A DNA stretch of 64,000 nt, taken from positions 2,790,001-2,854,000 of the forward strand of contig CM074134.1 in the NCBI GenBank assembly GCA_037178625.1, written 5' to 3'. Origin of the DNA: Skeletonema tropicum (lineage: Eukaryota > Bacillariophyta > Thalassiosirophyceae > Thalassiosirales > Thalassiosiraceae). Below, one piece after another: positions 1 to 64,000 of this stretch. The position numbers and the translations under genes were made by a program. The notes under the pieces were generated by a model. It ran no database searches, was not told the origin of the DNA, and worked only from the letters and a program-made list of their open reading frames with translations. Position 1 is the stretch's first letter; each line of letters begins with the position of its first letter.

Positions 1-167
1 ACCCTCTCACTATGTGACCGGGTTGTTGCTTCCGTGGAGGACAGATTGGTAGGGCAACTGCTGAAGAACTCGTTGGCATATGCATATGACGTATTGGAAG
101 GGTAGCATGCGTAGCAGCACATGTGGCACCGATGGTCCCAGTAGGAAGGACAGAGCCTCGGTCTCCC

Positions 168-460
168 ATCGATACAACATCCATCATCCCGTCCCCTCAT
201 CAGTAAAAGATATCTCAGCACATCTTCCACAAAGGATAGTCCGATACAAGCTGCACCTAATATTCAGCTTGGCTAGAGAACCATCCACCAATGACTAACA
301 CTCCAGCTCGATGGGGAACTTCCACAGACGATGCCCCCCTAGCGGCATCTGGTCTCCACCAAAATTATGAAATATGTATTTGACTGATTGAAGAACACGT
401 CCGTCTTCTACCACACATCGATCGATACAACATCCATCATCCGTCCCCCATCAGCAAAAG
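168..460. repeat. short direct repeat pair in a gene-free region
   Basis: About 40 bp at 168-209 (starting ATCGATACAACATCCATCAT) recurs nearly unchanged at 421-460. No convincing gene is visible in 1-1325; the short ORFs there have no recognisable features. Confidence 0.6.
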
Positions 461-1099
461 TTGATCGTGGAACACCCCCAGCATAGCAAATTGCTAGAAG
501 GCGTTCACGTCCTTCACCAACCTACCCCCCCCGGAAAATAATAATATCCGTAGAGTAGACGTCCCCTGCCCATGCCGATCGAAATCGAGCAGAGAAGAGC
601 TGCTGGAGGGGTCCTACGCGTCAGGAACCCCCCCGGACCAACACGCACCATGTGCGACAACAATATTATACACTCCAACCCACCATCCGCATCATCGTAT
701 GAGAGTTGTGAGGGTGGGAGGGGGAAAAAGACATACAAAACCCGTGAACGTTGACTCTCAAAGACGTTCACCAAACTTTAAAAATTTAATAAGCTGCTTG
801 GAAAATGCGTTGTGGAGTCTTGATCGGGTCCTCCTTACTAACCAAATTCCAAGCGTCTATCTCCCATTCAAATGTTCAGTGTTGTCGTCGCACCTGCGTG
901 TTGATAAAGCAAAGAGTGACCTCGCAACTCCAGCTACTTTTCACTTTGGTTTGGTACGCCTTTCTCACTCCGTCATTTGAATACAAATCTTTCTGCATCT
1001 GGCGTCGTTCTTCTTTGAAAGCCGCTCGCTTCTTAGATGTTTTCTGCTCGTCCGTTCAATCCTTACTACTGGCGGACCCTCTTTACTAATGTGACGATC

Positions 1100-1121
1100 G
1101 GACCAGCAGCCGAGCTGGTCC
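1100..1121. repeat. dispersed stem-loop motif, copy 1
   Basis: GGACCAGC and GCTGGTCC form a perfect 8-bp stem around a 6-nt loop, followed by GGTCTA. The same hairpin with one loop change, also followed by GGTCTA, lies at 16509-16530, about 15 kb away. Confidence 0.6.
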
Positions 1122-1178
1122 GGTCTAGTAATCTATCTACTTTATCCCTATCACGACACACCAATAGTCAATATTATG

Positions 1179-1200
1179 TACTTATGTGTACACATAAGTA
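1179..1200. repeat. perfect 22-bp palindrome upstream of the M8 peptidase
   Basis: The half-site TACTTATGTGT is followed directly by its reverse complement. It lies about 130 bp before the first ATG and about 550 bp before the preferred start of the downstream gene. It could be a dimeric regulator site or chance; only the symmetry is observed. Confidence 0.5.
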
Positions 1201-1748
1201 AGTATGTAGCTGTAGATTGAGTCCCGCCAGTCTTGATCTCACATTATTGGCACGCGCGCCGTTAGTTTTTTGCCGGAAAAGCTCGCTCCAAACAGCCCAA
1301 CAACAACAACAAGACACAACATCACATGCCTACGACGACCATGCACGACGAATCAGTTCATGAACTCAACATTCATTCATTCATTGCTACAGATAGCCCC
1401 TGGTCGACATCTCGGCTTGATTCTCGAACACATCGATCATTGATTTTTAAAACGAAAGCTTTTGGCGCACAAGATCAAAAAAATAACGGACACGAAAAAA
1501 TGAAAAACGAAATGAATTATTGTTATCATTATAAATCCGCAACAACCGCTCCATCAATCAATCCCGTCGGCGACGACTGCTCCATACGAACGAAGACGAT
1601 GACGACGACAAAACAACAGCGTCGACGACGACAACAATTGAGTGCAGAAAAGTTTCTGACAACAACATCAAAATCAGCTCATCAAGCGAACCAATTTATT
1701 GCTCACAAAACTCCTCGCAAAAGACTAACCTCAACAACCACCACTCGA

Positions 1749-4211
1749 ATGAATTCGTTCATTCTACTCACCGCCGCCACAGCCTCCCTTTTACTATTAC
1801 TCCGACCTGCAGCAGTAGCAGCAGCAGTGGAAGAAATTCCAGGCCTCCTCTTTCAAAATGAATTAGATCAGGCTATTACAACAACTTCAGCTGTGCCCTT
1901 CAACAGCCTTCGCCAGTCCAACCAAAACCAACAACCACAACATTCTCAAGAACGACCACATGGACACCCAATCCACCGAATATACCGCACCGGAGCACCG
2001 ATTCGACGAACCATGGAACAATTGGAGAATGAAATGTCGTATTATCAGACGGGGTTTCGGGAGATTGAACATGTGGTGAATTATGGGGGGAGGCATCCGT
2101 TTGAACGAATGAGAAGGGAGCAGCAGCAGAGTGTACGGGGGGATGATGGAATGGAGGGGGCTAGAACAACGGATGAACGTGATTTGAAAGAAGATGGAGG
2201 GGGTGACGATGGTGATAATACTGCATTTGCCACTGGCTCTGACAATACGGATGAATCAACCCCAACAACAACAGCAACCAAAGACGAAGAAGATGATGAT
2301 CCATTCCAACCAATCCGTATCCACTTTGACACCACCGCCCTAGACGAACAATACACATCCTTCAACGAACCTAAAATTGCCTTTGTCAAAAATGTCATTC
2401 TCCCCCGCACACGTGACTTTTGGTCCGCCGCCCTATCCGTGGTACCCGTCCAAGACAATCTATTCGTTAGTACCTCCGAACTCCAAGGACGAATTTACTG
2501 TGGAGATACCGAATTTTCCAAAGTGCCCAATGATCATATTTCGAATGGTGTGGCCAATACTGATTTGATATTGTATGTCAGTGGTGCACCCTCACGTCGA
2601 TTTTGTGGACCGAGTACACTAGCGGTAGCGGTGGCTTGTAACTTTGATCAATTTGATCGGCCTACCGCTGGTGCTATCAACTTTTGTCTCGATCAGATTG
2701 AATTGGATGAATATGGATCGGCAAGTGAAAGTGTGATTGATGATAATGTCGACGTGGCTATTCATGAAGCGGCACACGTACTTGGAATGTCGAGTAATTC
2801 CTATCGATTCTTTTGGGATCCTGACACCGGTAATGTTCGTACACCCCGTCCATTCCAAGAACGGGATGTGGTTTGTGTCAATGGAAAGGAACAGACATTG
2901 ATTCTACCCGATACGAATACGATGAAGTTTTTTATTGCCAATAATGGACAACGATATGCAAGTATCGTCACGCCCAAGGTGGCAACTGTGGCACGAAACC
3001 AATTTGATTGTCAGGAGTTGAAGGGGGCACAGTTGGAGAATCAACCGACTGGTGAGGGGAGTTGTACGGGGGATCATTGGGATGAACGATTGTTTTATTC
3101 CGAGGCGTTGAGTGGTGTGATTAGTCCGACGACGAATGTGTTGTCTCCGTTGACTTTGGCGTTGTTGGAGGATAGTGGATGGTATAAGGCGAATTATACC
3201 AGGGTGAATAATAGTCCGTGGGGTTTAGGAGTGGGGTGTGATTTTATATCGGGACTTTGTCTGATTGGTGGGGGAGATGGACGTGATGGAGAATTGCCAA
3301 GCTACTCTCAGGGATTCTTTTGTAACAGGGCATCCAAACGGGGGTGTAGTCCAGCACTTTCGCACAAGATGTCCTGTACCATGATTGATTATAGTCTTCG
3401 AGGTGGTGAATATATGCCTCCGGAAACATTGCAGTACTTTGCCAAGGCGGAGATTGGTGGACCGCGAGAAGCGGACTTTTGTCCCGTCTATGGTAGTGTG
3501 TATAGTGGACTCAGTGCTGCGGAATTGGACTGCCGTATCAAAAGCAATGAGGATTCGATTGATGTTATTTACAGTGAAGAGTATGGAGAAAATTCCATGT
3601 GCTTTGAAACCAGTGGTAACGAAGGACGATGCTACCGTGCCCAATGCATCTATGAGGACTTTAATTTGAAGCTCAATGTCGATGGGACATGGTACACATG
3701 CGAAGAGGACTTTCAACAGATTGAAGTTAGCACACTTAATGGTGCGTTTGGAACCACCGTTACTTGTCCTCGATTGAGTCAGGCATGCCCGGACATGTTC
3801 TGTCCCGTGAATTGTGCCGGTCGTGGTAAGTGTGTATTCGACCTTGAAGGTGCGAATGGCACGATTGCTCGTCCACGGTGCGAATGCTTTGATAAAAATG
3901 ATAGATCGGCAAGCTGCTCGGAAACGTTTACCTTGAATGGGAAGTACCTACGCGACTCGGGGAGTTTGACGGATACCATCAAGACAAACTTCTTTGAACC
4001 TCTCATTGCTGTGTTTGTCGATCATCCGGATACATGGACCACGTCGAGTTGGGCATGGGCCGCGGCATTGTTTGTCGTGTTCTTGTTGATGATTTTGTGC
4101 ATCTGTTCGAGCTTTTGGCCTGAGAAGAATGAAAAGAGGCGTCCTGTTCGTCCTAAGGATAGGAGAAGAACTCCTGCCCGTGCCCGTGGAAGAACGATGG
4201 CGGCCATGTAA
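1749..4211 (+). CDS. leishmanolysin-like (M8) zinc metallopeptidase, type I membrane protein
   Basis: Single exon, 820 aa from the preferred start. The zinc-binding HExxH reads HEAAH at residues 339-343, followed by GMSSN as in peptidase family M8. A downstream GDHWDERLFYSE segment fits the third zinc histidine, and TLALLEDSGWY fits the region after the Met-turn, with Leu where leishmanolysin has Met. Many cysteines follow, including an EGF-like stretch (CPVNCAGRGKC). A hydrophobic helix near residues 768-790 and a basic 30-residue tail predict a surface-anchored enzyme with a short cytosolic end. The frame is open back to an ATG at 1326 (961 aa), but those 141 residues are low-complexity, whereas the ATG at 1749 opens directly into a signal peptide (MNSFILLTAATASLLLLL). 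M8 enzymes cleave surface or matrix proteins; the substrate here is unknown. Confidence 0.88.
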   Translation: MNSFILLTAATASLLLLLRPAAVAAAVEEIPGLLFQNELDQAITTTSAVPFNSLRQSNQNQQPQHSQERPHGHPIHRIYRTGAPIRRTMEQLENEMSYYQTGFREIEHVVNYGGRHPFERMRREQQQSVRGDDGMEGARTTDERDLKEDGGGDDGDNTAFATGSDNTDESTPTTTATKDEEDDDPFQPIRIHFDTTALDEQYTSFNEPKIAFVKNVILPRTRDFWSAALSVVPVQDNLFVSTSELQGRIYCGDTEFSKVPNDHISNGVANTDLILYVSGAPSRRFCGPSTLAVAVACNFDQFDRPTAGAINFCLDQIELDEYGSASESVIDDNVDVAIHEAAHVLGMSSNSYRFFWDPDTGNVRTPRPFQERDVVCVNGKEQTLILPDTNTMKFFIANNGQRYASIVTPKVATVARNQFDCQELKGAQLENQPTGEGSCTGDHWDERLFYSEALSGVISPTTNVLSPLTLALLEDSGWYKANYTRVNNSPWGLGVGCDFISGLCLIGGGDGRDGELPSYSQGFFCNRASKRGCSPALSHKMSCTMIDYSLRGGEYMPPETLQYFAKAEIGGPREADFCPVYGSVYSGLSAAELDCRIKSNEDSIDVIYSEEYGENSMCFETSGNEGRCYRAQCIYEDFNLKLNVDGTWYTCEEDFQQIEVSTLNGAFGTTVTCPRLSQACPDMFCPVNCAGRGKCVFDLEGANGTIARPRCECFDKNDRSASCSETFTLNGKYLRDSGSLTDTIKTNFFEPLIAVFVDHPDTWTTSSWAWAAALFVVFLLMILCICSSFWPEKNEKRRPVRPKDRRRTPARARGRTMAAM

Positions 4212-6438
4212 AATTCTTTATACATGAGTAGAGAGCTAGAGAGAAAAAGAGAGACTGTGCAGCCAAAAGTGAAAGTATGATGGAGTTTTCTGTAAGGGAG
4301 AACAATCATGGGAATTAGAATCAATGTTGTTTCAATTGACAAATACCATAGTAGATGAGAAAATAATAAATTTGACTTTAGACTGACTTTTGTTGAATGC
4401 ATGTAGAAAAGGCTGACTGCTTCCATAACGTAAAGCCACATTATTGTGTGGGAAGTAACTCTAGAACTGTTGACCAGGGCGACGGAACTCTGCTGCATTG
4501 GGAGGCTCATAAAATATCCTCTGTAAGTAGAAGTAGACATTTGTATTCAAGCTCCGTTCAATTCTACGCAACTGCCTGATGTAAGTTTCGTATCCAATGC
4601 TTTCACTGCCCACTGCCACTGCTCGGGGTCGGGGATCAAGCCAGTTGATCTCGCAAGAATGACTATGTGACTACCGCTAACATCGTGAATGCACGACGGT
4701 CTCCATTTGAACAATCTTCTCCCAGATCAGCTGCAATGTTGTAGCTTTAGCTTTAGCATCACCTCTGCAAGTGGAACCCGTGCGGGCAGTTCTCACATGC
4801 TTCGTAGTATCGCTACGAAGTTTAATGTGACACTAGAAGCGGCTCATGCGCATATTGACCACGCGATAGATACGATATGGTTGAATGTGGTGCTGCCAGC
4901 CAGCTCAAACTAAAGGATTACACAACACTTGGCAAGCATCCCCTCATTGTCCCAAGATTCTTTGTCGTATCCCAGCACTGTTGCAGCCTACCTTTGACCT
5001 TCATTTAAATCATCCCAATCCCAGTACTCGTCACATGCATCTGGCTCCTTATCACCATTCCACATCTTTTTGTTGTAGCCGAGCTTCTTTGCTCTTGGTC
5101 AGAACATATAATTATTGTTTGTTTCAATTTTTTATTATGTTGAAATCATCGTGGATTATTGCATAGGGTGTATTTATTGGCATACATGGAAAGGATTTGC
5201 GTTCAGCGAGCAACGGGAAGTAGTACATGTTGTTAGAAAATTGGTCGTCGATCCATGAGCACATTTCGGAGAGAAAGAATAATCATCTCATTCACCAACT
5301 TCCTTCGCCTCCTCTGGAAGATCCTTCCAGCTCAAATCGTCGTACTTCGTCATGGTCTCGATTCTCGATGCTAATGTTTAAGGTCGCGGCATAGCTTATT
5401 TTTGTACTAATTCATTCGTAGCACGTATTAGTAACGTACGTTCGTAAATGCCTAGTGGTAAATTATGAATCCACCACATCCACGATTGAATACGTGGCCG
5501 TGTTGTACTTGTACATGTGGGTTGTACCCCTCGCTCATAGTTGACAGGATTATCAATGCGCGGAGGACAAGCAATAGAGGAGACAAGTTCCTTTGGAAGA
5601 ATGTTTTTGACAAGAGGCAACACGAAGAGATGCCTGCTCAGGGCACATAAAAGAATGGGCTGCGTGTCGATTTGATTAGGTTATCCCCTATTTGATTTTG
5701 GTAGAAGAAAAATCTAGATATGCAATGCAAGAAAGGCTGTTTTGGGTGATCCCCTAATAGTAAGTTGTTTGTTCTTCAATCACATCACCCATGAGGCCCC
5801 CCACCTCTGAAAATCCATCAAAATGCCTTCACCATGGTGGACTACTAGTAAAAATGAGGTCAATGAATATGCTTCTATTAGGCTAATAATCGACATTCCC
5901 CTCCCCTATTATGGCATAGGATCTCCGAACCGCCGTTTATTTTCCTAATTGGGCATCGTCTGTTGTGAAAATGACTATGAACATAACCATCATCGTCGAG
6001 TTGGTCGGATGATGCAATTATATTCCCACCATGTCAACGACAACACCATCGCCGTCGACGAACACCGAACAACTCCGCCGAACCGACATCAAAAATAATA
6101 TCCACTATTGGTGAAATATTCTGCTCGATGATGCTTGTTATTTATTAATGGCGGCCGTTTTACAGTGACAAGTAATGGTGCAAAAACAATGTGTGGGTGT
6201 TGGGATCATTATTATTTCTACAGCCCATGTTGACGCATCCCAGCAACAACTAATGACTGGTTCTTCATTACTTAGTATTGGAGAGTAGTGAATCTGCGTT
6301 TAGTGCCTCGAAGGGGGGGGGGGTGTTAATTGCAGTGGGGGTATTCCGTAAAACTAATTTTGAACACAAGATACTACTTAGAGAGAGGGTGAGTTCAAGA
6401 GTGTACATGACGCAATGCCAATTGTGTTATTGTAATCA
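4212..6438. other. gene-free interval with one dispersed repeat copy
   Basis: Apart from the repeat at 4409-4802 I see no supportable gene. There is a short G homopolymer near 6315-6325. The small ORFs lack codon structure or motifs. Confidence 0.5.
4409..4802. repeat. dispersed repeat, copy 1 (pairs with 27447-27820)
   Basis: About 390 bp matches 27447-27820 with scattered substitutions and small indels, from the shared ACGTAAAGCCACATTAT to the shared CTCACATGCT. The second copy abuts a Ty1/copia reverse-transcriptase fragment, so this may be retrotransposon-derived, but I cannot read a continuous protein through it on either strand. Confidence 0.8.
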
Positions 6439-8666
6439 CTAACTTGTTTTCAATTTTTTAACATCAATTTGAGCATCGGGGTGTGGTGCTGCTGGTCTCT
6501 TCGTATCATTGCTCGTCTTCGACCCTGCGGGATTTGGGGTTGCCTCTCGCTTGGTCTCTCTGCTCTTCTTGTTCTTGTCGACGCCTGCTGGAGCGGGATG
6601 CGCTGTTGCTGGTCTCTTAGTATCATTGCTTAGCTTCCTCTCAACGCCTGCGGGATGTGGGGTTGCCGGTTGTTTGGTCTCTTTGCTCTTCTTGTTCTTG
6701 TCCACGCATGCTTTCAAATTTGATCGCAGAGACATGTCATGCTTTTGACAATGTTGTTCCTTCCACCGACGAAATACAACTGCAAACCTAGAGTGGATCA
6801 TCTTCCGAAGAATAATTTGGTACACTTCCTCTATCGCATCTTGCCGGAAATTCATCGAGGGGGACTGACACAATGATACAAATTTGGAGTGGATGGATGA
6901 GTTGTGCATCACAAGATGTTTTCCATCCTTGAAACAAGAACGAAGGTTTTGTTTCATACGTTCCTGTGTAAATGCGTTGCGGATGACTTCCATTGCATCC
7001 TCGCCCCATTCAAAGAAGTAAGATGACACCAACGTAAGTCCACCACAGTTTACCATTGACATGTTTGTATCGTAGTACTTTGCCAAGTACTCCTCATCTG
7101 CATCTTCCTCCAAAATTATCATTGACGACAGTAAGCGCTTACTCTCATTCTCTTCCTCGTTATCATCTCTATATTTCTTCAGTGCACTAAATATAGACCA
7201 TCCCACAAAGCTGTTGACTTCATTAATCTCCTCTGATGATGATAATTTCGAAGTTTGCTTCTGTTTCAACAACTGTGGATTCCTCTTTGTTCGAGCATGC
7301 CGTAGTTCAGACGTAAGCCAGTCCTGGTGGAGTTGCGATAGCATCATTCCAAGGAGCATACACCCCGGACGAGATTTGCTGAGATTGCCAGGCAATTTGG
7401 CTTTGCATATTTCATCGAACTCTGTTGACTTGCAGAACTTGTGCGCGTTGGCTTCGAACGATGAGGCTTTGGACTTCCTCTTCCTCATTATCTCCGCTGT
7501 AAATGAGAACAATTTGTTTAAAATAGCCTGACATCCATCATCAAATGCCGCTGAACCTGCTCCAGACTGTGTTACTGCTAGTAGTTCCTTGAACCATGCA
7601 TCTGTCTCGTTATCTATCGACAATCGGAGCCACTGATGGAAGGTGTCTAAATTCAGCAACTCATCCATATACCCACTTGGGAGAATCTTTTCTGACAGAG
7701 CCTTCAAAACAGACAACTCAGACTTACTTGCTTTCGGTGCGCATGCCACTAAATCAATGGAGAACGCACGGGATTGTCCAAACGATTCATTCTTTCGTAT
7801 CTTTTTGAACACTGACACTGATATTCTCCCATCCTTCTCCTGACTTCTTTGCTTTTGATGACATAACATCCCATCCTTCTCCTGACTTCTTTGCTTCTGA
7901 TGACATAACAATTCACGTACATCTAGGTGCTCTCCATTTTGGATTTCGCCTACATCATCACCCGAGTACATTTTGTTCTTTTTTAACTCTTTGTTAGGAT
8001 TAGGATCTCGAATGTTGACATTCTTCACGATGGAGCAGTAGCTTGTTGCCGAATCTTGACCACTACTCCTCACGAGAGAGAACCAAGCCTCGATAACACT
8101 GGAGAGTTAGCATGTGCAGGAGACACTGCATAGAATTTGATGTTGGTGTGTCTGCGGGCATAATCTATGACGCTGCGGCAGTACAAATAGAATCCACGAC
8201 ATGTGATTCTCAGATTCTTCCATGGCTCAGAAGCAAGGAATTGTGCTTCCCAGTTCTTGTCGCCACTTTTCCTCTCTTGCTGCTTCGACCACAATCGATG
8301 GAAGTACTCAAGAGACAGCTTCACTTGCTTTTCGTGCCTTCAATGAGAGAGTAACAAATTATAAGTTCAAGATCACAAACAAAAACAATCACAAGTCTAT
8401 TATTACACTCACTCATCAATTGTTTTCTCTCCAACTTGATATTGATAGTCCATATTCATGAGCCGCATGTGAAATATTTCATGGACGTGAGCAAGCCATT
8501 CAAACGAGCTTATTTCATGTTGAATGGCTTCAGCTCTTTCGGGCAGCATTTCCCCACTCTGCACTCGGCCACGGAGGAGACGTTTCAGTTCAACAGCAAC
8601 TTCCGGCATGTATCCAACTTTATTACCGGTTTTCGAGTCTTTCACTTTCAACCGTCGGTCCATCAT
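6439..8666 (-). CDS. unrecognised nuclear gene, three exons, 688 aa
   Basis: Proposed exons are 8666-8413, 8337-8185 and 8098-6439. Intron 1 (8412-8338, 75 bp) has GTGAGT and a TTGAAG acceptor. Intron 2 (8184-8099, 86 bp) has GTACTG and ends CTAACTCTCCAG. The joined CDS is 2,067 nt with no internal stop, and frames match at both junctions. I do not recognise the product. It starts MMDRRLKVKD and is rich in charged residues. Near the exon-3 start it carries a 13-residue tandem duplication (LCHQKQRSQEKDG twice), and it ends in a basic tail of Lys/Pro/Ala repeats (such as NDTKRPATAHPA) ending VKKLKTS, which could be a nuclear-localisation or nucleic-acid-binding tail. The function of the globular middle is unknown. 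Confidence 0.7.
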
Positions 8667-11342
8667 CGGTCATCACACCTAGAGCTATATATAGTTCTTT
8701 ATCGTTCGGGCGCGGCCGGCGCGAAAAAAACGCCGATTTTCATACTTTAAGTATGATTTTTATTTTCACACCCTTATAACTTGACGATAACTCCGTTTTC
8801 AGAAGCAAATGAGGGCAGAATCGAAATCTACGGTGAATTTTACATAGGAAAAGACTATCACCACTTTATTTTTGACCGAATACAAATGAAATAAAAGCAC
8901 TTCAAAAAAACTTACCTCTTCATACTTAAAGTATGGTTTCTGTGTAGGTCCCTAAAGCAACCCCATGACTGGCTCATATGGCAATGAATATTGCACGGGT
9001 CCAATCCCTAACCCTATTGCGATGATTGTTGGTCTTTGAACCATACGGATCGGCCTATTATTGACGTTGTGGTGGTCGAAATGAGACGAGGTGGGCGATA
9101 TTTTGAACAAAAGATGTGCAGATGGATATGGTGGAGAATCGACCCATGAACTCCATCAATCACCAAACAAATGCACAGGACAACGGTACTATATATATGG
9201 AACGTGTCGGTGCTGAGGGAACGGGTGAGGGAGTGATAATATAGCGGTATTGATGGTGGCGGAGTGTTGGCGGATTTGGAAAATGAAAAAAATATTTTTC
9301 AATGGAATTGTTGGATCAGGACAAGTATAGATGCCAGCATGTCGTACTTTAGCCGCAGTTTATTGATTATCATACATATGGAAGGACTACTGTGCATTAT
9401 GAGGCGTCGGCTTACTGTATTACCTTCGGTTTAATACATGATATTGAGCGGCACATCGGTAGAAATGCACAAGATATGCCCTGTATATATCAGCGGAGGG
9501 GGCGTCGTGGGGGGGCAAATACAATACAACCAACGCATCGACGGTCGAGAACACACTATGGAGAATTCGTTTACTAAGTATAATACTGTAATTCATTGTT
9601 TGATTATAGTTATAGGCGTAGTAGTGTAGCGGCTGTCATGGTGGGGGATGGTAGTGCTTCGCCGATGTCGTTACAAAAAAACAATTTTGCGTACTATTCC
9701 TACGTAGGACCCTCGTAGAGCGATCCATACTTAAAGTATGCGTATATGATCGACCATACCTACTTAAAAATAATCTATCTATCTATCTATACTTAAGGTC
9801 GAACACAAGTAATTCTTACTACTATTCCTACGTACAAATCGCTATTTTTGCCGTAGCTAGAGTGACGATTCCTATCGTAACCTCAAATTCGCTAAACGGT
9901 ACCACTCAAATCCACCCTCCGATTGTCATCTTTTACTTTTACACCCTCACCATGATGTCCTCCACTCCTATGGCCACAGTTATGCACAACCAATAAAAAC
10001 ACCCATGATACTCAGCTTATCTGATCTTATACATCATCATCTAATCGACAACGACGGCAATACTCAGTTGATTGATCGAAAATGAAGAAAATAACGTCGC
10101 CATCGACGGCGTAAAATCCACAACTTTTACCTCCCTTCACCACTCCCACGGACGTTTGCGTGGTGATAAACATCTAAGGAGAGGCTTTCCTCGCATCCAA
10201 TCGATATGCGGTATATGAGGGACATCTTTTGCTACCTGAACTGTTCACAAACATCAACTAGTACATGATCAAGCACATTTTATCAGTGAGAGGCAATCTA
10301 TTTTTCTATCCAGAGTGTATGCAATAATCAACTTTGTAAGGAGCCAATAACTGCATATGGGTGGTTGACCGTGTAAGATACATCATATATAGTCAATAGA
10401 AGACTTATATGCGTTGGCAGTGCATAATGTTTGTGTTTAATATCAGATATACTGTGTTATTATTTGTGGTATTTTATGTAAATTATTAAATAAGTAATAC
10501 TTGATAAATATGATGTTCCCCTCAACATACTTTATTGATTACACTCCCATGGATATATACAATCAAAATAATGATATATCAATGCTTCTTTAATCGATAT
10601 CCACGCCGTTTTCATTAAATTGTCAGTTGATTGTTGTTTTCGACGGAAATGACAATTTGTGAATATTTTTGCACCGCGTAGGCAACGTTGTACAGCCTTT
10701 CCTTCCGCTGCAGAGTGCCAAGCCGTCGTCTATGATGATATTGGAGTCGAGGGAGCGGGTTGGTTGCCTTTGGAAATGGTTTATTGCCCCTCTTTACTGC
10801 GCAGTAGCGTTGATATAAAAATTTATCTGAAATTTGTTGACATCAAGTAACCGACGTTCCGGATGACGTAATCGGGCGAAGAAGCGGCTACCAAGACACT
10901 GATGCCTCCCTATGGATATATAGTATCGATTGTTGCGTCGTGGTGTCATCGTAAATGGTGGTAATGATGATTACCTAAGGCAGTAGTCGACAGCATCAGT
11001 TGCATCAACCAATTTCCGTTACGTCGCGGGGCAAAATTTTTTTCTCCTACAGATCGTCCGTTCATGCGACACTTTTTCGGGGGGGATCTACAAGTTGGGT
11101 TCTCCACCTCCAGATTGAAAAGTGTCGCATGGTACAGTGTCGATTTTGTACTACTAGGCAGTCCACAATGGCATCATGGTGGTTGTGCTGTGGTTGTGTA
11201 TTTGGCCGTTTTTCGCGGTGAAAAAGTGTGAGACAGAGCAGTCCGAAGTCGTTGGGCGAGGTGGTGCGTGACTTGAAACGGCCGTTTTTAAGTTCGCATG
11301 AGGATACCAATTCCTATGGTTGACCTACCAGCCCATTTTGTC
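8667..11342. other. gene-free interval with inverted repeats and palindromes
   Basis: No gene is supported. The interval contains three copies of a 15-nt near-palindrome (listed separately), a short ATCT microsatellite near 9771-9788, an 11-bp inverted repeat GCGACACTTTT near 11067/11125, and one arm of a long-range inverted repeat shared with the 3' end of the transposase-like gene. Confidence 0.5.
8741..8935. repeat. pair of mutually inverted 15-nt near-palindromes
   Basis: CATACTTTAAGTATG at 8741-8755 and its exact reverse complement CATACTTAAAGTATG at 8921-8935 bound 165 bp. A third copy, identical to the second, is at 9726-9740. Flanks outside the 15-mers do not match between the first two, so a transposon boundary is not established. 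Confidence 0.55.
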
Positions 11343-11412
11343 TTACAAACGGCCAACTTTTATTAGCGTTTTTTTACTTGTGTTCGACCTTAATATAAAG
11401 TATGAATCGCTC
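9718..11412. repeat. long-range inverted repeat bounding about 1.7 kb
   Basis: The left arm contains GAGCGATCCATACTT (from 9718) and TTAAGGTCGAACACAAGTAA (about 9792-9811). The right arm, ending near 11412, is the inverse of both blocks but with the spacer between them reduced to a few bases. This resembles terminal inverted repeats of a non-autonomous DNA element. The right arm encodes the last residues of the transposase-like ORF, so an insertion may have truncated that gene. No target duplication was found. Confidence 0.45.
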
Positions 11413-13911
11413 CGGCCCCGCCAGAACGGATACAAATGATCTGCAATTTCACACAATGTCTTCCATTCAAAACACTTCTTAGCATGCGTGACATTCATCT
11501 TGGACCATCTATTCAATACAATTGTATCTTTGCTAAGAGTAGTCTGCGGAGCTGTTTGGCGCAGCAGTCTTTCGGCATCTCTTGCATAGCATCCCTCCAA
11601 AACAGCTTTCCCGATACGACTACCGTCATCAGATAGAAATTCTCGTGCACCATCCGGCACCCAACTTTTGAACAAGGCATTTCTCAATGCTTTCAGATCG
11701 TGTGTGGCGCAATGAATGAGATAGATATACCTACTGCTATCGTAGGGATTTACTGTTCTCACTGATTCTTCTCCAACCCATGCACTTGTTGGGAAGAGAA
11801 GCCCACTTTCTCTCAAAAGTGAAATTAGTCTGGCATTGTTTCCTCCCGCATCACAAACTAAGCTTAGTACTCGTGAGCCTATTGTCTCGCAATTCATCAC
11901 AACTCTGGTAAACTGTTCTAATAAAGCATCACCTGAGAGAGTTCCGTTGTTGTAGAAGAACTCGCAGTTGTACGTGCGTCCAGTAACAGAGCGGTATCTC
12001 CACTGGTTGACATACGTTGCTGGCTCGTTGAAGTCATCAGTATCTTCAAGGTCATCAGAATTCTCATCATCTAGTAAGCTCTTGATGATTTTCTTTGTGC
12101 TGATGAAGTCATCTGTTACTCCAATGATGGCATCGGAGCTTACATTAATGATCACATCTTTCCTCAACTTCATTTCATCCACAACAAGCTGTCCTACCTC
12201 TTCTTTTGACCCACCTCTCATCTTCATTTGATCCTCATACATTGTGATACAGCATCCATCTTTGATTTGTTGTGACTGCTTCATTTTCGCAAGATAATGT
12301 GCAGAAGGATATACCAGAGTGGAATCCTCCCTGAATTTTTCATATTTACCCCGTCCAGCACGAAGGTACAGGCTCATTGCAACTCCAATTAGTTTCGAAG
12401 AATATGTGCATTGCTTGCTTTGCTTGTTCCACATTCGACATTGATTCTTTATTTCGTCCGTAAGAGTCTCTACCAATGATTCAACTTTGCTATGAGACAA
12501 AGGGGCATTCCCACCAATTGAGTCGTGTTCTTCTTCAATAATCTTATAAAGAGTCCTAGCCAGTTCATTCCTGACTTCTTTGGGATTATCGTTGGCATAT
12601 TGTAATGACTTTTTTGTTGTTTCAACCATCTCATCAGACATCTCTTCTACTTTCAACTCCTCAAATTTGGCCAACTTGTCTAGCAAACGCTTGTGCAGTT
12701 GATCTTTACGATTCCTCTCCTGATTGAGTTTTTTCGTCCGAGTAGTCACTTCATGAGGTAATAAAGACGTCATCGGCACTTTACTATCAGGAGCCACTCT
12801 CATCTCAGCATTTTCTACCCGCCGCTGCTTAATGATCTTTTCCATAGACCGTGTATTTCTACATTTGGTACATAACATGCTTTGATCTTTCCGCACTTGA
12901 CAAACCTTGTTGCACCCGCACTCACATACGGTAAATATGAGGTTTACTTGAACCTTTGCCGCTGATGTCCTGCTTCTCGTACCTTTGAATTTGATACTAT
13001 CTAATCCAGCTACTTTCATCAAGCCTCCAATTTTGGTCAAGTCTGTATCTGTTGCCACATCCTTTTGCTCCAGCTGTTTGTATCTTTTTTCCAACACGTT
13101 CCTGAGCCTGTCCTCTGATGGAATCAGATCTTGTACGGTCGCATCCTGCTCGTTCTCTTGCTGCTGTGGTTCGGTTGTTTGTTTTTCGAGATCTCGTACG
13201 GTCGCATCTTGCTCGTTCTCTTGCTGTTGTGGTTTGGTAGTTTGTTTGTTGAGATCTTTTATGGTCACACCTTCATCTTGCTCGTTCTTTTGCTGTTGCT
13301 GTTGCGGTTTGGTAGCTTGTTTGTTGAGATCTTGTATGGTCGCATCTTGCTCGTTCTCTTGCTGTTGCGGTTTGGTAGTTTGTTTGTTGAGATCTTGTAC
13401 GGTCGCATCCTGCTCGTTCTCTTGCTGCTGTGGTTTGGTACTTTGTGTCTTCTTCTTAGCAGGTGTAACACGGCGAAGTGGTGCCTTATTTTGTAACTCG
13501 TTAGAGCGCTTCATTACTCCCTTCTCAAAAGCGGCAGTGATATTGGCAGGAGTTGCTTTCAACGTTGTATAAACTTCGAAATGTTGACGGAAGGTGGTGG
13601 TGTCTTTATCATCGGCGGCGGCATCAGTTTGGATAGTGTTGTTGCTAAAGTAATGACACATTCTTGTTCTTGACCAAATCAGTAACGTTACCATAGTGTG
13701 CTTTGGTGCCCTCTGGTGATATGTAGACAAATCGGTGCTGGTTGTAGGGATTAGGAGCACCCACTTTCACACCAGTTTCAAAGTGCATATTTCCTGGGGG
13801 TGATTCGTTTCTGTAAACTCTCATCACTCTTGCATTGATGTTATAACGTTCCATGACATCTTCCTCTGTCCTCCAGACCCCCATCGGACATGGCTCGGGT
13901 GTGACCGCCAT
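11343..13911 (-). pseudogene. P-element/THAP9-like DDE transposase, degraded
   Basis: The main frame runs 13760-11343. A start-containing frame (13911-13645, beginning MAVTPEPCPMGVW) precedes it in a different phase and switches near 13650-13670. No credible intron fits there, so a frameshift is likely. In order there are Gln/Glu/Asp repeats of about 21-23 residues (x5, about 13130-13440), a C4-type zinc knuckle (CECGCNKVC then CTKC), and a transposase core. In the core, VVDEMKL and LSLVCDAGGNN fit the first two catalytic Asp positions of P-type transposases, and IYLIHCATHDLKALRN fits their conserved HLxKxxRN block. The C-terminus ends abruptly inside an inverted-repeat arm, and no third catalytic acid is obvious. 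The superfamily call comes from motif order by eye; hAT-related origin is a less likely alternative. Confidence 0.6.
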
Positions 13912-14038
13912 ATTGACGCACAGACAGGATTGACGTCGGCGAATTACGTGTGCAGTGTTTGATGCTGGCTCGATGTGTAAGAGCCGTTGGCATTGTCATA
14001 AATGTTTGTACAAAAGAGAGTGCGGCAAGCCTTCCGAC

Positions 14039-14423
14039 CAGGGTTGTATACCTACTCCGAAAATACGTAGGTACCTACGTATTGGGTAATATCCATCCGT
14101 ATTTTCGACTGGGTACGTATTAGTTGGTTACGTACCCATTACCTAGGTGACCCAGTTAGGTACGAGTAAGGTCCTTGAGTGGGTACTTTTTTGAAGAATT
14201 TTGGCCATTTCAGGGGTGAATTTCGCTATTTTACGGGTATTATGAGCTCTTTTGTACCTGATTAGGAGTACCCAGAAGGTAGTTACCCTTAGGTAAGTAC
14301 GTATCAGGTAAGTACCCATACAGAAATCGAGCAGGCACGTACGAAATAGTTACACCCAATACCCAAAAAATACCTAATACCCAGGTATTTTTTCGGTAGG
14401 TACGGAGTGGGTATACAACCCTG
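14039..14423. mobile_element. 385-bp hAT-type MITE
   Basis: The ends are terminal inverted repeats reading inward CAGGGTTGTATACC then T or C then ACTCCG. The element is flanked by an exact 8-bp direct repeat CTTCCGAC (14031-14038 and 14424-14431). CAGGG ends and an 8-bp target duplication are typical of the hAT superfamily. The interior is a patchwork of GTACCTA/TACGTA-type runs with no coding capacity, so it is non-autonomous. Confidence 0.92.
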
Positions 14424-14431
14424 CTTCCGAC

Positions 14432-16508
14432 ATGCGACCGATTTTGAATTTTGAATTTTGCTACTAGCTAACTGTACGTACTTCGAATCTACTGTACCTC
14501 TCGTATTGTACGCAGCAGCTCAAGCTTCGTAAAGACACAACTTATGTAAGCAATCGAAGATGTCGATGTCTTGTCGTTCGCTCATTCTTTGTCTCGTTTG
14601 TGGTAGGAACGATATTGTATATTCAATTCCATAAGTATCACAATTCGCTTTGAGTGTTGCTTCTCTCCTTATACCTGCAAGCGATACACCGTTGTCCATG
14701 TCATAAGCATTATATATCTTTAATCCCTCTATTCACAACATGCTATTGCTTCTCTATTCCATCTTCTCATTTCTCATTTCTCATCTATTCTTTTCGGACT
14801 GATGTCGCGCCAAATTTCAGGTGGTTTGATTTTGGGTTGGCCTTCCCACCAAATTGTCAGAGGTTTGATTTTTGTCCACGACGGACGGACGGACGGACAG
14901 GAATTTCAAGCGAAATGACCGGTAAGCTCTGCTTCGCTCGACTAACCCATTTAAACAAGCTCAAGCTTTGAACGAAGCTTGGACATAGAAGAAGAACAAA
15001 CGGGATGATATGAGTGGTCTGTCTGCGATACCCTAACCCTAACTTGTGCCCTGTGCCTGCTTGGGTTTGGAGCTGGTGTGATAGTAGTAATTTTGGTAGG
15101 TTGAAGTTGTTGTGCGTAGAAGAATCAATTATGCATTGTGAATCTGCAATTGCTGCATCCGGAGGACACCCTGCTCCTCCGTCCAAGATGTTTGTCTTTT
15201 TGGTTGAGGAAATGCGATTTCTTGACGACATCGTAAATAGCGGATTAGAGATCTCTATTTTGGCACTGCGGGCGTGCATGTGTTACAGACACAGTAGAGA
15301 ATAAAAGAAGTGATACAAAGTGTAAGATATCCTTAAATCTCCTTAAGCTGCGTGGCAAGTTGCCATTCTTCAAGAGGCGGAAATGCCTGACTGTTGCATC
15401 AATCTGCTTGCCACTGCCATCAGAATTGCATATGAATATGAAGGAAACCCCTGCAGCCATCTTCTCCACCCAGAATTTGTTGAAGGCATCCGTGTTTCTT
15501 CTGCTACGATGCATCAGGATCCAGATACGTGGAAGAAGGATAGAGGCGTGCCTCCAGTCTCTGAGGCAAGGACGCGTAAGCTTGCAAACTGACACTGGTA
15601 TGCACTGAAGAAGATGCCCCAAACGTTCCTCCATTCGCGCCATTCTTTGCGCAAGCAGTTCAGTCGTTTTACACTCATCAAGATCAAGCGCATGTGATCC
15701 GATAGGTCACAGAAGAAGAAGAAGTCCATGCATTACTGTAGATGTAGATATGGTAGTTGTAGAGCTATCAGAGACAGTATATGATATTTCGAGAAGAAAA
15801 GTGGCTTTGTGCTTGTTTTCTTGCTTTTCCATTGATACTGTTCGAGTTAATCGCCGACCTTGATAATTTAAGCTCATCTCTACATCGCAGCATTTTGATA
15901 CAGGTACAGGGATTTTGTCTGCCAAGACGTCCTCTTGATCATTGCCATCAGGTACTACTGATCCTTTACTGCTAACTGCGTAGTCCGGCAGAGGTGAATG
16001 CATCCTTAAGAGCCTTGGAGTTTGACTTGTTGAGTTTGTTGCTCTCTCTGCTCTTCTTGTTCTCGTTGTAATTTCGTGTTTGTGCTTCTCTGTCTCTTAT
16101 ATCAGGCTTGGATGCACTTTTGAGGACCTCAACTTGACACAAACCTATCCAAACACATCATTAACTGATTAACTACATCGGACAACTCAAATTTGATAAA
16201 AGAACAAGCTGCTTCGTTGGTTTGAAATTGCTGGGACTTTGACTTTGGCTTTGGCACGTTGCACATTGTGGAGCAGGCAGATCTACTGCTACTGGAAGCA
16301 AAATGGGATGACTCTGTGCATTTGAGCCTTCCGCAATCATGAGCGAGGCGTTGTCATAGTGTGTTTCCGTATGGGAGAAATGGGAGAAATGGGAGAAATG
16401 GAAGTGGAAGGGCATGGCTCCTTGTGATGAAGATTCAAACTTTGTGGAGGTAGGACGGCATGCAGGCACAGCATATAGTCCGTCAAGACCCATTTCGGGG
16501 GGGCTAGC
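14432..16508. other. gene-free or unresolved interval
   Basis: Several small overlapping ORFs exist on both strands (for example 15245-15643 minus and 15014-15304 plus), but none has a recognisable domain, a consistent splice path or clear coding bias. A GACG microsatellite lies near 14880-14896. Confidence 0.4.
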
Positions 16509-16530
16509 GGACCAGCAGCCAAGCTGGTCC
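16509..16530. repeat. dispersed stem-loop motif, copy 2
   Basis: GGACCAGC and GCTGGTCC form an 8-bp stem with loop AGCCAA, followed by GGTCTA, matching the copy at 1100-1121. Confidence 0.6.
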
Positions 16531-16724
16531 GGTCTATTATTTGTCTAAAATACCTCGTTCATCCAGCCAACTACGAGGAGGACATCATAATGGTCGCAAG
16601 CAGTTTACAGTAGCACAGAAATAACCTCAAGACCTACAAGAACAAGAATAATACTTTCTCAGTGCAAAATGCAAGTCACCTCCAACACACTATAATATAT
16701 CAACTAATATGATGATGAAGCAAA

Positions 16725-16725
<1 letters not shown>

Positions 16726-16759
<34 letters not shown>
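16726..16759. repeat. AAT-type trinucleotide microsatellite
   Basis: Roughly eleven uninterrupted AAT repeats in the 3' flank of the broken cingulin-like gene. Confidence 0.85.
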
Positions 16760-16760
<1 letters not shown>

Positions 16761-17049
16761 TTAGAAAATTACTCAACTATCCTAACTAATATGATGAAGC
16801 AGTAGCAGTAAGGGTGGAGGTAGACGAGACTCATGTACCATACTTCTTATTTAGAGAGCAAAAACACGTCGACGTGAAAGAAGATAAAACTACAGATCCT
16901 ACTTAATTTAATTATGCACAATGTCCTAATTAGATAAATCGACCTTCGCACTGAAACCTAAAGGAGTGTCACAGATCATCTCGGACGAATGAAAAGAGAA
17001 CAGATAATTTAGCCAATATCAATATTGGCTAGCCTGACCATATATACAC

Positions 17050-19057
17050 TCAGCGGCCGGTCCAGGTCCAGCCGTCGCTGCCGTCAGACAACGAGTCTGC
17101 AGATCCACTAGATCTAGATCCAGCCCAACCTGAACCAGACCAACCTGAACCAGCCCAACTGTCGCCGCCGTCAGACCACGAGTCTCCAGATCCACTAGAT
17201 CCCTTGCCTGACTTTCCTGATCCTAATCCAGAACCAGCCCAACTGTCGCCGCCGTCAGACCACGAGTCTCCAGATCCACTAGATCCCTTGCCTGACTTTC
17301 CTGACCCTGAACCTGAACCATTCCATGCACTGTGCGAAGAGTCGACCGATGAGTCCCCAGATGCAGATCCAGACCCTTTGCCAGACTTTCCTGATCCTGA
17401 TCCAGAACCAGCCCAACTGTCGCCGCCGTCAGACCACGAGTCTCCAGATCCACTAGATCCCTTGCCTGACTTTCCTGATCCTGAACCATTCCATGCACTG
17501 TGCGAAGAGTCGACCGATGAGTCCCCAGATGCAGATCCAGATTCAGACCCTTTGCCAGACTTTCCTGATCCTGATCCAGAACCAGCCCAGCTGTTGCCGC
17601 CGTCAGACCACGAGTCTCCAGATCCACTAGATCCCTTGCCCTTGCCTGACTTTCCTGATCCTGAACCTGAACCATTCCATGCACTGTGCGAAGAGTCGAC
17701 CGATGAGTCCCCAGATGCAGATCCAGATCCAGACCCTTTGCCTGACTTTCCTGATCCTGATCCAGAACCAGCCCAGCTGTCGCCGCCGTCAGACCACGAG
17801 TCTCCAGATCCACTAGATCCCTTGCCTGACTTTCCTGATCCTGAACCATTCCATGCACTGTGCGAAGAGTTGACCCATGAGTCCCCAGATGCAGATCCAG
17901 ACCCTTTGCCTGACTTTCCTGAACCTGAACCACTCCATCCACCGGTCGACCATTCACCTGAGTGGGTAGACCAATCACCAGTCACCAGATCCACTAGATC
18001 CCTTGCCTGACTTTCCTGATCCTGAACCATTCCATGCACTTTGCGAAGAGTTGACCCATGAGTCCCCAGATGCAGATCCAGACCCTTTGCCTGACTTTCC
18101 TGAACCTGAACCACTCCATCCACCGGTCGACCATTCACCTGAGTGGGTAGACCAATCACCAGATCCACTAGATCCCTTGCCTGACTTTCCAGAGGAGTGG
18201 GTAGACCAATCACCAGATCCACTAGATCCCTTGCCTGACTTTCCAGAGGAAGAACCACTCCAGCTAGAGCTGCTGCTGCTGCTGCTCCAGCTAGAGCTGT
18301 TGCTGCTACTGCTGCTACTGCTGCTACTGCTGCTACTGCTGCTGCTGCTGCTACTGCTGCTACTGCTGCTACTGCTGCTACTGCTGCTACTGCTGCTGCT
18401 GCTGCTGCTCCATCCTCCCTTGCTACTCCCCTTGGATCCCTTGGAGGACTTGGATCCCTTACCACTCTTGCCAGAAGACAAAGACCATGAAGAAGAACTG
18501 GAGGAGCTCCAACTAGAACTAGATGAGCCGCTCTTTCCGGACTTTCCAGAGGACCATGATGAACTGGACAATGAACTCCATCCATTAGTTGACCAGCCTT
18601 CAGAATCACTGGAGCCGCTGCAGCTCTTACCGGATTTTCCAGACCCTTTGCCTGACTTTCCTGAATTTCCTGAACCTGAACCACTCCATCCACCGGTCGA
18701 CCATTCACCTGAGTGGGTAGACCAATCACCAGATCCACTAGATCCCTTGCCTGACTTTCCAGAGGAAGAACCACTCCAGCTAGAGCTGCTGCTGCTGCTG
18801 CTGCTCCAGCTAGAGCTGCTGCTGCTGCTGCTACTGCTGCTACTGCTGCTACTGCTGCTGCTGCTGCTCCATCCTCCCTTGCCCTTGCTACTCTTGGACT
18901 TGGATCCCTTGGATCCCTTGGAGGACTTGGATCCCTTACCACTCTTGCCAGCAGACGAAGACCATGAAGAACTGGAGGAGCTCCAACTAGAGCTAGAAGA
19001 TCCACCACTCTTACCGGACTTTCCAGAACTAGAAGAACCACCGCTCTTCCCACTCTT
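17050..19057 (-). pseudogene. cingulin-like silica-matrix gene, 3' part (separated by retrotransposon)
   Basis: This continues the coding frame of 25668-25133. After deleting the LTR element and one copy of its CTCTT target duplication, the Ser/Gly/Lys frame runs on without a break. The region is dominated by poly-Ser with Trp, GKSGK motifs, and a C-terminal block of repeats of type SGSGDSWSDGGDSWAGSGSGSG. KxxK-type lysine spacing and Trp-rich repeats are features of W-type cingulins and silaffins, which template silica in the diatom girdle band. The frame is broken again near 17980-17990, where an extra 7 bp (minus strand TGGTGAC, a direct duplication) brings in a TGA; the homologous copy near 18160 lacks it. 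Ignoring those 7 bp, the two parts give 844 codons ending at the TGA-type stop at 17050. ORFs in other frames of this repeat are shadows. Confidence 0.8.
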
Positions 19058-19324
19058 TGTCACAGGATATGACTCTCTTCTGGTATCCCAATACCGTTAT
19101 GACAGTCATTCTTCCTGTTCACACGTGTCAAGTAGCAACCACGGTGAGAACCCGTGATTGATCCTCTCACACAAGATGACGTCGCACGTTGGTGCTCCTT
19201 CATCACCTTTGGGAACAGCCCACTTCTTTAGCTCTTAAGCTTAGTCACCATGATATCCAGTGTTCCTAGTGGTCTCTTCTGGCTCTAGTTGCACAATCAA
19301 TACCGGTCCTATTTGCTTGTGAAA
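19058..19324 (+). repeat. 5' LTR
   Basis: Starts TGTCACAGG and ends CTTGTGAAA, about 267 bp. It differs from the right LTR by a short insertion near 19231 and point changes, including loss of the terminal C in TGTGACA. This divergence shows the insertion is not brand new. Confidence 0.88.
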
Positions 19325-22023
19325 TTATTTATAAATATTTCCATCCAGTTTACTGGGTGCAAAGCAAAAGAATCCTTCATCGGTCGGGAAAGATCGACCT
19401 TTGAGAAGAAAAAAATTAATATTATTCAGCGCATATCCACATTGGTGGGTTTGTGAACCGTGAGCTAGTACAACAAAATCGATTGGCTTCTAGAAGATCC
19501 ATTTCGTCAACACATGGATGTGCGATGAACGCTCGGCGTTTTGTGCTACCATGGAGATGTGACGGCGTGCGATAGAAGTGTGTTTCGACGTTGACAGAAG
19601 TGCATCGGAGGTGAGAAAAGAATTTCGATTCTCCTCATGTAGAGGAAGTGCCCATGGCGAGAATGCACCGTGGCACAGCTCATCACAATAAGGAATTTCA
19701 TTCCAATAAAAAGACTACGGTCATCTAAATCCAAAGGACATCAGCTGTTGAGCGATGGACTACGATTAGAATTACGTGTGGGGGGAGAAGTGTTCTCTCA
19801 TCCAACCCTCACATATCGAGAGTCATCTGCTGTTAGGCGAGATGATACCCTCACAACAACAGAGTTTGCGGATATAGTTAGCAGACTTAGAAGTATTTAT
19901 TCCTTATAAGACGCTGGTCGCAATTGGAAAAATACGCACTCTCTTGTCTACCTCTGAGAAGGTGTGGAGAGTTTTGATCTTTACAGCATGATAGTGCATG
20001 TAGCTGGAGCTATTGAGAGCATGTTTGTCGACGCATTCTGTACAGATTGTGATTGTCGCAGCCGCTTAGCCTTGATGGATTGTTGGTTATTACACAGTGT
20101 TGCCGAGGTAGTCTACGCCTTGCTCAAGCGAGTACCTCAGGATGACGAGACGATTATACCCCACTGGGCGAAGTCGAACGTGCAATTGAACCACCTACCC
20201 TAATTAATAAAAATTATATTGCTGTGAAAGCAAATCGTGTTTATTTGTCCCTTTATTTGTCCCTGTTGATTCAACATGTGCAGCGACGTCCTGGTTAAAG
20301 AAAGATCAAGTCTATTCAGTTGCGCACAGCGTGCTGTTCAAAGAAAGGTCATGTCTATTCAGTTACGCACAGCGTACTGTTCAAGTCATTTCTATCCAGC
20401 GACGAACTATTTAGCGTAAATTCATCCTTATTCACTGGTGCATCTAGGATGACCAGCCTCTTGCTTGCATTGTGGGAGGAGGAGGAATGAGAGAAACAAT
20501 TCAAGAGCAATCTGAACTGGAATTACCAAACCAAAATGGTCTGTGCCGCTGTGGCAGCCATGGATTGTCCATGTTCTCTAAATGTGGTTGGCCAACGTGG
20601 CAATCATGCCTAACATATTTCAGAAGACAAGGTCATGGGGGAGTAACGATTGTCTACTCTGCTTCTCCTAGATATCGGATTATATCCTTTGGTGTGCCGT
20701 TTCTTCCACCAAAGAGATCTTCCAAAATACTAATGAGCAATTCAGATGTTAGTCTGAAGGGAAGGGGACTTCCTTGGTACTTTGTGTCCATGGCAAGTGT
20801 CCCGAGTCCCGAATCTCGTACCTTGATTCTCTGTCTTGTTTACACGCGACAGTCGAAAGGAATCTCTTGCGCAAGCTCAAATTCAAACATTATCCGGAGT
20901 GGTGGGTCTCGTAGGAGAGACTACTCTATCAATACTAATACGGTGGTCATGCCTAGAAAAGGAAGACTACTTTCACAACGCAATCTCGCATCGGCGAATA
21001 TGATTGTGGTTGGAACCATGCTGCTGCAGATTACCTACGGTGTTCAAAAGGAACCTGCACACACCTCGATGCATCCGACTTAACTATCCTTGCTGGATGT
21101 ACTTCTCACGTGAAGGAGAGGACGTTCAAGGATTGCTCGAGCAAGTGGAAAAGCACATGCGGAAATCAAGGCAGGGTCGCAAACAGGCGCATACCAGCAC
21201 AACGAGATGATAACTACAAGACATCGTCCTTCTAAACCGCTGTTGTTGAAGACAACTAGTGGAGGACTTGCGAGAAAGCTGGCTGCTTGCTCAATGCTCG
21301 TCCTACAGTCCGAGAGTGGCTGAGATCCGTAGCCGACTGCTCACCGTGTTTCGGGAGGTTCACCTTCTTCCAATGCACTTGAGACATTCATCGGCTGATG
21401 GTAAATTTCGTTCATAGTTCGGTGACCTGATTATTGGATACTCAGATGGGACAGAGCTCGCCAAGCCTGCGTCATGGAGGGTTCAGTACAGAGCAGGCCA
21501 TCGAGGGAGCTACACTTGCACCCGGACATCTTCTACTGAAATGTTGTAATACATGATGAGAAAGTGTTTAACTCTATCGGAACGACCTGTTGTTTGGTGT
21601 ACACAACGCAGGTAATAATGATCAAATAAGAGAGAAGCGTGCTCAAGGCAGTTCTCGAGGCTTCCAAGTAAATGCTGCAAAAGACACTTACCATGCCCAG
21701 GAAGTGACTAACACTTGGATACACCATCTGGAAATTGTTCTTTCGACGATGGTGGTTGCCATCTTAGTTCTTGTGTGTTGTACCAAGACTACCAATAGAT
21801 CTGCTCCGCTGCTTTTAGTGGCAAATGTGGGGCCTCCTCGAAATTCGGTCAATATGGTACGGGGAGGAGGGATGCTGACCAAACAAGGAAGCGTTCCCAT
21901 GATCAATCGCCAGCGACTAGATGCATGTCTAAGGCGTTTCCAAATTCAGAGTTGATCGGCATTTTGGCTGAGCTTACTTCATTCAAGCGCAAGGCTTGGG
22001 GGAGTATCGATTCTTGAAGACAC

Positions 22024-22584
22024 TCATCGACTGGCATCTGTCGTGGTGCACAACAGGAGATTCACGAAGTTGCTTGGTTTGACTGGTAGGTTGAATTCCT
22101 TCTGGTGTTTGTACTGGATGCGAAGGATGTGCTGATCGAAGGCATCACCGGGGTTAGGATGTTTTGTCCACATGATGAAATAGGCACCAAGAGCATCCAC
22201 GAAGTCCTGATCGGTCGCTTGATTATTGTTATCCCAGTAGTCATGTCCCTCATCCATCAGCTTCCTCCACGTGTTCTTTGCAGGTCCATCGAGAAGCTTC
22301 CCGTAGTTGGCGAAGCGAGTGGCTGGGGCCCATTGACATTCATCCGCCATGTTGACGTAGGATTCGGCTTGGCCCAAGTAATGTTCAAGTTCCGTACTAG
22401 GTGCGTTATCCCTGAACACAATGAAGTCTTCCTCAATCTTGCTTCCATCTGGGCGAAGTCCATAGATCCTTTTACTTCCGAAACGAGGCATCTCCCTGAG
22501 CGCTGCTGCACTTTTGGAGGTGAGTTCGTTCCGAGCGTACCTGGTGTGAAACAACCATGCGTTCTTTGATTTGTAGGTATTCAT
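22024..22584 (-). pseudogene. retrotransposon gag-like ORF, antisense to its host LTR element
   Basis: 186 aa starting MNTYKSKNAW. Segments such as ELEHYLGQAESYVNMADECQW and LLDGPAKNTWRKLMDEG have the helical, Trp-containing look of an LTR-retrotransposon capsid, but no zinc knuckle is present and the frame stops after FVNLLLCTTTDASR. Its orientation is opposite to the surrounding LTR pair, implying a nested insertion. The capsid assignment is by overall character, not a diagnostic motif. Confidence 0.45.
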
Positions 22585-24879
22585 TTTGTACGTAGTTTTT
22601 CTTCTTGGTTGGTTTATATGGGAGTATTAATACTGTGTCCAATCTAGCTAACAATTGAGCTTATTATTGATCAATAGATGTAACGAATAGAATTATTATG
22701 ACTTAAAATATAAAGGAAACGATCAACGTTTTTGGATTCGGTTGCTTTCATTGGCGATGGAGGATTACGAAACATATTGAGAAACGAGAAACCAGATAAC
22801 ATAAATATGAATTTGATTGATGTCCGACACTACGTAGGTGTGACATTATGAAGCTTGAACTTCGAAAAGAAGTTCAAGGGCGCGTGTCGGAGTGCGGGTG
22901 AGTAATGTGCTATCACCTCCTCTCGGCATTTGTGTCTGGAGTTCTTCCGGTCTAAAGACAGGGCGAGGGCCGCCATACCCTCCGGGAGACAATCTCTACT
23001 CATATTTATCAAATCAACCTCAAACTAATTGCAAGGGGAAGATATTACGACTGCGACGGGGCTAGTGCTAGCGAGGCTGCGCTGCCTCAGTTGAGATCCT
23101 CAGTGGTCGAGGGTGTGATGCTTCAGCGTAAAGGAAAGTAGTACATACATTACCAGCGTTTGACAGCGTCATCCTTCACGACACATGCCACACCTACAAA
23201 GGAAGAGGTACCGACAGCAGCTCATTGGAGTGCGCTGTTATAATGCAGACTTGGGAAGACAGCAGCTCTTTGAGTGGCTGATCTAAAGATGACGAAGACA
23301 AATGGTAAGCTCTTGTGACTGCGCATAGTCACACACGACATGGAAGTAGAAGATAGTGTTCTGATATAAACGTTGATGAAGCAAAGCTAGCTACGTATGT
23401 TCCTGGACCTGCCGCAACATTCTAATGGGATCGAGAAATATTCTAATGATCTTCGACAGAGATGATGTATGCAGAGCCTATGCAACGATGCAAAAGGAGA
23501 TACCTCTGTGGTGATTCCGGCAGCTCTTCAATCCAAGATCCAAGACCTTGCTTAGGGGATCTGGTATATCACGACCGTTTTGTGCCTTAGGCCGATGGAT
23601 CGTAAGAACGCACTTTACGTCAACGAGGTTCTGACAGGTACTGATGCAAGTACGCTTATTTTATCAGGAAGTTATGCAGTTGTGCATGCAGTTGTTGTTG
23701 CCCTATCGTCTGATCTGATATTAGATTCGATTGAGGTAGAGGTGCCAAAGAAGGCTGAGGAGGGAGCTCAGGATGCGCTTACCCCTTTGCAACATTCAAA
23801 TTGCCATTATTATGTGTGAAACTATGATCGACCTTCCACGGCTCGTTCAAAGTGGTTGACTTTCCCACTACCAAAGATTCGAACGGGATGTTGGTGAATC
23901 CGCGAGATAGAGTGACTCCTCTTCTCACACTTCAAGTGAAGTTCATGCGGACTCTCTACCTGTTCTTCAAGACTCTTGATTAAATCGTTTTAGGCAGAAG
24001 TGATGAATGCACATGAAGCCAGTGATACTCTTCCAACACGTAAGTCACGATATTCAAGAATACAGAGATGATACAACCTCTCTGGACGGAGTGCAATATG
24101 TACTTGTTACAATTACAATGCACCCACCGCAGTACTACTGCCGCAAAAACAGAGTCACTTGTGAACCTGTTGATGCAGCCCGATCGTCAAATCCGAATGC
24201 AGCCGGAAGACAATCTGGTCTCTTCGTACCACACCGTTTAACGCAGCCTTGCGAAGCCAGTAAAGCGTTGTCCAAGATAGACACTTGTTATACTCTGGTC
24301 GCCAGGATGGCCGCTGCCGAAAGAAATTGGTGGATAGTTCCAAACGCTCGAAAGAACTTCGAAGCGTCGCGATCCCAAATACTGATTTGGTTCGTAGGCT
24401 TTGATCTAGCCGTTTTTAAAGTCTTAAATCTGCCGAAAGCAGAGACTCCAACGGAGGTCTCTTCTTCAAGCGACTGAAGTTGACACGAAAGGAACTGTAC
24501 GATACAAAAACGAGCCTCAGTTAGTTTAGTCTAGTGAGCGCTACAACAATTGATAAAGACCCCATAGTATTGAGGAGTACAGGGGGTGTGTATAGAGAAA
24601 TTATTCGAATTGGAAATGGAAACTGAACGTTGAACAACGACGTCTTGGCCAAATCCTATGCACACACAACCGATGTCAAGGAAAGTACATTTGGTTGCTC
24701 TAATATCACAAAAGAACTTACGTCCTTGATTCGATCGAAATTGACATTGCCTGGAGGTCTTTTTTTCCCAAGTTGGGTTTTGGTTTCTATCTGTTAGACT
24801 GGTTTTTTATCCGGATGGCTTGCCATGGGTTTTCCAGTCTTGACAGCTCGTTTTTGGTTCACACAAGTTCGGGGGAGAA

Positions 24880-25132
24880 TGTCACAGGATATGACTCTCT
24901 TCTGGTATCCCAATACCGTTATGACAGTCATTCTTCCTGTTCACACGTGTCAAGTAGCAACCACGGTGAGAACCCGTGATTGATCCTCTCACACAAGATG
25001 ACGTCGCACGTTGGTGCTCCTTCATCACCTTTGGGAATAGCCCACTTCTTTAGCTACCATGATATCCGTGTTCCTAGTGGTCTCTTCTGGCTCTAGTTGC
25101 ACAATCAATACCGGTCCTATTTGCTTGTGACA
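24880..25132 (+). repeat. 3' LTR
   Basis: 253 bp, begins TGTCACAGG and ends TTGTGACA, so TGTCACA/TGTGACA form short inverted termini. Preceded by the purine tract GGGGGAGAA. Confidence 0.9.
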
Positions 25133-25511
25133 CTCTTGCCAGCAGACGAAGACCATGAAGAAGAACTGGAGGAGCTCCAACTAGAACTAGATGAGCCGCT
25201 CTTACCGGACTTTCCAGAACTAGAAGAACCACCGCTCTTCCCACTCTTGCCAGAAGACGAAGACCATGAAGAAGAACTGGAGGAGCTCCAACTAGAGCTA
25301 GAAGATCCACTGCTCTTACCGGACTTTCCAGAACTAGAAGAACCACCGCTCTTCCCACTCTTGCCAGAAGACGAAGACCATCCACTAGTTGACCAGCCTT
25401 CAGAATCACCGGAGCCGCTGCCGCTCTTACCGGATTTTCCAGAACCGGACCAACTGCCCGAACCCGAGGAACCGCTCTTGCTCTTGCCAGATTTTCCAGA
25501 GGAAGAACTCC

Positions 25512-25549
<38 letters not shown>

Positions 25550-25668
25550 GAGTCCCAGCCGAGATCACGACGATCAATCTTGGTGGCTGGTGCAACTTGG
25601 GAGGCGGTGTTGTCAACGGCAGAGGCGCCGACGAGAGCGGCTGCGGTGAGGATTATGGAAGTCTTCAT
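25133..25668 (-). pseudogene. cingulin-like silica-matrix gene, 5' part with signal peptide
   Basis: The ATG at 25668 opens a clear signal peptide (MKTSIILTAAALVGASA). It is followed by KIDRRDL, which contains the RXL site where silaffins and cingulins are proteolytically processed, and then poly-Ser with GKSGK and SSWSSSS repeats. The frame runs into the right LTR after AGKS and stops four codons later (VTSK). As it stands it could yield a secreted 183-aa truncated protein. Poly-Ser with spaced lysines and tryptophans is the signature of W-type cingulins, expected in the silica deposition vesicle and cell wall. Codon-level (GAT)n on the plus strand is the poly-Ser run. Confidence 0.82.
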
Positions 25669-26396
25669 TATTATATCTTCTCGTGTAGTTCTTAGTGTAG
25701 TTTCGGTATCTGACTATAATAATAGATTATTGGTATTGGATAATTTTCCAGCTGCCGGTGTAATTATTTCAATGGTTGCAAGAACTATGGAATGAGTCGG
25801 TTACTCCAAGATTTTTTATGAGCTTGAGCTGACAAAGAGGATGGAGATAGATGGAGATGGCGAAGCTTCTGGGGTATTATACCACCAAAAAGTGGCCGTC
25901 AAATCCAAATGTACTAATCAAAAAGTGGCGGTCGAATCCAAATGTACTAATTCCTAACGTGAGAAAAAGGCGCGTTTCTTCTTCTTTTTTGAACGCCCTT
26001 CGTTTTGCTTCGTTTTGAAATAATCCGACTTCGGAGAGGAGAAACAGACCACGTAGGAATAAATAAACTGTGCGAATGTAAAATAGGAATGAGTGGGTTC
26101 CTTTTGAAAAAATTTCTCCCGCCTTTAAGGTTTAGGATATTTCCAGCCTTCTATGGCTGCACCGGAGTGCAACACAACAGGAGAGAGAGAGAGGAAGATA
26201 AGTGAAAGTGAGGACTCTAGAACTAGAGTAGAGATGTTACGAGCTATCTACGATCCTCGATACGGGTACCCCCCACAGTTCGAGCGTCCAAAACAAACGA
26301 TCGGACTGGAGAAAGAGAAAATATCTTCGATGATGTGTACAAATAATGATATGGGCGTTGGTAATTCAAGAGTGCCCATTCTGTCATGAATAAATA
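25669..26396. other. upstream region of the cingulin-like gene; no gene seen
   Basis: The ATG-proximal side presumably holds the promoter. A 21-nt phrase AAAAGTGGC(C/G)GTC(A/G)AATCCAA is repeated near 25889 and 25920. No other supported feature. Confidence 0.4.
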
Positions 26397-27467
26397 CTAG
26401 CGGGGCGGTGATAAATGATAAATAATGGGTGCCCAAGCTGAGACTAGTTTGTGTTTGTGTTTGTGAGTTTGTTCGACAAATTGGGGGGAGTAGATGTCGA
26501 TACCATCAAATGTTTGGAAGATGGTGTGGATGTTACTTGGAGTGTGAAGTTTGTGGGTAGTGTAGTTGTTGATAGATCCTGCAATGTGGTGGTATTGAGG
26601 AGAATATGGAGGTGGGACATGTCCGAGGATGTGGTCGAGTGTCGTGCAAATAGAGTGGGTGTATAAGTTAATAAGTTGTTTGCTAATGCTAAAGTGATCA
26701 GCCATGTTCATCGATGTATCAACTCGTTCCAAAGCAAGGAGGGTCGCGTTCAACCCACTCAGAGAGTGCAAAATATCTAATATCCATGTGGCGAGTACGT
26801 GGGGTAGGCTTCTGGGCATTAGCCATGGCAGTAGCCATGGCAGTGTAGCAGCATCATTGTCATTGTCTTCGTAGACGTAGAGGAGTGATGCAGCTTCTTG
26901 TGGAATGCCGAGGTCCCACAAAATACTTCGTAAGTAGAGAAGGACTTTGCCAGCATCGCATGCTCCCATGAATTCAGCTTCAGTAGATGAGAAAGGGCAA
27001 CAGTGGGGAGGAGACGACTCTTGTACGCAACGGTACCCCCAGCCAGGCGAATACAGAGACCAGTCATAGAGCGACGTGTCTGGGGACAGGCCGCCCAGTC
27101 AGAGTCGACGAAACCAGCAGCTTCAAGAGGCTGAGTGCGAGGACGACCTTCAAGGAGAAGATTGTCATCATGAACGGACCGTTTGTGTGGAAGAGGCAGA
27201 TCTTCAAGATTATCGTTTGGAGTAGTTCGCCAGAAGAAGATTCCATCGTCACGAGTTGCATATAAGTACCGAAGGCCGAAGGATGTTTTTGACAGCATCA
27301 TATAGTGTTTCTGAGACGGGCTGTGGCAGAGAACTGCGCACATTTAGTATTAGTAACGCGTAGGACAGATCCGGTCGGCATGTGAATGTGACCATAGCAT
27401 AAATCAGTTCACCAATAGCAGTGCGGTACCACATGGGCTGGACTGCTTTCATTACGTAAAGCCACAT
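26397..27467 (-). pseudogene. Ty1/copia retrotransposon RT-RNase H fragment
   Basis: Reading from 27467 down through several frames: MWYRTAIGELIYAMV and FTCRPDLSYA (C-terminal RT), LRYLYATRDDGIFFWR, GFVDSDWAACPQTRRSMTG (RNase H, with the copia-type VDSDWA motif), MGACDAGKVLLYLRSIL, then LALERVDTSMNMADHFS near the end. The reading frame changes several times (near 27260-27340 and 26820-26970) and a small local duplication, ATGGCAGTAGCC-like, interrupts the RNase H part near 26824, so it is inactive. Diatom copia elements carry this block order. No LTR was identified. Confidence 0.88.
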
Positions 27468-27820
27468 TATAGTATGGAAGTAAAAGTAAAGCTAGAACTG
27501 TTGACCAGGGCGACGGAACTCTGCTTCATTGAGAGGCTCATAATATCCTCTGTAAGTAGAAGTAGACATTTGTATTCAAGCTCCGTTCAATTCTACGCAA
27601 CTACCTGATGTAAGTTTCGTATCCAATGTTTTTACTGCCCACTGACACTGCTGGGGATCGAACAAGTTGATCTCGCAAGAATGACTATAACTGCCGCTAA
27701 CGTCGTGAACGCAAGACGGTCTCCATTTGAATAATCTTCTCCCAGACCCAGATCAGCTGCGATGTTGTAGCTTTAGCATCACCTCTGCAAGTGCAACCCG
27801 TGCGGGCAGTGCTCACATGC
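27447..27820. repeat. dispersed repeat, copy 2 (pairs with 4409-4802)
   Basis: Similarity with copy 1 starts at the edge of the copia fragment and stops exactly at the left end of the MITE at 27821, showing that the MITE landed within this repeat. Confidence 0.8.
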
Positions 27821-28390
27821 TACCGCGCAAAAAAAATGCTCCAGGAGCATTTAGGTCCCGAGGTCACTAGTAAAAAAAGTGATTAGCAAGCACTTTGGTC
27901 ACGAGTTCCAACTCGAACTCGCACAAAATTCCTCTAGCAACCATGTCGACATATCCACTCCGTAGCCTGGTAAGTTTCTTGGTATACTTGTGCACTAGAA
28001 TAACCAGGTGTTATGTGATAGCACAAATTATTGGCTGTCGATGGAGCCACTGGTCAACATTGTAACTGCTGTATTCGTCCTGAAGTGGTAAATTAGCATG
28101 GGTCAGATGGGTTGTTTAGGCGATTTTACCTAGTGATTTTATCTATTAAAAATGTTGAAAATCACCCAGGAACAATTGAAGATAACTCAATGAGGACTAG
28201 ATATAGATGGGTCATCCAAGGAATAATTATATTCGGATAATGTTTAGTTTGGCATTCCCAATCGCCTTTTTTGTCGAATGTGTATTATTGGCCATGGTGG
28301 AGGGGGTGTGCTGACATGGTTGTAAGCTACTTTTGTGCGTGAGAGCGCGCTGGAACAATTTTTTGCAGGGAGCAATTTTTTTGCGCGGTA
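27821..28390. mobile_element. about 570-bp MITE with TA target duplication
   Basis: Inward-reading ends share TACCGCGCAAAAAAA then A or T then TGCTCC on both sides. TA occurs at both outer edges, as for Tc1/mariner-type insertions. No transposase is inside. A 9-bp stem (AAATGCTCC) sits just inside the left end. Confidence 0.75.
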
Positions 28391-28825
28391 GTTTGGGAGC
28401 AAAAAATCAGCCAATTTTGTTGAAGTCAAAAACACGTCGATCATGATCATGCCATGCCCTACCAAAGGCACTTATGGCACTGTAGTGGCCAAATATGAAC
28501 TCAAACATTTTAGGCGATGGTATTAGCCAAAATTTGATGTGCCGGCACGAGCTATAAGTCCACTGGAACCCTCCATACTAATGTGCTGAAAAGTGCTATT
28601 TTTGCTCCCATTTTCACCTCCATTTTGGGCTGGATTACGGTTAACGCGCCTTTTAGTGCCGGTTTGGGATTGGGACATTCAGTCACAGTCACAACTCACA
28701 ACATCATCTTTCTCGATTTCAATCACCACCGACCATGAGATGTGTTCGTTGGCAGATCTTCCCTACTATGTATGAGGCGAAATCTTGGCAGCGGTGCCCC
28801 TCTCTAGCATCTTCTTGATAATACA

Positions 28826-31071
28826 ATGTCATCATTTGCAGAACAGCTAGCCGCTCGGGCAGCCAAACGAACAGGCGGCGAGTCGAATTCCATTTCATCT
28901 CCATCGAGAAGACCCGCTGGTGAGAATTTAAAGAACGGTTCTTCCCCATCCAATGGGTCATCGCCATCGAGAGCAGCTGCATCGTTATCAGATCAGATAA
29001 AAAGTCGTGCAGTTGATATTAATAATAGTGGAAGATCGAATACGAATGGCGGGGCTGAGATGAAATCGATATCATCGGCTGCGACGGCTACTACCGTTTC
29101 GACAGATGACACATTCAAAAAATCGACTACTCCGCAAATAATAACACAGCAGAAGCAGACATTGCCAATGAAAAAGTCATCATCGTCTTCTTTATCCTCT
29201 CGGTCAAAACGAAGTAATGAAGGTAATATTAACACTCTATCGGTATCACCGTCATCACAGCAACAGCAGAGACATTGGGCAGATGATGACCTGCTTGACG
29301 GTTCGGATCTCATGGATGAGCCCACCACATACATTCCTGACAAACTAAAGTCAACCTCTCCCAAAACACCAATCACTGCTGAGTCGACATACATCACTTC
29401 TCCCGAACAGCCTCACTCCGCCACTACAAAACTAAAGGCCAAACTCGAAAAATACAAATCCGAAAATAAAAAACTTCGTCACGAATCACTCCTCCTCAAG
29501 GCAAAACTTGACGAGATGGCCACACTCCTATCACAGTTACAACAATTGGAATCAGGACACAAGGTGGAAAATGATGAGTTGAAGGTACGCTGCAAGGAGT
29601 TGTCAGAAAAAGTGTTGTTGTTGGAGATGGGGGGTCAAAGAAGTGGAAGTGAAGTAGTAGAGACGGGTGGTGGTGATGATGAGTATGAATGGAATGGGAT
29701 ACGAAGTTCTATAATGAAGTTACGGGAGGAACAGGCGAAGCAGCAGCAACGTCGTGCTAGTATGAGCACCTCCAATAACAACAACAGCAAAAACAGTAAA
29801 GCATCCATGATGAGTATTGGACACAGTTTGCAGATATGGACAAGGAAGATTTGGTCGCAGAGACTGTACGATTGACTCAATTAATGCTGGATATGGAAGG
29901 GTTGGAGGAGTTGCAGAGGTTGGCGAATGCGCAGAATTCAAGAGGAAGGAAATATGATTATAACAATAACGAGGATGGCGGGGGGAAGACTGCAAATGAT
30001 ACTACCAGTGGTGATACTGATGATGAGAAGGATGCAGCAATATCTGCATTGAACAAGAAGGTATCCCAAATAGAGGAAGAGTTGGCAGAGGTTACAGAAT
30101 TGAAGAATGCTGAGATTGACGTGTTGCGAAAACAATTGAATCGAGTGGAGCAACAACAGCACAATCGGAATAGCAGCAGCAACAGCAACAACAACAGTCC
30201 ACAAGATGTTGCTGCTGCTGCCAATATGGAACAACAACAGCAACAGTGGAAGAAAGAACGAGAAGAATTACGTGAAGAGATACGACGATTGAATCAGGAA
30301 TTGTCACATCGAATGAGTGATAGTTTGGATCAGGAAGAGGAAGAGGATAATGCACGATACATTGGTACATCCACAGCATCCTCCTCCACATCGTTATTCA
30401 TTACTTCTCCCAAAGCATTGGATAATTCCGATATATCATCCTTACAATCCATTATTGGGATGATGCGACAAACAATCGATCAAAGCAACAAGGAAAAAGA
30501 AGAATTGGAACAACGTCTAGCAGAAGAGCAGGAACGTTCCCAAAATGAATTAAAAGCATTCGCCAAAACATTAGAGGGGGTAGACGACCTACGCAAATCT
30601 GCCGAAACGATGAGTCGTGAAATCCGACGGATCAAGGTGAAGGGATATCGACCCACACGCTCTGATTTGATGGGTGGTGGGGGGGATTTAAATGGGGTGA
30701 GGAATTTTGGTGAATTGACTGCAGCTGTGGAGGCGAGTGATTGTATGGAGGATGCGATACGGTTGATTGAGGGGCAGAATGATGCGATGGAGGAACGAAG
30801 GAGGATGGGTGTTGTTGTGGCTTCTCAGTCTCTTGGTAGTGGTGGTGCTGCTGCAGCTCCGATAGCGAGGAGAGGAGGTGTAGGCCTTCGAGCAATTTCG
30901 GAAGATGAAGATGACGATGAAGGGGGCTTCCTATCATTTTGGAATGGTGCTAGGCGTACCAATGATGATGGAGATGATAATGATGATATTGCCAAGAGGG
31001 AAAAGAAGAAGAAATCCAAGCGGAAAAAGAAGAAAGCTGATGAAGGAAGTGTGTTCACTTCATTCTTTTAG
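28826..31071 (+). CDS. coiled-coil protein, two exons, 723 aa
   Basis: Exons 28826-29759 and 29834-31071. The proposed 74-bp intron has donor GTATGAG and acceptor TTTGCAG, and the joined CDS is 2,172 nt without stops. The N-terminus (MSSFAEQLAARAAKRTG) is a short amphipathic helix, followed by a Ser-rich low-complexity region to about residue 190. Long heptad-like coiled coils follow (such as LKAKLEKYKSENKKLRHES and ELAEVTELKNAEIDVLRKQL). The C-terminus is a basic cluster of KKKKSKRKKKK type ending SVFTSFF. I do not recognise a specific family; a cytoskeletal, centrosomal or scaffolding role is possible but only inferred from coiled-coil content. An alternative junction upstream that keeps YWTQFADMDKED in frame cannot be excluded. 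Confidence 0.75.
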
Positions 31072-31527
31072 AGAGAGGATGGAGTCGGGAGGATCATAGA
31101 AGGTAATGCGTTCAAATAACCATATCTTAATGGAAGAACTGCGACAATGGCAAAGCGCACGCTCTCAAGTTAACATTTGAATCGTCAATTGTAAAATAGA
31201 CAGAATCTCTTCAAGGGACAATAGAATATTTATTTTAATGATGTAAGAAGCAGACATTCACAGCGTCGCAATCTGCTACGAGGTATGGTACTCCAACTTT
31301 TGTTTTAACTGACTAAATACACTGCAGCTTCAACAGTCAAAGCAACTCGATACCGCTAGAGGGTGCTGCCATTTGGAGCTTTGTCTACATCATGGTGAAT
31401 TGAAGCCATCCCCAATTATTGCGCACATAGATCACAAATCACAGAATTCGATTGATTGAAATGGGTTTGATTCTAATGAGGTGATTGGTGTGGGAGTGAG
31501 AGCCTCGTCATCGTCAAGCAAGGGAGT
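31072..31527. other. gene-free interval
   Basis: No gene or repeat recognised. Homology to the downstream duplicated unit begins at about 31528. Confidence 0.5.
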
Positions 31528-32053
31528 AACCGTCCATCCAAACCGAGCAGGCCTGCAGGGAGTGGTGTTAAATGTATGGTTGGGTTGCAAGAACTATCGT
31601 TGTGAGACCTGAAACTGTAACACTCCGATTCTCCGTTATATTCAACCTGAAATATCTCAAAGTTTCCAATTTCTTTCCTGTATTCAGTGAGGGATGTTTC
31701 ACCTACCAGAAGGGAATGTTCGTCGCTCGGCGGCAGGACAAAAACTTTCCATCGATGGTGCGGATTGCGACATACATATCTCCAGGTCGCTAGATGGCTT
31801 AGGGGTAATCAGAATACCCAATTGGCAATTGCCTATTATCTAGGATATGTTCATCTTGTGAGAATGACCAGTCCAGATCGATGATGGACCCGTCTTCATT
31901 CAGTGGGATCATTTGATGCTTGAACTTATCAGAATCAAGTTCTTCTTCGGTAGCGGTGGAAACTTTTGGGTTGACAAATGCATTGACTAGGTGACCACGG
32001 TCACAATAAAATTGAACGAAGGGAAGAGGCTGAGAAGTGGTGTCGATGTCCAT
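31528..32053 (-). pseudogene. truncated beta-trefoil-like fragment, unit A
   Basis: The ATG at 32053 starts MDIDTTSQPLPFVQFYCDRG, then HLVNAFVNPKVSTATEEELD, homologous to the N-terminus of the long genes at 42220-43932 and 48502-50173. The frame ends at 31799 (IGYSDYP), after which the matching trefoil region (GETSLTEYRKEIGNFEIFQV) continues in another phase to about 31560. The longin and SNARE parts are absent. A sister copy lies at 45805-46420. A real short protein of 84 aa is possible, but shared decay in both copies favours a pseudogene. Confidence 0.7.
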
Positions 32054-32483
32054 TGTTAAGTTGTGCTTGTAACTGCTATTAATAACAAAGACTTTTGCTT
32101 TTGTTTATATGAAATGGACGAGTTGAAAATTAGTTCCCTGTTTTAATGATCGAGATGGCGATCTTGATATTGTGAAGTGCACGGCTGCTCAATAGAGACT
32201 ATTCTCTTTCTCTCTGGGCATGAGAAAGAACCACCAATCTCTTGTTCCGAGAGAGAGAGGCACGGCGCACAGCTTGGTTGGATGTGGCTGGAGGAGTTTT
32301 TTTTGGTCTTGCTTTTAAGTCTTGCTTGCATGTGAATGTTTCTGAAGGTTGAGACAGTTACGATAACAGGTAAGTCGCCTCTGAGAGGGACTACCAGACG
32401 TACTTTCAAAATTCTATTGCACTACGCTTCTATCTTTGGCCAGAACTTTGATGTAAGTAGATGAGCGAGAGGACAATAGTCAA

Positions 32484-32715
32484 ACCGTTTACTAGATAGC
32501 ATTTTTTATTGTGAAACTTTTTTATTCTCAGCACTTTTTATAGAGCTGCAGCATCTTTTATTCCTCATTCCGCATCTTTTATTAATTTAGGGATACCTTT
32601 AATTTAGTCAATTATTACACTAGTTATTAAGTTTTTTGAGCATTTTTTATTCCAACAATTTATATTATTGGCAACTTATAATCTTCCACTTGTAACCTTC
32701 CCAGCATCTTTTATT
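32484..32715. repeat. left terminal and subterminal repeats of the transposon
   Basis: After the terminal repeat, the phrase GCATTTTTTATT/GCATCTTTTATT recurs about seven times up to 32715. The right end (about 40350-40526) has the same phrase in inverse orientation (AATAAAAGTTGCC, AATAAAAAGTGC). Repeated subterminal motifs are commonly transposase-binding sites. Confidence 0.7.
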
Positions 32716-32837
32716 GACTTGCCGAAAGACGTAATCACAGCCAATGAATAAGATATAGTATAAGATCTTCACAACAACGAAGCAAAAGATATTTCTATCT
32801 AGCACATTTTCAAATTTACAACACTATCCATCAAATT

Positions 32838-34780
32838 TGATCTCAAAAGAAGGTCTACAGATCTAGCAGGGAGAAAGACTGACACATCACTTAGTACATC
32901 GCTGCTGTTCGGCTTGTTTGCTGCACAATTGCGCTTCTACACGCAGAGGGACATCACAGAGAAGCTCTCAGTCGATATTGGACTTATTGGTGTGTGTACT
33001 ACATCGCTCATACCACTTTTCATTGAGGTTTGTTTCATAGGAGGCGTCTAGATCTGATCTCAAAAGAAGGTCTACAGATCTAGCAGGGAGAAAGACTGCC
33101 GCATCGCTTAGTACATCGCTGCTGTTCGGCTTGTTTGCTGCACAATTGCGCTTCTACACGCAGAGGGACATCACAGAGAAGCTCTTAGTCAATATTGGAC
33201 TTATTGGTGTGTGTACTACATCGCTCATACCACTTTTCATCGAGGTTTGTTTCATAGGAGGCGTCTAGAGTTACAGATCTAGCAGGGAGAAAGAGTGCCG
33301 CATCGCTTAGTACACCGCTGCTGTTCGGCTTGTTTGCTGCACAATTGCGCTTCTACACGCAGAGGGACATCACAGAGAAGCTCTCAGTCGATATTGGACT
33401 TATTGGTGTGTGTACTACATCGCTCATACCACTTTTCATCGAGGCCTATTTCATAGGAGGCGTCTAGAGTTACAGATCTAGCAGGGAGAAAGAGTGCCGC
33501 ATCGCTTAGTACGTCGCTGCTGTTCGGCTTGTTTGCTGCACAATTGCGCTCCTACACCCAGAGGGACATCACAGAGAAGCTCTCAGTCGATATTGGACTT
33601 ATTGGTGTGTGTACTACATCGCTCATACCACTTTTCATCGAGGCTTAGTTTCATAGGAGGCGTCTAGAGTTACAGATTTAGCAGGGAGAAAGACTGCCGC
33701 ATCGCTTAGTACATCGCTGCTGTTCGGCTTGTTTGCTGCACAATTGCGCTTCTACACGCAGAGGGACATCACAGAGAAGCTCTTAGTCAATATTGGACTT
33801 ATTGGTGTGTGTACTACATCGCTCATACCACTTTTCATCGAGGTTTGTTTCATAGGAGGCGTCTAGAGAGTTACAGATCTAGCGGGGAGAAAGAGTGCCG
33901 CATCGCTTAGTACATCGCTGCTGTTCGGCTTGTTTGCTGCACAATTGCGCTTCTACACGCAGAGAAGCTCTCAGTCGATATTGGACTTATTGGTGTGTGT
34001 ACTACATCGCTCATACCACTTTTCATCGAGGCCTATTTCATAGGAGGCGTCTAGAGTTACAGATCTAGCAGGGAGAAAGACTGCCGCATCGCTTAGTACA
34101 TCGCTGCTGTTCGGCTTGTTTGCTGCACAATTGCGCTTCTACACGCAGAGGGACATCACAGAGAAGCTCTCAGTCGATATTGGACTTATTGGTGTGTGTA
34201 ATACATCGCTCATACCACTTTTCATCGAGGCCTATTTCATAGGAGGCGTCTAGAGTTACAGATTTAGCAGGGAGAAAGACTGCCGCATCACTTAGTACCT
34301 TGCTGCTGTTCGGCTTGTTTGCTGCACAATTGCGCTTCTACACGCAGAGGGACATCACAGAGAAGCTCTCAGTCGATATTGGACTTATTGGTGTGTGTAC
34401 TACATCGCTCATACCACTTTTCATCGAGGCCTATTCCTGAGGAGGCGTCTAGAGTTACAGATCTAGCAGGGAGAAAGAGTGCCGCATCGCTTAGTACATC
34501 GCTGCTGTTCGGCTTGTTTGCTGCACAATTGCGCTTCTACACGCAGAGGGACATCACAGCGAATCTCTCAGTCGATATTGGACTTATTGGTGTGTGTACT
34601 ACATCGCTCATACCACTTTTCATCGAGGCCTATTTCATAGGAGGCGTCTAGAGTTACAGATTTAGCAGGGAGAAAGACTGCCGCATCGCTTAGTACGTCG
34701 CTGCTGTTCGGCTTGTTTGCTGCACGATTGCGCTCCTACACGCAGAGGGACATCACAGAGAAGCTCTCAGTCGATATTGC
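32838..34780. repeat. tandem array, ten units of about 199 bp
   Basis: The phrase GGCTTGTTTGCTGCAC recurs at 32911, 33128, 33327, 33526, 33726, 33927, 34113, 34312, 34511 and 34710. Spacing is 199-201 bp except for the first interval (217) and one unit with a short deletion (186). Units are over 90% alike by eye. The array ends about 27 bp before the OTU start codon, so it is the promoter or leader of the element. A hydrophobic translation is possible in single units, but stops (TAG at the TCTAGAG joint) break it. Confidence 0.95.
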
Positions 34781-34806
34781 TGGTCATCTAGATACTTCTT
34801 GATAAA

Positions 34807-36603
34807 ATGGCCGAAGAGGCTGAGGCTGAGGCGCCTGATCCTTTCATCAACTTGGTCAGAGGTGATGATGTAGATTTTCAGGTTAGATTCATGGTTAGTG
34901 CTGAAAGATCTAGAGTCATGCTCCAGGTTCTAGACTTTAGAACTGAGTTCAGAAATGAGGTCATAAATGGTGGTCCTCTTGATCATGGTGATGGAAGAGT
35001 CATGATTTACAATCTTAACTCTGATGATGAATCAGACGAGGACGTTGCGTTGCTGAGGCCTAATGTTAGACAACATTTAACAGATCTGTTTGCTGTTGAG
35101 CATGGTCTGAATGATGTTGATACCGTGGAAGATGTTGGTGTGATTATCAATGTTGCAGGTGATGGTCATTGTCTTCATCGTGCTTTTATGGCTGGTCTTT
35201 ATGATTAGGCAGTCGAGCCCTTGTATTTGTTCGGTCAAGGTTTTGGTGATGATGGTGCAAGTGCTAGATTAGCACACTTTGAGAATTTGAGTAACAACTT
35301 TATGAGCTCTTGGAGGGAAAGAATACGTCGACACTTGGAAGCTAATCAGAGTCTATTTGTTTCGTCCAATCATAAGATTAGAGACGTAGCTTTCTCTGAC
35401 CACGACAGATGCACTTGGATTGAAACTGACCGTAGGACATCGAACGTCAAAGCAGAGTTCTTGGACAGGATTTGGAATGCAAATACAGACTTTAACAGGC
35501 CTGTGGGACCCAATTTTTGGAATGGGAATGCAGTCATTCTTGTCTTGTGTCATTTCTGGAGGCGAACTGTTGTCCACTACTCATCACCTCCAAATGGAGG
35601 TAGACACTGCTTCATTGCATATTGGAGCAATAATATCTGCAAGCTTCGAGTCCACGTTTTTGGTGCAAGATGGGTGACCCCTCCTGAAGGTGCAATTTGT
35701 TTGCACCATGATGGAAGTCATTACAGGTATATTAGTACCATTAGGAGGGACCCATCTCTACAATCTCTGTATGATACGATTCAGACAAATTATAAGAAGG
35801 GAACAGTTCTTACCTTGCCTTACAGTGAGATTAGGGAATTTGCTGGGACCAAAATCGTTCTTTGGTGGCGCCGGAAGCAGTTTGAAGCTCGATGCAAAGA
35901 TCGATGTGCATGTGCTACCTCCGTTCCTTCGAAGGCTGTAGCTGCAGCTGCAAGTCAATCTGTGCATGATCACACTGAATATGAGATTAGGGAATTTGCT
36001 GGGACCAAAATCGTTCTTTGGTGGCGCCGGAAGCAGTTTGAAGCTCGATGCAAAGATCGATGTGCATGTGCTACCTCTGTTCCTTCGACGGCTGTAGCTG
36101 CAGCTGCAAGTCAATCAGTGCATGATCACACTGAATATGAATATGACGATGATATACCTTTTTATGCTCGGCCTGATAAACAATCTCTTGAACTTGATGG
36201 AGGGATCCCTAGTTCTTATGAAGAAAATCTTTTGGGAACATTCGATCCGCTTGCGGACTGTAACACATCATCTGAAAGGGAAGAGTTGATTGGCAATGCT
36301 GGCCTTGGCTTTGGGCTTGTGCACGAAATGAGTACGCTTCATCAGGATCGTGATTTGCTTTATTCATTCTTGCGATCAAATGCATGGTGTATCAAAGGAA
36401 CAGTTGATGAATTTTTTAGTTGGCTACTGGGTGAAGACATTGATTCAATGGATTCATTAAAGCTGGCTGTTTCGGAGAATGTTGGTTATTGGAAAGAAAT
36501 GATGCAAGGAAATGGAAGCTGTGGATTGAAGAAGTTCACAATCAAACCTTTTGTGACTGCTATCAACAACTATGACTGTGAAACAACCATCTGCAATTGC
36601 TGA
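34807..36603 (+). CDS. OTU-type cysteine protease ORF with in-frame amber codon
   Basis: The ATG at 34807 opens MAEEAEAEAPDP. GDGHCLHRAF (Cys 122) matches the OTU nucleophile block GDGxCL(F/Y)RA, and the later CLHHDGSHYRYIS supplies the expected catalytic His. A TAG at 35206-35208, twelve residues after the Cys, interrupts an otherwise continuous frame of 599 codons; no splice sites remove it. A 156-bp tandem duplication (from about 35827 and 35983) doubles a 52-residue block beginning EIREFAGTKIVLWW. OTU enzymes are deubiquitinases; several eukaryotic DNA transposons carry one, possibly to stabilise the transposase. The amber may be inactivating, be read through, or be a sequence error. The 3' end overlaps the next gene's ATG by 32 nt. 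Confidence 0.8.
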
Positions 36604-39600
36604 AGATTCAAATGGTCTCGTACACTTGCCACAGCTGAAGCCTCCGCCAGAGTCACTGCTCAAGCATCCGCCTGAATCACTACTGAATCCTCCGCCGGAA
36701 TCACTGCCCAAGCCTCCACCTGAGTCAAAGCGCAAGCCTCCTCCGGAATCACTGCTCAAGCCTCCGCCTGAGTCAAAGCGCAAGCCTCCGTCCGAATCAC
36801 AGCTGAAGACTACTCATGGAACACTGCTCAAGCCTCCGCTGGAATCACTGCTAAAGTCGCTGCCTGAATCAAGCCAGACACCCGAATCACAGCAAAAGCC
36901 TGCTTCAACTCCCATGTCCAAGAAGATATTTTGTACAACTAATTTGAACAAGATTGCTTCTTCACCTAGCATGAGCCGGTATCCAATGTTCCATGATTTT
37001 GTCCACCATGACGAAGAAGAGTATTGGAAGTTCCTGCCTTTCGATAGTGAAGATGAGATTGTCTTCCATGTCAATCAAAAAGAACTTGTTGGAAGAATTC
37101 ACACCACTCAGATTGACAATACATTGACTTCGGTTTCCTTCACTCGTGCATTCAACAAAGAAGGCCCTGGGGAATGGTTTCAGGACAGACTTTATTCTGT
37201 AGAACACCCCAATCTTCGTCATGTATCCTTTCGTTCAACAAATGCTGATACGTTGAAAGTTCCTTCTCAGCAACAAGGTAGGAGAGGAAAGCGACCTTCT
37301 CATCCTTTCATTGCTCTTTGGAAAGGATGCTGTACAGGTTCAAACTACAGGAAGAAGGAGAGACAGTATTTCTGCACTACCGAATACATAGGCGGACTTG
37401 ATTATGCTGAATTACTCAAATTTTCCCAGAGCAGTTCATCAACAACGACCCTCATCAAATTCAGGGTCAAATTCACAGGTAGATGTTTCCATCATTCACG
37501 AGATAGTCATGGCATTCTCAAAGGGCGTGCAAGAAAGAGGAGAAGGGACGAGGTCAGTTGACTTATTTTGAATTTGGCCTTGGCTGCCGTGTAAGAGTTC
37601 ATTCTAATCCATAAGAATATTGTTCCTTTTGTTCTTATCTCTTTATTTGTATCTGCATAGGTGTTTCAATCTAAGAAGAAATCGAAAGAGATGACGAAAC
37701 ATCTCATAGGAAAGATGTGCCGTACCAAGCTCAGCTGTAACAATACCAGCGGGGAGGTAACAGATGTGAAGACAATATACAACCTCAGATATGAGGCAAA
37801 ACAGCTGGAAAAGAAGAGGAAGGGGATACGTCCAGATGTTCCAAACTACGAAAATATTCGTTATGCAGCAGAGAATACACGGGAGCAAGACCTCGAAATG
37901 CGCAAAGCCAATGGTGATCATTGCATTGCTGTCCCTGGGATACTTCAAACATTTGAAGTATATCCAACATTCAATATACATCTTCATGGACGAAATATGT
38001 TATTGGTAGCTGCTCTTTTAGCTTCAGAAAAGCGGCTTGTTATGGGCATTGATGCTACGGGCAATTTGCTCAATGTCCCCAACTCAAGTTTTGATGGTAA
38101 AATTCAGCATACTCTCATGACAATTCAAGCATCTGAGTGCCTCCTACAGGAAGAAGATGCCGGAAATTACGGCGACAATTTGTTTCACCCTGTAAGAGTT
38201 GCTGAGCGGGCATCTCCGAGCAACAAGACATCGGACTTCTCTGCATGGATTATACAACTCAGGAAAGATACAATGACAGTCACCGAATCATATCCTGGCG
38301 CTGGAGATGGTATCGACCCTATTCCGTCTGTAGTGAAGATGGATTGTGCACTGGAATTAGCACATGGATGTCTAGAGGGATTTCGCAGCAATCATCATGT
38401 TGCAACAGGCCAATTGTACAACAACATTTTTAACTACATTTTGCGTCGCCATGATTCCCTCATATTGGACGCCAAAGATGACTGTGATGTGAAAAGAGTG
38501 TCAAAGATCACATACAGTCGGATACTTGCACACAGTCCCTGCATTATCAAGCAGTGCAAATTACATGTGCACCGGGCTGTGAGTAGCTACAGAAAGAACA
38601 AGACAAATAAACCCATCGAGTTCCGGATTCACTCTGAAGCTTTCGACCAGATCTTTTTACTTATTGCGAATGAAATGACGGCAATAGGCAGCATGTCCGA
38701 GCTGATTGTGCGACTAAGCATCTTTGTTGCGCTATTTGAAACAGAGTATATACAATGTCCTTTGTTTGATATGAACTCTGAAGTGCACGCTCATCATGAA
38801 ACACAACTGGCAGAAACAGTTGCTGCAAAAATGAATACAGTTGCAACAGAAGAGATGGAGAAGATGCTGATTCCAACAGATGAAGAAATGGATTCTTGTA
38901 TTCAGAGGGAGCTGGATAATGCAAGGGAAGGCAAGCGTATCATTTTTAACAGCCACCTTGACGCTCGTACTGTTATCGATAGAATGAAGCAGGATATCAA
39001 TTTTGGAGTGACATATCTGGAATCAATCGACAGTAGTGCAAAGAAAGGCAAGGTAAAAATTTGTTTGGTCTATTACTGTTACAGAAGAGAGGCGGACAAC
39101 ACAGTACACGTGTCACCAAGAAAATACGGAAGCTTCTCTGTGGAAGTAGATTTGCCACACATGTGTGGCAAGTTGCGTAACCCACTGTACTCTCCAACTG
39201 CTGCCAGATACCTATTATTAGAGTGGATGAGCCGTTCTGCATTGTGGTCACAGCAGCCCATCAGTGTTGCAGAAAAGGCTATGGATGCACGTATATTCAA
39301 CAACAATCAAAGTCTAGAAGGTACATTCTGCTGTGAAAAGCATGGGGTGAGCACATTCGCAGAAGATTTTGGAGACATATCATCCATGGTTCATCGAAGA
39401 TACAATGACTCCATCGAAGAAGGGAGATTATTTGCGATGCAAATCAAGAAATCAGAGGCCCTTCTAAAGTCGAGGCGATTGAAACGTCAGAAAAAGGGAC
39501 ACCCAAAGAAAGATGATGATTCGGACGACATGGTATGGAAGGGTGCGCCTCGCTCAGTCAAAGGTATGCTTGATCAGTGGAATGACATGATGCACCGAGC

Positions 39601-39817
39601 TCTCAGGATTGCCCGAGATAATGGAGAAGTTGAATACAAAGACAATGTGAGAATATCCAAGTATAGAGTGATGAGGAAATTTGCAGATGAAACTGATAGC
39701 TCCTTTATGAGTGAGACAACTTTCAAGAACTGGCTTGCAGGCGAGCGGAAAGCTCCACTGGACAATGACTGGACAAGAGTCATTAAGAAATTTTCTGACA
39801 AGCATACGACAAAGTAA
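36572..39817 (+). CDS. DDE-type transposase, two exons, 1,045 aa
   Basis: Exons 36572-37552 and 37661-39817. The 108-bp intron has donor GAG|GTCAGT and acceptor TGCATAG, phase 0, with no stops in the 3,138-nt join. N-terminus: about fourteen PPES-type Pro/Glu/Ser repeats. Next comes a zinc-finger-like Cys/His module (CCTGSNYRKKERQYFC, then FTGRCFHHSRDSHG, GRARKRR) like the DNA-binding fingers of Mutator-type transposases. The core has MGIDATGNL (Asp 458) and VVKMDCALELAHGCLEGF (Asp 555) as candidates for the first two catalytic acids; I could not fix the third. The C-terminus holds a helix-rich, Lys-rich segment. As the only transposase in the bounded element it should act on the terminal repeats. 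The superfamily follows mainly from the 9-bp target duplication. Confidence 0.78.
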
Positions 39818-40535
39818 GACTCTTTGATGACCGCTTCATTCTCTGGCTCAATGCCCTCTCTTGCCACACTAGCGGCTTTTCATCTTCTCTCTCTCTCATC
39901 TCCGTTGCTAAACTAACAGATCTAGGGTGTATCATACCTGCAGGCTTTTCTACTCTCTTTCTCTTAATATCATACTCTATTACTTACTAGAAGCTCCATT
40001 GTCGTGCATGTCAGAATTGTCGTACACTTGTCATTATAAACTTAATTGTCATGGTCATGGACTTACTTGTCATGGACTTACTGGTGGTGCAGTGTATTTA
40101 GTAGAGGATTGGGTTCGATCTGGTATACGACAATGACGGAAAAGTTGCATGAACTGATTGGGATAAAGACCAAAGAAGTTGTAGCAATCATGTCGGCTGA
40201 TTTCATCAATTCTGCGGTTTCGTTCGGATTGGAACCGATGTCTTTGACGAACAAAGATAGATAGCATATGGACGCTACCGAGCTACTTTGGATCCTCCCG
40301 ATGGAAAAGATATGCCTTGTACGCTGGCCCACGCCCACGAAACGCCAACAAAAATAAAAAGTGCTGGTAAGAGCGGGTAATAAAAGTTGTCCGGGTACAT
40401 AAATTACTAGTGTCTCCAAAAGCTGTCAGAAAGAGATGATTCTTTAAATATATTACTTGCTGGGATAGTAATAAAAGTTGCCGGAATAAAAAATTCTAGA
40501 TTAAAAAGTGCTAACTAGTAACCTATAATAGTCAA

Positions 40536-40882
40536 CACGGTTACACAGTTAACTTATCATGATGACGGGGTGCGTCTGGGAAATAGAGCTGCTACAGCAC
40601 ATGTTCGTTATCACTTATTAACATAGATAATGTCGCCTCTTGAGGGCCCACCAGACGTACTTTAAAATTTCTGCTACATATAACTTATCATGATGACGAC
40701 AGAAGATAGAGATAGAGAGGATCTCTGGCCCCCTCTGTTCTGCTGGCCCTATGCCTATGGTTGTATAACCTACACGCATTAATCAGCCGCGTTGGAACCT
40801 ATGCATATTATTCTGCGTCCACACTATTTCTTTCATCACATAAAATCAGCTTGGAAATCTATACAACGGCTTGAACTCAAGC
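40536..40882. other. spacer of the duplicated unit, unit A
   Basis: Matches the spacer of unit B (about 46840-47216). The phrase GTCGCCTCT...GAGGG...CCAGACGTACTT occurs here (about 40631) and again on the other side of the transposon (about 32371), and twice in unit B. Confidence 0.6.
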
Positions 40883-41521
40883 TCAAGCCAGCTCTCCTTC
40901 ATAGAGTTTCTCCTCTGCACCATTCTTTGACGATGTGGAGTGGGTAAGACTAGTACTTTTCTTGGACGCAGCAGAACGCCTAACACGCCTCACTCGTATA
41001 AATCCAACTGAAATCTTTGCACGTTTCATGGCGTATGCAGCCACACCGGCCAAACCAACAAGCACGGCCAGACCGACGAGGAGCCCGGTCCTGGCGGAGG
41101 AGCCGCCTCCCATGGTTGCGTTGTGTTTGGCTAAGTGGGCAGAGACGAAAGCAGACTTGGTACACTTCTCTTCGTATTTTTTTGATCCGTGTGGATTTGC
41201 CTTGAACTCGATGCTGGCGGGGTCGATTAGTGCGTGCATCGTTGATGTTGTGAATTGGTCGCCTAATCTGGCAGCAACAAACGAGGATACATCGGCAATT
41301 ACGGTTCCGGCATCACCACAGTCGGCACTGCTAGATGTAAGGTAGTCGCACAGATATATCTTTTCCTTCAACACTGATTTGCCAGCATACTTGGCGGTCA
41401 CTTTTGCTTTTGTAGTATTGCTCCATTCAGATGCAGCGGTGAGCTCCACGGAGAGTGAGTTGTCGGTGCCATAGTTGAGTTCCAAGTCCGTGAATATTGA
41501 ACCATCGCAAGAGAAAACCAT
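40883..41521 (-). CDS. single-pass membrane protein, possible ML-like ectodomain (unit A)
   Basis: 212 aa from MVFSCDGS. A beta-rich domain of about 140 residues has cysteines placed as in YLCDYLTSSSADCG and EKCTKS. This loosely recalls ML (MD-2/NPC2) lipid-binding domains, an uncertain comparison. A hydrophobic helix follows (TGLLVGLAVLVGLAGVAAYA), then a Lys/Arg-rich tail ending LYEGELA. No N-terminal signal peptide is present, which is odd for a cysteine-containing ectodomain; an upstream exon lacking here or a reverse signal-anchor are both possible. It lies downstream of the SNARE-like gene on the same strand. Close copy at 47217-47852 and a divergent one at 51050-51583. Confidence 0.75.
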   Translation of the reverse strand: MVFSCDGSIFTDLELNYGTDNSLSVELTAASEWSNTTKAKVTAKYAGKSVLKEKIYLCDYLTSSSADCGDAGTVIADVSSFVAARLGDQFTTSTMHALIDPASIEFKANPHGSKKYEEKCTKSAFVSAHLAKHNATMGGGSSARTGLLVGLAVLVGLAGVAAYAMKRAKISVGFIRVRRVRRSAASKKSTSLTHSTSSKNGAEEKLYEGELA

Positions 41522-42219
41522 ACCATGATTTTATTGTGATTGTCACTACAGGAAGGAGTAATAATATCAGGCAGCACAAGTGAGTAGCAAGCAATGCTTC
41601 GGCTGGTTGCTTATCAATTCCAAAGGATGTCTAAAAATTGTGATGTCAGAGTCATAAAAATTCCTGTACACTACATACTATCCAACGACATGTCTTACAA
41701 AGCTTCTGAGATGTGCGCCGTGCGCCAGGCGCGCGGAGGTGCATAATATTTTGTGAGGAGGTGAAGGTTTCTTGTCTTCTTTCGTCAAGACATCGTTTTT
41801 AGAAGAAAGAGACCGTTATACCAATAAAGGAATTAGTATCCTCTCGCTCACTTACATACTTACTTGCCGTTACATGCTATATTTGAAATTTGAGATGTTG
41901 AAGGATCAAAGATCAGGCTAAAAGTATGTACATACAGAGACGAGGTATTCATTGAAGTATTGCACATACGCAGCGGCATTGCCGAACCTATTTCAAGTTG
42001 TTGTCATATGCTCATGTATACAAATACAAATACTGCTACTTGCCTCGTTGAGGTATGAACTATACTCAAAGAAGGAGTGAACATACCGTTGTTATCACAT
42101 TTAATAATATAACAGAAATTCCAGTCGGTCAGTGAGCAGTTTAGATTGAATTACATGTGATTTTAAGTTAACCTATATCTGAAGGCCTATTTCCGAAGGG
42201 CTTTTCCTTTTCACCCTCA

Positions 42220-43932
42220 TCAATCATGTTGAACGCTCGGGGCATAATCCTTCCACATACGAGGCCTCACATGACGAATACCTTCACCCACAAGCCCAAC
42301 ACCAGCTCCAGCAGCGGCCCCAATACCGGCAGCGGTCCCAACGCTGCCAGCAGCACTGGTCTCTACTGCTGCTACTGTAGCCCCCACCCCAGCAGCAGCC
42401 GCCGCCCCGGTCTCTACTCCTACGGCTGTAGCTGTAGTAGCAGCAGCAGCAGCAGTTCCTATTCCAGCAGCAGCCGTTCCAACCTCCGCCGCTGCTACTG
42501 TAGCCCCCACCCCGGCAGCAGCCGCCGCTCCGGCCTCTACTCCTACGGCTGTAGTAGCAGCAGCAGCAGTTCCTATTCCAGCAGCAGCCGTTCCAACCTC
42601 CGCAGCTGCTACTGCAGCTCCTACCCCCGCAGCAGCCGCCCCCGCCTCTCCCATAGCAGCAGCTGCTACTCCAACAGCAGGGGCCGCAGCTCCTCCAGTG
42701 GCCATTACAATTGTAGCACCCAGAACGGCACCAGCAACAATACTAGCTGCTAATATAACTCCCTTTGGTGGAGCCATTGCCTTTTTCAGATCAGCAGCTT
42801 TCTTTTTGAATACCTCCGCTTGTTCTACCAAGTCTTCAGATGACTGCAAGATGGATTCGGCGTCTCCGACGTTTTCCAGCATCTTCGCAATGTTTTGCTC
42901 CATTGCCATCTTTAGCTCGCGAAGCTCTTCAGGGACGCACTCCTCATTCTCCATGTCATAGTGCAATGTGAGGTTATCAAGTTCCATGTTCATCGTTGCC
43001 ACAGCGTCCTTTCCATTCTTTTGCAGCCTTTTGATAGTAGCATCCCTTTCTTCGCCATCAGCAACAAATTTATCATAAAGATGTGGAAGTTCATTCATGA
43101 ATGCAGTTGCGTAGGCTGAAGAAAATTTATCAGTGGTGACAAGAACGTAGAGTTCGTCTCGTTTCCCACGAAGAAAATAGTGCCATAAGCGTAAGCCAAC
43201 TTCGAGTTCCCTATGAAAACAATAACTCTGGCCTGATTGCAATTTGTTATACATCACCTTTACAATTGGGTTGATATATGCATCTCCGATAAGTCCATCA
43301 ACAACTGTTCTCTTCATCACGAATTCTGTGGCCTCATCTGTTGAAGTGTTGGTGTTGGACGCACCGTGTCTGCACACACCGACAAACTCGACCCGTTCTT
43401 TGTAATCTTCGAGCAAGGGTGATATCTTCCAGTGGAATTTGGATGGCCTGCATGGAGTGGTTTTGAATAAAAAGTTGGGTTGCAAGTACATGACGTTGTG
43501 AGACTTGAAACTGAAGTAGCCCGTGCCTGGATCACGCTTCATCTCAAATACCTCACATTCGCCGATTTTATTACGGTATTTGGTCAGTGATGTTTCACCC
43601 AAGAAAGGAATGTACGTCTTGCGGCGGTTCGATAGAAGCGATCCTTCGGTGGTACAGATTGCGACATACTTCCAGGTCGCTAGATGGTTCATGAAATCGG
43701 AAGATTTGATAGGATTAGGATTATTTTTCTCGATCACATGTCCTTCAGGAGTCAAGGTCCATCCAAGATCGATAATGGACCCATCTTTGTTCAATGGGAT
43801 GAGATGATGCTTAAATCTATCAGAGTCGCGTTCAGTAGCGGTGGAAACTTTGGGGTTGACAAATGCATTGACTAGATAACCGCGTTCAGAATGCACATGC
43901 ACATAGGGAAGGGCAAGAGAATTGATGGCCAT
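42220..43932 (-). CDS. beta-trefoil / longin / R-SNARE-like protein with Ala-Gly repeat tail (unit A)
   Basis: 570 aa, single exon. Residues about 85-170 (WKYVAICTTEGSLLSN, then YFSFKSHNVMYLQPN) resemble a fascin-type beta-trefoil. Residues about 217-290 (SYCFHRELEV, then LYVLVTTDKFSSAYATAFM) resemble a longin domain. Residues about 334-390 (LRELKMAMEQNIAKMLENV, then EDLVEQAEVFKKKAADLKKA) follow the R-SNARE heptads of VAMP2 and VAMP7 without gaps, but the zero-layer Arg is Asn 354. A hydrophobic segment starts at 391 (GVILAASIVAGAVLGATIV) and leads into three Ala/Gly/Val repeats of about 39 residues to about 545, then a short basic tail. Known longin R-SNAREs drive vesicle fusion with the helix just before a C-terminal anchor; the N-terminal trefoil and long tail are unusual. 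Domain calls are by eye. Confidence 0.72.
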   Translation of the reverse strand: MAINSLALPYVHVHSERGYLVNAFVNPKVSTATERDSDRFKHHLIPLNKDGSIIDLGWTLTPEGHVIEKNNPNPIKSSDFMNHLATWKYVAICTTEGSLLSNRRKTYIPFLGETSLTKYRNKIGECEVFEMKRDPGTGYFSFKSHNVMYLQPNFLFKTTPCRPSKFHWKISPLLEDYKERVEFVGVCRHGASNTNTSTDEATEFVMKRTVVDGLIGDAYINPIVKVMYNKLQSGQSYCFHRELEVGLRLWHYFLRGKRDELYVLVTTDKFSSAYATAFMNELPHLYDKFVADGEERDATIKRLQKNGKDAVATMNMELDNLTLHYDMENEECVPEELRELKMAMEQNIAKMLENVGDAESILQSSEDLVEQAEVFKKKAADLKKAMAPPKGVILAASIVAGAVLGATIVMATGGAAAPAVGVAAAAMGEAGAAAAGVGAAVAAAEVGTAAAGIGTAAAATTAVGVEAGAAAAAGVGATVAAAEVGTAAAGIGTAAAAATTATAVGVETGAAAAAGVGATVAAVETSAAGSVGTAAGIGAAAGAGVGLVGEGIRHVRPRMWKDYAPSVQHD

Positions 43933-45604
43933 CTTTGTGTTTGTTTTAGTAGTACTGCAACTGATAAATTTATGAGCTCTACAATATCATCAATAAGAGA
44001 AGTAGTTGACCTGTTTTGATCGTGATCTGATCTGTAGCACGGCTCAATAGATGGACTGCTGGTTGGAGTTGCTTGCAAGACTCGTTTATGTAAGTATTTA
44101 TGTATTTGGTCTTGCTTTCTTGTCAAAAATTGAGATTGAGGCCCGCGTAGGTACGTACGCTGCGTATGGTACCAAATAATCTAAGACCCCTTCTCCTAAA
44201 ACCTTGCTTTGTATCATATCACTTAGGAAATTAGGTAAATGTTGCATTCAGCCAGAAATTCAACTCGAGTTGCACGCCAATGTTGTACTGAGATCCCACG
44301 TAGCTCTTGTGTAGAGGAGTTGAATTTGTGCGAAAAGGTTTTTGAAAAGGTCCCAAATAGCACCTTTTCACCCACATTTTTTAGCTTTTCGTGCATGTGC
44401 CGAGTTGCATTTTGAGTTGAATTTTTTGAGTTGAATATTCAACTCGAATGTACTAGTTCCTACGCAGACTGAATACGCTAGAAGATCCTGCATGCCGCCG
44501 TTCTCACGTGCCTCTAGTACATAAGTGAGACGAATGAGCAAGTACTGCCAAGAACAACAATAATAATCTAATGCATTAACTATTTCTACTCTTCCTACAC
44601 CTGCTTGCACTCTCTGGTTCAGGATTGAGGCTTTCATGGCCAACTAATTCCTCATCTGCTTGCACCTTCTTTTGTAAACTTGTGCATCAGAAATGCTTGC
44701 AATATATACATTCATATAACACTACACAACCTTCTCTGCTGACACAGAGCCTCAAGCCGGCTCAAATAGAGTTTTCTCTATGTGTCATTGCCGATGTTTT
44801 TCATAGTACATGCTGATTGTTGTGTGTGGACAGATTTTGGACGGAGATGTGCCCTCTTTCATTAGCGACAAAGCAACTTGCATACGCGAACGACGCAGCC
44901 ACCAACGACCACAAAAACCCATCCTGTGACGGAGCAGATCAGTATGAACGATTATATGAGTAAATATACTGCGAGAAGAGACGGTAGCTTCACCCAACGT
45001 ATCTTATATGGTTGATGTCGAGCGACGTCAAAAAGCATCATCACGTGTTGAGTGTTTATTCGAGATCGACAGCGCTTGAAAAGGTACCATATTGGCGGCA
45101 ACATCGCACATGTTCTCCGTGTATTTTGGTTCGGTTGCATGCCAATCGTCTATGGTGTAGCAGCAGTCGACGTGAGAGTTTTGGTGCCAGCACACAAAAA
45201 GTGATGTCTGTGCATTATTTGCGTAAATACGGTGGTTACACGAGAGTGCTGTCTTCAGAATTTGGTCCGTAGGAGGCTCTTGAGAGAGGAGATAATCTTT
45301 TATCATTCGTCCAGCACTTCCCACTTGTTTGTTGCCTCTCGTCGGCGCAGAAGTGTCATCATCATCTTGCTTGTGTGTTCGGTGATGGTGATTTCACATT
45401 TCACGATGAAAGGGCTTAGAGTATTTCACTACACGAGAAGTTGAATTATGAGTTACACTTTTGGTCAAAATTTCCGCATTATCGCTACCTAGAGACATCA
45501 TTGAACCAAAAATTGGAGTCTTCATACGCCGAGGGCAGAACCAAACAGCGTCGCAGTCGGGACCACGGGAGAGGGTTGTCTCTCCTACCACAGCTTGTTT
45601 AAAA
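43933..45604. other. gene-free spacer including about 1.4 kb absent from unit B
   Basis: The unit-A match to unit B (about 50174-50470) ends near 44212, and homology resumes near 45610 with a similar phrase (CCTAAAACCTT.CTTTGT at both joints). The intervening 1.4 kb shows no gene. An AT-rich foldback with AATTCAACTCGAGTTG (about 44256) and a perfect 18-bp palindrome GAGTTGAAT/ATTCAACTC (44428-44445) is present. Confidence 0.55.
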
Positions 45605-45609
45605 GCCCG

Positions 45610-45807
45610 GTCCTAAAACCTTTCTTTGTTTGCATGCTATGGTGGCCTCATCCCACAATATCCTGCACTCGGCCCCCATTAGTGTGTACGATAACACACA
45701 CCAAGTCCGTTGATCATGTGAAAATCTGACTGGAAATGTGCTGTGTGTTTGGTCATTGGAAACAAGGCGAAATGCCTGCTTTTTTGTCCACACCGAAGTT
45801 GCGATCA
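45610..45807. repeat. about 195-bp repeat, copy 1 (pairs with 50458-50648)
   Basis: Both copies run from CCTAAAACCTT.CTTTGTTTGC to ACACCGAAGTTGCGATCAC with small differences. They mark the outer limits of duplicated unit B. Confidence 0.85.
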
Positions 45808-46420
45808 CCTTCCATCCAAAACGAGGTGGCCTGCAGGGAGTGGTGTTAAATGTATGGTTGGGTTGCAAGTACTATCGTTGTGAGACCTGAAGCTGAAACA
45901 CTCCGATTCTCCGTCATATTCAACCTGAAATATCTCAAAGTTTCCAATTTCTTTCCTGTATTCAGTGAGGGATGTTTCACCTACCAAGAAGGGAATGTTC
46001 GTCGCTCGGCGGTAGGACAAAAACTTTCCATCGATGGTGCGGATTGCGACATACATATCTCCAGGTCGCTAGATGGCTTAGGGGTAATCAGAATACCCAA
46101 TTGGCAATTGCCTATTATCTAGGATATGTTCATCTTGTGAGAATGACCAGTCCAGATCGATGAGGACCCGTCTTCATTCAAATAAATAAATACAAAGTTA
46201 ATCAGATTAGATATCTATGATACTAAAAGGGACCTGCTTCGGTACAACAGGACCCGTCTTCATTCAGTGGGATCATTATTTGATGCTTGAACTTATCAGA
46301 ATCAAGTTCTTCTTCGGTAGCGGTGGAAACTTTTGGGTTGACAAATGCATTGACTAGGTGACCACGGTCACAATAAAATTGAACGAAGGGAAGAGGCTGA
46401 GAAGTGGTGTCGATGTCCAT
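45805..46420 (-). pseudogene. truncated beta-trefoil-like fragment, unit B
   Basis: The ATG at 46420 gives MDIDTTSQPLPFVQFYCDRG as in unit A. The frame is broken by a 69-bp retroposed insertion at 46181-46249 (with 17-bp target duplication) and by indels. The trefoil part (YVAIRTIDGKFLSYRR, then GETSLTEYRKEIGNFEIFQV) can be read to about 45805. No longin or SNARE part is present. Confidence 0.75.
46181..46249 (-). mobile_element. 69-bp retroposed (SINE-like) insertion
   Basis: Absent from the paralogous site in unit A (about 31890). It is flanked by the 17-bp direct repeat GGACCCGTCTTCATTCA (46164-46180 and 46250-46266). Its left end, AATAAATAAATAC then AAAGTTAATC, is shared with the insertion at 46922-46944, and the other ends differ. 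Read on the minus strand this means a fixed 3' end with a TATTTATTTATT tail and a variable 5' truncation. Confidence 0.8.
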
Positions 46421-46921
46421 TGTTAAGTTGTGCTTGTAACTGCTATTTATAAAACAAAGACTTCTGTTTATGAAATGGACGAGTTGAAAATTAGTTCTCT
46501 GTTTTAATGATCGAGATGGTGATCTTGAATTGTGAAGTGCACGGCTCCTCAATAGAGACTATTAATTTTCTCTCTGGGCATGAGGAAGAACCACCAATCT
46601 CTTGTTCCGAGAGAGAGAGGGGCGCACAGCTTGGTTGGATGTGGCTGGAGGAGTTTTTTTGGTCTTGCTTATTAGTCTCTAGCTTGCATGTGAATGTTTC
46701 TGAATGTTGAGACAGTTACCATAACAGGTAAGTCGCCTCTGAGAGGGACTACCAGACGTACTTTCAAAATTCTATTGCACTACGCTTCTATCTTTGGCCA
46801 GAACTTTGATGTAAGTAGATGAGCAAGAGGACAATAGTCAACACGGTTACACAATTAACTTATCATGATGACGGGGTGCGATCTGGGAAATATAGAGCTT
46901 CTGCAGCACATGTTCGTTATC

Positions 46922-46944
46922 AATAAATAAATACAAAGTTAATC
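46922..46944 (-). mobile_element. 23-bp retroposed insertion, severely truncated relative of 46181-46249
   Basis: Absent from unit A (about 40615). Flanked by the 15-bp duplication CACATGTTCGTTATC (46907-46921 and 46945-46959). The 23 bp are identical to the first 23 bp of the other insertion. Confidence 0.78.
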
Positions 46945-47216
46945 CACATGTTCGTTATCACTTATTAGCATAGATAATGTCGCCTCTTGAGGGCCCACCA
47001 GACGTACTTAAAAATTTCTGTTACATATAACTTATCATCATGACGACAGAAGATAGAGATAGAGAGAATCTCTGGCCCCGTCTGTTCTGCTGGCCCTATG
47101 CCTATGGTATGCCTACACGTTAATCAGCCGCGTTGGAAACTATGCATATTATTCTGCGTCACACTATTTCTTTCATCACATAAGATCAGCTAGGAAATCT
47201 ATACAAAGGCTTGAAC

Positions 47217-47852
47217 TCAAGCCAGCTCTCCTTCATAGAGTTTCTCCTCTGCACCATTCTTTGACGATGTGTGGGTAAGACTAGTACTTTTCTTGGACGC
47301 AGCAGAACGCCTAAGACGCCTCACGCGTATAAATCCAACTGAAATCTTTGCACGCTTCATGGCGTACGCAGCCACACCGGCCAAACCAACAAGCACGGCC
47401 AGACCGACGAGGAGCCCGGTCCTGGCGGAGGAGCCGCCTCCCATGGTTGCGTTGTGTTTGGCTAAGTGGGCAGATACGAAAGCAGACTTGGTACACTTCT
47501 CTTCATATTTTTTTGATCCGTGTGGATTTGCCTTGAACTCGATGCTGGCGGGGTCGATTAGTGCGTGCATCGTTGATGTTGTGAATTGGTCGCCTAATCT
47601 GGCTGCAACGAACGAGGATACATCGGCAATTACAGTTCCGGCATCACCACAGTCGGCACTGCTAGATGTAAGGTAGTCGCACAGATCTATCTTCTCCTTC
47701 AAAACAGATTTCCCAGCATACTTGGCGGTCACTTTTGCTTTTGTAGTGTTGCTCCATTCCGATGCAGCGGTAATCTCTACGGAAAGTGTATTATCGGTGC
47801 CATAATTGAGTTCCAAGTCCGTGAAGATTGAACCATCGCAAGAGAAAACCAT
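47217..47852 (-). CDS. single-pass membrane protein, possible ML-like ectodomain (unit B)
   Basis: 211 aa from MVFSCDGS, nearly identical to the unit-A copy at 40883-41521. Most differences are conservative and the reading frame is maintained, which suggests that both copies are or were under constraint. The frame is open for 17 more codons upstream, but no ATG is conserved there in unit A, so I chose the MVFSC start shared with the related MGFSC gene at 51583. Topology and tail (ending LYEGELA) as in unit A. Confidence 0.78.
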   Translation of the reverse strand: MVFSCDGSIFTDLELNYGTDNTLSVEITAASEWSNTTKAKVTAKYAGKSVLKEKIDLCDYLTSSSADCGDAGTVIADVSSFVAARLGDQFTTSTMHALIDPASIEFKANPHGSKKYEEKCTKSAFVSAHLAKHNATMGGGSSARTGLLVGLAVLVGLAGVAAYAMKRAKISVGFIRVRRLRRSAASKKSTSLTHTSSKNGAEEKLYEGELA

Positions 47853-48501
47853 GCTTATATTGTGATTGTCACTACAGGAAGGAGTAATAATATCAGGCAG
47901 CACCCGTGAGTAGCAAGCAATGCTTCGGCTGGTTGCTTATCAATTCCAAAGGATGTCTAAAAAATTGTGATGTGAGAGTCAAAAAAATTCCTGTACACTA
48001 CTATCCAACGACATGTCTTACAAAGCTTCTGAGATGTGCGCTGCGCGCTGCGCCAGGCGGAGGTGCATATTTTGTGAGGAGGTGAAGGTTTCTCGTCTTC
48101 TTTCGTCAAGACATCGTTTTTAGAAGAAATAGACCGTTACAGCAATAAAGGAATTAGTATCCTCTCGCTCACTTACTTACATTATTTGCCGTTGCATGCT
48201 ATTTGAAATTTGAGATGTTGAAGTGATCAAAGATCAGGCTATAAAAGTATGTACAGAGACGAGGTATTCATTGAAGTATTGCACATACGCAGCGGCATTG
48301 CCGAACCTATTTCAAGTTGTTGTCATATGCTCATGTATACAAATACAAATACTGCTCAAATGATATATGAGGCAAAAGACGTTGATGCATGAGCTATGTA
48401 ATGAAGGATAACAATTACTAGTCTGTCAGTGAGCAGTTTAGATTGAGTTAATGTGATTTGAAGTTAACCTATTTCCGAAGGACTTTTCCTTTTCACCCTG
48501 A

Positions 48502-50173
48502 TCAATCATGTTGAACGCTCGGAGCATAATATTTCCACATACGAGGCCTCACATGACGAATACCTTCACCCACAAGCCCAACACCAGCTCCTTCAGCGGC
48601 CCCAATACCGGCAGCGGTCCCAACGCAGCCAGCAGCACTGGTCTCTACTCCTGCTACTGTAGCCCCCACTCCGGCAGCAGCAGCCGCCCCGGTCTCTACT
48701 CCTACGGCTGTAGTAGTAGCAGCAGCAGCTCCTATTCCAGCAGCAGTTGTTCCAACCTCCGCCGCTGCTACTGTAGCCCCCAACCCGGCAGCAGCCGCCG
48801 CTCCGGCCTCTACTCCTACGGCTGTAGTAGCAGCAGCAGCTCCTATTCCAGCAGCAGCCGTTCCAACTTCCGCCGCTGCTACTGCAGCTCCTACCCCCGC
48901 AGCAGCAGCAGCTGCTACTCCAACAGCAGGGGCCGCAGCTCCGCCAGTGGCCATTACAATTGTAGCACCCAAAACGGCACCAGCAACAATACTAGCTGCT
49001 AATATAACTCCCTTTGGTGGTGCCATTGCCTTTTTCAGATCAGCAGCTTTCTTTTTGAATACCTCCGCTTGTTCTACCAAGTCTTCAGAAGTCTTCAAGA
49101 TGGATTCGGCTTCTCCGACGTTTTCCAGCATCTTCGCAATGTTTTGCTCCATTGCCATCTTTAGCTCGCGAAGCTCTTCAGGGACGCACTTCTCATTCTC
49201 CATGTCATAGTGCAACGTGAGGTTATCAAGTTCCTTGTTCATCATTACCACAGCGTCCTTTCCATTCGTTTGCATCCTTTTGATAGTAGCATCCCTTTCT
49301 TCGCCATCAGCAACATATTTCTCATAAAGACGTGGAAGTTCATCCATGAATGCAGTCGCGTAGGCTGAAGAAAATTTATCACTGGTGACAAGAACGTAGA
49401 GTGTGTCTTTGTTGCCACGAAGAAAATAGTGCCGTAAGCGTAAGCCAACTTCGAGTTTCCTATGAAAACAATAACTCTGGCCTGATTGCAATTTGTTATA
49501 CATCACCTTTACAATGGGGTTGATATATGCCTCTCCGATAAGGCCATCGACAGCTGTCTTCTTCATCACGAATTCTGCAGCCTCATCTGTTGAAGTGTTG
49601 GACGCACCGTGTCTGCACGTGACACCGACAAACTCGACCCGTTCTTTGTAATCTTCGAGCAAGGGCGAAATCTTCCAGGCGAACTTGGATGGTCTGCATG
49701 GAGTGGTTTTGAATGTCAAGTTGGGTTGCAAGTACATGTCGTTATGAGACTTGAAACTGAAGTAGCCCGTGTCTTCACGCTTCATCTGAAATACTTCAAA
49801 TTCGCCGATTTTACTACGGTATTCGGTCAGGGATGTTTCACCTACCAAGAAGGGAATGTTCGTCTTGCGGCGGTTCGACAGAAACGATCCTTTGGTGGTA
49901 CAGATAGCGACATACTTCCAGGTCGCTAGATGTTTCATGAAATCGGAAGATTTGATAGGATTATATTTCTCGATCACATGTCCTTCAGGAGTCAAGGTAC
50001 ATCCAAGATCGATGATGGACCCATCTTTGTTCAATGGGATGAGATGATGTTTAAATCTATCAGAGACACGTTTAGTAGCGGTGGAAACTTTCGGGTTGAC
50101 AAATGCATTGACTAGATAACCGCGTTCAGAATGAACATAAACGTAGGGAAGGGCAAGAGAATTAATTGATGGT
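48502..50173 (-). pseudogene. beta-trefoil / longin / R-SNARE-like gene, unit B, start codon out of frame
   Basis: Same architecture and high identity to 42220-43932: trefoil, longin-like (TLYVLVTSDKFSSAYATAFM), R-SNARE-like helix with the same Asn at the zero layer, and Ala/Gly/Val repeats. A 4-bp insertion (AATT, at about 50161-50168) just after the ancestral ATG shifts the frame, giving MTIN then stop. The rest stays open, and the next in-frame ATG is at 49938 (478 aa), which would lose about 80 residues before the trefoil. It may be a recent pseudogene or an N-terminally shortened protein. Small in-frame indels distinguish the repeat tails of the two copies. Confidence 0.72.
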
Positions 50174-50457
50174 CATCTTTGTGTTTGTTTTAGTAGTACT
50201 GCAACTGATAAATTTATGAGCTCTACAATGTCATCAATAATAGAAGTAGTTGACCTGTTTTGATCGTGATCTTGATCTGTAGCACGGGTCAATAGATGGA
50301 CGTGGCTGGATAGAGTTGCTTGCACGACTCGTTTATGGTATTTGTGGTCTTGCTTTCCTTGTCAAAAATTGAGATGAGGCCCGCCCGCCGCCCGCGTACG
50401 TACGCGCTGCGTATGGTACCAAATAATATTAATTTGATAATCATCTAAGACCCCTTC

Positions 50458-50648
50458 TCCTAAAACCTTGCTTTGTTTGCTTGATGTGGTGGCCTCATCC
50501 CACAATGTCCTGCACTCTGCCCCTATTAGTGTGTAGCACACACCAACTCCGTTGATCATTTGAAATCTGACTGGAAATGTGCTGTGTGTTTGGTCATTGG
50601 AAACAATGCAAAATGGCTGCTTTTTTGTCCACACCGAAGTTGCGATCA
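50458..50648. repeat. about 195-bp repeat, copy 2 (pairs with 45610-45807)
   Basis: Matches the other boundary of unit B. Homology ends at GCGATCAC. Confidence 0.85.
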
Positions 50649-51049
50649 CGAGCACATAACGGGGGGCAGAACCTACTTCTTCTTCAAATTCTAAAACTCT
50701 TGGAGGGCGGTCGAGCCTGCGTCAATCGAATCTTAAATCGAATTTGAGTCACATTCCCGTCCACAAATCATCTCATGCCTAATTACGACTTCATGCCTTT
50801 TACCTCAGCGTAACCCTCACAATCAAGACAAGCATAAGAGTGAGCATTACTACTATGCTATCGAATATTATTGAGCACATTTGAATACACACTGACACAC
50901 TTAATTTATGATAATTATAGACGAAGATTGATAGGATCTCCGTCTGCTCTGTATTGCTTACCCTAACCCCTAACCTACAAAACATCGATCAATCAGCCGC
51001 GGTGGAACCCATCAAGCACACCTCCCGGCAACTTGGCATATGCCAAATT

Positions 51050-51583
51050 TTAAGCCATGTCCCCTCCATAAAGCCTCCTATTGTAGTCTGAAGTGTTCTT
51101 GTTAGACATAGAACGACGACGACGTTTCACGGCATACGCAGCCAAACCAACAAGAGCGACCGCTCCAATAGCAAAACCAGCCGCCTTGCCGGCACTTCCC
51201 ATTGGACTAGCGCTTTGATAGGCAGTTGAAAGCGTCGATTTTGTACATGTTTCATCGCTTCCATTCGGATTTGCCTTGATCTCAATGTAAGCACCAGTGA
51301 TCATCGTTGTCAACAAGTATGATGTAGCTACGTCATCACCAGGTAGAAACGATGAAAGGTCGAGGGTTAGATTACCTGCTTCACCGCAGTTGCCATCTGA
51401 AATATATTCGCACACTTTAATTGTTTCCTCTACTACTGTGCTACCGCTCACCTTGGCGGTGATTGTTGCTTCTGTGTCTTCATCATAAGTGGTGGCAGCG
51501 TGAACGTTTGCGTAAAGTTGAAAGTCCTCGGCAGAGTCAAGCGAAAGGCTGGTAAAGACTGATCCATCACAGCTGAAGCCCAT
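51050..51583 (-). CDS. divergent third member of the small membrane-protein family
   Basis: 177 aa, MGFSCDGSVFTSLSLD. It shares the N-terminal SCDGS motif, the Cys pattern (KVCEYISDGNCGEAG and DETCTKS), a hydrophobic helix (AAGFAIGAVALVGLAAYAV), a following Arg cluster and the C-terminal pattern LYGGDMA (LYEGELA in the others). It is clearly paralogous but much more diverged than copies A and B, so the family predates the tandem duplication. It is not accompanied by a SNARE-like gene on its upstream side within the window. No signal peptide is visible. Function unknown; an ML-like lipid-binding fold is only a guess. Confidence 0.8.
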   Translation of the reverse strand: MGFSCDGSVFTSLSLDSAEDFQLYANVHAATTYDEDTEATITAKVSGSTVVEETIKVCEYISDGNCGEAGNLTLDLSSFLPGDDVATSYLLTTMITGAYIEIKANPNGSDETCTKSTLSTAYQSASPMGSAGKAAGFAIGAVALVGLAAYAVKRRRRSMSNKNTSDYNRRLYGGDMA

Positions 51584-52763
51584 GATGATTGTTGAAGTAT
51601 TAAGGAAAGGGAAGGGGCGGCGCTGTTGATAGTAATCTATGCTACTTATTTATTATGCGTTACGTTGCCGCCGGTGTGCGTGGTAACACAACATTGGCTT
51701 CGTGGGGTCTTTCCCTTCGCGCGTTGCATTTTTGAAAACTCGCCAAGTTTGGCTATTTAGCCAACTCAAATCCGATGGAAGAAGAAAAGTCCATCTGTAC
51801 ATAGGTGGGAATAGTTATTAAATGCGTGAGAAGCTTGATGCACCATACAAGTTTTCTCGCGATCCATTCACACACACATGCTTTGCTTGGCAGCTGTTGA
51901 TGCTTGATCGATGCAATTCGCACTTACTGCCTGAACTTCATCTAATAAAAGTACAAACTATATCTGAGGTTGCCATATGTCTTACGCACATGAAGAGAAA
52001 TAGTAGGACTACGTCTGTACCTCCAGACGACGCAATTGATGATGCTACATCTTTATGCGAGTGTGCTTCTTCCTAACACAAACATGAGATAAGTAGTAAC
52101 TCAGGGACGATAGACGATTGCAATGATTCAATCTGATTAATTCAGTGCTTATTAAGATGTGATGATAAAGCTCGCACAAGCGGATGATACAATCGACTAT
52201 TCATTCGAGATCTATCCTCGATCTTTCCTATAAACTATATCAACACCGCAGCGTGGTGGGCTCACCCGCCCCCTCCTCTCTATCACTTACTGTACTGTAG
52301 TAGAGAATACTTATCAATAACAAAGCGAGTACTATGCTGTGTTGTACTTGTGAGTAAAGAATGGGAGCAGAGAGCAAGTCGTAAGCAACGGCCTGTGACG
52401 ACAACATGATGCTACCTCTCTCTCTCTCTCTAGAGAGAGATAGGAGTGTAGGAGTACTGAATACTTCGAGAAGGCAAGCAGTCTTTGAAATATTCTCGAT
52501 GAACTTAATTCAAACCTTTTAATAAATAGGAATAAGTACTTATTGCTCCCTAACGGCACCAGAAGTACCGTTAGATGCTTTTGCCTTTTTATCAGGCCTT
52601 TCTTTGTGTCAACCTACTTATGGCGTAAATCATCAGTACGATACAGCAGGCTGTCAAAAGTTTGAGAAAAAAAAAATGCCTCCATCTTTTTTCGTCCCTC
52701 TCAAATTCTGAAGCTGCAAGGTCGGGTTCTGACAGCAATGCCATCGAATACATCGATGCTTTC
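51584..52763. other. intergenic region between divergent genes
   Basis: It holds the 5' regions of both flanking genes. A CT microsatellite abuts its inverse (about 52414-52440), able to fold. No gene is supported. Confidence 0.5.
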
Positions 52764-55231
52764 ATGAAGGATCGAGCAAAGGAAACCACAAGGTCAACTA
52801 TCAATAAATCAACAACAGAGATGCGCTATAGTCAAATCAACCCGAACGAGCCCGATGATGGAGTGGTGGACATTAGATTTTCTCATGTTCATCTTTATGT
52901 CGATGGAGTTTGCGAGGTAAGCGCATACAAAGAATTCGAAGATTCTCTAAACCTATTCCAGAAGAATTATGATGAAATGACGGCAGGAGAAGGAACGGAT
53001 GAAGCCAAAGGACGGGGTCACTTAACCGTTGACGTTGGCCGTCAGCTATGGCAATCCATTACTAAGCAAAACATGCATGACGGCACTTCGGTGGAAGAGG
53101 AGGATTTTGCTTCTCATGGGAGGGACGTCGTGAAGCAACTGATTGCAGGGTTCGGATTCAGAGTAACAGGGTGTCACGCTACATCTCACACCAGCACAGT
53201 CGTAGTGACGTCAAAAGATCCTAATGGCATCCAGATTGTCGTCTCTGCAATGAAGAGAGATGATGAAAATGATGTGGAAGAAGCAAGTGCTGCAGTGGAG
53301 GATCATAATTACCATCACTTTGATCCATCCAACATTACCAGATTTTATCAAGCTCATTCTGATCGTCCAGGTATTGCAGTGTTGGCGTTTGAAGTCGGTC
53401 GTGATTTGGTGGGAATCTATCACCGTTATGTTGAGCATCATCCAGACCTTGTGCCGAAAGAATTCAAGAACGGACCAGTTGTGTATGATAATGAAGCAAG
53501 GATCTTTGAAGTGTTCGCTTACTACAAGGGTGAAAAGGGCACTTCATCAGCAGATAAGGGGACTATGCTAAGATTCGTTGAACCAATCGTTGGTGCCGCA
53601 AGCACCTGTAGACTTCCTGGTATTGTCCCGGTCGATGCATCCTTCTCTCATTGCCACCCTGCCTTCTTTGACCATTGGGTCAGCAATGTAATCAGTAGGA
53701 CGGGATTTCTTGACACTCTCAAGGATACACTCTACTTCACGCCCAAGGTTGATTTTAATGCAGGTGTCGTCGCCGCAGGTGAAGCTCAAATTGAGAGTAC
53801 TGTGACAGGAAATACTTCATCTTTGAATGCTGAGGATGGATCTTCTGCACTTAGTGATCAAAGTCAGATATACCTACCGATCAATAATGCCCTCACCAGA
53901 GTTGGGTAAGTGTCTTTGTCTATCTATGGGCCGCTCATTCCATATCATGCATTTGCTCAAACATGTTCTTTTCTCTCTGAATACTTTTTTAGACACGTGC
54001 ATGGATTTCTGGAGGAGATTGGACAGGGAGTCCAGCATATTGCGTCGCGAGTGGACGATATTATATCGTTTGTACAGGAAGCGAACGATAGGAGGAAGAT
54101 ATTTGGAGAGGTCAGTACTCATGTTATGTTGCAGGTGTCGCTTTATCTTCTCATACACATACCTCCTCAATCAACCTGTGTCCTTGTACGTTATTCCTTA
54201 GGGCTTCACATTTCTCAACATACCTCGAAGTTACTACGGTGTCTTGACAAGAGAGATGCTACGAAGAGGTCTTGATAATATCAAGGATTCTTCTGACAGC
54301 AAATCAGATGACGTTCTATCTTTGGGATGCGCTCATGCTATTTTTGACATTTGTGCGATGGAAGGAGTTTTGCTTGATGATTCATCAGTCGATCTTGACA
54401 TTTCTGGAAGTACCATCCAAACGATATTAGACTCCAAGATATCACTTGATCACAAAGAAGAATACTTGCAAAATCGTAAAGAAGTTGTGGAGATTATCCT
54501 TCATTCACGATATGTGAATTTGTACAACTTGCTCAAGGTGAGATTGTTGCGAAATTTTGCTTCACTTTGTTGCTGCAAGCCACATCTCTAAACATTGTGC
54601 TCCTCCTTAGAATCACCTCTCTGAAAAATCATACATCGCCATTGTTAGGAACCAAATATTGGTGGATGTCCAAACCGATGACCTTCTCTTTCAGATTTTC
54701 ACTTCCAACATATTGCAACGCAAGCCGCAGCATGAATCTCCTTTCTTCGAGTTTATCCAACGCGTCTGCAGTGAGTGTTTAGGACCTGACGGTTGTCCCA
54801 AGAAAGTAAAGCCCGGCTGTGGAGGATTTGGCATTAGGAATTTCCTCACACTCTTTCTATCGATTGAAGTCACAAAGGCTATGCTTGCTGCATCGAATGC
54901 AAAAAGAGATGGGAAGATGAATGAATATGACTTTGCAAAGCGAAAGGTTCAACTCTTCACAGACCAGCTAAATGAATCAAACCCCTTGTTGACCGAGATC
55001 AGCGAAGCGATGACCAAAGAGGGAGCGGCTCGAGATAAAATGATGCTGGCGCACAAAGAAGGTAAAAAGGAGAATGCAAAGGTATGGGGGAAAGTCGCGG
55101 AAAAGGAGGCGGCTGCAAAGTCGCTTGCAAACGATCTTTTGATGGAATGTAACATGAAGTATCAGCGCTTGATGAGAGAACTTAGAGAAGGTCAAGAGCA
55201 AGACGGTACTTTGTTGACTGATGGAGAGTGA
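52764..55231 (+). CDS. 4-hydroxyphenylpyruvate dioxygenase-like (VOC) protein, four exons, 738 aa
   Basis: Exons 52764-53905, 53993-54110, 54202-54537 and 54611-55231. Donors are GTAAGT, GTCAGT and GTGAGA; all acceptors end TAG; the 2,217-nt join has no stop. The iron ligands of HPPD appear in order: FFDHWVSNV (His 304), GQGVQHIASRVDDI (His 396) and FFEFIQRVCSEC (Glu 579), followed by the HPPD signature GCGGFGIRNFLTLFLSIE. HPPD converts 4-hydroxyphenylpyruvate to homogentisate in tyrosine breakdown and plastoquinone/tocopherol synthesis. The protein is much longer than a typical HPPD of about 400 aa: roughly 100 extra residues separate the second His from the Glu, and a charged tail of about 120 residues follows. 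The start is uncertain: 52764 is the first in-frame ATG, and an unseen upstream exon is possible. Substrate may differ from classical HPPD. Confidence 0.85.
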
Positions 55232-55343
55232 CTGTTCCTAATGAGTATGGCAGATTAGATAAACAGAAGTAGAGACGAGTTCACATGAATATGCTACAAA
55301 ATTTACTACAAATTATGAGCTAGACGCTTGAGGGATGACCCTC

Positions 55344-56042
55344 TTAGTCATGCAGCAACTTGAGTGCGGCCCAGTCCTTGGCGAACAAACTTGCATTCAT
55401 ACTACACTGGGCCAGCTCTACAATCATTCTCAAATCCAACTCTTGTTTAGTGATGCCAGGCTTTTCGCGCATCCTCGCCTGCTCACGTAACACTTTACGT
55501 ATAACAACTTTACGACGGTGAGCGATTAGTTTCAAGACCGTAGGTGATACCGTGTGTTCAATCCCTCGTGTTTGTATCTTATCGTGGGGATGGAGATGAT
55601 GTATCATTGCCCTTGTGGCAGTCCTGGTAGCAAGTGAGTAAGCAATAGATTCGAAACTTTCTGCGCATGAACTCTCTGCCATCAATTTGGAACAAGAACG
55701 AAAATCAGATTTAAAGTTGATAAAGTCTTGTTTTGTGTACCATGTTGACTGTTTGTCTTGAGATGTTTTGAATGGTATCATGAAGAGATCGGAGGTGGAT
55801 GCAAATTGCACATTGCGTCTTCGGCGTCGTTTTTTGGTGTTGAAGTTTTGGTAGTAGCTGCAATCAACGGTTGAGAGTGACGATGATGCCAACTTCGAGA
55901 TGGACGTGTTGGATACAGTGCGAGGGAGTTGAAGAGGAGGTGAAGACTGACTTTGATTGCTCAAGTTCAAGCTCTGGCAGCTCTGCTGAAGTTGAACCAC
56001 AGCCTGCTGCTGCATGGACGATTGCTGATGCGGCTGATTCAT
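55344..56042 (-). CDS. conserved diatom-type hypothetical protein, 232 aa
   Basis: The start ATG at 56042 (MNQPHQQSSMQQQ) is the first true ATG in the frame. Gln/Ser-rich N-terminus, then RRRRRNVQFASTSDLFMIPF, WYTKQDFINFKSDFRSCSKL, GIEHTVSPTVLKLIAHRRK and VIRKVLREQARMREKPGI. I have an impression that this VQF...WYT..D...RGIE order occurs in diatom proteins of unknown function, but cannot verify it here. A basic run before VQF could be nuclear-targeting. It converges with the HPPD-like gene, with about 110 bp between stops. Confidence 0.7.
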   Translation of the reverse strand: MNQPHQQSSMQQQAVVQLQQSCQSLNLSNQSQSSPPLQLPRTVSNTSISKLASSSLSTVDCSYYQNFNTKKRRRRRNVQFASTSDLFMIPFKTSQDKQSTWYTKQDFINFKSDFRSCSKLMAESSCAESFESIAYSLATRTATRAMIHHLHPHDKIQTRGIEHTVSPTVLKLIAHRRKVVIRKVLREQARMREKPGITKQELDLRMIVELAQCSMNASLFAKDWAALKLLHD

Positions 56043-56565
56043 TATAATATTATCAATAATGGAAAGGCTGCCAGAATGATAATGTTTAGTTCTCAATAGA
56101 TGGCAGAAGTTATGAGCAACTGTGAGTTACCAGCCAGGCGTACGAAAGCTGTGTTCGGCTCGGTCCGCAGCTCTTCGTGATCCAAAAGTCTTCATGCGAG
56201 GTGTATTTCCCCTATGGCACTCATTGCTGAAATTCAACATTTCATTCTCCCCATGAGTATTCGTGCACAGTTGATGAAGTGCAAAATTGATATCGTCATA
56301 GCAACCATGCTCTGTGTTAGGATTTCGGTTATTTGCTACTTACGGCTAGCTCGCGTAAATTGATTGTTCGTGGTTCGTGATCAAAAGTCGTTTCCCCTAA
56401 TGGCACTCATTAACAATTCAACATGAATCCTCCCCAGCCATACCTATACGTATTCATGACAGTGGGTAAAGAGAAGTTGTTCAGATTTTGTGGCGGATGA
56501 AAGAGTAAAAAGTGACTGGCCGGGAGCGAAATACGTCTTCGTTACTGACCGGTCACAGGTCATTA

Positions 56566-57297
56566 GAGCGGTCTTAACACATAGTTTGCGCAAAAACGAT
56601 TACGCCGGTTGGCTGCCGGTTGGTGACGTTTCTGTGACTTGTGGAGCGTAAGGAACTTGCACAACAAATAAGAAAGTGGGGAGGCTTAACACTTTACATC
56701 CAAGATCCAAGATACATAATAATATTGCCAAGATTGACAAGCACAAGCACGACAGAGTTACCATGGTTGCCTCATCTCCATTCTATCATTCAATCTCATT
56801 TTCTTCACCATCATGTCAAAGGCAGTCGCACGACGGCTTCGCACAGGCCACCGCCGCCGTGGCTGCAAACGTAATCACAGCCGTAATCACCGACACATGC
56901 ATCTGAGCCACGCACAAGTATGCTTTCGGGATAAGCTCCAAAGGGAAGCTCTCTACCAAGGGAGTGTTGCTTTTGTCAGCATCCTCGCCGTCCCGCTATT
57001 GCTCCCTCTCTGGAATGGCTTCTTCGTGTCGGTCATGGTTGTTTTGTTATCGTGTCAAGATCACAAAAGTTGATGGGTGAAAATCTGGGAAAATGAGACA
57101 AAGATTTTCTTTACTAATTCCTACGTCGGAATTTTTCAAGATTGTTTACGCAAAACGGCCATTTTGCGTAAACAATCTTGCAAGATTTATTCTTCCTTAC
57201 GCAAAATACGTCACGTCGCCGGTCACAACTCACAACCAATGTCATGCGGTAGTTACTTTTTGCGTAAATATTGCGCAAACAACTGTTAAGACCGCTC
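56566..57297. mobile_element. 732-bp MITE with TA target duplication
   Basis: Inverted termini read GAGCGGTCTTAACA then GTTTGCGCAA with a few mismatches between. They are flanked by TA on both sides (56564-56565 and 57298-57299). TTTGCGTAAA-type words recur inside. It carries no transposase. TA duplication suggests mobilisation by a Tc1/mariner-type enzyme. Confidence 0.78.
57137..57180. repeat. perfect 19-bp hairpin inside the MITE
   Basis: CAAGATTGTTTACGCAAAA (57137-57155) and its exact reverse complement (57162-57180) flank a 6-nt loop CGGCCA. Confidence 0.9.
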
Positions 57298-57357
57298 TAT
57301 TATTTTGTCAATTGAAAGTGAAACTAAGTAAGTACCGCGCGCTCAAAAAATCGCACC

Positions 57358-57845
57358 ACTCAGAAAATCGCACCAAAAATATTTTGCTAGCTTTCTACGC
57401 ACAAAACACACATCGACTGAAACTAGCGCCTCACTACACTCAGCATCGACCCTCTGCCTACCTGCACCGACCATAACTTGATAGTACATGTTATTACCTT
57501 TCGATTAAGCCTCTGGGAGTCATCATATGCACTATACTCGCATTACAACAGCTGCATAGGTGCTCATATACGCATGCGTCATGCATAGAATCACTCTTTT
57601 TACCAGCTGAAATAGGCTGTTTTGGAACGATGCTTGCGCTTTATCTACTAGTTATATACTAGTCAGCTAATTAATAATTGTATTCGAATATACTTTCTCA
57701 AGAGATTCTGGATATCAGTTTGGGTTCAACATGTTGATAGGTGCGCTCTATAGAGGGCATACTCACATGGTTGTTTCGTATTTTGTGTGGTGTCGCCTAG
57801 TTGTGGAAAAATCGCACCAAAATTTTTTGGTGCGATTTTCTGAGT
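57358..57845. repeat. 488-bp inverted-repeat element
   Basis: ACTCAGAAAATCGCACCAAA at the left is matched in inverse at the right. The right end folds on itself again (AAAATCGCACCAAAA and its inverse, about 57808-57840). No clear target duplication, so mobility is unproven. Confidence 0.6.
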
Positions 57846-58386
57846 AGAAAGTAGATACATACCATGCTACTTTCAAACGTAAGGCGTTCTCGTGGTCCTT
57901 CTTATTTATTCTTGCCAAGGATGGTTGAGGTTGACAATGGACAATAACTCTTCGGCAACCGCCGCCAACAAACGATGACGAGCATATTGGTCTTCTGTTG
58001 GAGGCAGGCTGGTATATCCTCTATACTACCTACCTGTCGTCGAATCTCATGCAGTCTAGTCACTTTTATGTATCCGGCTCGGGGTCTAGCCAAATCACTT
58101 CGCATGGATGCGGACATAATTGGCAGATTCCCACTGATAGCCTACGCGTGATCTAGCTTCAACAAATACAATGTGTAATGGGACTGTATCAACTCCAACG
58201 TCGTCAGCCTCTCCATCGTACCAACATAAAATCTTCTGACAGCTATGTCGACTTGGTCGAAACTTCACAACGAACCCAAACTATTATATTATTCATTCTC
58301 TCACTCAATCATCACATCTGACTTTTATTTGTATCTATTTATCAAATTATTCGTCTACCCAACGAATAATTAGCTAATAATTGAAA
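57846..58386. other. intergenic, 3' side of eIF2-gamma
   Basis: No gene recognised; the 71-aa minus ORF at 57902-58117 lacks recognisable features. Confidence 0.45.
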
Positions 58387-59994
58387 TTATGGTTCGAGGA
58401 CTTCAATCTTCTTTCCCCTCTTAATCTCACCCCATCCAATCAATCGCCAATGCTTATCCACCCTACGACTCAATGCAATCTTCTCTCCCTCCTGGGTACA
58501 AACAGGCTGGGTCAAGGAAATCTTGGCCAAATCACTCTTGGCACCCTCCACCTTACCACCAGTACCAGTCGATCCAATATTCACCATGAGAATCTCACCC
58601 TTGGTAAGCTTCTGAACCTTGGCCTGCTTACCCCCATCGGAGGTCTTCACACCCAATAACCGACGCAAGAGATAATACGAAATTTCAATCTCAGCAAACA
58701 CCTCCGGCAACTGCCCCCTCTTACCCAACACCTGTCCAACCAATCGATCCGCCCTCGTCAACGTAGGATCAATACGTGTTCCCACACCAATCAATCCACC
58801 AGGGACGGCATACTGCAAATCATTACTCTCCGCATACAAACTCGATATACGTGAAAAGATGGGTGAACAAACTACCGTAGTCCCTCCACTTCCATCCTCC
58901 TTCTTTGTCACAATTCCAGGTCGAACCTCAATCTCATCGCCCACCCTCAACACACCCTGCAATATACTCCCACCTGCCACACCACCCTGCAAATCATGTA
59001 CATCCTGCCCAGGCTTATTCACATCAAACGATCGAATCACAATCAAACGGGGAACACTCGTAAAGTCCCTCACCGGCACAGGAATCTTGTGAACCAAATA
59101 CTCACAAACCAGATCAACATTGTACTTCAACACAGCCGAAATCGGCAATATCGGCGCCGAATCCGCCACAGTCCCCACCACAAACTTCCGAATCTGCTCC
59201 TGCTGCGCCACCGCTGCATCCATCTTGACCAAATCCACCTTATTTTGCAAAATAATAATATTCTTCAACCGCATAATTTCCACGGCAGCCAAATGTTCCG
59301 AAGTTTGTGGCTGAGGACAAGTTTCATTCCCGGCAACCAAGAGGAGCGCTCCGTCCATGACGGCTGCACCGTTTAACATGGTAGCCATGAGGATGTCGTG
59401 CCCTGGACAATCGACGAAGGATATATGACGACGGAGGTGGTAGGAAACGCCGGTTTTTTCATCGATGAATGTATCGGGGTGAGAGGAGCCGCGAGATGTG
59501 TACATTGGATAGGTTGTTCCCGGTACCACGGTTGGTGAATCTTCCTTGCCCTCTTCAGCTACGTAGGGAGCAGCCTTGTAAATCTTGGCATTGGCATATC
59601 CCAATTTGATCGTGATGTTACGCTCGAGTTCATTCTTGAAGCGGACAGTTTGTACTCCGGAGATGGCCTTGACGACGGTGGATTTTCCGTGGGCGACGTG
59701 GCCGATTGTTCCGACGTTGATGGTTGCTTGGCGGGAGATCTGAATGTTTATGATGATGATGATAGTTGATATTTTATATTTGAAGAAGGTGCATTGTATT
59801 CGAATTGTTAGTCATGATGAGATGTAATTGATTAGGCAGCACAGCCGTACACCACCGATATGCAAAAAGCTGTACACATAATGTAAATTTATTTCAGCAC
59901 TCACCACCTCAGGAGTCAAAGCAGTCAACTTTGACGCATCTACCGTAGCAGCATCTTGTACTGCCAAATGAGGTTGTCCTTTTTTGTCCACCAT
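58387..59994 (-). CDS. EIF2S3: translation initiation factor eIF2 subunit gamma, two exons, 480 aa
   Basis: Exons 59994-59905 and 59739-58387. The 165-bp intron has donor GTGAGT and acceptor ATTCAG, phase 0. G-domain motifs are complete: GHVAHGKST (residues 43-51, G1), DCPGH (G3) and NKVD (G4). The switch-1 stretch [19 protein letters not shown] is typical of eIF2-gamma, as is the C-terminus ([16 protein letters not shown]). The protein is the GTP-binding core of eIF2, which carries initiator Met-tRNA to the 40S ribosome in the cytosol. The length matches the family. The zinc-ribbon cysteines seen after switch 1 in some archaeal and animal orthologues are absent, with a Thr/Pro/Ser-rich stretch in their place. 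Confidence 0.97.
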
Positions 59995-62120
59995 GGTTGC
60001 TTTGTTGTTGCGTTGCTATGAGTTGATCACCGTAGGAAGACGTCTGCCACATGGAGAGGAGAATGAGAGGTCGGACGACGGACAGTTTTGGCGCGCTTCG
60101 TCACTTCCCTTCAGCGCACGCAGCAGCGCCGCAGATCCAAAAATGTCAGATCCTACCCTGCCTGGCCTGATCCCCCTGCCCTGCTGCCACTGCCTACATT
60201 TTGAATTCCTACGTAGGCCTATGTAGAATTTTGCGGGAACTGCATTCTCTAGTAGAAACTACACGCAAACGCACTCTCATGCATGCCACTGCACACGATA
60301 ATATAATAAAGCTTCGATTGATCTCTTTACTATGGCCCGATGATATCATCAGTGTCAATATAATCATCTAATGCTTCATTATCCATCTTAAGGTAAAAGA
60401 ATATCTTGTGTTGACTGAGCGCCTAAGTACAATACGCTGGTTGTTACTACTGCTTAGCTCGGGAACTCTATGTATGGATGTTCGAGCCAATGATTCTTGT
60501 GTCCTGCATTTATTGATTGTAAACACATCTACTTTCTCTTTGCACGAAGTCCCACTTGTTTTTGTACGAATGCCTTCCCCTGCCCTTTCCATTTCTGTTG
60601 CGTTTCACCGGTATTGCTCCAACACCCAGTGTCCAATCATCTGATGAAACCTCTGTCCGGGTATGGTCCTCATCAGATGCACGAGATGGCACTCTAATCG
60701 ATGCAGTTGAGGAATCATGCTAAAATCCATCGACCGCATCTAAAACACCACCTGATGGTTGGAATTCTCTGTCTCGTCACAATGTTTTGTACCCAAAATA
60801 ACACTTGTAAATTCATACTTCGTCTGCTTTGGAAAGATATCATCCGATGATACCAACGCCGCGCTTGATTCGACACTAATATTTTATTTTCCTCCCATTA
60901 TAGCGATGGATATTCTCGATCATTTTTATTTGGTTTTCATCTTTTGCTGGGATTTTGCATCATGTGATATTGACACCATTAAAACCACCTTGTACTATGC
61001 AGCACGGACGATTGCAGCTCTTCAACATGTGTTCAATGCCATTGTACATTAACGAGTTTATGACCTCCTATCTATTTACTCGATGCATCAATAAATCACT
61101 ATCTATCGAAGGATAGTTCGATAAAAAGATCAGGTCTCGTGATGTCATAAAATAGTCTACGTTGTGCGGTTCGGTGTTTGTTGTTGAATGAGACAGGGTG
61201 TTGGATAAAGATTAATTTGTAGCGTCTCCGTCACAACTTCTCCTCGTCGCTTTTATCTGCTGATACGAAATAAGCTCATTGATCTGAATCTTTTGACCCA
61301 GGAAGCATGCTGCGTTTGACGCCATTCAAATACTTCACTAAATCATTCCTTTTGATTTCGTAGTTTCCGTTTCCTGTCAGCCATGTCTTAGCAATCAATA
61401 TTTGAGGCTTTCATCACTCCATCATTCTTCGGCACATGAGACAGAAGATGTCCATTTGTGACTTTCGCAACATTCATTGCAAGGAGGGTATGGGGTGTAC
61501 TTAGGGCGTGTCGATAGTCCCAGTCCGCACGGCCGACCACGGGGAGTAAAGAAGTACGGTAACTCACGGATTCACAGATGACTTGAGATACTCTATACAA
61601 AGACAGCTCGAAAGAATGCATCTTTATATTGTTCTGCCATCTGTGTGGAGCTCTTGGAGAAGATGGAGATGGAGTACATCGACGATTCGTACTCGCCACT
61701 GTTCAAGTTGTGGGTGATAATGCCCACGTGAATACCCCGTCTTCCTTTCAGATATCTACTTCGATGTTTTTTATTTTTGAACTACAAATATTGCAAAGAA
61801 GACCTCTATGAAAAACATCGAAGTAGCTTCTCAAAACGAAGGACTTGTTAATAGTAGTTGGCATGGGGATGCCGTCACATCATGGTGTTGTGCAACTTTT
61901 GTTGTGGTGAGTGTTGGTGATGAAAATCGGGCGGCCCAGCGGGGATGCCCGATTCGTGGTTCTACAAAATATGTATCACAAAATGGACGACCATCTCTTC
62001 CTCGGGATAAAATGGGGTTATTACGTAGGGGCATACTAATTCCTACAAAATTTGGACTAGGCGAGGCACAATGTAGCGTACATAGTGCCTGCCTATCTTC
62101 TACTCCAACTTAAACAATAC
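59995..62120. other. gene-free or unresolved interval
   Basis: The region next to 59994 should hold the eIF2-gamma promoter. Small ORFs at 60368-60692 and 61388-61699 on the minus strand have no recognisable motif. A 16-bp inverted repeat (CTACTTCGATGTTTTT, 61756-61771, inverse at 61811-61826) encloses about 39 nt. Confidence 0.45.
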
Positions 62121-62491
62121 AACATACCCAAGACCAATTTCGAAGTTAAAGTCTAATATCAATAAGCTAAGAGGAATCAGTAGAATCTGCTCTTACATAG
62201 AAACCCAATGACTCTCGAAGACTGCATACATTATAATATATGAATATGTCAAGTTCACGACTGAAAGTAGCTGAACGACTGAACATAGCTGAACATGCTG
62301 TGTATCAACATACCCAAGACCAATTTCGAAGTTAAAGTCTAATATCAATAAGCTAAGAGGAATCAGTAGAATCTGCTCTTACATAGAAACCCAATGACTC
62401 TCGAAGACTGCATACATTATAATATATGAATATGTCAAGTTCACGACTGAAAGTAGCTGAACGACTGAACATAGCTGAACATGCTGTGTAT
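62121..62491. repeat. identical tandem duplication of 186 bp
   Basis: 62121-62306 is repeated at 62307-62491 without a visible difference, from AACATACCCAAGACC to CATGCTGTGTAT. It lies about 130 bp upstream of the RING-MYND start codon. Complete identity points to a very recent event or an assembly duplication. Confidence 0.95.
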
Positions 62492-62622
62492 TCATGACCA
62501 GGTCTCATAAAATTACATTTGAGTTCACTGCATCTTTAGTTTATCACTGTAATTGTAAGGTAAGAGGATTTGCCTGCTTACAAGACAAATGTAAGATAGC
62601 AGAGCATTTAACAAATCTCACC

Positions 62623-63903
62623 ATGGCTGACGACGACGACAACGTGATTGAGCTGGAGCAGCAGCTGCGGGAGAAGATTGCTTCCCAGAAGGCGACAACT
62701 GCTGAACTTCCCTCACTAAAAAGTATAGTTGACGAAACAGGTCTTACTTCGCCAGAGACCAAGTCAAGGGCACAACAAATCAAAGAGCTGTCGGACAATG
62801 AAGAGCAGCTCGAACTACTACTCGAATCTAAGCGGGTGGAGGCTGCTGTAAAGCTTCAAGACGAGCTGCATCCTCCCAAAGACTCTGGACATTGTCCCAT
62901 ATGTCTTGAAACAATCAAACACTTGAATTGCACAACAATAATTCGATTTTTTTGCTGTGGTGGTTGGATATGTATCCAGTGTTTCGAAGAGCGCAAAGCC
63001 AACTTAGAGAAAGAAGGATTTGATGATATGGATATGTTCTCTAACAAATGCCCACTTTGTCGGGAGAGACTTTACGCCGACGGTAAGGAAACCGGAGCCA
63101 TGCTGTTAGAACATTTCAACAAAGGTATGGTATGGGCGCAGGTTCAAATTGGGGTATGGTGCATGGATGCAGCGGAGGGTAAAAAGTTCGGCCTTTCTCT
63201 CGATAAAAAGAAGTGTTGGGAATTGATCAAACAAGCCGCAGATCAAGGTGATCCGAATGCGTTGTTTTTCATGTCGACATATGATGATGATGAAGAAATG
63301 AACAGCAACACACATGAGCATTATCTCAAAAAAGCTGCAGATCTTGGATTCCCGCTGGCACAACACAATCTGGCTTTGTTTTACAATATGAACAATGAGA
63401 AAGAGAAGTACCTTCATTACATCACACTCGCAGCAAGCCAGGGAAATGTTAGTTCGTACGGTTTTTTGGGAACTTCCTTTATGCATGATAATGATGAATG
63501 TGGTCTGACGCAATCTTTCATTCTGGCGAAACATTACTTTGGAGAGATGAGCTTAGAAGACGATTTTTACATCTACAACTTTTTAATTGCTTCATACTTG
63601 TTGGAAAATCAGCGTTATGAAGGAATTATGGACATTCCTGGGCATAGTCCCATTCCAACGTTTTTGTACTGGGTACGCAGAGCGGTGAAGGGAAATTTGT
63701 CAGTGGAAACGAAAGATAATGCGGTCAAGTGCTTGTCAATGGTAGAGGATCAGGCAAAGAGTCACTGCGCAAATTGCAGGAAGGAGGCAGGATGCTCATC
63801 ATTCAAGCGATGTATGCGGTGTTTAGGAGCTTGGTATTGTGGCGAGGAATGCCAAGTCCAACACTGGAATTCTGGGCACAAGATAGACTGCAAATACAAA
63901 TGA
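62623..63903 (+). CDS. RING / Sel1-repeat / MYND zinc-finger protein, 426 aa
   Basis: The start is the ATG in ACCATGG at 62623 (MADDDDNVIE); the frame is open 43 codons further up, but into the tandem-repeat flank. Residues 91-146 form a RING-like finger (CPIC ... CCGGWICIQC ... CPLC). Residues about 160-330 contain Sel1-type helical repeats (such as YLKKAADLGFPLAQHNLALF and YITLAASQGNVSSYGFLG). The last 45 residues are a complete MYND finger (CANC ... CMRC ... WYCGEEC ... H...C). RING suggests ubiquitin-ligase activity and Sel1 and MYND are protein-interaction modules, so a role in protein quality control or regulation is plausible; partners are unknown. From general knowledge, proteins combining Sel1 and MYND domains occur in multigene families in centric diatoms. 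Confidence 0.88.
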   Translation: MADDDDNVIELEQQLREKIASQKATTAELPSLKSIVDETGLTSPETKSRAQQIKELSDNEEQLELLLESKRVEAAVKLQDELHPPKDSGHCPICLETIKHLNCTTIIRFFCCGGWICIQCFEERKANLEKEGFDDMDMFSNKCPLCRERLYADGKETGAMLLEHFNKGMVWAQVQIGVWCMDAAEGKKFGLSLDKKKCWELIKQAADQGDPNALFFMSTYDDDEEMNSNTHEHYLKKAADLGFPLAQHNLALFYNMNNEKEKYLHYITLAASQGNVSSYGFLGTSFMHDNDECGLTQSFILAKHYFGEMSLEDDFYIYNFLIASYLLENQRYEGIMDIPGHSPIPTFLYWVRRAVKGNLSVETKDNAVKCLSMVEDQAKSHCANCRKEAGCSSFKRCMRCLGAWYCGEECQVQHWNSGHKIDCKYK

Positions 63904-64000
63904 TAGACTTCTTCAAAGCATATACGATGATGATTACTACTGCCAAATAATGCATGCCTGTTGTAACACATTCTTGTTATTGTTACGCTCTTGATTGCCT

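Follow-up and report, generated by a model that had tools for sequence, protein, structure and literature searches.

The element described here probably belongs to a family of terminal inverted repeat (TIR) DNA transposons that is present in a diatom in few copies, that was active recently, and whose gene encodes a fusion of an OTU-like domain with a transposase. It lies in a window of 64,000 nucleotides, by which the whole stretch of DNA that was analysed is meant. An earlier note on this window had proposed a complete DNA transposon flanked by a target site duplication (TSD) of 9 bp, with matching TIRs, a ten-unit tandem array and an empty site in the same window, and these features were recovered. 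The corresponding features are:

32475-32483, no strand: left TSD, AATAGTCAA, which is present once at the empty site 46833-46841
32484-40526, + strand: whole element, 8,043 bp, both ends common to other copies
32484-32531, + strand: left TIR, imperfect, about 50 bp, beginning with ACCGTTTACTAG, from a shuffle-tested alignment
32499-32715, + strand: five exact copies of GCAYYTTTTATT in the interior of the left end, from a motif count in the window
32838-34779, + strand: about ten tandem repeats with a unit length of 199/217 bp
40353-40526, - strand: right end with an inverted GCAYYTTTTATT motif and the right TIR, ending with ...CTAGTAACCTAT
40527-40535, no strand: right TSD, AATAGTCAA
46250-48354, + strand: paralogous segment with the uninterrupted site, containing AATAGTCAA once at 46833-46841

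When the flanks of the element were joined and compared with the paralogous segment, the identity was 92%. The alignment of the two TIRs yielded a score of 38, compared to a mean of 6.8 (sd 3.9) for shuffled sequences; none of 2,000 shuffles equalled it. The exact motif GCAYYTTTTATT occurs six times in the window, every time inside the ends of the element, for a chance expectation of 0.05. The right end contains one exact inverted copy, or four if two mismatches to GCATTTTTTATT are tolerated. These subterminal repeats are probably binding sites of the transposase. The number of units in the tandem array varies from copy to copy of the element. An origin of the array as an unrelated satellite was rejected, as all 95 matches listed genome-wide fall in copies of the element.

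Other copies in the genome, several of them near-identical, have the same ends. Clear TSDs were seen in five of the ten copies that were read at both ends, three of them 9 bp and two 10 bp long; in the other five the TSD was not clear. The earlier note had named a target duplication of a length other than 9 bp as a finding that would speak against its reading, and the two copies with 10 bp do so in part. An intact second exon of 718 aa is present in five copies, the one in the window included, and these differ by only 0.1–0.7%, which indicates that the family moved recently. Three copies (L033, L034 and L035) share an internal deletion and occupy three different genomic sites. In L033 and L035, the His of the OTU is lost with the deleted stretch and the transposase frame has stayed open. 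The element may thus be able to do without an active OTU of its own, or such activity may be provided in trans. The loci L051 and L052 represent a decayed older relative with protein pieces that are approximately 61–79% identical and with no recognisable ends. A second, alignment-based protein search added no relatives, and a scan of IMG/VR with the transposase alignment gave 64 pattern matches, none of which was confirmed. The host genome contains six near-full-length matches to silicon transporters, in keeping with the silicifying diatom that had been presumed as host.

The gene is composed of two exons:

34807-37552, + strand: exon 1 of the OTU-transposase fusion gene, deduced from other copies and from the single ORF of the relative P0008
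35047-35740, + strand: OTU-like cysteine protease domain, approximate limits, with the putative catalytic Cys at 35170-35172 and His at 35719-35721
36346-36576, + strand: module of about 76 aa, also present in a host DnaJ/U-box protein
36630-36871, + strand: P/K/S/E-rich 24-bp repeats (PPES linker), with a counterpart in P0007 and P0008
37553-37660, + strand: GT-AG intron of 108 bp, phase 0; the exon 1 frame of P0008 stops at the same place
37661-39817, + strand: exon 2, transposase core of 718 aa

A spliced frame of 1,045 aa (327 + 718 aa) spanning this intron had been reported earlier and does exist. Its separate start with a PPES N-terminus, however, is a product of a frame change in the window copy. 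There, exon 1 is broken by an in-frame TAG at 35206-35208 and by the frame change near position 36577. The stop is confined to the window copy among the six copies that could be aligned at this position, and so is the frame change among the four copies that keep the respective stretch. In a relative from the database with 54% identity, as in other copies of the element, a single exon 1 encodes the OTU domain, the linker, the 76-aa module and the P/K/S repeats in this order; together with the spliced exon 2, a fusion protein of approximately 1,630 aa results. For example, exon 1 is a fused OTU-linker-transposase frame in L036, L037 and L040 and is shortened yet open in L033 and L035. The distant relative P0008 (909 aa) is a single ORF that begins with the OTU domain and runs up to the exon end at the same place, and in P0007 as well as in P0008 one ORF leads from the OTU into the N-terminal part of the transposase. 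The "OTU/transposase pair" of the earlier note, i.e. the idea that both are independent genes of one element, reflects the separate frames of the window copy alone, where a nonsense codon and a frameshift have split them; this interpretation is largely refuted and we consider it highly improbable. An intact full-length fusion frame was present in none of the copies examined. The window copy combines sound ends with a broken gene and would therefore need transposase from another copy.

The N-terminal domain was assigned to the OTU-like proteases because its Cys and His boxes are conserved and its profile can be aligned, albeit weakly, with OTU proteins of the host. The Cys box (GDGxCLxRA) and a C-terminal HY box with the His are present, and both residues are invariant in all three sequences compared (window, P0007 and P0008). 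By means of hhalign, the Cys box, a WNGN/WGG stretch and the HY box were aligned in this order with the host OTUs. The local score of 27.9 exceeds the maximum of 24.3 reached by shuffles, and 0 of 100 shuffles were as good. The probability given by hhalign itself was weak (18–22%). The Pfam model of OTU (PF02338) did not match the element at E<=10, although it matches seven places in the genome, all outside the element. The AlphaFold model of the domain was poor, with a mean pLDDT of 32, so that the OTU fold is putative. It might be argued from these values that the domain is not an OTU protease and that its GDGHCLHRA box resembles a Cys box by chance. Given three boxes in the same order as in the host proteins and a Cys and a His box that are invariant between relatives, we regard this as quite improbable. 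A sequence search of the PDB with the OTU part of L036 gave two weak, irrelevant matches only, and a profile search with the OTU region listed ribosomal L29 and a few others, which fall in the linker and later parts; the 76-aa module matched no PDB sequence. Compared to P0008, the identity is 57% in the OTU part and 12% in the adjoining linker, which suggests purifying selection on the former. The possibility that the window copy alone had picked up the OTU as a fragment of a host gene was rejected, because it was found at 11 genomic places, all belonging to this transposon family, and in P0007 and P0008.

The candidate catalytic codons of the transposase core are D 38051, D 38342 and E 39317 (alternatively E 39335), with CxxH at 38555-38566. 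The residues D131, D228, C299-x-x-H302 and E553 are invariant in 6/6 family sequences, which bears out the DDE-like motif order noted before. CxxH after the second Asp is a trait of Mutator and hAT transposases, and the order D...D...CxxH...E resembles the hAT/Mutator/P group. With 325 residues, the spacing between the second Asp and the Glu resembles that of Hermes/hAT more than that of a typical MULE. The Pfam and NCBIfam profiles gave for the transposase weak sub-cut-off matches or none, and no transposase family was listed. The best weak Pfam match was DrmE_C, which is no transposase family (best E 0.005, two of six members, below its cut-off). The transposase matched no PDB sequence, and Foldseek found no meaningful match in the PDB with the poor model of the core (AlphaFold, mean pLDDT 46), so that an RNase H fold is putative.

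Of the families that the earlier note had suggested for a profile comparison, MULE, hAT and KDZ were absent from the Pfam matches listed for the transposase. Its designation as Mutator-like was not supported. The MULE model PF10551 was listed for 0/6 family members at E<=10, with HMMER filters that remove most matches above 0.1, whereas it matches 42 genomic places, 35 of them over its cut-off and all of them outside the copies of the element; SWIM (C.C...C.H), C2H2 and CCHC patterns were absent in 10/10 sequences scanned. The length of the TSD is the sole Mutator-like trait. That the element is a highly diverged MULE that gained an OTU domain, as the earlier note had proposed, is an alternative that we consider rather unlikely. 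It would agree with the clear TSDs of 9–10 bp, which are within the range of 8–11 bp given for MULEs in PMC6446971, with the diatom MULE group listed there, and with the motif order. In contrast, the missing PF10551 match, the lack of SWIM or zinc-finger patterns and the residue spacing set the element apart; its imperfect TIRs of about 50 bp may differ from the long TIRs of MULEs.

Other known systems share single features with it. Ginger1 also combines an OTU and a DDE-type transposase in one protein, has TIRs and, in most families listed, introns (PMC2836005). However, its OTU is C-terminal, its transposase is Gypsy integrase-like and its TSD comprises 4 bp (CCGG/CCGT), whereas the OTU of the diatom element is N-terminal, no integrase family was listed and the TSD is 9–10 bp. 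Some Helitrons and Helentrons likewise carry an OTU-like protease on a transposon protein but encode rolling-circle Rep/helicase proteins (PMC9741609, PMC6431247); the diatom element has TIRs and TSDs, and no Rep/helicase family scored above the cut-off. KDZ/Zisupton elements are eukaryotic TIR DNA transposons whose transposase gene may occur together with a second enzyme, in this case TET/JBP (PMC12730594). Their TSD of 8 bp differs from the 9–10 bp observed here, and no KDZ transposase profile was listed. In contrast to hAT elements, none of the five clear TSDs is 8 bp long. No description of such an element was found in the literature searched, in line with the earlier assessment as possibly undescribed, and the superfamily of the transposase is possibly undescribed as well.

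The following mechanism is the most likely one. A single gene would give rise to a protein of about 1,630 aa consisting of an OTU-like cysteine protease, a variable linker, the 76-aa module, P/K/S-rich repeats and a DDE-type transposase that continues past one intron. The C-terminal half most likely binds the subterminal GCAYYTTTTATT repeats, and the transposase half would excise the element by DDE chemistry and reinsert it via a staggered cut of 9–10 bp, i.e. by cut-and-paste movement. The OTU half would travel with the transposase and may strip ubiquitin from it or from chromatin or repair proteins at the site, which would keep the transpososome alive. Alternatively, the OTU might serve in polyprotein processing and release itself from the transposase by cleavage, with no function as deubiquitinase. 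Its N-terminal fusion and the long variable linker would suit such a role, and certain viral OTU proteases have both activities. The copies L033 and L035 with their crippled OTU also lack the linker and therefore cannot separate self-processing from deubiquitination. We consider self-processing alone improbable and prefer the putative deubiquitinase.

Ubiquitin/SUMO proteases recur in unrelated transposons such as Ginger1, Helitrons and some Mutators (PMC2836005). They have been proposed to act in transposition, and the activity of transposon OTUs was untested at the time of PMC9741609. In the diatom element, a protease-like domain and a transposase are joined in one frame, and the deletion type at three sites, which lacks the OTU His and has an open transposase frame in two cases, offers a ready comparison for the role of the protease. 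Since neither Pfam nor NCBIfam recognised the transposase, elements of this kind may escape annotation. Tentatively, and at somewhat less than even odds, the element may belong to a superfamily of eukaryotic DDE transposases that is as yet undescribed and that unites, in a single polypeptide, an N-terminal OTU deubiquitinase, a module shared with a host U-box protein and a transposase. If this is true, the element would bring to the site of integration a means of its own to control ubiquitin signals.

The transposon and the predicted intron of its gene lie in the window as follows:

32484-40526, TIR DNA transposon of 8,043 bp, flanked on both sides by AATAGTCAA
37553-37660, predicted intron of 108 bp (phase 0, GT-AG), leading into exon 2

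At positions 46833-46841, AATAGTCAA occurs singly and uninterrupted within a paralogous segment (46250-48354) that is 92% identical to the joined flanks of the element. Since the segment contains this sequence once and without an insert, the insertion postdates the duplication of the segment. The anatomy described in the earlier note is correct and its ends are exact. The ends carry imperfect inverted repeats of approximately 50 bp (score 38, equalled by 0 of 2,000 shuffles). The window contains GCAYYTTTTATT six times, compared to an expectation of 0.05; the left end accounts for five of these copies and the right end for one, in inverted orientation. The left flank of the element belongs to a local repeat with further copies in the window at 46250-48354, 45807-46180, 43445-43927 and 49648-50151 (approximately 70-97% identity).

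The host genome comprises 78.4 Mb in 125 contigs; it contains six silicon-transporter matches of nearly full length, consistent with the previously noted diatom origin. The left end of the element matched 19 places. The right-end query gave at least 42 matches (the best 40 of 129 candidates were scored), and 19 of those listed are confined to a single 72-bp piece. This stretch of the right part (40282-40353) matches at least 19 other places in the genome with 97% identity, the same 72 bases being involved each time; judged by sequence, it seems to be common to another, unrelated dispersed repeat. The transposase exon was found at 24 places and is intact across 718 residues in five of them, with 2 to 15 differences per 2,154 bases. 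A tandem array of about ten units of 199/217 bp, whose number varies among copies, separates the gene from the left end; all 95 listed matches of the unit fall in copies of this family. Two decayed relatives (L051 on contig C24, L052 on C12) retain transposase pieces of approximately 61-79% identity. Both are split by an insert of approximately 7.5 kb, which is similar on the two contigs.

Ten copies were readable at both ends. The TSD is 9 bp long in the window copy and at loci L036 and L038, and 10 bp long in the copies on contigs C16 and C19, whose ends are approximately 15 and 12 kb apart and were paired by location and matching repeat. The remaining five copies (L035, L037, L044, L045 and L048) yielded no trustworthy TSD; L044 and L045 have a common left flank and are not independent.

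The OTU domain and the transposase, taken in the earlier note for a pair, form a single fusion. In the copies L036, L037 and L040, a single frame of 820, 768 and 801 residues, respectively, leads from the OTU domain via linker and PPES repeats to the N-terminal part of the transposase. The same continuity is seen in the database relative P0007 (72% identical). A second relative, P0008 (909 residues; 54% identity over the half covered by the search match, 44% across the whole alignment), has one frame from the OTU domain to the exon end ...NEVS, the window counterpart being ...DEVS. The in-frame TAG at 35206-35208 of the window copy is missing from the five other copies aligned there, and the frame change near 36577 is missing from all three copies retaining this stretch (L036, L037 and L040). 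The gene of the window copy is broken. The 1,045-residue protein reported previously exists as a frame, and represents only the portion beyond this frame change. L036 and L037 each have a later frame change of their own and L040 has its own 293-bp insertion; the entire fusion frame is intact in none of the copies examined. As read from the frames, the fused protein would comprise approximately 915 + 718 residues. Within the linker, an in-frame tandem duplication of 156 bp (35826-36140, 98% alike) occurs that L036 shares and L037 lacks; linker length therefore differs between copies.

For the OTU part of the element, no match to the Pfam OTU model was listed; the same model detected seven other places in the genome. 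The window copy, P0007 and P0008 all have the boxes GDGHCLHRA and DG.HY without variation, and copy L033 has GDGNCLHRA, the commoner OTU spelling. Aligned with three host OTU proteins, the profile reached a local score of 27.9, compared to a maximum of 24.3 among 100 column shuffles; hhalign assigned it a probability of just 18%. A global profile alignment (22%) paired the two Cys boxes, WNGN with WGG, and the two HY motifs. The structure prediction was unsuccessful (mean pLDDT 32). With P0008, the OTU part shares 57% identity and the adjoining linker 12%, which suggests that selection maintains the OTU part. L033, L034 and L035 have one common deletion junction at three different sites. The deletion corresponds to 35660-37253 of the window, so that both the linker and the OTU His are lost. 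Exon 2 is intact in all three copies, and the shortened exon 1 is open in L033 and L035 (391 residues, lacking the OTU His). This points either to a dispensable protease or to mobilisation of these three copies by others.

A module of approximately 76 residues in the fusion (36346-36576) shares 45-49% identity with a section of a 1,344-residue host frame; over 148 residues, identity is 35%. P0008 also carries the module (40%), and a PDB sequence search with it gave no match. The host frame is present at two places, L053 3170-7201 (C11:841500-849000) and C11:898767. The one examined, at L053, matches the Pfam DnaJ and U-box models, with a KH match slightly below cut-off. U-box proteins are usually ubiquitin ligases. 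As a guess, the module may help the fusion to find partners in the ubiquitin system.

In the transposase, D131, D228, C299-x-x-H302 and E553 are invariant in all six sequences, with identities down to 32%. E559 is likewise invariant; the third catalytic acid could therefore be E553 or E559. Pfam and NCBIfam listed no transposase family for this part; among the weak matches, DrmE_C ranked first (in the C-terminal part; best E 0.005, two of six members, below cut-off). The fold model was poor, and a PDB fold search with it returned nothing meaningful. Given these profile and fold results, we infer a DDE transposase from the order of its motifs together with the TIRs and TSDs. The D-D-CxxH-E arrangement presumably resembles that of the hAT/Mutator/P group, and we take the D2-E spacing to be Hermes-like.

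A Mutator-like lineage had been proposed. MULEs have TSDs of 8-11 bp and include a diatom group (PMC6446971), and the clear TSDs of the element (9-10 bp) are within this range. PF10551 (MULE) matches 42 places in the genome, 35 of them above cut-off, and none of the 42 is at a copy of the element. Mutator membership is unproven. Zisupton TSDs measure 8 bp (PMC12730594), compared to 9-10 bp here. The Ginger1 transposase has C-terminal OTU or Ulp1 domains and its TSDs are 4 bp long (PMC2836005), whereas in our element the OTU domain is N-terminal and the TSD is 9-10 bp. OTU-like domains may also be present in Helitrons and Helentrons (PMC9741609, PMC6431247); in a soybean CACTA paper, the mention of otubain examined belongs only to a table of annotated BAC genes (PMC2613891). 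Among the titles and abstract beginnings listed for the open-licence literature, none described a fusion with the OTU domain N-terminal to the transposase in an element whose TSDs measure 9-10 bp. We file the element as a TIR DNA transposon whose transposase is fused to a ubiquitin-type protease, and there is a fair chance that its transposase represents a new superfamily.
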